A stretch of 64,000 nt of DNA from Microbacterium flavum (lineage in GTDB: Bacteria; Actinomycetota; Actinomycetes; Actinomycetales; Microbacteriaceae), in the NCBI RefSeq assembly GCF_018717645.1, contig NZ_JAFLHG010000004.1, positions 62,001 through 126,000 on the forward strand, read 5' to 3'. Under the pieces are notes generated by a model, which was not told the origin of the DNA, searched no databases, and saw only the letters and a program-made list of their open reading frames with translations. Position 1 is the stretch's first letter. Every line of letters starts with the position of its first letter. Positions 1-64,000 of this stretch are shown here, piece by piece. A program made the position numbers and the translations under genes.

Positions 1-1
1 C

Positions 2-316
2 ACCCGGCTTCTGTCCCGGTCCGGCCGAGCGCTGGGACAGCTCATCGCGGCGGTGGCGAACCTGACGGCACCCGAGTTCGTGGTCATCGGCGGCGAGGGG
101 GTGGAGCTCGCCGAGGTGGCGCGCGCCGACATCCATCGCGGCCTGGCAGAACATCGCGACGCCCGCGCATCCGAAGTCCGCATCGAGTTGGTGCCCGGAA
201 CGAACGAGGAGTGGTGCCGAGGAGCAGCAGTCCTGGGCATCCGCCGGTTCGTCCTCGGCCGCGGCGATGCCAGCGTCGAGCACTCATCGGCAGAGCGCAG
301 ACCTGCGTCTGCGTGA
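2..316 (+). CDS. ROK-family transcriptional regulator, C-terminal fragment (5' end outside window)
   Basis: The reading frame is open from the window edge, so only the last ~104 residues are seen. The visible stretch (RALGQLIAAVANL, then VVIGGEGVEL) matches the end of the sugar-binding ROK fold of NagC/XylR-type repressors, where a helix precedes the VVIGGEG strand. Such regulators bind an operator with an N-terminal winged helix and respond to a sugar or sugar phosphate. The neighbour on the opposite strand is a sugar-kinase remnant, which fits a small carbohydrate-use locus. A GTG at 53 is internal to the domain and should not be taken as the start. Family assignment is fairly sure; the ligand is unknown. 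Confidence 0.72.
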   Translation, partial: TRLLSRSGRALGQLIAAVANLTAPEFVVIGGEGVELAEVARADIHRGLAEHRDARASEVRIELVPGTNEEWCRGAAVLGIRRFVLGRGDASVEHSSAERRPASA

Positions 317-354
317 GGCGACCCAGCGCCCGGGTGGCCGCGCTCACCGACCGG

Positions 355-870
355 TCAGGTGATCCGCGTCAGCGGCCGGACCCCTTCGCCCCACGGCGGA
401 TCGGCGCCGGGCCGTGACACGGTCACCGCTGCTGCCCGCGCACTGGCCTCGAGCATCGACCGCACAACACCGCCGTCGACGCCCCGCAGGGCGGCGCGGC
501 CGTGCTGCGCATATCCCCGCGTCACCAGCTCCGAGATGAGCGTGCCCATGAACGTGTCGCCCGCTCCGATCGTGTCCGCAACGACGACCGAGGGCGGCTC
601 GACGTGGACGACACCCTCAGAGGTCGCCGCGTCCGCTCCGGCTCCGCCGCGGGTGACGACGACGAGCGCCGCTCCCCTGCGCCGCCATCCGCGGGCGACA
701 TCGAGGGGATCCACCCCTGGGTAGAGCCAGTCGAGGTCCTCGTCGCTCGCCTTCACGACGTCGGCGAGGGCCACGAGCCGCTCCACCCGGTCACGATGCG
801 CGCGGGGCTCGACCAGCAGTGCGGGGCGGATATTCGGGTCGTAGGTGATCAGCGCACTTGGTCGGGCCGC
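355..870 (-). pseudogene. PfkB-family carbohydrate kinase, C-terminal half only
   Basis: About 171 residues of a PfkB (ribokinase/fructokinase) kinase are left. They run from the SALITYDPNIRPALL strand, through VVKASDEDL and VVVTRGGAG, to DTIGAGDTFMG, which carries the GAGD motif with the catalytic Asp. The family is normally about 300 residues, so the N-terminal lid and substrate half are missing. Upstream of base ~860 the sequence no longer encodes kinase but the inside of a helicase gene in another frame. The open frame continues into that unrelated sequence to 1023 only by chance. With no N-terminal half, no kinase activity is expected. Fructokinase is the likeliest original role given the ROK neighbour, but this is inference. 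Confidence 0.75.
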
Positions 871-1650
871 GTGCGGTCTCGCCGGTGAGCTCGATCGTTC
901 GAATGCCGTGAGCATTCCACCGCCGTGCGATCTCGGCCACCTCCGCGGCGAGTGCCCGCGCAGGCAGGAGCCACACCGCCGGCTTGCCGTCGGTGACGAT
1001 GGACCTGAGTGCGGCAACCTCACCGATGAGGGTCTTGCCTGAGCTGGTCGGCGCGACGACCATCACGTGACCCGCCGTCGAGAGGACGACAGGCACGGCC
1101 TTCGATTGCAGCGGGTTGAGTCGGTCGAACCTGTCGAGGTACTTCCGTGCGCGTCGGGAATCAGAGCCGACGCGGGTGTCCAGGATTCGTCGCCCTCGGT
1201 GACCGCGGACGCGTTCTCGAGCAGCGACAGGAACCCGAGCTCGACGGCCTCCACCATCGCGGGATCGGTGTGCACGAATCCGGAGTTCTGGTTGCGCGAG
1301 ATCTCGGCCGAGGTGAAGTTCATCGAGTGCGTGATCGCGACCTCGTCGGCGATGATCTCCTTCTCGTGGATGTACCGGACCGCGGTGACCGACACCCCGG
1401 CGTGTCGAAGCGAGCGCACCACGGCGTCGTTGGATGCCTCGGGTCGACACAGCACGCGAACCTCGACGCCGCGTCGCTGTGCAGCGAGAACGCCGTCGAG
1501 AAGCTTCCGCGCGAGCGGCGAGACATCCCACCACGGCACCTTCACCCAGAGTCGCGTGCGTGCGCTGGCAACGGCTGCGTTGAGCGCGACGAGAAGGTCA
1601 GCGCCCTCACCGTAGTTCGACAGCCGCCGAGGCTCAGCCACCGAACTCAC
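871..1650 (-). pseudogene. Phospholipase-D domain / Ski2-like helicase fusion, frameshifted and truncated
   Basis: The gene starts at GTG 1650, five bases after GGGAGAG. Residues ~1-160 form a PLD-like domain (LWVKVPWWDVS, GVEVRVLCRP, THSMNFTSAEISRNQNSG). Near 1140 the frame changes. The next frame reads RKYLDRFDRLNPLQSKAV and then VVAPTSSGKTLIGEVAAL, a Q-motif-like lead-in and Walker A of a superfamily 2 (Ski2/Hel308-like) helicase, and then WLLPARALAAEV. It breaks off near 865 at GIRTIELTGETA and runs into the PfkB remnant. If the shift is real, the first frame ends at 1063 after 195 residues. PLD plus SF2 helicase architectures occur in bacterial defence and DNA-processing proteins; the original role here is not known. 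Confidence 0.65.
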
Positions 1651-1754
1651 TGTCGCTCTCCCATTTCTGAGAAAGCGTATCCAAGGCGACGGTCGTCGAT
1701 TGTCACGAGATGGGGGCCACCCAAACCGAGATGGTGATCGTCGCGGCTCGACAG

Positions 1755-2159
1755 TTAAGGCGCCGCGAGTCGTTTGCGTGCGAGGCCATGAGTAGCCAGC
1801 GAGTACACGAACGGACCGCGCGCAGCGGCGAGCCGGTGGATCTTGTCCGAGTACTCGAGGCAGAGGTCACCCATCTGCGCCGCAGTGAGGTCGCCGCGGG
1901 CGAAGACGAGCACTTTCGCGTCGTGGGCGTAGATCGCGTGGGCTTCGAGGGGTCGCGTGGCGATGCGGTGGTCTTTCGCGACGAGGAAGTAGCCGGCGGT
2001 TGCTCCGGCACCGATCCACTCCTCGTCACGCATGCGTTGCGCGCGCTCGTCGCCGTACTCATCGGCGAGTGTTCGCACATCCCATCCGGCATCGCGGAGC
2101 CGCGTCGCGAGCACCCGCTGGCCAAGCGACCGGTCGAGGAGGAACCGAACCGGGAGCAC
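1755..2159 (-). CDS. PIN-like domain toxin of a VapB45/VapC45-type toxin-antitoxin pair
   Basis: This 134-residue protein has the pattern of PIN-like nucleases of the VapC45 group: an early acidic LLDRSLG strand, the acidic helix DEEWIGAGATAG, a KDHRI segment and a strand-helix VLVFARGDLTAAQM. PIN nucleases use clustered Asp/Glu residues to bind Mg2+ and cut RNA. The GTG start lies three bases after the antitoxin stop, so the two genes are transcribed and probably translated together. Length (134) and gene order (antitoxin first, ~224 residues) match the Mycobacterium Rv2018-Rv2019 pair from memory. Its RNA target cannot be told from sequence. Confidence 0.72.
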   Translation of the reverse strand: MLPVRFLLDRSLGQRVLATRLRDAGWDVRTLADEYGDERAQRMRDEEWIGAGATAGYFLVAKDHRIATRPLEAHAIYAHDAKVLVFARGDLTAAQMGDLCLEYSDKIHRLAAARGPFVYSLATHGLARKRLAAP

Positions 2160-2162
2160 GGT

Positions 2163-2837
2163 TCAAGCAGCCTGGAGGATGAGCGAGCGCATCTCAGGGC
2201 GCTCAAGTCCGAAGTCGTCTGCAACGTCACCCAGGGGCTCCCCCGCGCGCACACGGCTCACGATGTCCTCGACACGCACGCCGATCCGGTCCACTGTGGG
2301 CTGACCCGAGTTGCGGTGCGGGTCCACGACGACATCGACAGCCTCAAAAACGGGCAACCGCAAGTACTGTGCGAATCCTTCCCGGTAGCTGATGCTTTGG
2401 AGGAACTCGGCGACGACCTCGTTGAAGACGCCCTGGTGGTTGCGGACGACGACGAGCTCGCCCTGACCGTTCTGGTAGAGGATCTCCGCGCCGTCGGTTC
2501 GCAGTCGCTCACTGAGCAGCGCGTTTTCAAGGCCGATCTCCTCGCGAAGCACCTCGATCGCCGGCCGGATGCGCGCCATCGGCAGTCCGACCCGGCGGAA
2601 CGACTCGATGATGAAGCCCTCCGCGAGCGCGTTGAACGGCACGGTGTAACCCCGCCCCTCGGTCACGCCAGTCAGCAGCGGAGGGCTCCACCCGAACTCG
2701 CCGGCCGTGCGCTGCGCGAAACGATGTCCGTGAGCCCAGCGCGCAAACGACGTCGGCGGCGCCTGGATGATGCGCGCCGCCTCACCTTGGCCATAGATCG
2801 GCGTTGTGTACGCACGATCCTCCACGAGCGTTTGCAT
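2163..2837 (-). CDS. DUF433-type antitoxin (VapB45-like)
   Basis: This 224-residue protein has an N-terminal helix-turn-helix-like segment (YGQGEAARIIQAPPTSFARW, residues ~15-34). A middle region contains ALAEGFIIESFRRVGLPM. The C-terminus (VDRIGVRVEDIVSRVRAGEP to the end) resembles DUF433, a domain common in antitoxins that also bind DNA. It would neutralise the PIN-like toxin encoded three bases downstream and repress their shared promoter. The ATG at 2837 sits inside a perfect 12-bp palindrome, and a -10-like TAGCAT lies seven bases before it, so a leaderless, autoregulated message is plausible. The function is inferred from family and pairing. Confidence 0.7.
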   Translation of the reverse strand: MQTLVEDRAYTTPIYGQGEAARIIQAPPTSFARWAHGHRFAQRTAGEFGWSPPLLTGVTEGRGYTVPFNALAEGFIIESFRRVGLPMARIRPAIEVLREEIGLENALLSERLRTDGAEILYQNGQGELVVVRNHQGVFNEVVAEFLQSISYREGFAQYLRLPVFEAVDVVVDPHRNSGQPTVDRIGVRVEDIVSRVRAGEPLGDVADDFGLERPEMRSLILQAA

Positions 2838-2853
2838 GCAAACATGCTAAACC
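2831..2853 (-). promoter_or_regulatory. Putative leaderless promoter and operator of the toxin-antitoxin pair
   Basis: TTTGCATGCAAA (2831-2842) is a perfect palindrome covering the antitoxin ATG. A second GCATG copy lies just upstream, inside a -10-like TAGCAT seven bases from the start. Operators overlapping the start are usual for autoregulated TA operons. No convincing -35 is seen. Confidence 0.45.
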
Positions 2854-3148
2854 CCACGGCGTACAGCCGCGCGGTAGCTGAGCGCATCACCTGGCCCGGA
2901 ACGATGAGCAACGTCGGTAGCGCGGGGCTACGCTGCGTGGACACCATATGGACACAAGCCGCGCAGATTCAGACCAGTCCCGCTGATCAGAACCGAACGA
3001 GACGAGACTCGATCACAGCCCGCGCCCCCTTGAATTTCCGCGGCACGACCGCCCAACCCGCGTGATTCCGCGCTTCTCCGGCAGCGCCGAAATCAGCGCA
3101 ACCGAAGTTTCGACTCCCGCCGTCGCGTCCACCTCGGCGATGACCCTC
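2838..3148. other. Gene-free stretch upstream of the toxin-antitoxin pair
   Basis: About 310 bases contain no coding frame that looks real. The part from roughly 2940 to 3060 is visibly less GC-rich than its surroundings. Apart from the TA promoter at its left end I see no RNA gene, attachment site or repeat. It also forms the junction between the accessory patch and core genes. Confidence 0.5.
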
Positions 3149-3586
3149 TCAGTCGCTCGGACGCCGCCGCATCTGCTTGATGTCGGTGCGCCGCTGCTTC
3201 TGCTTCAGCCGACGCTCGCGTGCCCCGCGGCTCGGCTGCGTCGCCCGCCGTTTCGGCGGTGGGGGCCGCAGTGCGTCCGCCACGAGCTCGGCGAGCCGCG
3301 CCCGCGCCGCGTCGCGATTGCGCAGCTGCGCTCGGTGCTCGGATGCCGCGACCGTGAGCACCCCGTCGACGAGGCGACCATTTAGCCGCGTGAGCAGACG
3401 TTCGCGCTGCAGCGGGGAGAGCGCTGCGGAGCCGGCGGCATCCCACACCAGCTCGACCCGGGAATCGGCGGTGTTGACCCCTTGGCCTCCCGGGGCGGGG
3501 GCTCGTGAGAACCGCCACGAGAGCTCCGCCTTGGGGATCGTCACCCCTCCTGCGATCCGCAGGCCGGGGCGATGGGGTGCGGCCAT
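3149..3586 (-). CDS. arfB: Alternative ribosome-rescue factor ArfB (peptidyl-tRNA hydrolase)
   Basis: The 145-residue protein has the release-factor catalytic motif GGQ in APGGQGVNTADSRVEL (residues ~31-46). A basic C-terminal tail follows (KRRATQPSRGARERRLKQKQ), which in ArfB/YaeJ enters the empty mRNA channel of stalled ribosomes. GGQ then hydrolyses the peptidyl-tRNA. Length fits the family (~140). ATG 3586 is chosen; an in-frame ATG nine bases upstream would add three residues. The gene stands alone between the accessory patch and a divergent membrane-protein gene. Confidence 0.88.
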   Translation of the reverse strand: MAAPHRPGLRIAGGVTIPKAELSWRFSRAPAPGGQGVNTADSRVELVWDAAGSAALSPLQRERLLTRLNGRLVDGVLTVAASEHRAQLRNRDAARARLAELVADALRPPPPKRRATQPSRGARERRLKQKQRRTDIKQMRRRPSD

Positions 3587-3701
3587 GCCGTCCATCCTGC
3601 CCCCGCGCGGGGGGCTCGTCGACCGCGACGCCGGTCGGACATCCCCGACCGGCGACCTGTCGGGAGGATGCGGAGGCATCTCGCGCGAGAATGAGACCAC
3701 C

Positions 3702-4052
3702 ATGGCCACGCCCACTCCGCCCCTCCGCCAGCGCAACGCGCTCATCCCCGGCGTCATCGCCGCGACCGTGCTCATCGCCGGCATCCCGCTGATCGGCACC
3801 GAGTTCGCGATCACGATCTGCTTCATCGTCGCGATCCTGGCGCTCATCATCGCCTGGCTCGCCGCGCAGGCCCGCCAGTGGTGGTGGACGGTCGTCATGG
3901 TCGCGATCGCGGTGCTGTGGAACCCGGTCTTCCCCTTCGCGTTCACCGGTGCGCCGTGGCTCGTCGCGCACATCGTCGCCTCCGCGCTCTGCGTCGTCGC
4001 CGGCGTTCTCATCTCCGTCCCCCGCGAGGGAACGGGCGCCGCGCGCGGCTGA
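3702..4052 (+). CDS. Small four-helix membrane protein (DUF6804-like)
   Basis: A 116-residue protein with about four hydrophobic segments (residues ~14-30, 34-54, 60-76 and 86-104). Between them lie an aromatic turn, ARQWWWTVV, and the WNPVFPFAF motif, which I associate with the DUF6804 family of actinobacterial membrane proteins. No catalytic residues stand out and no function is known. ATG 3702 is chosen because the hydrophobic core starts soon after it and the upstream frame is antisense to arfB. The short gap to the next gene suggests, but does not prove, shared transcription. Confidence 0.62.
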   Translation: MATPTPPLRQRNALIPGVIAATVLIAGIPLIGTEFAITICFIVAILALIIAWLAAQARQWWWTVVMVAIAVLWNPVFPFAFTGAPWLVAHIVASALCVVAGVLISVPREGTGAARG

Positions 4053-4111
4053 ACCCGATTGGCACGCGTCCGCCGCAAAGCGCCGACGGCCCGCATGGGA
4101 GACTGGATGCC

Positions 4112-4675
4112 ATGACGACCGCGACGATCTCGACGTTCGAGCCCGATGGCCGCGCCATCGCCTACATCGACGAGGGCGCGGGGCCCGCGCTCGTCCTGAT
4201 CCCCGAGACCGGGCAGGACATCGCCTCGCTCGGAACGCTCGCCTCGATCCTCGTCGAGGAGGACTTCCGCGTCGTCCGCCTGGCGCCCCTGGCCCCGGAA
4301 ACGGACGTCGAGAGCCACGTGCAGACGGTGGCCGACCTCATGGATGCCGTGAGCCTTCCCCACGCCTGGATCGGCGGCCACGGATTCGGCGGCACCGTCG
4401 CCCGGGCCGTCTCGCACGCGCACCACGAGCGGGTGGACGGGGTCCTGCTCCTCGCCCCCGAGCCGATCGAGGGCGCCCTCGTCGAGGACATCCCGGTGCT
4501 CGTCATCCACGGCACCGACGATGAGCAGACGCCCCGTTCCGAGAGCGAGCGGCTCGTGGCATCCGCCCCCGCGATCGCGAGCCTCAAACTCGTCGAGGGC
4601 GCCGGCCACCTCTTCCCGGCGACGCACCCCGGCGAGACGTCCTGGTTCATCGAGGACTACCTCGACTGGGACTGA
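4112..4675 (+). CDS. Alpha/beta-hydrolase fold protein lacking the nucleophile
   Basis: The 187-residue protein shows the alpha/beta-hydrolase core: an oxyanion-side strand ALVLIPETG, the strand-turn-helix WIGGHGFGGTVARAV, the acid strand VLVIHGTDDEQTP (D136 or D137) and the histidine loop VEGAGHLFP (H166). In the elbow G-x-Nuc-x-G, residues 89-93 read G-H-G-F-G. The nucleophile position is therefore Gly91 rather than Ser, Cys or Asp. The protein is also short because the lid is minimal. It may be a non-catalytic or altered-chemistry member. ATG 4112 lies seven bases after a -10-like GAGACT. Confidence 0.8.
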   Translation: MTTATISTFEPDGRAIAYIDEGAGPALVLIPETGQDIASLGTLASILVEEDFRVVRLAPLAPETDVESHVQTVADLMDAVSLPHAWIGGHGFGGTVARAVSHAHHERVDGVLLLAPEPIEGALVEDIPVLVIHGTDDEQTPRSESERLVASAPAIASLKLVEGAGHLFPATHPGETSWFIEDYLDWD

Positions 4676-4681
4676 CGCCGT

Positions 4682-5407
4682 TCAGGCCGCGGGGAACAGC
4701 ACGGCCGCGGCGAGCGCGTACACCGGGACGTAGATGAGCGCGATCAACAGCGCGTGGGTGACCACGAACGCGAACGCCTCGAGGGCTTTGCCGCGCGCGC
4801 GGAAGTGCGCCCCGAGCTTACGGAGCAAGCCGATCGGATGCCGGACGTCCCAGCTGTTCACCCGCAGGTAGCGCCCGAGGTACACGCCGACCGCCCCGAG
4901 GACGATGGCGCCGACGGCGAAAGCCCAGCTCGAGGCGGGCACGACCGGACGGGTGGGGTCGATGAAGACGACGATCAGCACGGTCTGCACGATCGCGAGG
5001 CTCAGGACGGCGTTCGCGATGCCCGACACCGTGAGCGTCAGGGTCTGCACGATGTCGTACCACAGTGGGACGGGCGTCTCCCCGTCCTCGCGGTGGCTGA
5101 GGTTCAACTCGGTGATGAGGTAGACCGAATTCGGGAAGAAGAGGAGCCACGCGAGGGTTGCGAAGACGACATAGATCCACAGCACCACCGGGGCGGTCGA
5201 GCCTGCGCTCGCGAGAACCGGGACGAGGAGCATGAGCCCCGCCACCCCGACGATCGCGATCAGCACGGGGATGAACGAGAGCACGACGTTCAAGAGCATC
5301 GGCCGATAGAGGCCCACGCCATAGACCCGGGAGCGGAGGACGATGAGCGTCGCGGCGTTGATATTCAGCAGCACGACGCACACGACCGCGATGATCACGC
5401 TCGACAT
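4682..5407 (-). CDS. DUF1361 multi-pass membrane protein
   Basis: A 241-residue protein with about seven transmembrane segments. It contains the DUF1361 signature: LLFFPNSVYLITEL (PN, Y, tD/tE pattern) followed by PLWYDIVQTLTLT. The family's function is unknown. The start is ATG 5407 (or 5410, which is adjacent), preceded by GGGGAGGAGGG, one of the strongest Shine-Dalgarno sequences in the window. It ends six bases from the convergent hydrolase gene, leaving no room for a separate terminator. Confidence 0.8.
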   Translation of the reverse strand: MSSVIIAVVCVVLLNINAATLIVLRSRVYGVGLYRPMLLNVVLSFIPVLIAIVGVAGLMLLVPVLASAGSTAPVVLWIYVVFATLAWLLFFPNSVYLITELNLSHREDGETPVPLWYDIVQTLTLTVSGIANAVLSLAIVQTVLIVVFIDPTRPVVPASSWAFAVGAIVLGAVGVYLGRYLRVNSWDVRHPIGLLRKLGAHFRARGKALEAFAFVVTHALLIALIYVPVYALAAAVLFPAA

Positions 5408-5509
5408 CATCCCTCCTCCCCGTCCGGCCCGGTGTACCACTGTGGCGCATTCTCCGGCGTTTCGCAGGTCGCGCGCCTAGCATCGGGCCCACCACGCCAG
5501 GAGGTCGCC

Positions 5510-5950
5510 ATGCACAGGCGCATGATCACCGCAGCTCTCATCACGTGCGCCTTCGCCGTGTCGACGGCCGGCCTCGCCGGCTGCGCCCCCGCCACCTCGA
5601 CCCCCTCTGGAGGAGCCATGAGCGATTCGACTCCGAGCACCCGCCCGCCCTTCCAGACCGCGACGCCCGGTCCGGTCTCCGGCGCGCCCACCGGCACCCC
5701 GGTCGACGTGCCGCAGAGCAGGTGGGACGCCATCGCCCGGGACCTCGCCGCGCGGGGGGTGGCCGGTACGCCGGAGCTCATTTCGGCGGAGGCGGTCACC
5801 TTCTCCGACTCCTCCCTCGGCTGCGCGACCCCCGGGCAGTCCTACACGCAGGCACTGGTCGACGGCATGCGCGTCGTCGTCTCCGCCGACGGGAAGAGCT
5901 GGGACTACCGGTTCGGAACGGGCGACGCCCCCGTGCTCTGCACCCGCTGA
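5510..5950 (+). CDS. Secreted lipoprotein with a small conserved C-terminal domain
   Basis: A 146-residue precursor. A basic, hydrophobic signal peptide ends in the lipobox LAGC (Cys ~25), so the mature protein is lipid-anchored. A Thr/Pro/Ser-rich linker (~35-70) leads to a compact domain (~75-146) with SLGCATPGQSYTQALVDGMR and a final Cys. This type recurs in actinobacterial and Chloroflexi lipoproteins. The two cysteines of the domain could form a disulphide. Role unknown. The start is supported by AGGAGG five bases before ATG 5510. Confidence 0.8.
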   Translation: MHRRMITAALITCAFAVSTAGLAGCAPATSTPSGGAMSDSTPSTRPPFQTATPGPVSGAPTGTPVDVPQSRWDAIARDLAARGVAGTPELISAEAVTFSDSSLGCATPGQSYTQALVDGMRVVVSADGKSWDYRFGTGDAPVLCTR

Positions 5951-5990
5951 GCGGATCCGGAGCACGAGGGCGTCGGGGACCCCGCGCTGA

Positions 5991-8900
5991 CTACTTCAGC
6001 TTCACGAGGAGCGCCTCGCTCGTGCCCGACGGGTTGTCGAGGACGACGACCATCGCGCCGAGCGGCTTCTGAGCCGCGACCTGGCCCGCGTCGACCGCAA
6101 CGCTCACCGACGCCGTGCGGCGCTGGGGCACGTCCACGTACTGCCCGTTGCTGATCGCCGGAGCGGAGGGGTCGTACGTCGCCCACTCCGACGCGGCATC
6201 CGTCCCCCCGTTCACACCGAAGGTCTGCACGCTGTAGTCGAAGGCCCCGGTGATGCCGAGGTCGCTCAGGTACACCGGCAGGAGCAGCGTGCTCGAATCG
6301 GTCGGCGACTGCGTGAGGAAGCCGCTCGCCGCCAGAGCACCGGTCTCGGCGTTCACGATGAACACCTCGGCCTGCCCGTCGGAGGAGCCCGACCGGACCG
6401 CGCCCGAGTCGGCCGACAGGACGATCCAGTCGGCTGCGCCATCGCGGTCGGCGTCGATGAGGACGTCGTACTCGTTGCTCGCCGCGTTCGACCACCGCTT
6501 GTGCATGTTCAGCGCGAAGACGGCGAGCGCGTCATCCCCGGCCCCGAGCGACTGGACGCCTGCGGCACGCAGGTCGTACCCCGTGTCGGCGAGGGATGCC
6601 GGGGCATCCTTCTCGTCGGACAGACCCCAGGTGTACACGTCGGCTCCCGCGCTGGGCTGTGCGCCGAACAGGTTCCACAGCGAGATCTTCTTCGTGGCGT
6701 TCGCGACCTTCTGCTTCTTCGTGAACAGGGCCGACGTGGGCGTGGACACCGTGCTCGTCGAGCGCGGGACCAGCAGGTAGGGCACGCGCAGCGTCGAGTC
6801 CACCGAGGTCAGGGTGATGTCCCCGGAGATCTCGTGGAAGGCGAACTGGTCGTCGCCCACCGAGCCCGGCACGTCCCGCGCCGCGGCACCGACGGTGAGC
6901 AGGATCTTCGCCGAGCTGCCGGGAGCGACCGTGATCGAGGAGGACGAGAGGAACACCCGCGCCTTGAGCGACTGCGCCGACGGCGTCGTGGCGACGTCAT
7001 AGGTCACCGGCGTCGGACCGTCGTTGCGGACCGTCACGGTCTTGATCCCGCCGAAGCCGAACGGGGATTCCTGGAAGCCGAAGCTGAGCGCCGACTCTCG
7101 CGCCCAGCCGCTCTCCGTGCGGAAGGCGTCGCCGGTCGCGGTCACCGTCGTGCCGACCGCCTGCGCGGCGTCCACGAGCCCGAGCCCGCCGATGACGATG
7201 CTCTCGCCGACGACCTTGTCCGGGTCAGCGGTGGAGACCACCGATGCCGCGATCTGCGGGGCGCTCCACTGCGGGTGGGCCTGCGCGGACAGCGCGGCGA
7301 CGCCCGCGACGTGCGGGGCCGCCATCGAGGTGCCGGAGAGGATCGCCGCACCGTTGCCCGACCCGACGGCGGCCGACGAGATCGACACACCCGGAGCCGC
7401 GACATCGGGGCTGATCGCGCTGTCACCGGAGCGCGGCCCCGACGACGTGAACGACGCGTACGCCCGGAAGCCGGGGTTCGCGATCTGCGCCGGCTGCAGC
7501 GACACGGTCGCCCCCGTCGTGAACAGCGGGCCGCTGGAGGAGCGGACGCCGAGGAACGGGATCGTGACGAGGTACGGCTCGCCCGTGTCGGCGTTCTGCG
7601 TGATCTGGCCCTCGTAGGGCGGCAGGTCATCGGTCGAGTTGACCATGAGCGCCGCGGCGGCGCCGGCCTGCTGCGCGTAGATCGCCTTCGCGACACGGGC
7701 GCACGAGCCGCGGGTGGAGACGGCCAGCTGCCCGCCGCCCGCCGTGACGCCCGCCTTGGTGTACGCCGCAGCCGAGCAGCCGATCGCCTCGTTCTCCGGG
7801 GTCGCCGGGTCATCGACGAGGCGGACGACCGTCAGGTCGCCGATCCCGTCGAGGGAGGCCCCGTTCGCGTTGATCGCGTCCACCTGCTGACCGCCGACCG
7901 TGACGGTCGCTCCAGGGAAGCCCTCGGCGCTGTCGACCGCCGAGACGGCGATCACGCCGTCGCCGGAGCCCGGTGACCCCGTCAGGTACGGGTTGTGGCC
8001 GGAGTTTCCGGCGGAGGCGACGACGACGACGCCCGCGCCGACCGCGTTGGCGGCGGCCACGGCATCCGGGTCGTCGCCGCGGCCGAAGGACGAGCCGAGC
8101 GAGAGGTTGACGACATCCATGCCGTTGTCCACGGCCCAGTCCAGCGCAGGGACGACGACGTCGGTGGAGCCGGCGCAGCCGAACACGCGGATCGCGTAGA
8201 GGTCGGCCTGCGGCGCGACACCGGGACCGACGCGGAAGTCGTTCGCGGGCGTCGTGGTGTCGTACGGGCCGGTGTACCCGGTGCCGTCGGCGAGCACCCC
8301 CGATCCGCCGGCGGTTCCCGCGACGTGGGAGCCGTGGCCTTCGCAGTCGAGCGGGTTGTCGTCGGGCTTGGGGACGGGCTGGTAGCTCGCGCTCGACGGG
8401 TCGGCGTTGTAATCGTCGCCGACGAGGTCGACGCCGCCCTTCACGCGGGGAGCATCGGGGCCGTACAGTGCGGGGTCCGCAGGCTGGGTGCTCACGGCGT
8501 GGGCGGCTTCGTAGGCCGCGGTCGTCCCGGGGCCGCCGAACGTGGCGTGCGTGTAGTCGATACCGGTGTCGATGATCCCGACCTTGACGTTCTGCCCGGT
8601 ATAGCCGGTGTTCTGCCACACGTCGGGCACCCCGAGGAAGGGCACCGAGACGGCGTTGTCGATCGAGTAGCGGCGGACCGGGTGGATCGCGACCACGCCG
8701 GGAAGGTCGGCGACGGCATCCAGCTCGGCTGCGGGGACGGATGCCTGGACGCCGTTGTACGCGGACGCCATCTGCGCCTGCACCTCACCGCCCGTGCTCT
8801 CGACAGTTGCGACGACCTCGCTCTGCGCGTCCGTGAGCGTCGACTTGACGTCTTCGCGCTCGCCCTCGCTCAGCTCGCGCCCGCTCTCGGCCTCGACGAC

Positions 8901-9110
8901 GGCGACGGGGTCGCCCTCCATCTCGATGACGACGGTCACATGCCCGTCCGGTCCGATCGCGCCCGCCGTGAAGGTCGAGTCGATCGCGCCGCGGGAGCTC
9001 GACGTCGAGAAGCGCGACCCCGGATCGTCGTCCGGTGTCGCGGCGAATGCTGCGGACGCGGGGAGGGTGAGCAGGGTTGCTCCGATCAGCGCGTAGATGC
9101 GTCGTTGCAA
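5991..9110 (-). CDS. Large secreted subtilisin-family (S8) serine protease with PA domain
   Basis: A 1039-residue precursor. A signal peptide (~1-24) is followed by an inhibitor-I9-type propeptide (~45-145) and a peptidase S8 domain with the catalytic triad Asp181 (DTGIDY), His259 (GHGSHVAG) and Ser595 (GTSMAAPH). A PA-type insert (~395-540) lies between His and Ser, followed by a ~400-residue beta-rich C-terminal part of unknown fold. This layout is typical of large actinobacterial extracellular proteases. I prefer TTG 9110, six bases after GAAAGGCGG, over GTG 9143, which has no ribosome binding site and would add 11 residues. The ~190 bases upstream hold no other gene. Confidence 0.92.
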   Translation of the reverse strand: MQRRIYALIGATLLTLPASAAFAATPDDDPGSRFSTSSSRGAIDSTFTAGAIGPDGHVTVVIEMEGDPVAVVEAESGRELSEGEREDVKSTLTDAQSEVVATVESTGGEVQAQMASAYNGVQASVPAAELDAVADLPGVVAIHPVRRYSIDNAVSVPFLGVPDVWQNTGYTGQNVKVGIIDTGIDYTHATFGGPGTTAAYEAAHAVSTQPADPALYGPDAPRVKGGVDLVGDDYNADPSSASYQPVPKPDDNPLDCEGHGSHVAGTAGGSGVLADGTGYTGPYDTTTPANDFRVGPGVAPQADLYAIRVFGCAGSTDVVVPALDWAVDNGMDVVNLSLGSSFGRGDDPDAVAAANAVGAGVVVVASAGNSGHNPYLTGSPGSGDGVIAVSAVDSAEGFPGATVTVGGQQVDAINANGASLDGIGDLTVVRLVDDPATPENEAIGCSAAAYTKAGVTAGGGQLAVSTRGSCARVAKAIYAQQAGAAAALMVNSTDDLPPYEGQITQNADTGEPYLVTIPFLGVRSSSGPLFTTGATVSLQPAQIANPGFRAYASFTSSGPRSGDSAISPDVAAPGVSISSAAVGSGNGAAILSGTSMAAPHVAGVAALSAQAHPQWSAPQIAASVVSTADPDKVVGESIVIGGLGLVDAAQAVGTTVTATGDAFRTESGWARESALSFGFQESPFGFGGIKTVTVRNDGPTPVTYDVATTPSAQSLKARVFLSSSSITVAPGSSAKILLTVGAAARDVPGSVGDDQFAFHEISGDITLTSVDSTLRVPYLLVPRSTSTVSTPTSALFTKKQKVANATKKISLWNLFGAQPSAGADVYTWGLSDEKDAPASLADTGYDLRAAGVQSLGAGDDALAVFALNMHKRWSNAASNEYDVLIDADRDGAADWIVLSADSGAVRSGSSDGQAEVFIVNAETGALAASGFLTQSPTDSSTLLLPVYLSDLGITGAFDYSVQTFGVNGGTDAASEWATYDPSAPAISNGQYVDVPQRRTASVSVAVDAGQVAAQKPLGAMVVVLDNPSGTSEALLVKLK

Positions 9111-9302
9111 GGGGTTCCGCCTTTCGTGCAGGGGGGAGCTCACCCCGGGGGTATGGAGTGGCTGAAAGGAGGCTATGCATCCGCTGCATGTCGGCGGAAG
9201 GGCGGGCGCCGCTGGATGAGAGGATCCTCATTCAGCGGATGCCGATGCTCACGTGGTCCGGCGGCTCCGCCGACCGGTAGGTGTCATGAGCCCGGCGGCA
9301 CG

Positions 9303-10310
9303 TCAGTGGAAGAAGCCGACGGCGAGGTCGGGATGGTCTGCGAAGACGCCGTCCACGCCCGCCGCGGCGATGATCCGCCACTCGGCCTCGTAGTCGCCGA
9401 ACGCCGCCTTTCCCCGCCCGCTGCGGAACTGGGGGGTGAGGAAGGCGTTCTCGGGCCGGCAGGTCCAGGTGAACACGCGCAGCCCGCGCGCGTGCGCATC
9501 GCCCACGACACGCGAGGGCCCCGACGCCCTGCCCAGGCGGTCCGGCGCCAGGATCATGCGCTTGTCGACGCTGATGCCGTCCACGATCCCGGCGAGCACG
9601 TCGAGCCCGCCCGGCGCCGCCTGTTCGGCGTACGTCGGCGCGTGCCGGCCGTGCGCCGCGACGAGGTCGTAAGCGCTGCCGGACGATTCGAGGAGATAGA
9701 CGTACGACCCGCGGATGCCGAGGTCTCGCACCCGGCGGAGAACGGTGGACTCGAAGGACTCCAGGTACAGCGGCAGTTCCCCCGCACCCCAGCCCGCGGC
9801 GGTCAGTTGCGCGGCGACCGCGCCGGCGACATCGAACCCCCGGCTCTCGAAGTACGTCGCGTGCTTGATCTCCACGACGACGCCGATCTCACGCCCGCGC
9901 TCGAGGGATGCTGCGCGGACGATGTCGAGCACATCGACGAGGCGGAGCGGCGGCTGCGCGCCGTCGAAACTCGCGCTGCCCGGGCGGAGCGCCGGAAGGC
10001 GCTCCCGGCAGCGGAGGGTCGACAGCTCGGCCCACGTGAAGTCCTCGGTGAACCAGCCGGTCAGCTCCACACCGTCGACCGCGCGGGTGGTCCGGCGGGC
10101 AGCGAACTCGGGGCGGGACGCGACATCCGTCGTCGACCCGATCTCGTTCTCGTGACGCACCACGAGGACGCCGTCCGAGGAGAACACGACATCCGGCTCG
10201 ACGGCATCGACTCCGAGGGCAAGCGCGAGGTCGTACGACGAGCGGGTGTGCTCGGGGCGATAGCCCGGCGCACCGCGGTGGCCGATCACGAGGGGACGAC
10301 GGCGCGGCAT
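9303..10310 (-). CDS. Glycerophosphodiester phosphodiesterase (GDPD/UgpQ type)
   Basis: A 335-residue protein with the GDPD TIM-barrel signatures: LVIGHRGAPGYRPEHT (catalytic His and the Glu of PEHT), DAVEPDVVFSSDGVLVVRHE (metal-binding E-x-D and second catalytic His), and VVVEIKHATYF later. These enzymes hydrolyse glycerophosphodiesters to glycerol-3-phosphate and an alcohol. No signal peptide is visible, so it probably acts in the cytoplasm. A -10-like TAGCCT lies six bases before ATG 10310, so the message is probably leaderless. Confidence 0.9.
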   Translation of the reverse strand: MPRRRPLVIGHRGAPGYRPEHTRSSYDLALALGVDAVEPDVVFSSDGVLVVRHENEIGSTTDVASRPEFAARRTTRAVDGVELTGWFTEDFTWAELSTLRCRERLPALRPGSASFDGAQPPLRLVDVLDIVRAASLERGREIGVVVEIKHATYFESRGFDVAGAVAAQLTAAGWGAGELPLYLESFESTVLRRVRDLGIRGSYVYLLESSGSAYDLVAAHGRHAPTYAEQAAPGGLDVLAGIVDGISVDKRMILAPDRLGRASGPSRVVGDAHARGLRVFTWTCRPENAFLTPQFRSGRGKAAFGDYEAEWRIIAAAGVDGVFADHPDLAVGFFH

Positions 10311-10316
10311 CCCCCC

Positions 10317-10322
10317 AGGCTA
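10317..10322 (-). promoter_or_regulatory. -10 box TAGCCT, leaderless start of the GDPD gene
   Basis: TANNNT hexamer six bases before ATG 10310, placing transcription start on the start codon. Confidence 0.55.
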
Positions 10323-10466
10323 GCCATCGGGGGGTCCGGAACCTGCGCAGCGGAGCGCGTTCATAGCGGCCTCACAGCGCGGAACGTACCTCCGTCCGAC
10401 GCCGTCCGATACGCTGGAAATCCGCAGGATTCCCGCTGCGGCACCTTTCGCATTGGAGAGACCACC

Positions 10467-11381
10467 ATGGCCTCGAGCAGCAACCCCGCTTTCAGCAACC
10501 CCGCCTTCCAGGAGCAGCGGCCCGGGCTGACCCCGCCCGCTGCCCAGACCTCGTTCGGCGCCGCGTCGGCGCAGACCGTCGACCTCGCCGCGCAGTCGCA
10601 GATGGAGGGCGCGTTCGCGGCCCCCGCCGCCGGCGCGCTGCAGACCGGTCGGATGACGGTCGAGGACACCGTCATCAAGACGCTCTCCCTGTTCGGCATC
10701 CTCCTGGTGACGGCTGTCGTCGGCTGGATCTGGACCATGGCGGGCGTGACGCCGGCGAATCCGTCGAACGTCACGATCCTGCCCTGGATCATCGGCGCAC
10801 TCGGTGGCTTCGTGCTGTCGATGGCCGTGATCTTCACCTCACGCAAGAAGATCCGTCCGGCGCTGATCTTCGGCTACGCAGCCTTCGAGGGCCTGTTCAT
10901 CGGCGGCATCTCGGCGTTCTTCGAGTTCATGTGGCCAGGCATCGTCATCCAGGCGACCCTCGCGACCCTGTCCGTGGTCGGCGTGACCCTCGCCCTGTTC
11001 GCCAGCGGCAAGGTCCGCGCGTCGGCGAAGGCCACGAAGGTCTTCCTCATCGCGATGGTCGGCTACCTGGTCTTCTCGCTGGTCAACGTCGTCATGATGA
11101 TGTTCGGCGCGTTCAGCGGCCCCGACAGCGCCGGCCCGTTCGGCATGTACAGCCAGCCCAGCTTCATCCTCGGCATCCCGTGGGGCGTCATCATCGGTGT
11201 CTTCGTCGTGCTGATGGCCGCCTACTCGCTCGTGCTCGACTTCGACTCGATCCAGCAGGGCGTCCGCAACGGCGCTCCCCGCCAGTACGGGTGGCTCGGC
11301 GCCTTCGGCATCATGGTCACGGTCGTGTGGCTCTACGTCGAGATCCTGCGCATCATCGCCATCCTGCGCGGCAACAACTGA
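10467..11381 (+). CDS. Bax inhibitor-1/YccA family membrane protein
   Basis: A 304-residue protein. A soluble, Ala/Gln-rich N-terminal tail (~70 residues) precedes seven transmembrane segments with the BI-1/YccA features FGYAAFEGLFIGGIS, an Asp pair in LVLDFDSIQ, and QYGWLGAFGIMVTVVWLYVEILRI near the end. BI-1 family members are thought to be pH- or Ca2+-sensitive leak channels, and the bacterial role is unsettled. The start ATG 10467 has TTGGAGAG upstream. It converges on guaA, with a hairpin-forming repeat between them. Confidence 0.88.
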   Translation: MASSSNPAFSNPAFQEQRPGLTPPAAQTSFGAASAQTVDLAAQSQMEGAFAAPAAGALQTGRMTVEDTVIKTLSLFGILLVTAVVGWIWTMAGVTPANPSNVTILPWIIGALGGFVLSMAVIFTSRKKIRPALIFGYAAFEGLFIGGISAFFEFMWPGIVIQATLATLSVVGVTLALFASGKVRASAKATKVFLIAMVGYLVFSLVNVVMMMFGAFSGPDSAGPFGMYSQPSFILGIPWGVIIGVFVVLMAAYSLVLDFDSIQQGVRNGAPRQYGWLGAFGIMVTVVWLYVEILRIIAILRGNN

Positions 11382-11393
11382 CCTGCAGCGGGG

Positions 11394-11458
11394 GCACGAA
11401 CTCCGCAGACTGACGCGAACTCCGCATCCTTTCTCCCGATCGGATGCGGGGTTCGTGC
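11394..11458. repeat. Intergenic GAACTCCGCA repeat forming a terminator-like hairpin
   Basis: Two direct copies of cGAACTCCGCA (near 11397 and 11416) are followed by an imperfect inverted copy. The second copy and ggatgcggggttcg (11442-11455) form a 14-bp stem with one G-U pair around a 12-base loop. It lies between the convergent ends of the Bax-inhibitor gene and guaA, so it can end transcription. The same word recurs at 17487-17595. Confidence 0.65.
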
Positions 11459-11550
11459 GTTTCAGCGGGACTCGCGGTCGCCGCACAGGGGCGCGCAGGC
11501 CCGCATGAACGACGGATGCCGAGGCGCTCGCGCCCCGGCATCCGGTCCGT

Positions 11551-13130
<1,580 letters not shown>

Positions 13131-13134
<4 letters not shown>

Positions 13135-13610
13135 CGGGTGCCTTCCGTGGCGGGTGTGGGAGTCGGGGCGGCGGCCTCGGAGGCCTCGCGCTCGGCGAGG
13201 TACGCGCGCACCTCGCGGCCGACGCGCGCCTCCATGAAGAACGACAGGAGGGGGACGATGCCGCCGAGGGCCAGCATGATGAAGCGGCCGAAGCCCCACC
13301 GCATGAGGCTCCAGACGCGGAAGCACGCGAAGAGGTAGACGACGTAGAACCAGCCGTGCGCGATCAGGATGCCGAGGGACAGGTTGACCCCGTCGCCCGT
13401 CGACTCCTGGCCGGCCGCCGTCTCGATCACCGGCGCGAACCAGAGGAAGCCTCCCGAACCGCCGAGGAACAGCTCATGGCCGAGCGCGTACTTGATGACC
13501 ATCTCGGTGCACAGGAGCAGCAGCATGACACCCGTGATCACCGAGGCGATCTGGTAGAAGCGCAATGCACCGCGGATCGCCGGAAAAGTGGCGAGCTTGG
13601 GCTGGGGCAT
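13131..13610 (-). CDS. DUF3817 integral membrane protein
   Basis: A 159-residue protein with three or four membrane segments and the DUF3817 pattern [20 protein letters not shown], then [19 protein letters not shown] and [11 protein letters not shown]. Actinobacteria often carry such a gene directly before guaA; its role is unknown. The start is taken as ATG 13610, not the in-frame ATG 13619. A -10 box TAGAAT lies seven bases before 13610, which fits a leaderless message, and neither ATG has a good ribosome binding site. Its stop overlaps the guaA start. Confidence 0.82.
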
Positions 13611-13617
13611 GGCGTCC

Positions 13618-13623
13618 ATTCTA
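13618..13623 (-). promoter_or_regulatory. -10 box TAGAAT, leaderless start of DUF3817-guaA
   Basis: Near-consensus -10 seven bases before ATG 13610. It decides the start and would drive guaA as well. Confidence 0.55.
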
Positions 13624-13661
13624 GCCGTCGGCAGGTGCGGCCCCGGCCCGGGATGAGCCCG

Positions 13662-14528
13662 TCAGCGGGCGGCGGCGGCCTCTTCGAGGGCTTCGACTTC
13701 CTTCTCCCAGGCATCCCGCGCCAGGCGGTACCACATGTAGAAGGCGAAGCCGGCGAAGATCGCCCATTCCACGGCGTAGAAGATGTTCAGCCAGTTCACG
13801 TTCGAGCCCTCCGCGGGGGCGGGCGAATCGATCGCGACGAGCCCGTGCGGGAGGTCGGCGCCGGTATCGGCCCCGGCTCCGCCGCCCGCGACGAGGTAGG
13901 GCCGGTAGACGTTGAGCCCGCCCGCGTCGTGCCACCACCCGAGGAGCGCGGCGGGCGACATGCGCGTCATCTCGGTCGCCGGCGCGCCCACCGGCGGCCG
14001 CACGGGTCCTTCATCGGAGATCAGCCTCCCGGTCAGCTGCACCGGGTCGCCGGCGCGGGCGTCGAGCGCGACCGCCGCGGCATCCGCCGCCGCACGATCC
14101 GCCGACCAGCCCAGCGCGACGGCGAGCGACGTGGGCTCGGGAACCGTGGCGGACGGGTCCACGCGGAGCTGACCGGTGACCCAGTACCCCTCCTGACCGT
14201 CGTTGAACCGCGAGGACACCACGAGGAAGTCACCCCGGACGAAGTGTCCCGCCACCGAGACCTGCTGGCCCACGAGGGGTTCGGGCAGATACGCGCCCGG
14301 CGCCACGACATCGGTGATCGGTCGCACCTGCTCGGTCGCCCCGGGCGGGGGCGGATCGGTGTCGATCGCCCGCCCGAGCTGCCACTGGCCGAGCCAGGCG
14401 AACACCGCCGCGACCGCGAGGGCGAACACGAGCATGCCGATCCACCACGGACGCAGCATCACCTCCCGCAGCGTCGGCGGGAAGACCTGGGTCCCCTCCG
14501 TGCGGGGGTGGAGTCCGTGCGCGCTCAT
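13662..14528 (-). CDS. SURF1-family protein
   Basis: A 288-residue SURF1/Shy1 protein. An N-terminal membrane helix (RPWWIGMLVFALAVAAVFAWL) with WLGQWQLGR precedes a periplasmic-side domain (~60-230). A C-terminal helix (FYAVEWAIFAGFAFYMWY) follows NWLNIFYAVEW. SURF1 helps insert haem into cytochrome c oxidase. The ATG overlaps the guaB3 stop by one base (TGATG), so both are translated from one message, although the functions do not obviously match. The SURF1-guaB3 pairing may be positional only. Confidence 0.87.
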   Translation of the reverse strand: MSAHGLHPRTEGTQVFPPTLREVMLRPWWIGMLVFALAVAAVFAWLGQWQLGRAIDTDPPPPGATEQVRPITDVVAPGAYLPEPLVGQQVSVAGHFVRGDFLVVSSRFNDGQEGYWVTGQLRVDPSATVPEPTSLAVALGWSADRAAADAAAVALDARAGDPVQLTGRLISDEGPVRPPVGAPATEMTRMSPAALLGWWHDAGGLNVYRPYLVAGGGAGADTGADLPHGLVAIDSPAPAEGSNVNWLNIFYAVEWAIFAGFAFYMWYRLARDAWEKEVEALEEAAAAR

Positions 14529-15652
14529 CAGGACGTCGAGTACGGCGCGACGACGACCTCGACGCGCTGGAACTCCTTGAGGTCCGAGTATCCGGTGGTC
14601 GCCATCGACTTCCGCAGCGCGCCGATGAGGTTCGCGGTGCCGTCGGCGACCGGCGCCGGGCCGTAGAGCACCTGCTCGAGGGGTCCGACCTGGCCGACCT
14701 CGACCCGCTTGCCGCGCGGCAGCTTCGCGTGGTGCGCCTCAGGCCCCCAGTGGAACCCACGGCCGGGCGCATCGGTCGCGCGCGCGAGTGCCACGCCAAG
14801 CATGACCGCGTCAGCGCCCATCGCGAGCGCCTTGACGATGTCGCCCGAGGTGCCGACACCTCCATCGGCGATGACGTGCACGTAGCGCCCGCCGGACTCG
14901 TCGAGGTAGTCGCGACGCGCCCCGGCGACGTCGGCGACCGCCGTGGCGAGCGGCGCGTGGATGCCGAGGGTCACACGCGTCGTGGACGCCGCTCCCCCGC
15001 CGAAGCCGACGAGGACGCCGGCCGCGCCGGTGCGCATGAGGTGCAGCGCCGCGGTGTACGTGGAGGCGCCGCCCACGATCACGGGCACATCGAGGTCGTA
15101 GATGAACTTCTTGAGGTTCAGCGGCTCGGCGTCGCTCGAGACGTGCTCGGCGGAGACGGTGGTCCCCCGGATGACGAAGAGGTCGACCCCGGCGGCGACG
15201 ACCGTCTCGTACAGCTCCTGAGTGCGCTGGGGGGTGAGGGAGCCGGCGACGGTGACCCCGCCCGCGCGGATCTCGGCGAGGCGGTCGCGGACGAGCTCGG
15301 GCTTGATCGGCTCGGCGTACATCTCCTGCATCCGCCGCGTCGCATCCGCCGCGGGCAGCCCTGCGATCTCCGCGAGGAGCGGTTCGGGGTCGTCGTACCG
15401 CGTCCAGACACCCTCGAGGTCGAGCACACCGAGACCGCCCAGCTGGCCGAGCATGATCGCCGTCGACGGACTCATGACGGAGTCCATCGGAGCGCCCAGG
15501 ACCGGGATGTCGAAGCCGAAGGCATCGATCGACCAGGCCGTCGAGACGTCTTCCGGATTGCGCGTGCGCCGGGAGGGCACCACCGCGATGTCGTCGAACG
15601 CGTACGCGCGGCGGGCGCGCTTGGCGCGGCCGAGCTCGATCTCCATGCTCAC
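14528..15652 (-). CDS. guaB3: GuaB3-type IMP dehydrogenase-related protein
   Basis: A 374-residue TIM barrel of the IMPDH/GMP reductase superfamily without CBS domains (AYAFDDIAVVPSRRT, APMDSVMSPSTAIML, HVIADGGVGTSGDIVKALAMG). The loop that carries the catalytic Cys in IMPDH (SICTTR) reads AASTTR here. Actinobacterial GuaB3 proteins commonly lack that Cys, so this looks like a family trait rather than damage. The activity is debated; GMP reductase-like chemistry has been reported for some GuaB3. The GTG 15652 start has a TAGGCT box six bases upstream, which suggests a leaderless transcript. Confidence 0.9.
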   Translation of the reverse strand: MSMEIELGRAKRARRAYAFDDIAVVPSRRTRNPEDVSTAWSIDAFGFDIPVLGAPMDSVMSPSTAIMLGQLGGLGVLDLEGVWTRYDDPEPLLAEIAGLPAADATRRMQEMYAEPIKPELVRDRLAEIRAGGVTVAGSLTPQRTQELYETVVAAGVDLFVIRGTTVSAEHVSSDAEPLNLKKFIYDLDVPVIVGGASTYTAALHLMRTGAAGVLVGFGGGAASTTRVTLGIHAPLATAVADVAGARRDYLDESGGRYVHVIADGGVGTSGDIVKALAMGADAVMLGVALARATDAPGRGFHWGPEAHHAKLPRGKRVEVGQVGPLEQVLYGPAPVADGTANLIGALRKSMATTGYSDLKEFQRVEVVVAPYSTS

Positions 15653-15658
15653 CCCCTC

Positions 15659-15664
15659 AGCCTA
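15659..15664 (-). promoter_or_regulatory. -10 box TAGGCT, leaderless start of guaB3
   Basis: TAGGCT six bases before GTG 15652. It favours this GTG over the ATG two codons later. Confidence 0.55.
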
Positions 15665-15728
15665 CTCGGGGTCTCCCCCTCCGCTCGCGAGCCGCTGCGC
15701 CGCGGGCGAGATGCCGCGGCCGCGCGCG

Positions 15729-17417
15729 TCAGCGCACGCGGGCCACCCGCGCCTCGTCCCAGACCGGGTCGCCGGATTCGATGACGCGACCGTCCGCGCC
15801 GAACACGAGGAACCGGTCGAACGATCGCGCGAACCACCGGTCATGGGTGACGGCGAGCACCGTCCCCTCGAAGAGTCGCAGCGCGTCTTCGAGGGCTTCC
15901 GCCGAGACGAGGTCGAGGTTGTCGGTGGGTTCGTCCAGGAGCAGCAGCGTCGCGCCGGACAGCTCCAGCAGCAGCACCTGGAACCGCGCCTGCTGGCCGC
16001 CCGAGAGGCTGCCGAACGACTGCTCGGCCTGACGGACGAGGCCGTAGCGGTCGAGCGCGGAGCTCGCGGCGTCGCGCGGCATCCCGGGGCGGCGGTCGTC
16101 GCCGCGGTGCAGGATGTCCAGGAGTGAGCGCCCCGCGTACTCGGGATGCCGGTGGGTCTGCGCGAACCAGCCGGGTGCGACGCGGGCTCCGAGCACGGCG
16201 CGCCCGGTGTGCGCGACCGGCTCGAGCGCGGCTCCGACCTCGGTGATGTGTCCGAGAAGCGCGTCGGGGTCCGTGCCGCCGCGGGCGAGCAGGCGCAGGA
16301 AGTGCGACTTGCCCGATCCGTTCGATCCGAGCACGGCGATGCGATCGCCGAACCAGACCTCCAGATCGAACGGTTCCATCAGGCCGGTGAGCTCCAGCCG
16401 CTCGGCGACGACCGCGCGCTTGCCCGTCCGCGCTCCTCGCAGGCGCACGTCGAGGCTCTGCGCCGGTGGGCGCTCCTCGGGAGGTCCCGCCTCCTCGAAC
16501 CGCCGAAGCCGTGTCTGGGCAGCGCGATAGCGCGAGGCGAACTCGTCGCTCGCCGATGCCTTGACCTTCATGTCGGCGACGAACCGCTGCAGCTTCAGGT
16601 GCTGCTCATCCCACCGGCGCCGGAGCTCGTCCAGACGCGCCATCCGCTCCTCGCGTGCCGCGTGGTAGCCGTCGAACCCGCCCCCGTGCACCCAGGCGGT
16701 GCTCCCGGCACCGCCCGCCTCGAGCGTGACGATCCGATCCGCCGCACGCGCCAGGAGCTCACGGTCGTGCGAGACCAGCAGGATCGTCTTCGACGTCTCG
16801 CGGAGGCGCTCCTCGAGCCAGCGCTTGCCGGGCACGTCGAGATAGTTGTCGGGCTCGTCGAGCAGAAGGACCTGGTCGGGTCCGCGCAGCAGCGCCTCCA
16901 GGGCGAGGCGCTTCTGCTCGCCACCGGAGAGCGTCGTCAGCTCACGGAACCGGGCGCGCGCGAAGGGCACCCCGAGGGCCGCGGTCGTGCACGTGTCCCA
17001 CACCGTCTCGTATTCGTAGCCGCCGGCCTCGGCGTAGTCGGCGAGCGCCGCGGCGTACCGCATCTGCGTGTCGAGGTCATCTCGCTCGATGATGGCGGCC
17101 TCGGCATCCTCGAGCTCGCGGGCTGCGGCGCCGACTCGCTCCGGAGCGACCGAGACGAGCAGATCGTGGATGGTCTGGCCGGCGTCACCGTGCCCGACGA
17201 ACTGATCCATGACACCCAGACCGCCGTCGATCGTCACGACGCCCGCGCGGGGCCCGAGCTCGCCGCGGACGAGCCGCAGCAGCGTCGTCTTGCCCGCGCC
17301 GTTCTGGCCGATCAGGGCGGTCGTCTTCCCGTCCGCGACGCGGAACGTCACCTCGTCGAGGAGGGGGCGGCCGTCCGGCAGCACGAACGAGACGGCGGCG
17401 ATGTCGATGTAGCCCAC
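15729..17417 (-). CDS. ABC-F family ATPase
   Basis: A 562-residue protein with two ABC domains and no membrane segment, typical of ABC-F translation factors. Domain 1 has Walker A GQNGAGKTT, signature LSGGEQKRLALEAL and Walker B LLLDEPDNYLDV. A charged linker helix (~240-310) follows. Domain 2 has GSNGSGKSHFLRLL, LSGGQQARFQV and LLLDEPTDNLDL. ABC-F proteins act on the ribosome, some giving resistance to ribosome-targeting antibiotics; which role applies here is unclear. Start GTG 17417 is placed six bases after GGAAGGA and just before the GYIDIAAVSF strand. Confidence 0.9.
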   Translation of the reverse strand: MGYIDIAAVSFVLPDGRPLLDEVTFRVADGKTTALIGQNGAGKTTLLRLVRGELGPRAGVVTIDGGLGVMDQFVGHGDAGQTIHDLLVSVAPERVGAAARELEDAEAAIIERDDLDTQMRYAAALADYAEAGGYEYETVWDTCTTAALGVPFARARFRELTTLSGGEQKRLALEALLRGPDQVLLLDEPDNYLDVPGKRWLEERLRETSKTILLVSHDRELLARAADRIVTLEAGGAGSTAWVHGGGFDGYHAAREERMARLDELRRRWDEQHLKLQRFVADMKVKASASDEFASRYRAAQTRLRRFEEAGPPEERPPAQSLDVRLRGARTGKRAVVAERLELTGLMEPFDLEVWFGDRIAVLGSNGSGKSHFLRLLARGGTDPDALLGHITEVGAALEPVAHTGRAVLGARVAPGWFAQTHRHPEYAGRSLLDILHRGDDRRPGMPRDAASSALDRYGLVRQAEQSFGSLSGGQQARFQVLLLELSGATLLLLDEPTDNLDLVSAEALEDALRLFEGTVLAVTHDRWFARSFDRFLVFGADGRVIESGDPVWDEARVARVR

Positions 17418-17486
17418 AGCGGGTCCTTCCGCCCCCCGCCGCGGCGCGGGCGCAGAGCCGTCCAGGATATCCGCTCGCGCGGCGGA

Positions 17487-17595
17487 GCACGAACTCCGCA
17501 CGTTCTCACGTGCTCCGCACGCGAACGCCCGGATGGGTGCGGAGGACGCGACATCCTGCGGAGTTGGTGCGCGCGGGATGCCGCGGAGTTCGTGC
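17487..17595. repeat. Intergenic GCACGAACTCCGCA inverted-repeat cluster
   Basis: GCACGAACTCCGCA (17487-17500) recurs in inverted form as tgcggagttggtgc (17557-17570) and gcggagttcgtgc (17583-17595). A long stem is possible across ~110 bases. It fills the space downstream of guaB and upstream of the ABC-F gene and shares its core with the repeat at 11394-11458. Confidence 0.65.
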
Positions 17596-17650
17596 GGCCC
17601 GGATGCCGCGGACGCACGGATGCCGCGCGGGCGCGCCGGACCCTCCGGGG

Positions 17651-20758
<3,108 letters not shown>

Positions 20759-20762
<4 letters not shown>

Positions 20763-21757
20763 CCACGATGGATTGGGGTTCCATCCTCTTCAACACGCTC
20801 AGCTACCTGCTGAGCCCCGTCACGATCGCGTACGCGCTCGCGGCGACGGGACTCGCCGTGCACTTCGGCTATGCGGGTCTGCTCAACTTCGGCATGGCCG
20901 GCTTCATGGCGCTCGGCGCCTACGGCTACGCCATCTCGATCCTGACCTTCGGCTTCCCGTGGTGGCTCGCCATGATGGTGGGGCTCGTCCTCGCCGCCCT
21001 GTTCGCGTTCATCCTCGGCATCCCGACCCTGCGGCTGCGCGCCGACTATCTGGCGATCGTGACGATCGCCGCGGCGGAGATCATCCGCCTCCTGTTCACG
21101 ACGCAGATCTTCGACGACTGGACCAACTCGGCCGACGGCCTCGGCAACTACAACGGCAGCTTCCAGGACTCCAATCCCTTCCCGTCGCTGCCCAGCGGAG
21201 CGAAGTACGGATGGGGCCCGTGGCAGTTCACCGCCGCTCAGCTGTGGGTCGTGGTCTTCGGCCTGATCCTGCTCGCCCTGTCGATCTTCGTGGTCTGGGC
21301 GCTCATGCGCAGCCCCTGGGGTCGTGTCCTGAAGGGCATCCGCGAGGACGAGGACGCCGTGCGCTCGCTCGGGAAGAACGTCTTCGCCTACAAGATGCAG
21401 GCGCTCGTCGTCGGTGGCGTCATCGGCGCGCTCGGCGGGATCGTGTACGTGCTGCCCTCCGCCGTCATCCCGTCCAGCTACACGACGGCGCTGACGTTCT
21501 TCCTCTGGACGATCCTCCTTCTCGGCGGCGCGTCGACGATCTTCGGGCCGTCCCTCGGAGCCGTGCTGTTCTGGATGGTCATGGCCCTCCTCGGCAACCT
21601 CCTTCCCGAGATGGCCAAGGCCGGATGGCTCCCGATGACCGACATCCAGGCGGGAACGCTCCGCTACATCCTCGTGGGCGTCTCGCTCATGCTCCTCGTG
21701 ATCTTCAGGCCGCAGGGAATCCTCGGCGACAAGAGGGAGATGACCTTTGTCAAGTGA
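20759..21757 (+). CDS. livM: Branched-chain amino acid ABC permease LivM
   Basis: A 332-residue permease with about nine membrane helices. LivM signatures are AATGLAVHFGYAGLLNFG, PTLRLRADYLAIVTIAAAEI and KGIREDEDAVRSLGKNVF, the last being the coupling loop that contacts the ATPase. It pairs with LivH to form the membrane channel. GTG 20759 overlaps the livH stop (GTGA) and has AAAGG upstream. There is a possible alternative ATG at 20768. Confidence 0.93.
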
Positions 21758-22751
21758 TCAGAACCCCGCGGGCACAGCGCCCGCGGCGACGCCGACGGGG
21801 AGCATCCCCCGGCCGAAGGCGACCGGACTCGCGAAGGGTCCCGGTGTACCCGGGGTCGCCAAGAACGACCCCATCATGGTGGTCGACAAGGTCACCCGCC
21901 GCTTCGGCGGTCTCACGGCCGTCGATGTGGAGCACCTGGAGATCCCCCGGGGCGCCATCACCGCCCTGATCGGGCCCAACGGGGCCGGGAAGACCACACT
22001 GTTCAACCTGCTCTGCGGGTTCGACAAGCCCAATACGGGCACGTGGTCCTACGACGGGAAGAGCCTGGCCGGCATCCCGGCGTTCAAGGTCGCCCGCATG
22101 GGCCAGGTGCGCACCTTCCAGCTCACCAAGGCCCTCTCGCTGCTGACCGTTCTCGAGAACATGAAGCTCGGAGCGCCCAAGCAGCGCGGCGAGAAGTTCT
22201 GGCAGGCCTTCTTCCCGGTGGTCTGGCGAGGTCAGGAGGACGCGAACGAGGAGAAGGCGCGCGGCCTCCTCCAGCGATTCAAGCTGGATGCGAAGGAGGC
22301 GGACTTCGCCGCGTCGCTCTCGGGCGGCCAGCGCAAGCTCCTCGAGATGGCGCGCGCCCTCATGAGCGACCCGAACCTCGTCATGCTCGACGAGCCCATG
22401 GCCGGTGTCAACCCGGCGCTCACCCAGTCGCTCCTCGACCACATCCTCGACCTCAAGGACCTGGGCGTGACCGTGCTGTTCGTCGAGCACGACATGCACA
22501 TGGTGCGTCACATCGCCGACTGGGTCGTCGTGATGGCGGAGGGCAAGGTCGTGGCCGAGGGGCCGCCCGACACGGTCATGGCCGACCAGGCCGTCATCGA
22601 CGCGTACCTCGGCAGCCACCAGGACGTGGATCTCGGTGTCGTCACCGGGAGGGTCTCGGGCGAACTCGACGCGTCTGCGCAGGAGCTTCTCGAGGAGATC
22701 AAAGAAGACGAGGCCGCGGCCCTGGCCGAGGCCGAGGAGGAGCAGAAGTGA
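21747..22751 (+). CDS. livG: Branched-chain amino acid ABC ATPase LivG
   Basis: A 334-residue ATPase. A Pro/Ala-rich N-terminal tail (~40 residues) precedes the ABC domain: Walker A GPNGAGKTT, signature SGGQRKLLEMARAL, Walker B LVMLDEPMAGVNP and the switch His in FVEHDM. The C-terminal ~40 residues are Glu-rich and longer than usual. The TTG start at 21747 overlaps livM by 11 bases, with GGGAG upstream. It works with LivF to drive import. Confidence 0.92.
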   Translation: MSSDQNPAGTAPAATPTGSIPRPKATGLAKGPGVPGVAKNDPIMVVDKVTRRFGGLTAVDVEHLEIPRGAITALIGPNGAGKTTLFNLLCGFDKPNTGTWSYDGKSLAGIPAFKVARMGQVRTFQLTKALSLLTVLENMKLGAPKQRGEKFWQAFFPVVWRGQEDANEEKARGLLQRFKLDAKEADFAASLSGGQRKLLEMARALMSDPNLVMLDEPMAGVNPALTQSLLDHILDLKDLGVTVLFVEHDMHMVRHIADWVVVMAEGKVVAEGPPDTVMADQAVIDAYLGSHQDVDLGVVTGRVSGELDASAQELLEEIKEDEAAALAEAEEEQK

Positions 22752-23527
22752 CCGTTTCGAGCCCCGCCCCCGCGGCCGCGCCGTCGCCGACCTCCTCGGA
22801 CGAGATCGTCGTCGAGGTGAAGGATATGACGGCGGGCTATCTGCCCGGGATCAACATCATCAACAGCGCCAACCTCGTCGCCCGCAAGGGCGAGCTCATC
22901 GGCATCATCGGCCCGAACGGCGCCGGCAAGTCGACGCTCCTCAAATCGATCTTCGGTCTGGTGAAGGTGCGCGGGGGTGACATCACGCTGAACGGCGAGT
23001 CGATCGTCGGCCTCAAGGCCGACAAGCTCGTGCACCGCGGCGTCGCGTTCGTCCCGCAGAACAACAACGTCTTCCCCTCGCTGTCGATCGAAGAGAATCT
23101 GCAGATGGGGCTCTTCCAGAACCCGAAGGCCTACGCCGAACGCCTCGAGTTCGTCACCGGCATCTTCGCCGAGCTCGGCAAGCGGCTCAAGCAGCGCGCG
23201 GGCTCGCTCTCGGGTGGCGAACGGCAGATGGTCGCGATGAGTCGCGCGCTGATGATGAATCCGTCGGTGCTGCTGCTCGACGAGCCGTCGGCGGGGCTGT
23301 CACCGGTCCGACAGGACGATGCGTTCATCCGTGTCTCGGATATCAACAAGGCGGGTGTCACGACGATCATGGTCGAGCAGAACGCCCGCCGCTGTCTGCA
23401 GATCTGCGACCGCGGCTACGTCCTGGACCAGGGGCGCGACGCGCACCAGGGCACGGGGCGAGAGCTGCTGAACGACCCGCAGGTGATCGGCCTGTACCTC
23501 GGCACGCTCGGCGACGAGGCCCACTGA
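22748..23527 (+). CDS. livF: Branched-chain amino acid ABC ATPase LivF
   Basis: A 259-residue ATPase with Walker A GPNGAGKST, signature SLSGGERQMVAMSRAL, Walker B LLLDEPSAGLSP and the switch region VEQNARRCLQICDRGYVL. Start GTG 22748 overlaps the livG stop by four bases. It is the last gene of livHMGF; a perfect 21-bp hairpin 10 bases downstream ends the operon. Confidence 0.93.
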   Translation: MTVSSPAPAAAPSPTSSDEIVVEVKDMTAGYLPGINIINSANLVARKGELIGIIGPNGAGKSTLLKSIFGLVKVRGGDITLNGESIVGLKADKLVHRGVAFVPQNNNVFPSLSIEENLQMGLFQNPKAYAERLEFVTGIFAELGKRLKQRAGSLSGGERQMVAMSRALMMNPSVLLLDEPSAGLSPVRQDDAFIRVSDINKAGVTTIMVEQNARRCLQICDRGYVLDQGRDAHQGTGRELLNDPQVIGLYLGTLGDEAH

Positions 23528-23537
23528 CAGGCTTCAC

Positions 23538-23584
23538 GCACGCGAGAGGGGCCGGATGCACGTCATCCGGCCCCTCTCGCGTGC
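23538..23584 (+). terminator. Terminator after livF
   Basis: Perfect 21-bp inverted repeat (23538-23558 / 23564-23584) with a five-base loop. The stem is very GC-rich and has no strong U tract. Confidence 0.85.
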
Positions 23585-23647
23585 CTGGCCGGAGCGTGTG
23601 ACCGCGGGCATCACGCCCATGCCCCTTGCGGAGCCGCCGGACGCGCG

Positions 23648-23679
23648 GAGAGGGCCCCGGATCGCTCCGGGGCCCTCTC
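23648..23679 (-). terminator. Terminator after the binding-protein gene
   Basis: 14-bp perfect stem (23648-23661 / 23666-23679) with a four-base loop, 16 bases past the stop of the convergent substrate-binding protein. Confidence 0.8.
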
Positions 23680-23695
23680 TGTGTGCGCGAGACGC

Positions 23696-24961
23696 TCAGC
23701 GGGTCTCGACGCGGGTGTACATGTTGTCGGCGCCGTACTGGAAGATGCCGATCGACGCCTCCGTCGGGTCGCCGGCCTCGTTGAAGGTGACCGGTCCCGA
23801 GTAGCCGTCGTAGTCCGCGACACCGCCGCCGTTGATGATGTCGGCGCACTCCGCGAACGACGTGCACTTCGTCCCGTCTCCCGAGCCGCCCGAGACCTCC
23901 TGCAGCTTCGACGACATGTCGGCGCCGCTGGTGCCACCGGAGGCCAGCGCGGACAGGGCGAGCAGCACGACGGCGTCGTACGACTCCGCCGAGTAGGAGT
24001 AGTCCTCGAGGGCCGGGTTGCCCGCGGCGGTCCACGACTCGTTCAGGCGCTTCTCGAAGTCATCCGTCAGCTCCGGGCCGGGGAGCGTGCCCTTGGCACC
24101 CTCGAGGGACACCGAGACCGCGCTGCCGTAGTTCGAGAGGTTGCCGTCCACCAGGTAGAAGTTCTTCGCCTCGGCGCCGGCGTTCACCAGCAGCGGAGCG
24201 ATCGTCTTGAACTGGTCGAAGGTGATCAGGACGATCGCGTCCGGCTTGGCGGCCATGATCGTCGCGACCTGCGCATCGAACGAGCTGTCGCCGTCGTTGT
24301 AGGACGCCTCGGAGACGACCTTGCCGCCGGTCCCTTCGAAGACCTCCTTGACGACGCCGTACAGACCGGTGCCGTAGGCATCGTTCTGGTAGATGATGCC
24401 GATGTTCTTGTGGCCGTCCTCGGCCACGAGGTTGCCGAGCACCTCGCCCTGGAGCAGGTCGCTGGGAGCCGTGCGCCAGTAGAGGCCCTTGTCGTCCCAC
24501 GTCGTGAAGTCCGGCGACGTGTTGGCGGGCGAGAAGGTGATGATGCCCGCGTCGACGTTGGAGTCGAGGAAGAGCTTGGTGACGCCGGATGCCGCGGCAC
24601 CGATCATCGCCGAGACTCCCTCGCTCTGCAGCTTGGGGACGGTCGTCTCGAAGGCCTTGTTGTCGGCATCGCCCGAGTCGCCCGGGGTGAAGTCGACGGT
24701 GATGCCCTTCTTCGCCTCGTTGACCTCGTCGACGGCGAGCTGGACACCGGCCTGCTCCGGCGGGCCGAGGAAGGCGAGGCTTCCGGTCTGGGGCAGGACG
24801 CTGCCGATCTTGAGGGTCAGGTCCTTCATCGGGCCCTGGCTCTCGCTGGGCGTGGTCGACCCTCCGCCGCCGGCGCAGCCGGCGAGAAGGACGGCACTGA
24901 CAGCGCCGACGGCGATGGCGCCGACGACCTTGCCTGCACCCGAACGTGTGAAGACGCTCAT
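23696..24961 (-). CDS. Branched-chain amino acid ABC substrate-binding lipoprotein
   Basis: A 421-residue precursor with a signal peptide and lipobox LLAGC (Cys ~28), then a type I periplasmic-binding fold (IGSVLPQTGSLAFLGPPEQAG, VSAMIGAAASGVTKLFLD, IGIIYQNDAYGTGLYGVVKE). It resembles LivJ/LivK-type receptors and should feed LivHMGF, which converges on it. The gene order is unusual only in that the receptor gene is on the opposite strand with its own promoter. Start ATG 24961 follows AAGGAGCAAC. The ligand is inferred from context and not from binding residues. Confidence 0.9.
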   Translation of the reverse strand: MSVFTRSGAGKVVGAIAVGAVSAVLLAGCAGGGGSTTPSESQGPMKDLTLKIGSVLPQTGSLAFLGPPEQAGVQLAVDEVNEAKKGITVDFTPGDSGDADNKAFETTVPKLQSEGVSAMIGAAASGVTKLFLDSNVDAGIITFSPANTSPDFTTWDDKGLYWRTAPSDLLQGEVLGNLVAEDGHKNIGIIYQNDAYGTGLYGVVKEVFEGTGGKVVSEASYNDGDSSFDAQVATIMAAKPDAIVLITFDQFKTIAPLLVNAGAEAKNFYLVDGNLSNYGSAVSVSLEGAKGTLPGPELTDDFEKRLNESWTAAGNPALEDYSYSAESYDAVVLLALSALASGGTSGADMSSKLQEVSGGSGDGTKCTSFAECADIINGGGVADYDGYSGPVTFNEAGDPTEASIGIFQYGADNMYTRVETR

Positions 24962-25123
24962 GTTGCTCCTTGCTGTGAATGAAACACGGCGTGGACTCGG
25001 GGTGCCGCGCCAGTGGCTCAAACCTAATCGGGCCGACGTCTCCGCAATGTTGCAATGCGTTAACGGTGTGTCACGGGGCGATCACGGTGCGATAACGACC
25101 CCGCTCCCGCGAGCTCCGGCGGG

Positions 25124-26080
25124 TCAGATGAGGTCGGTGGCGACGGCGACGCGGGAGCGGCGGGCGTGGCGCACCGAATCGACGCTGAGAAGGACGAGCG
25201 CGACCCAGACCAGTCCGAAGCCGACCCAGCGTTCGATCGGCATGGGCTCGCCGAGGATCCACCAGCCCGTGAGGAACTGCATGATCGGCGCGACGAACTG
25301 GAGGAGTCCGATGACGGTGAGCGGAGCGCGGCGGGCCCCCGCGGCGAACAGCAGCAGAGGAACGGCGGTCACGACTCCGGCGAGGGCGACGAGCGTCGTG
25401 TGCCCGGGGCCCTGGGTCCCGAAGACCAGGCCGGTCGTGGAGGCGACCACGACGAGCTGGACGAGGGCGATCGGCGTGAGCCAGAGCGATTCGAGGGTGA
25501 GCCCGCTGATGGCATCCACGCTCGGTCCGATCTGCTTCTTGACCAGGCCGTAGGTCCCGAACGACGCGGCGAGCGTCAGCGCGATCCAGGGGAAGGAGCC
25601 GTAGGCGACGATGATGACGATCACGGCGAGGGCGGCGAATGCGATCGCGACCCACTGCGCGGTGCGGAGCTTCTCGCCGAGAACCAGCACGCCGAGCAGC
25701 ACGGTGACGATCGGATTGATGAAGTAGCCCAGGCTCCCCTCGATGACGTGGCCGGTGAGGATGCCGAGGAGGAAGACCTGCCAGTTCACGTAGATGAGAA
25801 GGCCGGCGACGATCGTCCAGAAGACGAGCCGCCGGTTGCGGAGGATCGCGACGAGTTTTGCCCAGGTGCGCGTGACGGTGAGCAGGATCGCGCAGAAGAC
25901 GAGCGAGAAGAGGATGCGCCAGACGACGATCTCCCAGGGCCCGATCGGGGCCAGGAGGAGGAAGTACAGGGGCATGAACCCCCAGAGGAAGTACGCGGCG
26001 AAGGCATAGATGCCTCCGACCGCCTCTTCCGACCGCGGCGCCCGCCCGCCGGCGCGACCGCGGGGAGCCTCATCTGTCAT
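25124..26080 (-). CDS. rarD: EamA-family transporter RarD
   Basis: A 318-residue protein with ten membrane helices and the RarD pattern: GIYAFAAYFLWGFMPLYFLLL, LLIYVNWQVFLLGI, EGSLGYFINPIVTVLLGVLVLGEKL and SFGTYGLVKKQI. RarD proteins are drug/metabolite-superfamily exporters whose substrate is unclear. ATG 26080 has TAGGCT seven bases upstream, consistent with a leaderless message. It lies downstream of groES but behind a strong terminator. Confidence 0.9.
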   Translation of the reverse strand: MTDEAPRGRAGGRAPRSEEAVGGIYAFAAYFLWGFMPLYFLLLAPIGPWEIVVWRILFSLVFCAILLTVTRTWAKLVAILRNRRLVFWTIVAGLLIYVNWQVFLLGILTGHVIEGSLGYFINPIVTVLLGVLVLGEKLRTAQWVAIAFAALAVIVIIVAYGSFPWIALTLAASFGTYGLVKKQIGPSVDAISGLTLESLWLTPIALVQLVVVASTTGLVFGTQGPGHTTLVALAGVVTAVPLLLFAAGARRAPLTVIGLLQFVAPIMQFLTGWWILGEPMPIERWVGFGLVWVALVLLSVDSVRHARRSRVAVATDLI

Positions 26081-26087
26081 GAGTGCC

Positions 26088-26093
26088 AGCCTA
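26088..26093 (-). promoter_or_regulatory. -10 box TAGGCT, leaderless start of rarD
   Basis: TAGGCT seven bases before ATG 26080. Confidence 0.55.
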
Positions 26094-26184
26094 GAACGGT
26101 CGTGACCGGCGGCGGCGCGGCTCGGCGGACAGAACCCGGCGGATCACCGCCATCCGAGCGCGCACGCGCCGCATGGTGGCACGG

Positions 26185-26220
26185 CGAGGGGCCCGGATGC
26201 CATGGCATCCGGGCCCCTCG
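26185..26220 (-). terminator. Terminator after groES
   Basis: Perfect 17-bp stem (26185-26201 / 26204-26220) closing on CCATGG, 21 bases past the groES stop. Confidence 0.82.
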
Positions 26221-26241
26221 TACCGACTGTGGAGCGGCGTG

Positions 26242-26538
26242 TCAGCGAACGACGACCGCGAGCACGTCGCGGGCCGAGAGGACGAGGTACTCGTCCGCGC
26301 CGAACTTGACCTCGGTGCCGCCGTACTTCGAGTAGATGACGCGGTCGCCGACGGCGACGTCGAGCGGCACGCGGTTGCCGTTGTCGTCGATGCGACCCGG
26401 TCCGACCGCCACGACCTCGCCCTCCTGGGGCTTCTCCTTGGCGGTGTCGGGGATGACGAGACCGCTGGACGTGACCTGCTCGGCCTCGACCTGCGTGATG
26501 ACGATGCGATCCTCGAGCGGCTTGATGGAAACCGACAC
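26242..26538 (-). CDS. groES: Co-chaperonin GroES
   Basis: The 98-residue 10-kDa chaperonin lid. It shows [10 protein letters not shown], the mobile loop [31 protein letters not shown], and [16 protein letters not shown]. It caps GroEL during protein folding. GTG 26538 has AGAGGTG upstream. Many actinobacteria have groEL directly downstream; here a terminator and rarD follow, so groEL must be elsewhere. Two CIRCE elements flank the promoter, so HrcA repression and heat induction are expected. Confidence 0.97.
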
Positions 26539-26589
26539 GGTTCACCTCTTTCTGGTGCGGCGCATGGCCGCTGTCACGGAAAAGACTGA

Positions 26590-26616
26590 TTAGCACCCGA
26601 TGGGTCGGAGTGCTAA
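26590..26616 (-). promoter_or_regulatory. CIRCE operator 1 (HrcA site)
   Basis: TTAGCACCC-N9-GAGTGCTAA, one mismatch from the classical CIRCE half-site, just downstream of the expected groES transcription start. Confidence 0.9.
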
Positions 26617-26621
26617 TGGCA

Positions 26622-26650
26622 AGTCTAGAGTCTGGCTGGCACTCGTGCAA
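26622..26650 (-). promoter_or_regulatory. groES: groES promoter
   Basis: -35 TTGCAC (26645-26650) and -10 TAGACT (26622-26627) are separated by exactly 17 bases on the minus strand. The -35 lies inside CIRCE 2 and CIRCE 1 lies downstream of the -10. Confidence 0.8.
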
Positions 26651-26664
26651 CGCGAGTGCCAGCC
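26634..26664 (-). promoter_or_regulatory. CIRCE operator 2 (HrcA site)
   Basis: GGCTGGCACTCG / CGAGTGCCAGCC inverted repeat with the CIRCE core GCACTC-N9-GAGTGC, the actinobacterial form CTGGCACTC. It overlaps the -35. Confidence 0.88.
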
Positions 26665-26791
26665 GTATGTCGCGAGGAGGGTACCTGGTGCCTGAATCGT
26701 GTCTCATCTAACATCGACGTCAGGCCTCCGTTCGGGATCTCCGGGCAACGACGCGCGGACGATGTCGGAGGCATTCCCTTGGAGGTCGACG

Positions 26792-28078
26792 ATGACATCC
26801 CCTCGAATCCCCTCGTTCCGGAAACGCGCACTCGCCGCGGTGGCCGCCGCCGCCGCGCTCGTGGTCGGCGCCGTCGCCGGGCCCCTCGCCGCACCGGCGT
26901 CCGCGGCCACCGGCAGCTGGACCACCGAGACGATCGCCGGCATGAGCGTTCGGCTCTACACCCCGGCCAGCGCCCCCGCCCTTCCCGCCGGCCGCGCCCT
27001 CATGGTGAGCCTCCACGGCTGCGTGCAGACCGCGTCGGTGCTCCAGAGCGCCGGAAACTGGGCCGCGACGGCCGAGAAGTACGGAATGGTGGTGGCCCTC
27101 CCCGACGCGCCGAACGGCGGCGTCGTGCTGGGCTGCTGGGACTACTACGACGCGAACCACTCGCGCACCGCACCCGCCCGACACGACGACAACCTGCTCG
27201 GCCTCGTGACGGCGCTGACCGGACGCGCCGGTCTCGGCATCGACGATGACCAGGTCTACCTCTCCGGGCTGTCGTCGGGCGGCGGCGAGACGATGGTGAT
27301 GGGATGCCTCGCCCCGGACGTCTTCGCCGGGATCGGCATCAATGCCGGCCCGACGGTCGGCACCACGTCGGGCCAGATCTCGAGCGTCGCCGTCTCGCAG
27401 ACCCAGGGCCGGAACACCTGCACGGGGTTCGCCGGCTCGGCATCCGGAGCCTTCGCCTCCCAGCTGACCTCCGTCGTCTACGGATCGAACGACACGACTG
27501 TCGCCCCCGGCTACAACACGCTGAATGCGCAGATCATGGCGTCGATCTACGGCGCGGGCACGACGTCGTCGTTCAGCCTCAGCACGCTGGCGGGCAGCAA
27601 CACCGCCGGATCCGGCACGCTGTACGCGGATGCCGCCGGCCCGCGGGTCTCGCTCATCCAGAACACCGGCCTCGGCCACAACTGGCCGGCGGGCGGCGGC
27701 CCCGGCGGCTCGTACGTGTCGACGAACAGCATCGACTACCCGGCCTACGTCACGGGCTTCTTCTTCGACAACAACCGCCGCGTCGATCGCAGCGGCAGCC
27801 CCACTCCGACTCCGACGTCCACCCCGACCGCGACCCCCACGCCCACTCCCACCCCGACCGCGACGCCCACCCCGACCGCGACGCCGACCCCGACGGGCTG
27901 CGTGACGGCGACGAACGCCGCGCACAAGGCGGCGGGGCGCGCGACGAGCTATGGCGTCAACCCGTACAACCCGTACTACGCACTCGGGAGCCTCGACTAC
28001 CTCGGTCAGGGCGACGCGACGGTGGTGAGTCTCCAGCAGACATCGGCATCGGTGTGGAAGAAGGTGGGCGGCTGCTGA
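26792..28078 (+). CDS. Secreted PHB-depolymerase-family esterase with C-terminal accessory domain
   Basis: A 428-residue precursor with a signal peptide (~1-38). The esterase domain (~42-330) carries the oxyanion motif SLHGCVQTA, nucleophile elbow GLSSGGGET, the likely acid in VYGSNDTTVAPGYN and the His in NTGLGHNWP. A Pro/Thr repeat linker (~335-370) leads to a ~60-residue C-terminal module starting at a Cys (CVTATNAAHKAAGRA) and ending KKVGGC, probably a disulphide-closed binding module. Substrates may be polyhydroxyalkanoate or feruloyl/acetyl esters; sequence alone does not decide. ATG 26792 is six bases from GGAGG. Confidence 0.88.
   Translation: MTSPRIPSFRKRALAAVAAAAALVVGAVAGPLAAPASAATGSWTTETIAGMSVRLYTPASAPALPAGRALMVSLHGCVQTASVLQSAGNWAATAEKYGMVVALPDAPNGGVVLGCWDYYDANHSRTAPARHDDNLLGLVTALTGRAGLGIDDDQVYLSGLSSGGGETMVMGCLAPDVFAGIGINAGPTVGTTSGQISSVAVSQTQGRNTCTGFAGSASGAFASQLTSVVYGSNDTTVAPGYNTLNAQIMASIYGAGTTSSFSLSTLAGSNTAGSGTLYADAAGPRVSLIQNTGLGHNWPAGGGPGGSYVSTNSIDYPAYVTGFFFDNNRRVDRSGSPTPTPTSTPTATPTPTPTPTATPTPTATPTPTGCVTATNAAHKAAGRATSYGVNPYNPYYALGSLDYLGQGDATVVSLQQTSASVWKKVGGC
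27803..27897 (+). repeat. Low-complexity Pro-Thr linker repeat
   Basis: Tandem short units of the type cc(c/g)ac(g/t/c) inside the esterase gene encode a TPTPT/ATPTP linker. It is a protein-coding simple repeat, prone to length change, and not a CRISPR. Confidence 0.85.
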
Positions 28079-28098
28079 CACCTCCCGCAGATCCCGGT

Positions 28099-28125
28099 GG
28101 GCCCGTGCCGCGGCGGCGCGGGCCC
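28099..28125 (+). terminator. Hairpin after the esterase gene
   Basis: Near-perfect 13-bp inverted repeat gggcccgtgccgc / gcggcgcgggccc (one G-U) about 20 bases past the stop; no U tract. Confidence 0.55.
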
Positions 28126-28142
28126 GCCCCGGGGCGGAACCC

Positions 28143-28148
28143 TAGGCT
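28143..28148 (+). promoter_or_regulatory. -10 box TAGGCT, leaderless start of the methyltransferase gene
   Basis: TAGGCT six bases before ATG 28155. Confidence 0.55.
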
Positions 28149-28154
28149 GGAGCG

Positions 28155-29342
28155 ATGGACTTCGCCGAGCTCACCGCGCTGCTGACTCCAGAGGGGTTGC
28201 GGCTCCTCGACGAGGTCGGCGGCATCGACAGCACCGATGAGGCGGCCGCCACCGTGTCACGACTGCGCGCGGCCGGCCTCTCGCCCGACCTCGTCTCCGC
28301 GGTGGTCGGCCAGGCGCGTCTGAGAACGCGGGCTCGAACGAAGTTCGGCGCATTCGCGGACCGGATGCTCTTCACCCGCGCGGGCCTCGAGCAGGCGACG
28401 CGCCTCGAGATCGGCGCACGCCATGCGGGGCGGTTCCGAAGCGCCGAGGTGGAGCGCGTCGCCGACCTCGGCTGCGGGATCGGCGGCGACTCGCTCGCCT
28501 TCGCCGGCATCGGGCTCGACGTCCTCGCCGTCGACGTCGACGAGGTGACCGCCGCGCTGGCCGCCTACAACCTCGCTCCCTTCGGCGACGCGGCGACGGT
28601 GCTGCACGCCCGCGCCGAGGAGGTCGAGCTCGCGGACGCGGATGCCGTGTGGCTCGACCCCGCTCGCCGCACCGCAGGGCACGGCGAGACGACGCGGGTC
28701 GGTGCGGCGGAGTGGTCACCGGCTCTCGAGTGGGTGTGGGAGGTGGCATCCCGGCGTCCGGCGGGGATCAAGCTCGGCCCCGGCTTCGATCGCACGCAGA
28801 TCCCGCAGGACGCCGAGGCGCAGTGGATCTCCGTCGACGGCTCGACGATCGAGCTCGTCGTCTGGACCGGCTCCCTCGCGCGCCCCGGTGTGCGCCGCGC
28901 GGCGCTCGTCATCCGCGGCGGCCGCGCCGCGGAGCTCACGGCGGCCGCGGATGCTCCGGATGCCGAGGTCCGCCCGCTCGGCGCGTACCTCCACGAGCCG
29001 GAGGGCGCGGTCATCCGCGCGCGGCTCATCGGCGAGGTGGCGAGGGCGATCGATGCGGGCATGCTCGACCCGAAAGTCGCCTACCTGACATCCGACACGG
29101 AGGCATCCAGCCCGTTCGTCCAGAGCTTCCGCATACGCGAGACCCTGCCGAACGACGTGAAGGCCCTCTCCCGCGCTCTGCGCGAACGCGGGATCGGGAC
29201 GCTGGAGATCAAGAAGCGCGCGGTCGATGTCGATCCAGCGACGCTCCGTGCCCGGCTCAAGCTGAAGGGCGCGGCGGCGGCGACCCTGATCGTGACCCGC
29301 ATCGGCGACCGCCGCGTCACCCTCCTCGCCGACCGGGTCTAG
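28155..29342 (+). CDS. Class I SAM-dependent methyltransferase with THUMP-like C-terminal domain
   Basis: A 395-residue protein. A helical N-terminus (~1-90) precedes a Rossmann methyltransferase core with SAM motif VADLGCGIGGDSLAFAG and VLAVDVDEVT, then AVWLDPARRTAGH as the motif IV position. The C-terminal ~70 residues (LPNDVKALSRALRERGIGTL to the end) match the THUMP-like domain found after such methyltransferases. RNA is the likely substrate given that domain, but none is proven. Its stop codon overlaps the convergent gene's stop by four bases (CTAG). Confidence 0.82.
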   Translation: MDFAELTALLTPEGLRLLDEVGGIDSTDEAAATVSRLRAAGLSPDLVSAVVGQARLRTRARTKFGAFADRMLFTRAGLEQATRLEIGARHAGRFRSAEVERVADLGCGIGGDSLAFAGIGLDVLAVDVDEVTAALAAYNLAPFGDAATVLHARAEEVELADADAVWLDPARRTAGHGETTRVGAAEWSPALEWVWEVASRRPAGIKLGPGFDRTQIPQDAEAQWISVDGSTIELVVWTGSLARPGVRRAALVIRGGRAAELTAAADAPDAEVRPLGAYLHEPEGAVIRARLIGEVARAIDAGMLDPKVAYLTSDTEASSPFVQSFRIRETLPNDVKALSRALRERGIGTLEIKKRAVDVDPATLRARLKLKGAAAATLIVTRIGDRRVTLLADRV

Positions 29343-29815
29343 CCGAAGAGCGGACCCTGAGTCGACGCCCACCACAGCCATCCGGCGCTGTAGAGAAGGG
29401 AGAGGAGGCTCAGGCACAGCGCCCACACCGCCACGGGGCGCGACTCCCACGGACGGCGGAGCGCGGCGATCGCCAGCCCCCCGCCGAGGACGCCGATGAG
29501 GAAGCCCCAGCCGACCAGCAGCGAGACGAGGACTGCCGCGACGGAGAACGCGAGCGCCCAGGCGGCGCTCCGCGGCATCGACGGCGGCACGGGTGCCCAC
29601 CGCACGTCCGGGCCGGTGTGCGCGGCGTCGGTGTGGACGGACTCGGTGATCGGCACGGGCTCGGTGAACTCGCGCTGGAATCCGCCGCGGTGCTCGCCCG
29701 GCAGCGCCGCCGATGCAGCCGGCGCAAGGTCATCGGGGAGCGCGGGAGGCGGCTCGCCCGCACGGGCCGCGCGCTCCTCCGGCCGACCGTCGCGCCGCTG
29801 ATCGCCGTCGCTCAT
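29339..29815 (-). CDS. Small membrane protein (DUF4190-like)
   Basis: A 158-residue protein. A ~75-residue charged, Pro-rich cytoplasmic N-terminus is followed by two or three membrane helices ([33 protein letters not shown] and [18 protein letters not shown]), a pattern seen in DUF4190-type proteins. No function is known. ATG 29815 overlaps the tsaD stop by four bases (ATGA), so it is the last gene of the tsaD transcription unit. Its own stop overlaps the methyltransferase stop on the other strand. Confidence 0.7.
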
Positions 29816-30876
29816 GCGGTCACCCCCGCGACCTGGATCTCGGTGACGGGAAGAGTCGAATCCGCGCCGAACGCGAGGGTCGACGGCGCGTGCCCCGTCG
29901 CCATGAGCTGGGCGGCGAGCGCGGCGATCATGGCGCCGTTGTCGGTGCACAGGCTCAGCGGAGGGATGCGGACCGCCACCCCCGCCTCCGCCGCCCGTGC
30001 GAGCGCGACCTCCCGCAGGCGCCGATTCGCGATGACGCCTCCCCCGAGGAGGAGACGCGGCACGCCGAAGCGGTCGCAGGCATCCAGCGCCTTGGTCACG
30101 AGCACGTCGACGACGGCCTCGCGGAAGGAGGCCGCGACATCCGCCGTGTCGATCGGGGTGCCGGCGGCCTCGGCCTGCTCGATCCACCGCGCGACGGCGG
30201 TCTTCAGCCCCGAGAACGAGAAGTCGTATCGATGCTCGGCCATGTCGGACGCGCGCGACAGCCCGCGCGGGAAGCGGATCGCCGTGGGATCGCCGGTCGC
30301 CGCCGCGCGGTCGATCTCGGGGCCGCCGGGGTAGGGCAGTCCCAGGATGCGCGCGATCTTGTCGAAGGCCTCACCGGCCGCGTCATCGACGGTCTCGCCG
30401 AGGAGTTCGACGTCGGAGACGAGGTCGCGGACGAGCAGCAGCGACGTGTGGCCGCCGCTGACGAGAAGGGCGACCGTCGGGTACTCGACCTCGTCCCCCG
30501 CCAGGATGTCGGCGGCGATGTGCCCGACGAGGTGGTTCACGGCGTAGAGCGGCTTGTCGAGGCTGACCGCGAGCGCCTTCGCCGCGCCGACGCCGACCAT
30601 GAGCGCGCCGGCGAGACCGGGACCGCTCGTGACCGCGACCGCGTCGAGGTCGTCGAGCCCGATGCCCGCCTCCGCGACGGCGGCCTCGATCGCCGGCTGC
30701 AGGGCCTCCAGATGCGCGCGCGCCGCGACCTCGGGGACGACACCCCCGTAGCGCGCGTGCTCGTCCATCGAGCTGGCGATCGTATTGCTGAGGAGAGTCC
30801 TGCCGCGGACGATCCCGATGCCGGTCTCGTCGCAGCTCGTCTCGATCCCGAGGACGAGGGGTTCGGTGGCAGCCAT
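29812..30876 (-). CDS. tsaD: tRNA N6-adenosine threonylcarbamoyltransferase TsaD
   Basis: A 354-residue ASKHA-fold enzyme that transfers threonylcarbamoyl to A37 of ANN-decoding tRNAs, giving t6A. Visible motifs are [14 protein letters not shown], metal ligands in [26 protein letters not shown], and ISRAASD-type GLSRASDM plus SFSGLKTAV. It needs TsaB and TsaE, both encoded just upstream. The start is ATG 30876; GGAG is ten bases upstream, slightly far. Confidence 0.96.
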
Positions 30877-30971
30877 GGCTCAGAGACTCCGTTCCGGAAG
30901 CAGGGGCGATCGGGCCGCGGCGCCTCCTCGGGCGCGGCGGGTGCCGTTCGGGCCTGCTGACGAGACGCGGC

Positions 30972-31472
30972 TCACGTGCAGGCTCCCGCCTCGCTGGACT
31001 GGGGGGCCCGCGCGGCGGCCCACGCCACCACGTCGAGCTGCATGACGATGGCATCCACCCCGTCGGCGGCGTAGTAGCCCACGCGCGTGCCGATCACCTG
31101 GAAGCCCTCCGACGCGTACAGGTTCTGCGCGACGGGGTTGTCGGCCCGGACGTCCAGGAAGACGTGGCGCACTCCCCGCAGGGACGCCTGGTCCAGCAGC
31201 GCGACGAGGAGCGCGCGCCCCGTGCCGCGACCCCGGGCGGGCTCGGCGAGGGCGATCGTCTGGATGTCGGCGTCGTGCGCCCCGCGGGGCGCGCGCAGCC
31301 CGGCGTATCCCTCGACGCGTCCGGCCCGCTCGGCGACCACGTAGTGACTGTGCGGCGATGCGAGCTCGGCGCCCATCATCGCGGAACTCCACGCGTCGGA
31401 GGGGAAGGCGGCGTGCTCGATCGCCATGATCGCGTCGAGGTCGGCGGGTGTCGCGGCGCGCAGGTCGCTCAT
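30972..31472 (-). CDS. rimI: Ribosomal-protein-alanine N-acetyltransferase RimI
   Basis: A 166-residue GNAT protein (AFPSDAWSSAMMGAEL, IQTIALAEPARGRGTGRALL as the acetyl-CoA loop, FLDVRADNPVAQNLYASEGF). RimI acetylates the N-terminus of bS18 and possibly other proteins. Its ATG overlaps the tsaB stop (ATGA); the tsaB-rimI-tsaD order is common in actinobacteria. The C-terminus is about 15 residues longer than usual. Confidence 0.9.
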   Translation of the reverse strand: MSDLRAATPADLDAIMAIEHAAFPSDAWSSAMMGAELASPHSHYVVAERAGRVEGYAGLRAPRGAHDADIQTIALAEPARGRGTGRALLVALLDQASLRGVRHVFLDVRADNPVAQNLYASEGFQVIGTRVGYYAADGVDAIVMQLDVVAWAAARAPQSSEAGACT

Positions 31473-32149
31473 ACGCCCACCCGCTTCCGGGCCGCCGGCA
31501 GCGTGACATCCGGGGCGCGCAGGTAGAGCGGCTCGGGTCCGGCCAGGGTGCGACCGGCGGCCGCCGCCCGCGCGGCGAGGGTGGCGATCATCGACGCGGG
31601 GATCGACGTCACGTCGCGCCGCTCGGCATCGAGCGCCGCGAGCTCGTCATCGATGCGGTCACGCGGGGTGAGGAGCGGTCCCTCGACGCGCACCGGGATG
31701 CCGTCGTCGTCGATGCCGTCGTAGACCGAGAACGCGAACTCGCGGCGCCGCGCATCGGTCACGACCGCGAAGCGCGGCACGTCGCCGAAAGGGTCGGCCA
31801 GAGCGCGCCCGAGGAAGACGGCGAGCGCCGCGGCGTCATGGCTCGGCACGGCGATCACGGGGAGGCCGCGTCCGAGCGCGAACGCGCGCGCAGCGGCGAT
31901 GCCGACCCGCAGGCCCGTGAAGGGGCCGGGTCCCATCCCGGCCGCGACGTGCGTGAGGACGACGGGCTCGCCCGCCCCGGTCTGCCCGATCGGGCCGCGC
32001 GCGGCATCCGTCAGAGCGGTCGTGAGCAGCGAGCCGATCGCCTCGGCGTGTCCCAGCGGGTTGTCACTGGATGACTCGGCCCGGACGACGCCGTCGGAGT
32101 CGGTGACGGCGACCGACGTGCCGAGGGAGGTGTCGATGCCGAGGATCAC
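31469..32149 (-). CDS. tsaB: tRNA threonylcarbamoyladenosine biosynthesis protein TsaB
   Basis: A 226-residue ASKHA-fold partner that activates TsaD. The start LGIDTSLGTSVAV and the mid motif GMGPGPFTGLRVGIAAARAFA are diagnostic. The GTG 32149 start has TACCCT seven bases upstream and no ribosome binding site, so translation from a leaderless message is likely. It is followed by rimI and tsaD. Confidence 0.94.
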   Translation of the reverse strand: MILGIDTSLGTSVAVTDSDGVVRAESSSDNPLGHAEAIGSLLTTALTDAARGPIGQTGAGEPVVLTHVAAGMGPGPFTGLRVGIAAARAFALGRGLPVIAVPSHDAAALAVFLGRALADPFGDVPRFAVVTDARRREFAFSVYDGIDDDGIPVRVEGPLLTPRDRIDDELAALDAERRDVTSIPASMIATLAARAAAAGRTLAGPEPLYLRAPDVTLPAARKRVGV

Positions 32150-32156
32150 GTCATCC

Positions 32157-32162
32157 AGGGTA
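32157..32162 (-). promoter_or_regulatory. -10 box TACCCT, leaderless start of tsaB-rimI
   Basis: TACCCT seven bases before GTG 32149. Confidence 0.5.
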
Positions 32163-32219
32163 CCGGGGCCGCGGCGGGCGAGCTCTGCCGGCAGGTCCTC
32201 ACGCCGGCCGCCCCCCGCC

Positions 32220-33597
<1,378 letters not shown>

Positions 33598-33613
33598 GCG
33601 ATCACCGTGTTCA

Positions 33614-34777
33614 TCACTCGGTCCGAACGCCGCGGGCGGCCGATTCATTTCCCGAGGATCCGCCGGCGGTGCGCGGCACGCGGGGCCCGATGCGGGTGAC
33701 GATCTCGTAGTTGATGGTGCCGGCGGCATCCGCCCACGCCTCCACCGGCGGGGCGCCGAGGGTGGGGTCGCCGAAGAGCATCGCCTCGTCGCCGACCGCG
33801 ACGGGATGATCTCCGACGTCGACGACGAACTGGTCCATCGCGATACGGCCCGCGACCGGGAACGTGGCGCCGCCGATGCGGACGGCGGCTCCTCCGGAGG
33901 CGGCGCGCGGCACGCCATCGGCATACCCGAGCGGGACGAGGGCGAGTGTCGTCTCGGTGTCCGTGCGGTGCGTGTACCCGTAGGACACACCCTGATCCGC
34001 GGGCACCCGCCGGACGGCCGCGACGGCGGCGCGCAGGGACATCGCGGGGCGGAGTCCCAGGCTGGCGGAGGTGCGGTCCGGGAACGGGGACAGCCCGTAC
34101 ATCGCGATCCCGATGCGGACGCAGCCCAGCCGCGCCTCGGGCAGATCGATGGCCGCGTGGGAGGCGGCGATGTGTCGCAGCGAGGGCGTGAGTCCGTGTC
34201 GTGCGGCGAGCGCGAGCGCGTCCTGGAAGCGCGCGAGCGCGGCGCGGTCCTCGTCGGCGCTCGTATTGGAGAGGTGGCTGAAGATCCCGATCACGCGGAG
34301 TCGGCCGATCCGCTCCAGACGCGCGGCCTCGGCGAACACCCGCGGCAGGTCGGCGGGAGCGAGTCCGTTGCGCCCGAGTCCGGTCTCGAGTTTCAGCTGC
34401 ACCGTGACGGGGCGACCTCCGGATGCCGCGTCGGAGGCGGCGAGGAGCTGTTCGAAGCTCGAGATGCCGAGTTCGATCCCTGCGACGGCCGCCTCGGCGA
34501 AGGAGACGCCGGGCGCGTGCAGCCAGGCGAGGACGGGGGCGTCGATCCCAGCGCGGCGCAGGGCCAGGGCCTCGCCGATGTCCGCGACCCCGAGGCGCGT
34601 GGCGCCGCCGGCGAGCGCCGCGAGCGCGGAGCGGACGGCGCCGTGCCCGTAGCCGTCCGCCTTGACGACGGCGATGACCTCGGCATCGGTCAGGCGGCGC
34701 AGGTGCCGCACATTCTCGGTGATGGCCATCGTGTCGATGACCGCTTCGCGCATCGTTCCGGCGGGAAGGCGGCTCAC
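33614..34777 (-). CDS. alr: Alanine racemase
   Basis: A 387-residue PLP enzyme making D-alanine for peptidoglycan. Lys39 in AVVKADGYGHGAV binds PLP. The second catalytic Tyr is in GVSYGYTHRT, and the C-terminal barrel has PVAGRIAMDQFVVDVG. GTG 34777 overlaps the acpS stop by four bases (GTGA), so acpS-alr-tsaE form one operon. Confidence 0.95.
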   Translation of the reverse strand: MSRLPAGTMREAVIDTMAITENVRHLRRLTDAEVIAVVKADGYGHGAVRSALAALAGGATRLGVADIGEALALRRAGIDAPVLAWLHAPGVSFAEAAVAGIELGISSFEQLLAASDAASGGRPVTVQLKLETGLGRNGLAPADLPRVFAEAARLERIGRLRVIGIFSHLSNTSADEDRAALARFQDALALAARHGLTPSLRHIAASHAAIDLPEARLGCVRIGIAMYGLSPFPDRTSASLGLRPAMSLRAAVAAVRRVPADQGVSYGYTHRTDTETTLALVPLGYADGVPRAASGGAAVRIGGATFPVAGRIAMDQFVVDVGDHPVAVGDEAMLFGDPTLGAPPVEAWADAAGTINYEIVTRIGPRVPRTAGGSSGNESAARGVRTE

Positions 34778-35157
34778 GAGAGAGCCCCCGCGCCGGATGC
34801 CGCGCCGGATGCCTCGGCGACGACGTACGCGGTCGCGAGGCCGGCGTCGTGGCTGAGGGAGAGGTGCAGGGCGGTGATGCCGCGTGCGGCGACGGTGGCA
34901 TCCGTCTCCCCCGACAGGGCGAAGACCGGCCGACCGCTCGGTTCGGACGCGACCTCGATGTCGGTCCAGTGGACGCCGTCGGAGCCGCCGAGCGCCTTGA
35001 TGAGCGCTTCCTTGGCGGCGTAGCGCGCGGCGAGCGAGTGCGGCTTCAGCGTGCGCTCCGCGGGGGCGAACAGCCGCTCGAGCAGGCGCGGCGTGCGCGT
35101 CAGCGAACGCTCGAAGCGCGGGATGTCGACGAGGTCGACGCCGATACCGACGATCAC
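34774..35157 (-). CDS. acpS: Holo-acyl-carrier-protein synthase
   Basis: A 127-residue phosphopantetheinyl transferase that activates acyl carrier protein. Metal ligands lie in IVGIGVDLVDIPRFER and RYAAKEALIKALG, and the C-terminal strand is LSLSHDAGLATAYV. GTG 35157 (followed by ATC) is chosen over the GTG three codons upstream: a TAGGGT box seven bases before it indicates a leaderless start and the family begins at IxGIGxDL. Confidence 0.93.
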   Translation of the reverse strand: MIVGIGVDLVDIPRFERSLTRTPRLLERLFAPAERTLKPHSLAARYAAKEALIKALGGSDGVHWTDIEVASEPSGRPVFALSGETDATVAARGITALHLSLSHDAGLATAYVVAEASGAASGAGALS

Positions 35158-35164
35158 GGCATCC

Positions 35165-35170
35165 ACCCTA
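35165..35170 (-). promoter_or_regulatory. -10 box TAGGGT, leaderless start of acpS-alr-tsaE
   Basis: TAGGGT seven bases before GTG 35157; it decides the start. Confidence 0.55.
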
Positions 35171-35218
35171 CCCACCACCCCCGCCCGCCCCGCGTCCGCC
35201 CCGCGCCCCCGACCTGCC

Positions 35219-35289
35219 CGCGAGACACCGTCTGCGCGCCGAGACACCGGTGCACGCGTGGAGTCTCGGTGCGCCGGGGGTGTCTCGCG
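35219..35289. repeat. GAGACACC nested inverted repeat
   Basis: An outer 11-bp perfect stem, cgcgagacacc (35219-35229) / ggtgtctcgcg (35279-35289), encloses a second ccgagac/gtctcgg pair. It lies between the glmS stop and the acpS promoter and could end glmS transcripts. It looks like a mobile or amplified intergenic element. Confidence 0.6.
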
Positions 35290-35296
35290 GCCAGAG

Positions 35297-35347
35297 GCGG
35301 GGCGGGGCGAGGCGGGGCGAGGCGAGGCGAGCGGGGCGGGGCGGGGG
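35297..35347. repeat. G-rich direct repeats (GGCGGGGCGA)
   Basis: About 50 bases of pure purine-plus-C sequence on the plus strand with six runs of four or more G, built from ggcggggcga and ggcga units. It may form a G-quadruplex. It lies 16 bases beyond the glmS stop. Confidence 0.7.
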
Positions 35348-35362
35348 TCGCGGATCCCGCGT

Positions 35363-37213
<1,851 letters not shown>

Positions 37214-37220
37214 GGATTAC

Positions 37221-37226
37221 AGGGTA
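37221..37226 (-). promoter_or_regulatory. -10 box TACCCT, leaderless start of glmS
   Basis: TACCCT seven bases before ATG 37213, whose position is certain from the catalytic Cys. Confidence 0.6.
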
Positions 37227-37338
37227 ATCCCGGGTTTTTGCGCGGGGTCCTCGCAAACCGCCGTGGCTGAACAGGCCGCCGGGACGGGGCCGCGGAGCCG
37301 GGCGGGGATGCCGCCGGGGGCGCGCCCACGCCGGGCTC

Positions 37339-38340
37339 TCAGAGCTTGCGCAGGAGCACCGTCTCGACGGCGTGGTCGGCCGCCTTCTTCAGGACGAGGG
37401 TCGCGCGATGCTTGGTCGGCTCGACGTTCTCGCGGAGGTTCGGCAGGTTGATGTCGTTCCAGAACCCCATCGCCCGCTCGACGGCCTCGGCGTCGGAGAG
37501 GCCGGCGAACACGTTGAAGAACGAGCTCGGGTTGCTGAACGCCCCCTGGCGGAGCGCGAGGAAGCGATCGACGTACCACTGCGCGATGTCCGTGTCGTCG
37601 GCATCCACATAGATGGAGAAGTCGAACAGGTCGCTCACGGCGACGTCGTGCGGTGAGGGCGCAGGAGAGAGCACGTTGAGGCCCTCGACGATGACGACGT
37701 CGGGGCGACGCACCGTGACATGCGCGTCGGGGACGATGTCGTAGCGCACGTGGGAGTAGAAGGGTGCCCGCGCCTCGGGGGCTCCCGACTTCACGTCGGT
37801 GAGGAACCGGACGAGGGCGCGGCGGTCGTACGACTCCGGGAATCCCTTGCGCGCCATGAGTCCGCGCCGCTCCAGCTCGGCGTTGGAGTAGAGGAACCCG
37901 TCGGTCGTGACGAGCTCGACGCGCGGGGTTCCCGGCCAGCGGCTCATCAGCTCGCGCAGCAGACGCGCGATCGTCGACTTGCCGACCGCGACGGACCCGG
38001 CGACCGCGACGACGAACGGGGTCGTGGTGTCGCTCTCGCCGAGGAACGCGGATGTCTCGGCGCCGAGCCGCTTCGTGTTCTCGGCGTAGGTCGACAGCAG
38101 CCGGCTGAGGGGCAGGTACACCTCGCGCACCTCGGTGACATCGAGCCGATCGCCGATGCCGCGCAGCTGGACTACCTCGGTCTCCGTCAGCGGTGACGGG
38201 ATGCCGGGGGCGAGCTCAGCCCACTCGGCGCGATCGATCTCGCGGTACAGCAGCGGGTCGAGCGCGCCCGGCTGACCAGTCTGGCCGTCGCCGATCTGGG
38301 CGGCCGCATCGCCGTATGCGGGAAGCTCCTCGGTGGACAT
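37339..38340 (-). CDS. coaA: Type I pantothenate kinase
   Basis: A 333-residue P-loop kinase for the first step of coenzyme A synthesis. It shows VVAVAGSVAVGKSTIARLL (Walker A), VTTDGFLYSNAELERRGLM, GFPESYDRRALVRFL, YSHVRYDIV and VIVEGLNVL, all typical of CoaA. ATG 38340 has TAGAGT seven bases upstream and is divergent from the Ppx/GppA gene. CoaA and AcpS nearby both serve acyl-carrier supply. Confidence 0.95.
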   Translation of the reverse strand: MSTEELPAYGDAAAQIGDGQTGQPGALDPLLYREIDRAEWAELAPGIPSPLTETEVVQLRGIGDRLDVTEVREVYLPLSRLLSTYAENTKRLGAETSAFLGESDTTTPFVVAVAGSVAVGKSTIARLLRELMSRWPGTPRVELVTTDGFLYSNAELERRGLMARKGFPESYDRRALVRFLTDVKSGAPEARAPFYSHVRYDIVPDAHVTVRRPDVVIVEGLNVLSPAPSPHDVAVSDLFDFSIYVDADDTDIAQWYVDRFLALRQGAFSNPSSFFNVFAGLSDAEAVERAMGFWNDINLPNLRENVEPTKHRATLVLKKAADHAVETVLLRKL

Positions 38341-38347
38341 CGCGCCC

Positions 38348-38353
38348 ACTCTA
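38348..38353 (-). promoter_or_regulatory. -10 box TAGAGT, leaderless start of coaA
   Basis: TAGAGT seven bases before ATG 38340. Confidence 0.55.
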
Positions 38354-38411
38354 CCGGCGCACCCGCTCCGGCGGCGTCGCGGTCCGCGCCGGCGAGGGCG
38401 ACCGTGCACGC

Positions 38412-38417
38412 TACTGT
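38412..38417 (+). promoter_or_regulatory. -10 box TACTGT, leaderless start of the Ppx/GppA gene
   Basis: TACTGT six bases before GTG 38424. With the coaA box it forms a compact divergent promoter pair. Confidence 0.5.
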
Positions 38418-38423
38418 CGACTC

Positions 38424-39365
38424 GTGCGCCTCGGAGTCCTCGACATCGGTTCCAACACCGTCCACCTGCTCGTCGCCGACGTCCGCCCCGGCGGCCGCCC
38501 GCTCGCGACGACGAGCAAGCGCACCGTGCTGCGCCTCATGCGCTACCTCCAGGAGGACGGCTCGATCAGCGACGACGGCGTCGACGCCCTCGTCGCGGCC
38601 GTGACCGAGGCACGTCAGGTCGCCGAGCGCGAGAACGTGGTGGAGTTGCTGGCGACCGCGACGAGCGCCGTCCGCGAGGCGACCAACGGCGCCGCGGTGA
38701 TCGCGCGCATCGAGGAGGCGCTCGGCCAGGAGCTGCAGGTCCTGGGCGGCGAGTCGGAGGCGCGTTTCACCTTCCTCGCGGTGCGCCGCTGGTTCGGCTG
38801 GTCGGCGGGGCAGATCCTCCTGTTCGACATCGGCGGCGGCTCGCTCGAGCTCGCGGCCGGGTCCGACGAGCTGCCCGACGTCGCGGCATCCGTTCCGCTC
38901 GGCGCCGGGCGCATGACGATCGAGTTCCTGCCCGAGGACCCGCCCGGTGCGGATGCCGTGGCCGCGCTGCGCGCCCACGCGCGCGGGGTCCTGCAGCCCG
39001 TGGTCGACCTCATGGCCGACCAGCCCCGGCCCGATCACGTCGTGGGGTCGTCGAAGGCCATCCGCTCGCTCGCGAAGCTCGCCGGCTATCCGGCGCCCGG
39101 ATGGTCGGGACAGGAGCGCTGGCGTCTGCCGCTGGCTTCGCTGGGATCGTGGATCCCCCGCCTGTCGCGCCTGCCCGCGAGCGCCCGGCAGGAGCTCCCC
39201 GGCATCACCGCCGATCGCACGTTCCAGATCGTGGCGGGCGCGGTGGTCCTGCACACTGCGATGTCGGCGCTCGGGGTCGACGAGCTCGAAGTCAGCCCGT
39301 GGGCCCTGCGCGAAGGCGTGCTGCTGCGCTACATCGAGTCCCTCGGCTGGTCCGAACCCACCTGA
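38424..39365 (+). CDS. Ppx/GppA family exopolyphosphatase/pppGpp phosphohydrolase
   Basis: A 313-residue ASKHA phosphatase: LGVLDIGSNTVHLLVADV (phosphate 1), ATATSAVREATNG, and LLFDIGGGSLELA (phosphate 2). It lacks the extra C-terminal HD-like domain of E. coli Ppx, as do other actinobacterial homologues. Substrate could be polyphosphate or pppGpp. GTG 38424 is chosen because the barrel starts at once and a -10 box precedes it. Confidence 0.92.
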   Translation: MRLGVLDIGSNTVHLLVADVRPGGRPLATTSKRTVLRLMRYLQEDGSISDDGVDALVAAVTEARQVAERENVVELLATATSAVREATNGAAVIARIEEALGQELQVLGGESEARFTFLAVRRWFGWSAGQILLFDIGGGSLELAAGSDELPDVAASVPLGAGRMTIEFLPEDPPGADAVAALRAHARGVLQPVVDLMADQPRPDHVVGSSKAIRSLAKLAGYPAPGWSGQERWRLPLASLGSWIPRLSRLPASARQELPGITADRTFQIVAGAVVLHTAMSALGVDELEVSPWALREGVLLRYIESLGWSEPT

Positions 39366-39402
39366 CCCGCGTCCCCCCAGCCCTCGCGGACGGGAGAGAC
39401 GG

Positions 39403-40746
39403 TCAGGCGCGGACGATGGCGGCGAGGTCCTCGGCGACCCGCTGCGCATCCGCCTGCGAGGCGGCCTCGACCATGACCCGGACCATCGGCTCGGTGCCGG
39501 ACGGTCGCAGGAGCACGCGTCCGCTGTCACCGAGCGCCGCCTGGGCGAGCTCGACCGCGGCGGCGACGTCGGCATCCGTCGCGCGCGAGCGCTCGACGCC
39601 GCGCACGTTGATGAGCACCTGCGGGAAGACGGTCATGACGGATGCCAGTTCCGCCAGCGTCTTGCCGGTGCGGGCCATCTCGGCGCAGACGTGGAGCCCC
39701 GTGAGCACGCCGTCGCCGGTCGTGGCGTACCGGCTCATGATCACGTGGCCGCTCTGCTCACCGCCGAGGCTGAACTTGCCCTCGTTCATACGCTCCAGGA
39801 CATATCTGTCCCCGACGCCCGTCGTCTCGACGGCGATGCCGTGCGCGGCCATCGCGCGGTGCAGCCCGAGGTTGCTCATGACGGTGGTGACGAGGGTGTC
39901 GTCGCGCAGGACGCGCCGCTCCTTCATCGAGACCGCGAGGATCGCCATGATCTGGTCGCCGTCGACGACCCGGCCGTCCGCGTCGACCGCGAGGCAGCGA
40001 TCGGCGTCGCCGTCGTGGGCGATGCCGACGTCGGCGCCGACGCGGATGACCTCGGCGGCCAGCTTGTCGAGGTGGGTGGAGCCCACCCCGTCGTTGATGT
40101 TGAGCCCGTCGGGGTCCGCGCCGATGACGGTGACCTTCGCGCCGGCGTTGCGGAACGTCTCGGGAGAGACGCCGGATGCCGCGCCGTGGGCGCAGTCGAC
40201 GACGACGTGCAGCCCGTCGAGGCGGTGCGGGAGGGAGGCGAGCAGGTGGATGACGTAGCGGTCCTCGGCATCCGAGAACCGGGTCACGCGACCGACGGCG
40301 GCTCCGGTCGGCTGGAGCTTCGGACCCGTCATGGCCTCTTCGATCCGCTGCTCGACGACGTCGGGGAGCTTGACGCCTCCGCGCGCGAAGATCTTGATGC
40401 CGTTGTCGGGCGCCGGATTGTGCGACGCCGAGATCATCACGCCGAAGTCGGCGTCGATGTCGCCGATGAGGAATGCCGCGGCGGGCGTCGGCAGAGTGCC
40501 CGCCTCGAGGACGTCCACGCCGGAGGAGGCGAGCCCCGCCTCGACGGCCGCGGAGAGGAACTCCCCGGAGATGCGCGGATCGCGCGCGACGACCGCGGTG
40601 AGGCGCTTGCCGGCCGCCTTGCGCGCCGACGCGATACGGCCCTGGCCCAGGACGACAGCAGTCGCCTGGGCCAGGGTGAGCGCCAGATCGGCGGTGAGGG
40701 AGCCGTTTGCGAGGCCCCGCACACCGTCCGTTCCGAACAGTGCCAT
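39403..40746 (-). CDS. glmM: Phosphoglucosamine mutase
   Basis: A 447-residue enzyme converting glucosamine-6-phosphate to glucosamine-1-phosphate for UDP-GlcNAc. It begins [12 protein letters not shown], has the phospho-serine Ser108 in [13 protein letters not shown], the Mg2+ loop [13 protein letters not shown], the sugar loop GGEQSGHVI and the phosphate site [14 protein letters not shown]. It follows rpsI by 14 bases, so rplM-rpsI-glmM is one transcription unit. It complements glmS 3 kb away. Confidence 0.97.
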
Positions 40747-40760
40747 CGGTGGGATGCCGA

Positions 40761-41246
40761 TCAGCGCTTCGAGTACTGCGGAGCCTTGCGGGCCTTCTTG
40801 AGACCGGCCTTCTTGCGCTCGATGACGCGGGCGTCGCGCGAGAGGAAGCCGGCCTTCTTCAGCGCCGGGCGGTTGTTCTCGGTGTCGATCTCGTTCAGCG
40901 CACGGGCGATGCCGAGACGCAGCGCGCCGGCCTGGCCCGAGGGGCCACCGCCGGAGATGCGGACGATCACGTCGTACGCGCCGGTCAGGTCGAGCAGCGT
41001 GAACGGGTCGGTGATGAGCTGCTGGTGCAGCTTGTTCGGGAAGTAGTCCTCGAACTCACGACCGTTGACCGTGATGGTGCCGGAGCCCGGGATGAGGCGC
41101 ACGCGGGCGATGGCCTGCTTGCGGCGGCCCACGGCGGCGCCGGGGACGGAGAGCACGGGGCGCGGTGCCGCGGCGGCCGGAGTGGCCTCGCTCTCGGTGG
41201 TGTAGCTCTCGGGAGCGTCTTCGATGGAGTCAGCGATGTTCGCCAT
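40761..41246 (-). CDS. rpsI: 30S ribosomal protein uS9
   Basis: A 161-residue protein with a ~30-residue acidic/Ala-rich N-terminal extension usual in actinobacteria. The uS9 core ([36 protein letters not shown]) follows, and the C-terminal tail [11 protein letters not shown] reaches the P-site tRNA. It is cotranscribed with rplM. Confidence 0.97.
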
Positions 41247-41272
41247 ATTCGTTTCCTTGGTTTTGGCGGCGC

Positions 41273-41719
41273 TTACTGGGCGACCTGGTCGAAGGTGTAC
41301 GGGGTGGGCTGCTGGGCAGCGTGCGGGTGCTCGGACCCGACGTAGACCTTCAGCTTCGACAGCTGCTGGCGACCCAGGCTGTTCTTGGGGAGCATGCCGC
41401 GGATCGCCTTCTCGACGGCGCGCGTCGGGTGCTTCTCGAGGAGCTCGGCGTAGGACGTCGCCGTGAGGCCGCCCGGGTAGCCCGAGTGGCGGTACGCCAT
41501 CTTCTTCTGGAGCTTCTGACCCGTCAGCGCGACCTTCTCGGCGTTGATGACGATCACGAAGTCACCGGTGTCGATGTGGTTCGCGAAGGTGGGCTTGTTC
41601 TTGCCGCGAAGGATGCGGGCGGCGTGCGAGGCGAGGCGTCCGAGGACGACGTCGGTCGCGTCGATGACGACCCACTCGCGGGTCACTTCACCGGCCTTGG
41701 GGGTGTAGGTGCGCGTCAC
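41273..41719 (-). CDS. rplM: 50S ribosomal protein uL13
   Basis: A 148-residue protein with uL13 signatures: [66 protein letters not shown] 41719 gives the normal length. The ribosome binding site is weak (AAAG-like). A ~170-base structured leader lies upstream. Confidence 0.97.
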
Positions 41720-41899
41720 AGTAGTGCTGCTTTCTTGATTCGAACGGAGAGGTTCGTGAATCCCGCTCCGGGGTGCTTCGCCTGCCGGTCCCCGAGCTTG
41801 TCGGGGTTCGAGCGGTGAAGACGCCAGTGGAGGGCTCACGTTCGTGATGGCATCCGGTCCGCGAGTGCACCCGGGGGCGGACACCAAAGATCGAGTCTA
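41720..41899 (-). promoter_or_regulatory. rplM promoter and structured leader
   Basis: TAGACT at 41894-41899 would start transcription near 41887, leaving a leader of ~168 bases. It contains CCCCGA-N5-TCGGGG (near 41808) and a second stem close to the start codon (GATTC...GAATC, near 41737-41762). Autoregulation by L13 is known for the E. coli rplM-rpsI operon; here it is inference. Confidence 0.5.
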
Positions 41900-41932
41900 C
41901 GCCATGCGGATGCCACGGCCAAACCCGTCTTC

Positions 41933-43664
41933 TCAGCCGCCGGCGGTGACCACGGCTGCGGGAATCGTGGCTTCGAGGACGACGTCGACGCCGTCCTGGT
42001 AGAGCAGAGTGGACCCGGCGAAGGGGCGCGTCGCGACGACGGGGCGGGGAAGACGGCCCGGCGAAGCCACCCGGACGAACACCTCGTCGCCTGACTCCGA
42101 GACGTCGATCCGCGCTTCGTGCGCGCCGGAGTGCTTCACGGCGTTGACAAGCGCCTCGTTGACCACCTCGGTGATCACCGAGCACTCTCCCGATCCCTGG
42201 ATGACCTCGACGGCGGCGTCCGCGATCCGGGTCTCGATACTCAGGACGGGGCGCCAGCCGGCGAGCATACGGGTGAACGCGTCCATCCGCTCTCCCCGCA
42301 CCTCGCGCGACGTGTCCGCCCTGGCGCCGGATGTCGGCACGAAGACGTCCCGCACCTCGTCCAGCGCCGCATCGGTCTGCACGCGGAACCGCTCCGTCTG
42401 CTCCGGCGTCGGGGGCTCCTCGTCGGCGAGGGCGGCGAAGATCACGCATCGCCCCTGGACGCGACCGTGCAGGATCGAGCCCGCCCGGCGCAGCGCGCCG
42501 CGCAGCCGATCCGACTCCGCGGCGAAGGCGGCGGTCGCGCGCGAGTTCCCGGGTGGAGTTCTCCTCCTGCATGCGGGCGCGCGACACCGCGTCGATCGCG
42601 ACCGCGAGCACGACCGCGATCGCGGGGAGGGCGAAGAGCGGTACGAGCAGCGCCGCACCGGCTCCGGGGAGGAGGAGTCGCGCGACGCCGGAGGCGACGA
42701 CCCCGGCCAGGAGCCAGACGATGAGGAACAGCGCCGCGGAGGAGCCGCCCGATCGAGTGAATCGCCTCCCCAGGCGCAACGCGGCGCCCGCGACGAGGTC
42801 GATGCCGACGACGGCGACGATCGCGAGCGCCACGACGCCGAGGCTCGGAGCGGCCGTGAGGATGAACGGGGTGCACAACAGCGCGTAGAGCAGTCCGACC
42901 CACAGAAGAGGGGGCGGCGCGAGCCGACCGCGGCGGTCCTCCGAGATCGGCGCGTGGCGCGCCGTCCAGGTGTCGGGCAGGCGATCCGGTTCCGCCGCGA
43001 GTTCTTCGAATCGGTGGCTCGCGCGTCGCACCAGCTCGGAGTAGTCGCGGACCGCGTCGAAATCCACCGGGCGCGCCAGCATCGTCTCGCGCGACGCGCG
43101 CAGCTCGTCGACGGCGAGGCCCAGAAGCGCCTGCACATCGACCGTGCGCTCACCGATCCGCGCCGAGGCACCGTCCAGCCGACCGAGTGCGTCGGCGAGG
43201 CGGGCGGTGGCAGCGCGACGACGGCGGCGGGAGGCCGTGATGATCGCCACCGCCGAGAAGAGCGTGAACGCCACGAGGAGGTTCGTGAGGACGCGCGACA
43301 CGGCCGGTTCGCCGGAGCGCTGCCCGTAGAGCGCGTCGAGCATCGCTTCGTTCAGTGCCGGACGCACCGCGGCGACCACGACGAGCGTCGCCGTGACGAG
43401 GACGCCGCGGCTGCGCGGGCGCGTCAGGTTTCGTTCCGCCAGGGCCGCGAAGCCCACGACGACGGCGAGGAGGCACCACACGAGGATGGATGCCACCACC
43501 GCATGGCGGTAGGCGCCTCCACCGCCGACGAGCGGCACGAGGACGAAACCGGCGACGACGAAGGAGAGCGCCCCGCTCCACCTCGTGAAGAACCTTCCGC
43601 CGGTCGCGGCGCTCCAGTACGTGGCCGCCACCGCTGCGGGGTTCAGCGCATCTCGGTACGTCAT
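41933..43664 (-). pseudogene. Multi-pass sensor histidine kinase, interrupted by a frameshift
   Basis: Two frames join into one protein of about 577 residues. Frame 1, from ATG 43664 (GGGAG six bases upstream), encodes four membrane helices, a soluble segment (DVQALLGLAVDELRASRETM), and another four helices ending ARMQEENSTRELAR. At 42536-42543, an eight-base run of alternating C and G, the frame shifts. Frame 2 continues ATAAFAAESDRLRGALRRAG, SILHGRVQGRC (a HisKA_3-like H-box) and an HATPase (VVNEALVNAVKHSGAHEARI) to the stop at 41933. It resembles NarL/DesK-type kinases. Two missing bases (or one extra) would explain it; sequencing error is possible. No response regulator is adjacent. Confidence 0.72.
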
Positions 43665-44041
43665 CACCCGCTCCCAGTTGATCCTCAATGTAGCGGACCG
43701 GGTCGAAGGATAGGAGAGAGGCGAGGGGGCCGAGATCGACTCGACCCCCTCGGGGTGACTGCACGCGGGGGGTCGGCAGCCACCGGCCGATCGCGTTGGG
43801 GACACGACCGGGGGTCATCGACGATCAGAGGTGCGGGTTCCGATCGACCGTCGCGCCGGGGGGCGTCGCGACGCCTCGAACACTACCCGGTCGTCCGCCC
43901 GCCGCGCCAACGCGACGCGCCGGGCAGCGGGTTGGGCCGCGGTGCGCGGATATATGCGGCGCGGGCCATAGAGACGCGCGCGAGAGAGGGGTCTGGACGC
44001 GCCAGGGCCACCCGCCCGGCGAGGTGTGACACACTCGATCG
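43665..44041. other. Gene-free divergent intergenic region
   Basis: About 375 bases between two divergent genes without a credible coding frame. Near the left end a TACATT at ~43688-43693 (minus strand) may be the kinase gene's -10. CACACT at 44030-44035 lies six bases before the next ATG. I see no RNA gene or repeat in the rest. Confidence 0.45.
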
Positions 44042-44758
44042 ATGGCGCGTCCCGCTCCCCGCCGCCGGCCCCGTCGCCGGGCTCACCCCCGGCCTCGCGC
44101 GACGGCGCCGCGTCGGCGTCCCGGACCGGCGCGCAAGGCCACCCGCACGGCCACGCCGAACGCCCGGCGCCGCGCCAGGGATCGGCGGCGGCGCACCGTG
44201 TGGTCGACCGTGGTGGTCGGCATCCTCCCCGTCCTCGCGGTCGCGCTCGTCCTCGCCGCGGGCGCGGTCGCGCTCTCCCCACCTCGAGACCTTCTCCCAC
44301 CGCCGAGCCCACGCGCCGTCTCCCCGTACGACCCGGAGCAGCGGGAGAACGCGGTGTCGATCATGAGCGCCGGGAGTGATCTGGGGCTCTCCGTACGCGA
44401 CCAGGCCATCGCCGTCATGACGGCGATGGGCGAGTCGTCGCTCCGCAACATCGACTACGGCGATGCGCAGACCAGCGGGGTGACCAACCCCGACGGCACT
44501 CCGACCACCTCGATCGGACTCTTCCAGCAGCAGGATGCCTGGGGGTCGCGCGATGAGCGCCTCGACCCGGCCACCGCCTCCCTCCTGTTCTACCGGGCCA
44601 TGGTCGACCGCGTCCCCGACCGCGACTCGCTCGCACCGACGCTCGTCGCACACCGCGCGCAGATCAACCGGGACCCCGACCACTACGCGCGGTACTGGCC
44701 GGCGGCGGTCGCCCTCGTCGAGGAGCTGTCGGGGCGGGCGAGTGGGCTCGCGCGGTAG
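44042..44758 (+). CDS. Membrane-anchored lysozyme/transglycosylase-like protein
   Basis: A 238-residue protein. A ~52-residue extremely Arg/Pro-rich N-terminus precedes one membrane helix (VVVGILPVLAVALVLAAGAVAL) and an external domain (~95-235). That domain has MTAMGESSLRNIDYGDAQTSG and TTSIGLFQQQDAWGSRDERLDP, a pattern known from lysozyme-like domains of actinobacterial cell-wall hydrolases, with Glu of GESSL as the likely acid. Target peptidoglycan or another beta-linked glycan. It is immediately upstream of the GH6 gene on the same strand. Confidence 0.7.
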   Translation: MARPAPRRRPRRRAHPRPRATAPRRRPGPARKATRTATPNARRRARDRRRRTVWSTVVVGILPVLAVALVLAAGAVALSPPRDLLPPPSPRAVSPYDPEQRENAVSIMSAGSDLGLSVRDQAIAVMTAMGESSLRNIDYGDAQTSGVTNPDGTPTTSIGLFQQQDAWGSRDERLDPATASLLFYRAMVDRVPDRDSLAPTLVAHRAQINRDPDHYARYWPAAVALVEELSGRASGLAR

Positions 44759-44804
44759 CGGTGGCGCCCTGAGTGGGCGGGGCGTGCCGGTCCGTCGACC
44801 GGGC

Positions 44805-44810
44805 TAGAGT
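44805..44810 (+). promoter_or_regulatory. -10 box TAGAGT, leaderless start of the GH6 gene
   Basis: TAGAGT six bases before GTG 44817. Confidence 0.55.
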
Positions 44811-44816
44811 CGCTCC

Positions 44817-45830
44817 GTGAGCACCCCCCGTGCCGACGAGCGCCGTCGCCCCCGCCGCGCGGGCTGGATCGTCGCCGCGCTCGCCGGCGCCACCGCGATC
44901 GCCGTCGGGATCGCCGCGCTCGTCGGAGGCCTGCCCGCACTCTTCGGCGGCGCCGGCGCCCACACCCCCGCTCCGGGGACGCGCTTCGCCGTTCTCGCCG
45001 AGTCCTCCGCCGCCGAGGCATCCACCACCGACAGCGGCGCAGCGCGGGACGCCGCGACCTACCTCGCCGCCGAGCCGACCGCGTACTGGTTCACCCCCGA
45101 GCGCGACCCGATCGGGGCAGCCGGCGGGCGCCTCCGGCTCCTCGCCGGCGAGGCGCGTGCCCAGCAGGCGGTGCTCGCCCTGGTGATCTACGGCCTTCCC
45201 GGGCGCGACTGCGGCAACCACTCCGCGGGGGGCCTGTCCGCGGCCGACTACCCCGTCTGGATCGAGGAGATCGGAGCGGCTCTGCGCGCGGAATCCGACG
45301 TCCCGGCGGTGATCGTCCTCGAGCCCGACAGCCTCGCGCTCGCGGAGGAGTGCGGAAACCTGACCGAGCGGGTCGCCGAGCTCCGCCCCGCGATCGCCGC
45401 ACTCCAACGACCGGGCTCGTGGATCTACCTCGACGGCGGCCACTCGAACTGGCATCCCGCTGCGGAGCAGGCACGCCTGCTCCGTGCCGTCGGCGGAGAC
45501 GGTGTGCGCGGGTTCAGTCTCAACGTGTCGAACTTCAATGCGACGGATGCCGAGATCGCCTATGCCCACGCCGTCGCCGCCGACCTCGGCGGAGACGCCC
45601 ACGCCCTCATCGACACGTCCCGCAACGGAGCGGGCTCGAACGGCCAGTGGTGCAATCCGCCCGGCCGGCTCGTCGGCGACCTGGCCGGCGCGCTCGGCGA
45701 CGACGTCGTCGACACCAACGTGTGGATCAAGCCTCCCGGCGAAAGCGACGGCCCCTGCAACGGCGGCCCCGCCGCAGGCCGCTGGTGGCCTGCGGCGGCA
45801 GAGGAACTCACCCGTGTGGCGCGTCGGTAG
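44817..45830 (+). CDS. Membrane-anchored glycoside hydrolase family 6 (beta-1,4-glucanase type)
   Basis: A 337-residue protein. A basic N-terminus and membrane helix (~17-40) are followed by a GH6 domain: YGLPGRDCGNHSAGG (Asp131), VIVLEPDSLALAEECG (general-acid Asp171), YLDGGHSNWHP and WIKPPGESDGPCNGGPAAGRWW. GH6 enzymes cleave cellulose and related beta-1,4-glucans with inversion. There is no cellulose-binding module, and anchoring suggests work on a self-made polymer, as CslZ does beside CslA in Streptomyces. The GT2 synthase 1 kb away supports this reading, which remains inference. Confidence 0.88.
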   Translation: MSTPRADERRRPRRAGWIVAALAGATAIAVGIAALVGGLPALFGGAGAHTPAPGTRFAVLAESSAAEASTTDSGAARDAATYLAAEPTAYWFTPERDPIGAAGGRLRLLAGEARAQQAVLALVIYGLPGRDCGNHSAGGLSAADYPVWIEEIGAALRAESDVPAVIVLEPDSLALAEECGNLTERVAELRPAIAALQRPGSWIYLDGGHSNWHPAAEQARLLRAVGGDGVRGFSLNVSNFNATDAEIAYAHAVAADLGGDAHALIDTSRNGAGSNGQWCNPPGRLVGDLAGALGDDVVDTNVWIKPPGESDGPCNGGPAAGRWWPAAAEELTRVARR

Positions 45831-45860
45831 CATGGCGAGTACTGACCGAGAAGGGGACGC

Positions 45861-46766
45861 ATGATGCAGCGCGAGACCAACGACACGGCGGTCGTTGTCG
45901 AGGACGACCCGGATGTCCGCCACATGCTCGCCGATGTGCTGGAAGCGGCCGGGTTCTCGGTGATCTCGGTCGGAAACGGTCTCGACGGCGTCCGCGCGGT
46001 CGAGACGTATCAGCCCGTCGTCACGACACTCGACGTCAACCTCCCCGGCATCGACGGGTTCGAGGCGGCTCGCCGCATCCGCGCCCGCAGCGACACCTAC
46101 ATCGTCATGCTCACCGGTCAGACCGAGGAGACCGATGTCGTGATGGGGCTCGCCGCCGGCGCCGACGACTTCCTCTCCAAGCCGTTCCGGCCCCGCGAGC
46201 TGCGCGCCCGCATCGAGGCGATGATGAGGCGCCCGCGCACCGGTGCACCGACGCCTACGCCCCCCCGGCAGGAGGCCGTGGGCCCTTCCTTCCCCACACG
46301 CACCGTCTCCCCCGAGGTGGCTTCGGTGAACGCGCTGGCCGCCGCCGCGTCGCAGATGATGTCGGCGACCGCGACATCCGGCGATCCGGACGAACTCGTC
46401 GTGATCGACGCGCCGCTGCGCGGGTCGGCCCATCCGGAGTCGTGGCTGACGCATCGGGATCTGCAACTCGAGCCCGAGACCCGCATCGCCCGGATCGGCA
46501 CCCGCGAACTCGAGCTCACCCGCACCGAGTTCGACCTGCTCGCCGCGCTCCTCGAATCGAAGCGACGCGTGCGCAGCAAGGCGGATCTCGCCCTGGTCCT
46601 GCGGGGCGAGTCCTACGTCACGACGTACTTCGTCGGAGAGGCCGACAAGCGCGCCATCGAAGCACACATGACCAACCTGCGCCGCAAGCTCGGCGACGAC
46701 CCCACCAACCCACGGTTCATCGAAACGGTCCGCGGCGTGGGCTATCGCCTGACCTCCGAGCTCTGA
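45861..46766 (+). CDS. OmpR-family response regulator (paralogue 1)
   Basis: A 301-residue regulator. The receiver domain (~10-125) has acidic pocket VEDDPD, phosphoacceptor Asp58 in TTLDVNLPGIDGFE, and Lys in LSKPFRPRELRAR. A long ~90-residue linker follows. The winged helix (~210-300) shows LELTRTEFDLLAALLESK, HMTNLRRKLGD and FIETVRGVGYRL. It is strikingly similar to the regulator at 52031. The start is ATG 45861 (a second ATG follows); AAGGGG precedes it. It is convergent with the GT2 gene. It likely acts with the kinase at 48408, the only intact one in the window. Confidence 0.93.
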   Translation: MMQRETNDTAVVVEDDPDVRHMLADVLEAAGFSVISVGNGLDGVRAVETYQPVVTTLDVNLPGIDGFEAARRIRARSDTYIVMLTGQTEETDVVMGLAAGADDFLSKPFRPRELRARIEAMMRRPRTGAPTPTPPRQEAVGPSFPTRTVSPEVASVNALAAAASQMMSATATSGDPDELVVIDAPLRGSAHPESWLTHRDLQLEPETRIARIGTRELELTRTEFDLLAALLESKRRVRSKADLALVLRGESYVTTYFVGEADKRAIEAHMTNLRRKLGDDPTNPRFIETVRGVGYRLTSEL

Positions 46767-46807
46767 CGTCTTCCGCTCCCCCGGAGCCAACGGGACCCAC
46801 GAGAATA

Positions 46808-46847
46808 CGCGGATGTCTCGAGTCCCCCCGAACTCGAGACATCCGCG
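46808..46847. terminator. Bidirectional terminator between regulator and GT2 genes
   Basis: Perfect 16-bp stem cgcggatgtctcgagt / actcgagacatccgcg (46808-46823 / 46832-46847) with an eight-base C-rich loop, between two convergent genes. Confidence 0.85.
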
Positions 46848-46878
46848 GGTCTGACGCTCCCCCAGCGGGCGTCAGACC
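46848..46878 (-). terminator. Second hairpin overlapping the GT2 stop
   Basis: 10-bp perfect stem ggtctgacgc / gcgtcagacc (46848-46857 / 46869-46878), directly abutting the previous hairpin and containing the GT2 stop codon. Confidence 0.65.
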
Positions 46879-48311
46879 TTGAAGCCGTGCTGGCGGCGCA
46901 CGAGCTTCAAGAACATGGACAGCGTCTGCAGGACGGTGATCACACCGACGACAGGCCACCCGATCCACAGGATCGTCGACTGCACCATGACGGGCAGCAT
47001 CCACCACATGGCCGCGATCGCGACAGCCACGGCGACGACGACGATCAGCGGCACCCAGTGGCCCTGGCCACCGCCGCGCTCGGCCTTCGCCTGCAGCGCC
47101 CAGTTGTCGACCTTCTTGCGGGAGAGGAACCGCGTCCACGACCGCAGGAAGTGGCTGATCCGCACCCACATGTAGATCTCGGCGGGGAACAGCAGCACGG
47201 CGAAGAGGACATCGCGCGCGTCGCGCTCCTTCATCGTCATCGCGATGCGCAGGTTCAGCGCCATCGCCACCACCGGGGGCAGCAGCCACCACGGCGAGAA
47301 GACGAACGCGCCGATCGACAGCGACCCGGCCAGCAGGGTCAGGAAGGCGATGCGCACGAAGAAGTTGACGAGCATCGACAGATTCTCGAGCCACCGCAGC
47401 CGCAGGTTCGGGTGGAACGGCTGTCCCTTCGTGTCGCCCCGCTGGCCGGGCCACATCAGTTCGATCGCACCGTAGGTCCACTTGACCTGCTGTGCGTCGA
47501 GACCCCGCAGCGTCGTCATGCCACCCACGTGGCCGCGAGCGAGCGGGTTGATCTTGGTGAGGTAGCCGGCGCTCTTGATCTGCAGCGACAGGAGGGAGTC
47601 CTCGACTTCGCTGTCCTTGACCCAGGGCGTGGACTGGTGGTTGTCGCGCATGACCTCGCGGAGGGCCTTCGTGGAGAAGATGGAGAGCTGCCCGCCGAGG
47701 ACGGCCATGTTGCGTCCGCGCAGGAGGTTCTGCATGTTGAAGGCCGCGAACTGGGACCGCTGGCCCGCGATGAGGAATTTGGCGACCGTGCCGCGGATGG
47801 GCTTGTCGTCGATCGTGTAGACCGCCGAGATCCCGCCGATGCGGGTGTCGGAGACCGCCTCGGACTCGAGGTACTCGACGGCGCGGGCGTCGGCGACCGT
47901 GTCGCCGTCCACACCCAGGAGGTACTCGTAGCCCTCGACGAGCGAGTACCCGTAGTTGAGCGCGCCGACCTTCTTGTCCGGGTTCTTCCCGATGTCGTGG
48001 ACGAACACCTCGGTGAACTGCGGGCCGAGGTCCGACTCCAGTTCGTGCGCCCCCGCGAAGCGGGACGCGATCTTGACGGTGGCATCCGTCGTGTTGTTCA
48101 CGACGACGTGGATGACATCGGGCACCCGCGTCTGTCCGAGGAGGCCCTCGATGACCGCGGCGATCGACTCCTCCTCGTTGTAGGCGGGGATCACGCATCC
48201 GATCGTGGAGCGCTGCGTCGACGACACGTCCAGCACGGACGCGAAGTCCTCGGGGAAGTGGTGCTCCGAGGCGAGGACGAGCTCGGCGGAAGCGTTGTGC
48301 GTGTCGGTCAT
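46872..48311 (-). CDS. Processive family 2 glycosyltransferase (cellulose/hyaluronan synthase-like)
   Basis: A 479-residue membrane synthase. The GT-A domain (~35-290) shows GCVIPAYNEEESIAAVIEGL, the D-x-D motif GVDGDT (Asp135/Asp137), the acceptor-site EDSL (~237-240) and QQVKW (274-278), a Q(Q/R)xxW-type motif of processive beta-glycan synthases. At least four membrane helices follow (~310-370, 410-470). No PilZ domain is present, so c-di-GMP is not expected to bind it directly. With GH6, kinase and regulators around it, it is the core of a putative polysaccharide system. Start ATG 48311 has a -10-like CACAGT seven bases upstream. Confidence 0.87.
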   Translation of the reverse strand: MTDTHNASAELVLASEHHFPEDFASVLDVSSTQRSTIGCVIPAYNEEESIAAVIEGLLGQTRVPDVIHVVVNNTTDATVKIASRFAGAHELESDLGPQFTEVFVHDIGKNPDKKVGALNYGYSLVEGYEYLLGVDGDTVADARAVEYLESEAVSDTRIGGISAVYTIDDKPIRGTVAKFLIAGQRSQFAAFNMQNLLRGRNMAVLGGQLSIFSTKALREVMRDNHQSTPWVKDSEVEDSLLSLQIKSAGYLTKINPLARGHVGGMTTLRGLDAQQVKWTYGAIELMWPGQRGDTKGQPFHPNLRLRWLENLSMLVNFFVRIAFLTLLAGSLSIGAFVFSPWWLLPPVVAMALNLRIAMTMKERDARDVLFAVLLFPAEIYMWVRISHFLRSWTRFLSRKKVDNWALQAKAERGGGQGHWVPLIVVVAVAVAIAAMWWMLPVMVQSTILWIGWPVVGVITVLQTLSMFLKLVRRQHGFKV

Positions 48312-48333
48312 GGATGCAACTGTGCCCGCCCGT

Positions 48334-48384
48334 CCGCAAGGAACCCTCCGGTGCGACGCGAGCGAACCGCAAGGTTTCCGCAAG
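48334..48384. promoter_or_regulatory. Phased CCGCAAG direct repeats between the GT2 and kinase genes
   Basis: CCGCAAG occurs at 48334, 48367 and 48378, that is with 33- and 11-base steps, all on one face of the helix. The last two copies cover the -35 region of the kinase promoter and all lie just upstream of the GT2 start. Spaced direct repeats like this are typical OmpR-family binding sites; the binding protein is inferred. Confidence 0.5.
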
Positions 48385-48395
48385 ATCTCCCCCGG

Positions 48396-48401
48396 TAGGC
48401 T
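48396..48401 (+). promoter_or_regulatory. -10 box TAGGCT, leaderless start of the kinase gene
   Basis: TAGGCT six bases before ATG 48408. Confidence 0.55.
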
Positions 48402-48407
48402 CAGATC

Positions 48408-50045
48408 ATGGCCATGACGGACACGATTCCCACGAGTCGCGTCACTCCGAGGCCGAGCGCGCGGACGCGCTCGGTGTGGCTGTGGCAGCTCTCCCTCGGG
48501 GCGGTCGTGATCGTCCTCACCCTCGCGATCGTGCTCCTCTCGCCCGCGATGCTCGTGCGCACGACGATGGCCGCCGGCATCGCCCTCGTCCTGACGCTGA
48601 CGATCGCGACCCTGATCCTCCCGTGGGAACGCGCCTCCCGCCCTGCCATCTCCCTCATCCCGCTGGCCGACATCGTCGCCATCGGCCTCCTCGCCTACGG
48701 CGGCGAGCTGTTCTTCGGATTCCTGTGGGTGTTCCCGCTCGCCTGGATCGCGACGCACTACAGCCCTCTCTGGGTGGTCGGGTCCCTCGGCCTGGTCGCC
48801 GCGATGATCCTCGCGGATGCACTCACCCAGCCTCCGAGCGCCTTCTCATCGCTGCGCTTCCTCGTCGTCCTTCTGTCGATGACGTTCCTCGCCATCACCA
48901 TCACCGCTTCCGCCGGACGGACCCGCGCGTTCACCCGCCTCGTCCGGCGTCAGAGCGCACGCCTCGAGTCGACCCTCGAGCGCGTGCGGTCCCAGGAACG
49001 GCGCGTCATCCAGATGCTCAACGGTCTCGACGCGGCCATCGCCCGGGTCGATCGGGAGGGGCGGCTGCTCGGTGTCAACGACGCCTATGTCGCGCTGTAC
49101 GGCATCGACCCCCGCGATGCCTCCCGCCCCCCGACGTCGGTCGAGTACGACGAACGCGGCGGCACTGCGCTCGCGGCGACGGAGCGCCCAGCCGCTCGCG
49201 CGGCGCGAGGCGAGATCTTCTCCGGTGAGCGGCTGTGGCTCTTCGACGCCGACGGTCGCTGGCACATCGTCTCGGCATCCACCCGCTCCCTCGTGAGCGG
49301 ACCCGCCGAGCCCGAGACGACCCTGCTCGTGATCAGCGATGTCACCGAGGCCGTCGAGGCGGAGAACGCGCGCCGCACCCTTGCGACGACCGTCACGCAC
49401 GAACTCGCGAACCCGTTGACGGCGATCGTCGGGTACACGGACCTGCTGCTGGAGAGCGACCTGCCTCCTGCTGCGCACGAACGGCTCGAGCTCATCGAGG
49501 CGGCCGGCTCCCGGATGGAGCGGCTGATCGCGGAGGTCCTGCGCGCAGGAGGGCGCTCTGCGGCGAGCGACCCGCGGCGCCGGGTCGACGCACGCACGCT
49601 TCTGGAGGCGACGGTGGAATCCTTCCTGCCCGCCGCGAGCGCCGGAGATGTCCTCCTCACGCTCCTGCCGGGACCCCCCGTGCCGATCACGGCGGATGCC
49701 TTCCGACTGCGCCAAGTGCTCGACAACGTCGTGAGCAACGCGGTGAAGTACACCCCGCGCGCGGGCTCGGTGACCGTCACCGCCGACCGCGACGGGACGG
49801 ACGCGGTGATCACGGTCACCGACACCGGCATCGGGATCAGCGCGAGAGATCTCCCCCTCGTCTTCGAGGACTACTTCCGTGCCGAGACGGCGCGGGATTC
49901 GGGCATTCCCGGAACCGGCCTCGGCATGGGCATCTCGCGCGCGATCGTCGAAGAGCACGCCGGATCCCTGACGATCCGCAGCAGACCTGGTGCGGGGACG
50001 ACGATCAGCCTCCGCCTGCCCCTGTCAGCCTCCGAGGAGGTCTAG
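48408..50045 (+). CDS. Multi-pass membrane sensor histidine kinase with PAS domain
   Basis: A 545-residue kinase. Five or six membrane helices (~22-170) lead to a coiled linker (RQSARLESTLERVRSQERRV), a PAS domain (~200-310, LNGLDAAIARVDREGRLLGV), HisKA with His331 in TVTHELANPLTAIVGYTDLL, and HATPase (LDNVVSNAVKYTPRAGSV, DTGIGISARDLPLVFEDYF, GTGLGMGIS). Cognate regulators are probably the OmpR paralogues at 45861 and 52031. The next gene starts one base after its stop, so the two are cotranscribed. The signal sensed is unknown. Confidence 0.92.
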   Translation: MAMTDTIPTSRVTPRPSARTRSVWLWQLSLGAVVIVLTLAIVLLSPAMLVRTTMAAGIALVLTLTIATLILPWERASRPAISLIPLADIVAIGLLAYGGELFFGFLWVFPLAWIATHYSPLWVVGSLGLVAAMILADALTQPPSAFSSLRFLVVLLSMTFLAITITASAGRTRAFTRLVRRQSARLESTLERVRSQERRVIQMLNGLDAAIARVDREGRLLGVNDAYVALYGIDPRDASRPPTSVEYDERGGTALAATERPAARAARGEIFSGERLWLFDADGRWHIVSASTRSLVSGPAEPETTLLVISDVTEAVEAENARRTLATTVTHELANPLTAIVGYTDLLLESDLPPAAHERLELIEAAGSRMERLIAEVLRAGGRSAASDPRRRVDARTLLEATVESFLPAASAGDVLLTLLPGPPVPITADAFRLRQVLDNVVSNAVKYTPRAGSVTVTADRDGTDAVITVTDTGIGISARDLPLVFEDYFRAETARDSGIPGTGLGMGISRAIVEEHAGSLTIRSRPGAGTTISLRLPLSASEEV

Positions 50046-50046
50046 C

Positions 50047-51138
50047 GTGCCGGTGCTCGGAAGCGCACAGGTGCTCGTCGCGACGATCGCCACGTTCTGC
50101 ATGATCGGGCTCGGGTTCCTCTACCGGCCGAGTCGCGCCAGCGCGATCTGGTCGATCGCCTTCGTCGTCGTGCTCATCGGCTCGTCCGCGGAGAGCGTCG
50201 CCGTCGCTCGCGGCATCGATCTCCTGCGCGCAGGATCCACGGGAGTGCTCCTGTCGACGACGGCGTTCGTCTGGTCGGGTCTGCGGGCGTACCGCGGCGC
50301 CCCGAGCCTCGTCGCCATCCCCTCGGCCACGGCCATCGCCGGCGCGGTCATCCTGCCCTTGACCCTCGGCGGCCCGGCGTACCCCTGGACCTTCCGCGTG
50401 TTGTTCGGACTCATGGGCCTGTACGCCGCCCTCACCGTGGTCGAGACCTTCCGCGGCGGCGGTGCGACGCACGCGAACGGCGCCTCCGTGCCCCTCGCGG
50501 CCTTCTCCGTGATCGTCAGCGGGGTGACCGTCGTCAGTCTCGCGATCGGGTTCTCGGCGCTCCCCGAGTCGGACGGCCCCGCCGATCTGCTCAGCACGCT
50601 CAACGCACTCGGCCTGCTCGCCTATACGGTCTGCGCGCTCGTCACCCTCCTCTTCCTTACGCGCGGCGACAGCCTGCCCTCCCTCCGGACGGCCTTTCAC
50701 GCGGTCGCATCCGATCGCCTCCTGCGCGCTCAGGCCTCCGGCGAGCGATCCTGGTCCCTCATCGTCATCCGGCTCGACGACGCGGACGACCTCCGCACCG
50801 TCGCCGGCGACGCCGGATTCGCGGCGATCGCCGACCGTCTTCACGCCGACATCGTCGAGATCTTCCCCACCGAGGCCGATATCGGGCGTCTCGACGCCGC
50901 GTGCTTCGCCGTGCTCGTGGCACAGCCCGCCACGGTCGTCAGGGAGCGCGTGCGCACGCTGCTCCGCGCCGTCGCCACCCCGGTCCTGGCGGCGCAGACG
51001 AGCGCGTCCGCGTCCATCGGGTGGGCGACGGTCGCGGAGAACGGCTACGAGTTCGATGCGATGCTCGCCGCAGCCCGCACCGCGGCCGACAGAGCCGCCG
51101 CGGCAGGCGGAGACCGGTGGGAGCGCGCGCTGTCGTGA
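50047..51138 (+). CDS. Membrane protein with degenerate GGDEF domain
   Basis: A 363-residue protein with six or seven membrane helices (~8-205) followed by a ~150-residue domain with a diguanylate-cyclase-like pattern. A strand WSLIVIRLDDADDLRTVAGD leads to IGRLDAACFAVLVA at residues 279-292, and then ASASIGWATVAENG and a final helix. At the GGDEF position the sequence reads D-A-A-C-F (283-287), so the catalytic signature is gone. It may be a c-di-GMP or GTP sensor or a structural partner of the kinase. GTG 50047 has GAGGAGG six bases upstream and is one base from the kinase stop. Confidence 0.75.
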   Translation: MPVLGSAQVLVATIATFCMIGLGFLYRPSRASAIWSIAFVVVLIGSSAESVAVARGIDLLRAGSTGVLLSTTAFVWSGLRAYRGAPSLVAIPSATAIAGAVILPLTLGGPAYPWTFRVLFGLMGLYAALTVVETFRGGGATHANGASVPLAAFSVIVSGVTVVSLAIGFSALPESDGPADLLSTLNALGLLAYTVCALVTLLFLTRGDSLPSLRTAFHAVASDRLLRAQASGERSWSLIVIRLDDADDLRTVAGDAGFAAIADRLHADIVEIFPTEADIGRLDAACFAVLVAQPATVVRERVRTLLRAVATPVLAAQTSASASIGWATVAENGYEFDAMLAAARTAADRAAAAGGDRWERALS

Positions 51139-51177
51139 CGGCCGCGCTCCGCGCGCGTCCTCAGCCCGCGCGCGTGC

Positions 51178-51813
51178 TCACCGCGCGATGGCGACGACGA
51201 CCGTGTCGGTGGCGGTCTGCTTGGCGTATTCGGAGGATGTGGGCGTCGCCTGCACGAGGAAGTCGTAGGTGAACTCGAGCGTGACGAACGTCGCCTCCGC
51301 CGGTACTGCGCCGACGGTGAACTGCTGCGAATAGCTGTACGGATCGAGGACGAGGTATCCCGGCGCGGTCGTCGCCTGGTCGACCTGCGGTGCGAGAGGG
51401 TCGAGTGACCCGGCGGAGGTGCCGGGGACGGCTGTCATGGTCGCCCGCTGCAGGTACACCTTCTGCCCGTCGGAGGGGCTCACCGTGGTCACGAGCGAGA
51501 GCTTGACGGGCTTCAGCGCCGAGGCCGTCCACTTGTCCATCGACAGATCGGACCAGTAGTTCACCGTCGCCGCCACTGCTCCGGCGGTCAGCGAGCGCTG
51601 GGTCGATCCGGTGGACAGATCGTTCGGCACCGGCGTGGGCACGATCGACGTGGACGAGGACGGCGTGGGGCCGTCCGTCGCCCCGCCCCCGCCCGCCCAC
51701 GGGGGTGTCCCGCAGGCCGTGAGCGCGAATGCCACGCCGATCGTCGCCACGGTGGCGGAAAGCCGCGTCCCTGCCCGCAACCCCGCTCGGCGGGTCGGCG
51801 TCGGTGTGCTCAT
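51178..51813 (-). CDS. Lipoprotein of unknown function
   Basis: A 211-residue precursor with a Thr/Arg-rich n-region, hydrophobic stretch and lipobox LTAC (Cys ~34), then a Gly/Ser/Thr/Pro-rich linker and a beta-rich domain of ~150 residues (AAVTVNYWSDLSMD-type start, ending TATDTVVVAIAR). No family recognised. It lies among the signalling genes and could be an extracytoplasmic part of the system. Start ATG 51813 is preceded by AAGGGG; an upstream in-frame ATG at 51861 would add 16 residues encoded by 12-bp repeats and no signal-peptide benefit. Confidence 0.72.
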   Translation of the reverse strand: MSTPTPTRRAGLRAGTRLSATVATIGVAFALTACGTPPWAGGGGATDGPTPSSSTSIVPTPVPNDLSTGSTQRSLTAGAVAATVNYWSDLSMDKWTASALKPVKLSLVTTVSPSDGQKVYLQRATMTAVPGTSAGSLDPLAPQVDQATTAPGYLVLDPYSYSQQFTVGAVPAEATFVTLEFTYDFLVQATPTSSEYAKQTATDTVVVAIAR

Positions 51814-51824
51814 GGGTGCCCCTT

Positions 51825-51872
51825 CGGCTCGGCAGGCGGCTCGTCGTGCGGCTCGGCGCATGGCTCGACCGA
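51825..51872. repeat. Four tandem 12-bp repeats upstream of the lipoprotein and regulator genes
   Basis: The word (c/t)GGCTCG recurs at 51825, 51837, 51849 and 51861, exactly 12 bases apart. It sits 12 bases upstream of the lipoprotein start on the minus strand. It could be an operator array or a replication-slippage repeat. Confidence 0.6.
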
Positions 51873-52030
51873 GCGCGGTCGGCTCCGCGTCAGTCTAGGG
51901 CGCGCACGACGAGCTTGTGACGATGTGGAGTGCACCTTGAGCCGACGCTGTGCCGATCGCACCCGAGCGCATCAGTCGATCTGGCACAATCAGACCATCC
52001 CCTGCCCATGTCGCCGATGAGGAGTCGCCG

Positions 52031-52837
52031 ATGAGTGAGACCAGCGACGGTCCCACCGCGGTCGTCATCGACGACGACCCGGATGTCCGCGACCTCCTGG
52101 TCCAGGTGCTCTCCAGCGCGGGGTTCGTCGTCATCGCTGCGGAGAACGGCTACGAGGGCGTCGAGGCCGTGCGCGCGCACGACCCGGCTCTGACGACGCT
52201 CGACGTCAACATGCCCGGGATCGACGGGTTCGAGACGGCGCGCCGCATCCGTGAGTACAGCAACACCTACATCATGCTCATCACGGCCCTCACGGACGAG
52301 GCCGATGCCGTTCTCGGTTTCAGCGTCGGTGCCGATGACGTCGTCACGAAGCCCTTCCGTGCCCGGGAGCTGCGCGCACGAGTGCTCGCCGCACAGCGTC
52401 GGCGCCCGCAGGGCGATGACGGCGGGCCATCCGACGAGGCCGAGTCCGTCGGGGCCGCCCCCGCCGGCGACAGCCGGCCCGCGCCCGCCGGAGAGCCGGG
52501 ACGACATCCCGTGACCGTGCTCCGCGGCGCCGCCGGCCTCCTCGTGAACCGAGCGACCCATTCCGTCACGATCGACGACACCGTCGTGGCCCTCACCCGC
52601 ACCGAGTTCGAGCTGCTCGCGATCCTCCTCCAGGCTGCCCCGGAGGTGCGCAGCAAGGTCGAGCTCGTGGCGCTTCTCCGGCCCCCCGCGGCCACATCGG
52701 CGCACATCGCCGATTCCGACGAGAGGACGGTCGAGACGCACATGACGAATCTCCGCCGCAAGCTCGGCGACAGCGCGGCGGAACCCCGCTTCATCGAGAC
52801 CGTTCGCGCCGTCGGCTACCGAGCACTCCTGCCCTGA
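52031..52837 (+). CDS. OmpR-family response regulator (paralogue 2)
   Basis: A 268-residue regulator with the same layout as the one at 45861: receiver (VIDDDPDVRDLL, phosphoacceptor Asp58 in TTLDVNMPGIDGFETARRIR, Lys in VTKPFRARELRAR), a ~50-residue Pro/Ala/Gly linker, and winged helix (VALTRTEFELLAILLQ, THMTNLRRKLGD, FIETVRAVGYRALLP). Asp58 falls at the identical residue number in both. ATG 52031 has GAGGAG six bases upstream. A single intact kinase with two such regulators suggests branching or competition. Confidence 0.92.
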   Translation: MSETSDGPTAVVIDDDPDVRDLLVQVLSSAGFVVIAAENGYEGVEAVRAHDPALTTLDVNMPGIDGFETARRIREYSNTYIMLITALTDEADAVLGFSVGADDVVTKPFRARELRARVLAAQRRRPQGDDGGPSDEAESVGAAPAGDSRPAPAGEPGRHPVTVLRGAAGLLVNRATHSVTIDDTVVALTRTEFELLAILLQAAPEVRSKVELVALLRPPAATSAHIADSDERTVETHMTNLRRKLGDSAAEPRFIETVRAVGYRALLP

Positions 52838-52876
52838 TCGACGCGCGGCTCGCTCGGCTGCGGCCGGGTCACGCGC

Positions 52877-53560
52877 TCAGGCGGAAGGCACCGTCTTCGG
52901 CGACGCCGTCACGAGGATCGGGAGGTGGTCGCTGCGGCCCTGCGGCAGGGTGGTGACCTCCTGGATCTCGAACCCGACGCTCGTCGCGAAGTCGTAGTGA
53001 CCCCGGAAGAACTTGTAGCGGGTGTAGGTGCGGGCATCGCTGAGGGTGAGCTCGTACCCCGCCTCCCGCACTTTCTGACCGAGGTTCTCCTTGAAGACCG
53101 GGTAGTTGTAATCCCCGACCATGAGGATCGGCAGCCGATCGCCGAGACCCGCGAGCTCCTCGAGCGCGGCCGCGATCTGCTTGCGGCGCAGGGAGTTCAG
53201 GGCGGTGAGCGGCGCCGCGTGGAAGCTCGCGACGATCAGCTCGCGCCCGTGGTCGATGTCGTGGACCCGCACCGCGAGCATGCGCTCTTCGGCCGGCTTC
53301 AGGACACGGTCATGGAGCGATTTCTTGAGCGCCAGGGACCGCACCTCCAGCGCGGTGAAGGTGTTGCGCCGGAGGTAGACCGCGAGCCCGAGGCGGTTGC
53401 GCGCGGTGGCATCCACCAGCTGCAGGCCGGAGATCTCCCCCGGGAGCGCACTCGTGACGGCCTCCTGGAGACACAGGATGTCGGCGCCGGTCGACTCGAC
53501 GAGCTCGTCGAGCTCATCGATGGCCTTGTGCTTGTTGAGGTTGTACGAGATCACCTTCAT
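52877..53560 (-). CDS. Endonuclease/exonuclease/phosphatase family protein
   Basis: A 227-residue Mg2+-dependent hydrolase with the EEP fold: Asn in VISYNLNKHKAIDEL, Glu in ILCLQEAV, His in VASFHAAPLTALNS, Asp/Asn in MVGDYNYPVF and SDH in GRSDHLPILVTA. Members act on nucleic acids, phosphoinositides or other phosphoesters. No signal peptide is seen, so it is intracellular. A TAGGCT box lies nine bases before ATG 53560, which gives a very short or no leader. Confidence 0.85.
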   Translation of the reverse strand: MKVISYNLNKHKAIDELDELVESTGADILCLQEAVTSALPGEISGLQLVDATARNRLGLAVYLRRNTFTALEVRSLALKKSLHDRVLKPAEERMLAVRVHDIDHGRELIVASFHAAPLTALNSLRRKQIAAALEELAGLGDRLPILMVGDYNYPVFKENLGQKVREAGYELTLSDARTYTRYKFFRGHYDFATSVGFEIQEVTTLPQGRSDHLPILVTASPKTVPSA

Positions 53561-53569
53561 CGTGCCGCC

Positions 53570-53575
53570 AGCCTA
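53570..53575 (-). promoter_or_regulatory. -10 box TAGGCT upstream of the EEP-family gene
   Basis: TAGGCT nine bases before ATG 53560; predicted leader of about two bases. Confidence 0.45.
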
Positions 53576-53637
53576 TGCCCGCAACCCGGGGAATCGCCCT
53601 GTCCGGGCAGAGCATTGCACGAGCGTTCCGCCCGTGT

Positions 53638-54474
53638 TCAGTCCGCGTCGAGGGAGCGGCGGGCGCGGGTCTGATCGGCGCGCGCCGCAAGCAGATCGTC
53701 GGCGGGGTATCCGACCTCCGTGAGGGTCAGCCCCCGGGCGGCGAGGACCTTCACCTCCGCGGTGCGGACGCCCTCGTCGCGGATGCGCTCGACATCCGCG
53801 ACCTCCAGCCGCCCCTCACCGACTGCGACACAGGCGCCGACCAGCGCACGCACCATGCTGTGGCAGAAGGCGTCCGCCTTGACCTCCGCGACGAGGATGC
53901 CGTGCTCATCGCGTCGCCATCCGAAATCGAGCAGCGTGCGGATCGTCGTCGCGCCTTCCCGCCATTTGCAGTAGGCCGCGAAGTCGTGGAGCCCCCGGAA
54001 GGAGCGCGCCGCGGTGTCCATCGCCGCGACGTCGAGGTGCGCCTTCACGGTCGTCGTCCGACCCCGCTCGAGCGGATCGTAGGCGGTGCGGAGGTCGGCG
54101 ATGCGATACCGGTAGCGGCGCCACACGGCGGAGAACCGGGCATCGAACCCCGGGGCTGCCTCCGCGGTGCGGTGCACGGCGACGTCGGGATAGGCACCGA
54201 GGACACCGGTCAGGCGCGCGGCGAGCGCCTCCGGGGTCGGGGTGCGCCCCTTCCTCAGCCGCGCCAGCTGACCCTCTGTCAGGTCGAGATGGGCCACCTG
54301 GCCGGAGGCGTGGACCCCGGCATCCGTCCGCCCGGCCACGACGAGCTGGGGATCTCCGCCCAGCACACGGGCGATCGCGGCCTCCAGCGTGCCCTGGACG
54401 GTGCGCAGGCCCGGCTGGCGCGCCCATCCGCGGAAGGCGGTGCCGTCGTAGGCGAGATCGAGGCGCAGACGCAC
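53638..54474 (-). CDS. truA: tRNA pseudouridine synthase A
   Basis: A 278-residue enzyme making pseudouridine at positions 38-40 of tRNA anticodon arms. It has the start RLRLDLAYDGTAFRGWARQ, catalytic Asp in VAGRTDAGVHASGQVAH, Tyr and Arg in RRYRYRI, and FCHSMVRALVGACVAVG. GTG 54474 has TAGGCT six bases upstream. In many actinobacteria truA closes the rplQ operon; here it is separated by two genes and has its own promoter. Confidence 0.95.
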   Translation of the reverse strand: MRLRLDLAYDGTAFRGWARQPGLRTVQGTLEAAIARVLGGDPQLVVAGRTDAGVHASGQVAHLDLTEGQLARLRKGRTPTPEALAARLTGVLGAYPDVAVHRTAEAAPGFDARFSAVWRRYRYRIADLRTAYDPLERGRTTTVKAHLDVAAMDTAARSFRGLHDFAAYCKWREGATTIRTLLDFGWRRDEHGILVAEVKADAFCHSMVRALVGACVAVGEGRLEVADVERIRDEGVRTAEVKVLAARGLTLTEVGYPADDLLAARADQTRARRSLDAD

Positions 54475-54480
54475 CCCGCC

Positions 54481-54486
54481 AGCCTA
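54481..54486 (-). promoter_or_regulatory. -10 box TAGGCT, leaderless start of truA
   Basis: TAGGCT six bases before GTG 54474. Confidence 0.55.
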
Positions 54487-54576
54487 CCCGCCCGCATCGC
54501 CGAGCCGCCGGGCGGCATCGCTCCCGCCGCGTACACTGGGGATGCCTTCCACCCCCACGATTTCCGTTCGTTCGTC

Positions 54577-56559
54577 ATGCCCTCATCCCTGTCGTCCCGC
54601 TACGCCGGACTCGACGGTCTGCGCGCCGTCGCGGTCCTGCTCGTGGTGCTGTCCCACCTCTTCCCGGCCGGATTCCTGCACTCCGGGTTCGTCGGGGTCG
54701 ACGTCTTCTTCGTCATCTCGGGGTTCCTCATCACGTCCCTGCTCCTGCGCGAACGGGAGTCGTCGGGGCGCATCGCGCTCGGCGCGTTCTGGGCGCGGCG
54801 CGCGCGACGGCTGCTGCCGGCCCTCGCCCTCGTGGTCACGGCGAGCGCGAGCGCCGCCTGGCTCGTCGGCGGCGACGTGCTCCTCGGCCTCGGCCGCCAG
54901 GTGCTCGGGGCGGTGACCTTCTCCTCGAACTGGCTGGCGCTGTCCGGCGGCGGGTCGTACTTCTCGGCCGCGCACCCCGAGCTCCTGCGGAACCTCTGGT
55001 CGCTCGCCGTCGAGGAGCAGTTCTACGTGCTCTGGCCGCTGCTCCTTCCTCTCGCGCTCCTCCTCCCCCGCGCACCCCGCATCGCGGTCGCCCTCGCTCT
55101 GGCCGCACTGTCGGCGGGAGGAGCCGTCGCCGTCCAGGCCGGCGGCGGCTCCCTCACCCGCGCGTACTACGGCACCGACACGCACGCCTTCGGCCTCCTC
55201 ATCGGCGTCGCCCTCGCCTTCGCACTCGATCGCCGCGGCCGCGCGAGCGGAGCGACCTCCCCCGGACGTGCGTCGGGATCCCCCGGGCGCGCCGTGACGG
55301 CCGCGGGAGCGGCCGCCCTGATCGCCCTCGTCCTCGTCGCGGCGTGGCCGGGCGGCGCGGCGCTCTTCCCGGCCATTCCGTTCGCGGCATCCGTTCTCAC
55401 CGCGATCGTCATCGCGGTCGCCGTCCGTCCGGGGTCGCCGCTGGGTCCGGCGCTCGACGTCGCGCCATTCCGCTGGATCGGCGAACGCTCCTACGGCATC
55501 TACCTGTGGCACTGGCCCGTCGTCGTCCTGCTCGGGCAGGCGGCGACGGGACGGTTCACGGATGCCTCCATCCCCGCCGGCGTCGGGGTCGCGGCCCTCG
55601 TGGTCACCGTCGTCGCATCGGCTCTCTCCTACCGTCTCGTCGAGCAGCCGATCCGTCGCCTCGGGTTCCGCGGCGCCCTGCGAACACTCGGCGCCGGACT
55701 CGGCGGCGCACCCGCGCGACGCTTCAGCGCCCTCACGGTGCTCGCCGCCGGAGCGATCGTCGTGGGCGGCACGACCGCCGCCGTCGCGGCCGCACCCCCC
55801 GTGTCCTCGAGCGAGGCTGCCGTCGCCGCCGGCGCGAAGGCCCTCGCCGACGCGGCCGGCACGACGGCGGAGCGCGCACCCGCCCACATCTCGACGCCCG
55901 CTCCCTCGGATGCCGCGCCGCCGGAGGCGCCCGCATCGCCCGCGCCCTCGGCGACGCCCCGAACCGGCCCGGACGGTGCGCCGCTGCCGCCCCCTGCGGC
56001 GACCGTCGCGGGAGCGCGGATCACGGCGGTCGGAGACTCGGTCATGCTGGCCTCGGCGCAGGGCCTGCTCGACCGCCTCCCCGGCATCCAGATCGACGCC
56101 GAGGTGTCGCGCTCGATGGGTGCCGGTCGCGAGATCGTCGACACCCTCGCCGCGCAGGGCGCGCTGCGCGACTATGTCGCAGTGGGGCTCGGGACGAACG
56201 GACCCGTCGACGCCGATGCGCTTCAGGCGATCTACGACGATCTCGGTCCGCGCCGCACCCTCGTCCTCGTGAACGCATACGCCCCGCGCGACTGGATCGC
56301 GGGGGTCAACGCCGACCTCGCCGCCTTCGCGGCGTCGCATCCGCGCGTCGTCGTCGCCGACTGGGCACAGGCGATCGGGCCGCACCTGGACGATCTCGCC
56401 GGTGACGAGATCCACCCGGGGCCGACGGGCGGCGGCATCTACGCCGGCACGCTCGCATCGGCGGTGGATGCCGTCGAGAACCAGCGGGCGCAGGTCGCCC
56501 ACCAGGTCGCGCTGGTGCGTTGGGCCTCTGACCGCGCGTTCACCACGGCTCCCGAGTGA
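54577..56559 (+). CDS. OafA/YrhL-type membrane acyltransferase fused to an SGNH domain
   Basis: A 660-residue protein. The acyltransferase-3 domain (~8-380) has ten or so membrane helices and the motifs GLDGLRAVAVLLVVLSHLFP (catalytic-type His), FFVISGFLI and SLAVEEQFYVLWPL. A Pro/Ala/Ser linker (~410-475) leads to an external SGNH-like domain (~480-655) with VGDSVMLASAQG, GLGTNG and DEIHPG, so Ser, Asn and His are all present. Such fusions O-acetylate cell-surface polysaccharides or peptidoglycan. ATG 54577 lacks a clear ribosome binding site; a TACACT box ~40 bases upstream may start transcription. Confidence 0.9.
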   Translation: MPSSLSSRYAGLDGLRAVAVLLVVLSHLFPAGFLHSGFVGVDVFFVISGFLITSLLLRERESSGRIALGAFWARRARRLLPALALVVTASASAAWLVGGDVLLGLGRQVLGAVTFSSNWLALSGGGSYFSAAHPELLRNLWSLAVEEQFYVLWPLLLPLALLLPRAPRIAVALALAALSAGGAVAVQAGGGSLTRAYYGTDTHAFGLLIGVALAFALDRRGRASGATSPGRASGSPGRAVTAAGAAALIALVLVAAWPGGAALFPAIPFAASVLTAIVIAVAVRPGSPLGPALDVAPFRWIGERSYGIYLWHWPVVVLLGQAATGRFTDASIPAGVGVAALVVTVVASALSYRLVEQPIRRLGFRGALRTLGAGLGGAPARRFSALTVLAAGAIVVGGTTAAVAAAPPVSSSEAAVAAGAKALADAAGTTAERAPAHISTPAPSDAAPPEAPASPAPSATPRTGPDGAPLPPPAATVAGARITAVGDSVMLASAQGLLDRLPGIQIDAEVSRSMGAGREIVDTLAAQGALRDYVAVGLGTNGPVDADALQAIYDDLGPRRTLVLVNAYAPRDWIAGVNADLAAFAASHPRVVVADWAQAIGPHLDDLAGDEIHPGPTGGGIYAGTLASAVDAVENQRAQVAHQVALVRWASDRAFTTAPE

Positions 56560-56578
56560 CCCCGGGCGCGCCCGCCTG

Positions 56579-57664
56579 TCAGAGGTGCAGGACGAAGGCG
56601 ATCTGGCGATCGGTGGCGCGGAATCCGAGGTTCTCGTACAGCGCGTTCGCCCCGGTGGGACTCGCCGTGTCGACGTCGAGCATCGCGCGCTCCAGCCCGG
56701 CGGCCGCGATCGCGTCGAGGGTCGCCGCGATGACGGCCGGAGCGATGCCGCGGCGGCGGTGGGAGCGGACCACGCCGATGAGGTCGATGTAGGCGCTCGA
56801 CGCGCCGAGGGCGACCCAGTCGTCCTCGTTCACCGACGCCAGACAGAATCCGACGACAGCCCCGTCCGGTGCCACAGCGAGACGGGAGAGGTCGGGACGG
56901 AAGAACGCTCCCCCGACGAACTTGCCCCAGGTCTCCGGCTGCGAGGGCAGGCTCCCCCAGTGATCGCGGAACGCGTCGTTGCGGGCCAGCCGCGCGTCGT
57001 CGTCGCGATCGTGCGTGTACGGGACGAGGGCGATCTGACCCGCCACGGAAACCGCGGGCACGGCGACCCCCATGTCGCGCTCCATCGTCGTGAACCAGCG
57101 CTCGGGCGTGAGTCCGGCGCCCACGGCGATCGCCTGCTGGCCGGGCTGGGACTCCTCCGCGTATGCCTTCAGGTCGGCAGTCCACCGCTCAGCCTCGCCG
57201 GCGACGCCCGCATCGTCTCCGGCGTCCAGCGAGGCGAGCGCCTCCGCGATCTGCTCGAGCCCTCGCGCGCGCTGCCAGGCCATGACCACCGAGCCGATCC
57301 CCCTCCGCCGCAGATCGGGGTGCACGGCACCACCGAGGTGGGAGGTCAAGGCGCCCGCCCGGGACGGATGCAGGAAGGCCGACCCGAACGCGACGACCGT
57401 GCCGGCGGCATCCAGGGCGAGGATCGTGTCGCGGGTGTGGTCGATGTGCGGCACGTCGAACGTGTCCGCGATGTCCTCGCGGGGCGTGATCCAGGTCGGG
57501 TGGTCGACGGCGTCCGCGGCAGCGACCACCGCATGGATGGCATCGTTGTCCGCGTCCGTCGCGGTGCGCCACCGGGCGATGTCGGGGTGCTCCGGGGCGG
57601 ACGCTCCGGCATCCTCGCGCAGCGTCGTCACCCTCGTCGTCAGCTCAGCAACCGTTCCGTCCAC
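56579..57664 (-). CDS. Tandem GNAT acetyltransferase
   Basis: A 361-residue protein with two GNAT domains. The first (~30-190) has the acetyl-CoA loop AVHPDLRRRGIGSVVMAWQ. The second (~215-360) has GVVRSHRRRGIAPAVIAATL and ends in ANALYENLGFRATDRQIAFVL. Tandem-GNAT proteins of actinobacteria include mycothiol synthase (MshD), but the exact family is not certain here. GTG 57664 has TAGGGT six bases upstream. It converges closely with the acyltransferase gene. Confidence 0.85.
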   Translation of the reverse strand: MDGTVAELTTRVTTLREDAGASAPEHPDIARWRTATDADNDAIHAVVAAADAVDHPTWITPREDIADTFDVPHIDHTRDTILALDAAGTVVAFGSAFLHPSRAGALTSHLGGAVHPDLRRRGIGSVVMAWQRARGLEQIAEALASLDAGDDAGVAGEAERWTADLKAYAEESQPGQQAIAVGAGLTPERWFTTMERDMGVAVPAVSVAGQIALVPYTHDRDDDARLARNDAFRDHWGSLPSQPETWGKFVGGAFFRPDLSRLAVAPDGAVVGFCLASVNEDDWVALGASSAYIDLIGVVRSHRRRGIAPAVIAATLDAIAAAGLERAMLDVDTASPTGANALYENLGFRATDRQIAFVLHL

Positions 57665-57670
57665 CCGGCC

Positions 57671-57676
57671 ACCCTA
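57671..57676 (-). promoter_or_regulatory. -10 box TAGGGT, leaderless start of the GNAT gene
   Basis: TAGGGT six bases before GTG 57664. Confidence 0.5.
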
Positions 57677-57711
57677 CCGGTCGTGCACCCGCCCTCCGAG
57701 CGGGGCCCGAT

Positions 57712-57753
57712 GCACGAAGCCCGCCCCCGGTGGTCCGGGTGCGGGCTTCGTGC
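57712..57753 (-). terminator. rplQ: Terminator after rplQ
   Basis: 13-bp stem gcacgaagcccgc / gcgggcttcgtgc (57712-57724 / 57741-57753) with a further inner 5-bp stem and a tggt loop, 15 bases past the rplQ stop. Confidence 0.85.
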
Positions 57754-57768
57754 GTGCGGGGAGAGGGC

Positions 57769-58335
57769 TTACTCGGCCTTCTCCTCCGCGGGGGTCTCGA
57801 CGGCGTCGGCCGCGGCGGCCTCGGCCGCCTCGCCCTCGGCCTGCGACTCGGCGCCCGCCTCAGCGGTGGGAGCCTCGTCCGTGACGGGAGCCTCGTCGGC
57901 GACCGGCGCCTCGTCGGCAGCCGGCGCGGCGGCAGCGGCCGGGGCCGCCTTCTTCGCGGCCTTCTTCTTCGGCGTCACGGGCTCGAGCACGAGCTCGATG
58001 CGCGCCATGGGAGCGTTGTCGCCCTTGCGGTTGCCGATCTTCGTGATGCGGGTGTAGCCACCCTCACGCTCGGCCACCTGCGGCGCGATCTCGGCGAACA
58101 GGACGTGCACGACTTCCTTGTCACCGATGACCGAGAGCACCCGACGACGCGCGTGCAGGTCGCCGCGCTTCGCGAAGGTGATCAGACGCTCGGCGAGGGG
58201 ACGCAGGCGCTTGGCCTTGGTCTCCGTCGTCGTGATGGCGCCGTGGGTGTAGAGGGATGCCGCGAGGTTGGCAAGCAGCAGACGCTCGTGGGCGGGGCCG
58301 CCTCCGAGGCGGGGACCCTTCGTGGGCTTGGGCAT
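57769..58335 (-). CDS. rplQ: 50S ribosomal protein bL17
   Basis: A 188-residue protein. The bL17 core ([67 protein letters not shown]) takes ~125 residues. A ~60-residue C-terminal extension of Ala/Glu/Pro-rich, Lys-starting sequence follows, as in other actinobacteria. It is the last gene of the infA-rplQ unit; a ribosome binding site (TGGAGAAA) precedes ATG 58335. Confidence 0.97.
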
Positions 58336-58383
58336 ATCAGTTTCTCCAGGTGGAAAGTGTCACAGATCGCAGCGCGAGCCGGA

Positions 58384-59373
58384 TCAGATGGTCTCGTCGT
58401 CGTAGCCGCCGTAGAAGTGCGCGCCGTCGAACCCGGGGACCGAGTCCTTCAGCGACAGGCCGAGCGAGACGAGCTTGTCGCGCACCTCGTCGACCGACTT
58501 CTGACCGAAGTTGCGGATGTTCATCAGCTGCGTCTCGGAGAGGGCGACCAGCTCCGACACCGTGTTGATGCCCTCGCGCTTGAGGCAGTTGTACGAGCGG
58601 ACCGACAGGTCCAGGTCCTCGATCGGCATCGAGAGCTCGCCGGAGACGACCTCGGCGACCGGCGCCGGGCCGATCTCGATGCCCTCGGCCTCGACGTTCA
58701 GCTCACGAGCGAGACCGAACAGCTCGGTGAGGGTGCGACCGGCCGATGCGACGGCGTCGCGGGGCGAGATGGAGGCCTTGGCCTCCACGTCGAGCACGAG
58801 CTTGTCGAAGTCGGTGCGCTCACCGGCACGCGTCGCGTCGACGCGGTACGAGACCTTGAGCACGGGCGAGTAGATCGAGTCGATCGGGATCTGACCGGCC
58901 TCGGCGTACTCGTTGCGGTTCTGCGTCGCCGAGACATAGCCGCGGCCACGCTCGATCGTGAGCTCGAGCTCGAAGCGCGCCGAGTCGTTGAGCGTCGCGA
59001 TGACCAGCTCGGGGTTGTGCACCTCGACACCGGCCGGAGCCGAGATGTCGGCAGCGGTGACCTCGCCCGCGCCCGTCTTGCGCAGGTACGCCGTGATGGG
59101 CTCGTCGCGCTCGGAGGAGACGACGAGCTGCTTGATGTTGAGGATGATCTCGGTGACATCCTCCTTCACGCCCGGGATGGTGCTGAACTCGTGCAGCACG
59201 CCGTCGATCCGGATGCTGGTGACGGCGGCGCCGGGGATCGAGGAGAGCAGGCTGCGACGCAGCGCGTTGCCGATGGTGTAACCGAAGCCGGGCTCGAGCG
59301 GCTCGATCACGAACCGGCTGCGGAACTCGCCGATCTTCTCCTCGGTCAGAGTGGGACGCTGTGCAATAAGCAC
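58384..59373 (-). CDS. rpoA: RNA polymerase subunit alpha
   Basis: A 329-residue subunit. The N-terminal domain (~1-230) with [20 protein letters not shown] and [19 protein letters not shown] mediates assembly. The C-terminal domain (~245-310) with [18 protein letters not shown] and [19 protein letters not shown] contacts activators and UP elements. GTG 59373 has AAGGA upstream. Directly before it one expects rpsD, which is absent; instead a 135-base gap follows rpsK. Confidence 0.98.
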
Positions 59374-59508
59374 TATGTGTTCCTTTCCATCACGTGCCCG
59401 CTATATGACACGTGCGATTGCAAGAGGTGTTGAGTTGTGAAAAGACGGTGCGGTCCCCGAGCGCGTCGAGAGAGTGACCCATCGACGGGCTCGGAGACCG
59501 ACGGATGA

Positions 59509-59907
59509 TCAGACGCGGCGGCGCTTCGGCGGACGGCAGCCGTTGTGGGCCTGGGGCGTCACGTCGTTGATGGAGCCGACCTCGAGGCCGGCGGCCTGCA
59601 GCGAGCGGATCGCGGTCTCGCGGCCGGAGCCGGGACCCTTGACGAAGACGTCGACCTTCTTGACGCCGTGCTCGGCGGCCTGGCGGGCAGCCGACTCGGC
59701 GGCCATGCCTGCGGCGTACGGGGTCGACTTGCGCGAGCCCTTGAAGCCGACGCCACCCGAGGACGCCCAGCTGATGACGGCGCCCGACGGGTCGGTGATC
59801 GAGACGATCGTGTTGTTGAACGTCGACTTGATGTGGGCGTGGCCCAGCGCGATGTTCTTCTTCTCCTTGCGGCGCGGCTTGCGCGCGGCGGTCTTGGCCT
59901 GTGCCAT
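59509..59907 (-). CDS. rpsK: 30S ribosomal protein uS11
   Basis: A 132-residue protein with [40 protein letters not shown] and the C-terminal [16 protein letters not shown] precedes ATG 59907. It sits 31 bases after rpsM. Confidence 0.98.
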
Positions 59908-59938
59908 GTTCAGGTTCTCCTAAATCCTGGGCCGCGCC

Positions 59939-60313
59939 TTAGCGCGCCTTCTTCTTGCCGGCGACGGTGCGCTTGGGACCCTTGCGCGTACGCGCGTTGG
60001 TCTTCGTGCGCTGGCCACGGACGGGCAGGCCACGACGGTGACGGATGCCCTCGTAGGAGCCGATCTCCACCTTGCGGCGGATGTCTGCGGCGACCTCGCG
60101 GCGCAGGTCACCCTCCACCTTGTAGGTGCCTTCGATGTGATCGCGCAGGGCGATCAGCTGGTCGTCGGTGAGATCCTTGACGCGGATCGACTCGTCGATC
60201 CCGGTGGCCGTGAGGATCTCGACCGAGCGGGTACGGCCGATGCCGTAGATGTACGTGAGGGCGATCACCACGCGCTTGTCACGCGGGATGTCGACGCCGG
60301 CAAGACGTGCCAT
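59939..60313 (-). CDS. rpsM: 30S ribosomal protein uS13
   Basis: A 124-residue protein: [31 protein letters not shown], and the basic tail [20 protein letters not shown] through [13 protein letters not shown] that reaches the tRNAs. AGGAGAACCCGC leads to ATG 60313. A structured spacer separates it from rpmJ. Confidence 0.98.
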
Positions 60314-60345
60314 GCGGGTTCTCCTAGGAGTAGTGGAGGTGTGGA

Positions 60346-60405
60346 GCAGGATCGGTGCCCGGGCCTCCACCCGGGGTGTCCCCCCTTGCGGGGTTCTGAT
60401 CCTGC
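60346..60405 (-). promoter_or_regulatory. Structured rpmJ-rpsM spacer RNA
   Basis: An 8-bp outer stem GCAGGATC / GATCCTGC (60398-60405 / 60346-60353) closes two inner hairpins: CCCC-GCAA-GGGG with a GNRA-type loop and CCCGGG-N6-CCCGGG. Together they would form a three-way junction about 30 bases before the rpsM ATG. It may be a regulatory leader or processing site. Confidence 0.45.
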
Positions 60406-60435
60406 CTGTGTGTATTCAGTTGTGGGACGCGGGCG

Positions 60436-60552
60436 TCAGCCCTGGCGCTGCTTGTGACGCGGGTTCGACTTGCAGATCACCATGACGCGACCGTGGCGAC
60501 GGATCACCTTGCAGTGGTCGCAGATGGGCTTGACCGACGGGTTGACCTTCAT
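60436..60552 (-). CDS. rpmJ: 50S ribosomal protein bL36
   Basis: A 38-residue protein: [20 protein letters not shown], then [18 protein letters not shown]. Residues Cys11, Cys14, Cys27 and His33 are the zinc-ribbon set, so this is the zinc-binding form. It sits between infA and rpsM as usual. Confidence 0.97.
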
Positions 60553-60619
60553 GACTTCTCTTCTCGCTGTCTTCACCGGGCTCCGCGCAGGCGCGGAGGG
60601 GTGTTACTTCTCGACCGGT

Positions 60620-60841
60620 CTAGCGGTAGCGGTAGACGATACGACCGCGGGTGAGGTCGTAGGGCGAAAGCTCCACGACGACGCGGTCCTCGGGGATGAT
60701 GCGGATGTAGTTCTGCCGCATCTTTCCGGAGATCGTCGCGAGGACCTTGTGCCCGTTGGTGAGCTCAACACGGAACATCGCGTTGGGCAGCGCCTCGGAG
60801 ATCACGCCCTCGATCTCGATGACTCCGTCTTTCTTCGCCAT
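60620..60841 (-). CDS. infA: Translation initiation factor IF-1
   Basis: A 73-residue OB-fold factor: [38 protein letters not shown] and [15 protein letters not shown]. It binds the ribosomal A site during initiation. It is the first gene of the operon, with a leader of roughly 90 bases from the promoter at 60936. Confidence 0.98.
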
Positions 60842-60935
60842 ACGCTCGCTAACGCTCGGCAGACCGGCCGGTCTGCGGTGGGTGGGATTGTGGTGTCGAT
60901 GACACGCCAATGAAGGCGCAACGCACCAAAGATTC

Positions 60936-60964
60936 AGTGTACGTGATATGTCGGCCCCCGGCAA
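60936..60964 (-). promoter_or_regulatory. infA operon promoter
   Basis: -35 TTGCCG (60959-60964) and -10 TACACT (60936-60941) are exactly 17 bases apart on the minus strand. It probably drives infA through rplQ. Confidence 0.7.
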
Positions 60965-60981
60965 ACCGCCCGGGAGAACCC

Positions 60982-63558
60982 TCAGTCACCGCCGCGCCGG
61001 CGGCGGGCCGTCAGCACCAAGGCGATCGCCCCCACGAGGACGAGGCCTCCTCCCACGGCGATCGCCCACCACGGCACGGTGCCGCCGGACGCCGGCAGCG
61101 AGGGGCGGAGGGTGTTCGAGACGGTGACCGCGATCGTCGCGCCCGCGGCGTCCACGGTGAAGGATGCCGGGGTGATGACCGCGGCCTCCCAGCTGCCGCC
61201 CGCGGCGGCGGCGGGTGCGTCCTCGGACACCGTGCACGCGCTCCCGACCGGCACCTCGGTCGCCGTCGTCGTCGCTCCGGCGCGCACGGTCCACGGATAG
61301 GTGGTCGTCGCGCCCCCGGAGGTGCAGACGACGCTGCCGGAGAACGAGTCGGCGTACGCGAGGCCACCGCTGTTCACGACCTCCTTGCGGATCGTGAACG
61401 ACCCGGTCCCCGTGACGACCGAGGTGAGACGGTTCGTCACGGACACCGTGAGCGGGTCCTCGGCCGAGGCCGCAGTGATCGACACGGGTGAGCCGGAGAT
61501 GGTCGGTTCGCCCCACTGCCAGCCGTCGGGCGCCGTGGGCAGTTCCGGCTCGGTGACCGTGCAGACGGAACCGACGGGAGCGGAGATGGGCGCGCTCGTC
61601 TGCCCCGCCACGACGTCGACGACGCCCGAGGGGCCGTCCGGCCCGCAGGCGTAGGCGATCGTGAACGCCCCGTCGACGTCGATGCCGGCCGGCTCGAGAG
61701 ACTTCTCGATGACGAAAGACCCCGTGACGGCCGTGTAGGTGTTGGTCACCGTCACCGCCGCGGGTGAGGCATCCCCCTGACCGATCGTCACCTGCGCCGG
61801 TGTGATGTCCGGCTCCTGCCATTGGAAGCCGTCGGACGGCGAGAAGTCGTCCGGCGATGTGGTGGGGGTGGCTTCCGAGATGTCGCAGGCGGTGCCCACG
61901 GGGAAGAGCGGCGAGACCGCCGTCTGACCCGCGGCGACGGCGAGGGTGCCGGACGCGGAGGACGCGTCCAGGGGCAGCCCGTCGTCTCCGTAGGCGCCTG
62001 CGGTGCACGTATAGTCCACGTCGAACGCCCGGTCGCCGATGTAGCCACCGGCGGGGCCGGTGACCTGCTTGGTCACGGAGAAGGAGCCGAGGAGCGTGTT
62101 CGTCGCCGTGATCGCGATGGCCGTCTCGGCGTCCTGCACCTCGAACTGCGGCTGGGCGACGACCTCGCCGTTCACCGTCCAGACCGGCTGTGCCCAGACG
62201 AAGCCGGGCGGCACCGGGTCCTGACCGGGGAGCGCCAGGTCGGGATCCTCCTCCACCGTGCAGGTGGAGCCGAGCGGCACGCCGCGTACGGTGACCGTCG
62301 TCCCCGCTCGGACGCTGCCCTCCTTGTAGAAGACGTCTTGGACGCGCCCGTCGACGCACTCGAGCCAGCCGGCGAACTCCCGGTCCGTCGCCACGACGCC
62401 CTCGGTCGCGAGGATCTTCGTCAGGGTCAGCGACCCGGTGTCGGGCTCGGGCGTGGGGACGGGAATGCAGTCGTACCCTCCCGGTCCGTTCCAGGGGTAG
62501 TTGTGCACCTCGTTCCCGCCGCCGTGGAAGAGGATGTCGTCGCCCGAGTACACGCGGCCGTTCATGCTGGCCGTGATGTCGAACGGCGCCGTCGGCGAGA
62601 GAACCGATCCGAGGAACTGGCTCGCTCCGCCGAAGTCCACCGACGTCGCATCGACGAAGTTCCACATCGTGCGCTGCGCCACCCGGCCGAAGAGCGTGCC
62701 CGTCAGATCGTCGGCGCGGACGCCCTCATCGGAGAAGTAGTTCGGGTTGAAGGTGATGTCCTGGGCGCCGACGACGTTGATGACGACGGCGGCGTCATCG
62801 GTGAACGGGATGCCGGTGAAGTTGACGGTGCTGCGACCGGTCAGCTCCGCCGCCGAGATGGTGAAGACCTGAAGCGCCGAGGACCCGTCGCCGGCGAAGT
62901 TCAGATCGGTGCTGGTGGCCGAGGCGGTGCCCGTCGTGGGCGTGGCGACCCACTCCGCCGAGCTCGTCGCGATGCGGGTGCCGAAATCCGACCAGGGTGA
63001 GATCGCAGAAGCTCCCATCCCGACTTCGAGTCCACCGTTGTTGAGTTCGTACTGCACGGAGGGATACACCGGGTCGGCGCTCCCGCCGACGTTGACCTGT
63101 CCCCCGCGGAGGACGCCGTCGGCATCGCGCGCGCCTGCGCCCACCTCGATCCGCGTCGACGCGCCGACGGTGAGGTCCCCGCCGACAGCGAGCATGACGC
63201 CGCCCGGAGTCGGGGCGAGCGCGCTCCCCACGCCCACCCATCCCAGGTTCACCAGACCGCCCGGGGATTTGTCGAAGGTCGCATCCCCCTCGACGACGAG
63301 GAGGCCCTCCACCTCCGCCGCGGCGTCACTCAAGGTGAAGTCTCCGCCCGCGTAGACCGAGACGTTGTCATCGGTCCACGGCGGGTTCGTGTTGCCGGGG
63401 CCGGGGAGGAATCCCGGCGGGCACTGGCCGATGACGGCGGAGGCGGTCGGAGCCGCGGCGGGAGCCGCCACGGCGACGACGGCGAGACCCGATCCCACGA
63501 GGGCGGGAGCCGCGATCACCGCGGCCAGTCGTCGGAACAGGGACGGACGTGACTTCAC
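60982..63558 (-). CDS. Cell-wall-anchored surface protein: choice-of-anchor A domain plus DUF5979 repeats
   Basis: An 858-residue precursor. A signal peptide (~1-40) is followed by a choice-of-anchor-A region (~45-360; [61 protein letters not shown]). Four DUF5979-type repeats (~375-815) follow, each starting like [11 protein letters not shown] or [10 protein letters not shown] and holding a G-x-x-C-x-(V/I)-(T/S)-E strand ([22 protein letters not shown]). An LPXTG-like signal LPASGG (from ~821), a membrane helix and RRRRGG close it. Sortase should attach it to the wall. I chose GTG 63558 (GGAG eight bases upstream); an upstream ATG at 63579 has no ribosome site. Confidence 0.88.
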
Positions 63559-63721
63559 AGGTGGATCTCCCGGGCTCATCGATTGCGGGTGATCCCGCAT
63601 GACGTCGACTCACCGCGGCGGGCGGCGAACCTCGCCCCCATTCTGGCCCACCGAGGGGTGAGGCCGCAGGGGGGTGACCCGGGAGTATCCGTGCCACCGC
63701 CCCGCGTTCACGCGAGGAGGG

Positions 63722-64000
63722 TCACTTGAACAGCGTCGCGAACTGGCCCTTCGCCGGGATCGTGCTGTTCGCGATCGTCTCGCCGTTCACGGCGATCGTC
63801 GGGGTCCCGATACCGCTGGCGCCGGGCGCGACCGGGGTCTTCTGGGTCATCGAGGCGACGAACTTCTTGTACGTGCCGTCGGTCACGCAGGAGTCGACAC
63901 CGGTGACCCCCACGCCCTTCGCGATGTCGAGGATCTGCGCATCGGTGAGACCCGTGGAGTTCTCATCGGGCTGAGCCTTGAACATCGCCTGCATGAACGG
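63722..64000 (-). CDS. DsbA-family thiol oxidoreductase, C-terminal fragment (5' end outside window)
   Basis: The last ~92 residues are seen. The helix PFMQAMFKAQPDENSTGLTDAQ and the segment VTGVDSCVTDGTYKKFVASMT belong to the DsbA helical insert. SGIGTPTIAVNGETI carries the cis-Pro and GTP-T of the thioredoxin fold. Such secreted proteins of actinobacteria form or shuffle disulphides outside the membrane. The active-site CxxC lies upstream, beyond the window. Confidence 0.82.
   Translation of the reverse strand, partial: PFMQAMFKAQPDENSTGLTDAQILDIAKGVGVTGVDSCVTDGTYKKFVASMTQKTPVAPGASGIGTPTIAVNGETIANSTIPAKGQFATLFK

Follow-up and report, generated by a model that had tools for sequence, protein, structure and literature searches.

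Conserved CTTGCGG direct repeats form a predicted OmpR/PhoB-type operator upstream of a glycosyltransferase gene in Microbacterium flavum

Three copies of the heptamer CCGCAAG lie between a glycosyltransferase family 2 gene (GT2) and a divergent histidine kinase gene in Microbacterium flavum. What are these repeats for, which of the two genes do they serve, and which protein would bind them? The original prediction described them as an operator, lying on one face of the DNA, through which a local regulator controls both genes, with a spacing like that of OmpR-family half-sites. All coordinates given here refer to the window, i.e. the whole stretch of 64,000 nucleotides that was analysed (contig NZ_JAFLHG010000004.1, positions 62,001 to 126,000).

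The repeat array and its 11-bp register

The three copies of CCGCAAG are exact on the plus strand at 48334-48340, 48367-48373, and 48378-48384, with steps of 33 and 11 bp as originally described, and are located in the 96-bp gap between the ATG of GT2 (48311, minus strand) and the ATG of the kinase gene (48408). Between the start of the first copy and the GT2 ATG the distance is 23 positions, and the last copy ends 11 bases short of the -10-like TAGGCT of the kinase gene; both distances agree with the earlier description. Read on the GT2 strand, the order is CTTGCGG-N4-CTTGCGG-N26-CTTGCGG-N9-CACAGT-N7-ATG, and the features of the gap are as follows.

48378-48384, minus strand: half-site 1, CTTGCGG, offset 0 on the GT2 strand
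48367-48373, minus strand: half-site 2, CTTGCGG, offset +11, forming a tandem pair with half-site 1
48356-48362, minus strand: weak in-register half-site, CTCGCGT, offset +22, suggestive only
48345-48351, minus strand: weak in-register half-site, CCGGAGG, offset +33, suggestive only
48334-48340, minus strand: half-site 3, CTTGCGG, offset +44, 33 bp from half-site 2 and 9 bp before the GT2 -10
48319-48324, minus strand: predicted GT2 -10, CACAGT, 9 bp after half-site 3
48396-48401, plus strand: predicted kinase -10, TAGGCT, its distance to the array not conserved

The heptamer alone is not rare, since 19 copies were observed on the two strands of the window against 8.85 expected. The window contains a single exact copy of the tandem CTTGCGG-N4-CTTGCGG; the same pair with up to three mismatches is at chance level, as 12 matches were found against 12.8 expected. 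Throughout the genome, CTTGNGG-N4-CTTGNGG has one perfect match, which is the site upstream of GT2, and four matches with one mismatch, compared with 44 one-mismatch pairs for the reversed-pattern control. With the control far higher, these four pairs were taken as chance and not as further operators, and tblastn gave no match to the locus proteins in the 2-3 kb around them.

To assess conservation, the best 80 of 200 candidate stretches encoding GT2 relatives were kept from a species collection, mostly from Microbacterium, with Agromyces, Sanguibacter, Agreia, and Leifsonia. In 46 of the 80 loci, the 330 bp preceding the GT2 match contain a tandem pair with at most one mismatch. The GT2 upstream regions hold 54 such pair sites versus 26 in the remainder of the 1.01 Mb, and 21 of these 26 fall on the other strand, in the interval flanked by two lipoprotein-like genes that belong to the locus; three lie just past 330 bp and two elsewhere.

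After removal of near-identical sequences, 45 GT2 upstream regions, including that of the window, were used to count the spacing between half-sites. Pairs were found at 11 bp in 29 upstreams, at 22 bp in 9, at 33 bp in 17, at 44 bp in 17, and at 55 bp in 4; distances one base over a multiple of 11 were seen in 1-4 upstreams, and all others from 7 to 60 bp in at most two. The shuffle expectation was 0.03-0.25 per distance, and in the backward-read and opposite-strand controls no distance from 7 to 60 was reached by at least four of the 45 upstreams. The full three-site layout (an 11-bp pair with a third site 33-34 bp on, at most four mismatches in 21) is present in 53 of 81 GT2 upstreams, 48 with a 33-bp and five with a 34-bp step, 12 of them carrying three or four mismatches, and it was seen once in 1600 mononucleotide shuffles. 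It reaches Agromyces, Sanguibacter, Agreia, and Leifsonia, and is absent from the remaining 28 upstreams. Since related genomes are not independent, the shuffle expectations overstate the significance, and register and spacing are better regarded as strong evidence of constraint than as a strict probability. Loss of the repeats from otherwise conserved loci had been named as the result that would count against an operator, and the comparison of relatives turned out in its favour. The 7-bp direct repeats, 4-bp spacers, and 11-bp periodicity across relatives likewise bear out the proposed likeness to OmpR/PhoB-family half-sites. The array therefore appears to be a real and conserved predicted operator of a known kind.

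Could the repeats be a product of chance or a feature of RNA? CCGCAAG occurs in the window at twice its expected frequency, and AACC-GCAA-GGTT could form a small hairpin. However, the conserved 11-bp register, the three-site layout, and a fixed 9-bp gap to the -10 (see below) make chance very unlikely, and it was rejected on these grounds. An RNA element was also rejected, as there is no Rfam match and, on either side, the transcripts are predicted to begin only past the repeats. Taken together, these explanations appear extremely improbable.

Promoter geometry and the gene served by the array

In all but one (L049) of the 53 loci with the three-site layout, a -10-like hexamer (nAnnnT) is positioned exactly 9 bp past the third site, and 44 of the 53 have C as the first base of the hexamer. 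Gaps of 4-8, 10, 12-15, and 17 bp gave no such hexamer, a gap of 11 bp gave two, and a gap of 16 bp gave one. No sigma-70 -35/-10 pair was found in 48200-48500, and over the -35 region there is only a weak half-site at +33, a possible partner of half-site 3. A fixed 9-bp distance from site to -10, combined with the lack of a good -35, corresponds to class II activation of the PhoB type. GT2 transcription would be predicted to start at or beside the ATG, i.e. to give a leaderless transcript.

Weaker half-sites were sought in the same register among 24 non-redundant loci, in which the mean mismatch is 3.29 at offset -11, 3.54 at +22, and 3.46 at +33, versus 4.82 overall. The off-register offset +64, which falls in the -10 region, has a mean mismatch of 3.75, and most register positions further out are without signal. 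That the half-sites at -11, +22, and +33 are part of the array is suggestive only.

It is also conceivable, yet unlikely, that the array represses GT2, the proximal site blocking the polymerase. The proximal half-site does lie between the expected -35 and the -10. On the other hand, the GT2 promoter has no -35-like hexamer, the fixed 9-bp spacing suggests contact with the polymerase, and PhoB sites that overlap the -35 have been modelled together with polymerase in the consulted part of PMC3348028. Activation is thus the preferred reading of the GT2 promoter.

Which of the divergent genes the array belongs to can be judged from loci with other neighbours. Where a recognised neighbour is divergent, every locus carries the array: 12 of 12 for the kinase, 23 of 23 for a membrane protein, and 5 of 5 for a lipoprotein gene. 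In the remaining classes it is present in 7 of 30 loci where LIP2 runs into GT2, in 2 of 4 where the lipoprotein-like gene LIP is co-directional, and in 3 of 6 with no recognised neighbour, which gives 52 of 80 loci by neighbour class. LIP2 (L020:3919-4728) is a lipoprotein-like protein without a family match and is conserved in the GT2 locus. A reverse-oriented pair spaced by 11 or 22 bp precedes LIP2 in 18 of the 30 LIP2-GT2 loci, and 15 of these 18 are without a GT2 array; an array at either GT2 or LIP2 is thus found in 67 of 80 loci and at neither in 13. A pair spaced by 9 bp occurs in 8 of the 30, instead of or besides the 11/22-bp pair, and is a misfit to the simple model. At these eight LIP2 promoters (e.g. 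L078, L083, and L084) the repeats are CCTCAAG, 9 bp and not 11 bp apart.

The distance to the kinase promoter was measured in 13 kinase-divergent loci, the window included, as the gap separating the first strong half-site and the closest TAnnnT. It is 11 bp in the window and 63, 18, 64, 31, 63, 65, 66, 41, 63, 65, and 20 bp in eleven others, TAnnnT being found in 12 of the 13; some of these loci carry one extra half-site 11 bp closer to the kinase gene. Since the distance to the GT2 -10 is fixed, the distance to the kinase -10 varies, and the array is kept with other neighbours, the array belongs to the GT2 unit. The prediction that both divergent genes are controlled is therefore only half supported, for GT2; for the kinase gene, joint class II control was rejected because the distance of 11-66 bp is not conserved and the array is kept where no kinase gene is the neighbour. 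The kinase gene may nevertheless be affected in M. flavum, where its -10 is close.

Candidate regulators and a proposed mechanism

The genes of the locus that are relevant to the choice of a regulator are the following.

44817-45830, plus strand: GH6 glycoside hydrolase, upstream of RR1 (PF01341, E 7.3e-54)
45861-46766, plus strand: RR1, OmpR/PhoB-type response regulator (PF00072, E 3.8e-27; PF00486, E 2.3e-19)
46872-48311, minus strand: GT2, membrane glycosyltransferase family 2 (Pfam PF00535 and PF13632), the predicted main operator target
48408-50045, plus strand: histidine kinase, divergent from GT2 (HisKA, HATPase_c)
49990-51138, plus strand: membrane protein with a degenerate GGDEF-like C-terminus, a resemblance read from the sequence, the signature being lost
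51178-51861, minus strand: LIP, lipoprotein-like, conserved in many loci
51950-52837, plus strand: RR2, second OmpR/PhoB-type response regulator (Pfam; receiver and Trans_reg_C)

Neither the membrane protein at 49990-51138 nor LIP has a match in Pfam or NCBIfam; the GGDEF-like protein adjoins the kinase in many loci. In 79 of 80 loci, no more than 3.5 kb separates RR1 from GT2; the exception is L073, a contig of 6.3 kb. When 58 whole genomes were searched, GT2 (E at most 1e-60) was found in 15 and RR1 adjoins it in all 15, whereas a separate RR2 ortholog, judged by position, is present in three of the 15. Three genomes without GT2 at this cut-off have a full-length RR1 ortholog, and in two of them (G017 and G019) a diverged GT2 lies beside it. 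In G006 (L113:8330-8440), a GT2-type array and its -10 are kept before a divergent gene beside RR1, no GT2 being found there. RR1 itself falls outside named NCBIfam equivalogs such as MtrA and PhoB, its best score being 169.3 bits for MtrA against a cut-off of 300, and it reaches no cut-off among the 25 listed of 90 NCBIfam families. Its helix, DKRA[IV]EAHMTN, is found in 82 of 117 domains collected by pattern, a count that pools all regulator classes and includes some duplicate loci.

The recognition helices of RR1 (EAHMTN) and RR2 (ETHMTN) are similar, and therefore RR2 could bind the repeats as well. It is located in the same locus of the window, has the same domains, and adjoins the kinase in some relatives (L117, L118, and L122). 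Yet the array and RR1 persist where RR2 is missing, and RR2 was rejected as sole regulator on account of its poor co-occurrence; in front of RR2 in the window, no tandem pair within one mismatch was found. Regulation of the array by RR2, or by RR1 and RR2 together, is accordingly quite unlikely. The original prediction of a local regulator thus seems likely to be right, RR1 being the better fit of the two.

A distant or global regulator is a further alternative, with the proximity of RR1 being incidental. It could be another OmpR-family protein or come from a different family whose members bind head-to-tail, BldC and LytTR being examples. The M. flavum genome does contain many other regulators, 67 RR1-like candidates of which 40 were scored. 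A perfect tandem site that occurs once in the genome is, however, what would be expected for a dedicated regulator, and arrays of a variant kind adjoin a paralogous regulator; a remote regulator is therefore very unlikely.

We consider it likely, from the sequence comparisons, that the repeats serve as an array of operator sites from which an OmpR/PhoB-type response regulator, most probably RR1, would activate GT2. In the proposed mechanism, phosphorylated RR1 would bind head-to-tail with one monomer on each CTTG[C/A]GG, and the 11-bp repeats would set the monomers on about one face of the DNA. One dimer would occupy the strong pair (48367-48384), upstream of the -35 region, and a second molecule or dimer would occupy the proximal site (48334-48340) with its weak partner (48345-48351) over the -35 region. 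The proximal site would then stand 9 bp before a -10 that has no recognisable -35, and RR1 would bring in RNA polymerase by class II activation, transcription of GT2 then beginning at or near its ATG. The use of the pair and the proximal site by RR1 and the recruitment of polymerase are proposed by analogy with PhoP and PhoB. The divergent histidine kinase is a possible partner of RR1 and/or RR2 and may be the source of the phosphoryl group.

In Mycobacterium, PhoP binds as a head-to-tail dimer to 7-bp direct repeats with a strict 4-bp spacer, and direct repeats are said to hold for all known OmpR/PhoB-family sites, according to the consulted part of PMC4832192. The GT2 array resembles this PhoP operator in its 7-bp direct repeats and 4-bp spacer. 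When the helices were aligned by eye, with Glu215, Arg222, and Arg223 as anchors, the PhoP contacts Asn212, Val213, Glu215, Ser216, Tyr217, and Tyr220 corresponded to R, A, E, A, H, and N of RR1. Unlike the PhoP operator as described there, the array has a third strong site three turns away beside the -10, and its CTTG[C/A]GG differs from the PhoP motif TCACAGC. In the pho box of E. coli PhoB, direct repeats overlap the -35 region (PMC3348028, as far as consulted); compared with that box, the GT2 array differs in sequence and carries an additional pair further upstream, at a step of 33 bp.

GlnR is another OmpR-family regulator. At the Streptomyces amtB promoter it has several boxes, one half-site being atypical and dispensable (PMC5826061), and the GT2 promoter is similar in having several boxes for one, here predicted, regulator. 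GlnR is described there as global and has a nitrogen regulon, whereas the GT2 array is unique in its genome.

The product of GT2 can only be guessed to be a surface glycan, from its family and neighbours. GT2 matches PgaC/IcaA weakly (53 bits, the cut-off being 422), and its predicted structure, with a mean pLDDT of 53.5, is too poor for use. In the Streptomyces cslA-glxA-cslZ cluster, a glycan synthase gene is neighboured by a GH6 hydrolase gene (PMC9040799 and PMC11022532, as far as consulted), and at the level of gene neighbourhood the GT2-GH6 arrangement resembles the cslA/cslZ pairing. Unlike that cluster as described there, the GT2 locus has a kinase, response regulators, and a GGDEF-like protein attached. 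One locus filed under Stenotrophomonas maltophilia P13 (L017) is of the Microbacterium type, with a GT2 87% identical to that of the window, and is probably a contaminant contig.

A paralogous regulator and its half-sites

A third regulator of the RR1/RR2 family, RR3, is found by coaE in eight loci. In seven of the eight, three half-sites of the form [CAG][TC]TG[ACT]G[GCA] follow each other at 11 bp, and the last is followed by 9 bp and TAnnnT; no such triple was found in the L130 RR3 locus, and triples at 8, 9, 10, 12, 13, or 14 bp numbered zero in the RR3 loci. Among the 58 genomes, two half-sites with 9 bp and TAnnnT gave six matches, five at RR3 loci and the sixth (G057) 2.5 kb from another regulator of the family, and the reversed control gave none. 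As the pattern was written after the RR3 loci had been viewed, this measures specificity and is not a blind discovery. The pairing of regulator and array is not universal, since several other family regulators (L128, L129, L131, L133, L135, L140-L142, and L122) were found to have no nearby pair within one mismatch, L133 being a regulator beside a kinase and a GGDEF-like gene.

A small secreted protein and signal peptidase I are encoded between RR3 and coaE in four of the eight loci (L127, L130, L132, and L134), and 11-bp arrays are present in all of these but L130. The names TasA and SipW do not fully fit such proteins: the small secreted protein of L106 has no family match, and its signal peptidase I passes TIGR02228 with a score below the SipW cut-off.

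The helix of RR3 is EVH[VM]AN in all eight loci, and its half-sites differ from those of RR1. Position 5 is C in 46 of 60 RR1 sites versus 1 of 21 RR3 sites (18 of 20 RR1 loci versus 1 of 7 RR3 loci), and position 2 is C in 1 of 60 versus 13 of 21. The comparison covers Microbacterium-type loci with a 33-bp step only; L073, whose contig holds no RR1, was taken as RR1 by genus, and L132, which goes against the trend with C at position 5, is included in the count. Beyond Microbacterium, the helices of RR1 orthologs read EVHx[AG]N, as do those of two other related loci, and the half-sites there, with those of L152 and L155, are mixed at position 5 (A 10, C 4, T 4). The match between helix and base is therefore not clean. 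In L155 (7762-9130), from another family, a related regulator lies by a Hpt-like gene and, by our own reading, apparent Tad-pilus genes, with an 11-bp CTTGTGG/CCTGCGG array between.

A broader reading, tentative and somewhat less than evenly balanced, is that paralogous regulators of Microbacteriaceae each serve their own cell-surface locus, i.e. the GT2/GH6 glycan genes or the small secreted protein with signal peptidase, a kinase and a membrane protein with a degenerate GGDEF-like part often being close by. They would share one promoter grammar, in which half-sites recur in 11-bp arrays and exactly 9 bp separate the final one from a -10 without a -35. Specificity would have diverged in the helix, by A to V at the PhoP-216 position and T to A at 219, matched by CTTGCGG versus CCTGAGG in the half-site.

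The kind of operator is known; its sequence, regulon, and paralogous pairing appear to be new as far as the searches reach, the openly licensed PMC literature having yielded nothing relevant on the motif or on any Microbacterium regulator with a comparable locus under its control. Overall, the analysis offers a precise predicted regulatory site and a candidate regulator for a conserved glycosyltransferase locus. The paralogous regulator-operator pairs may provide a natural set in which the divergence of OmpR-family specificity can be followed while the promoter geometry is kept.
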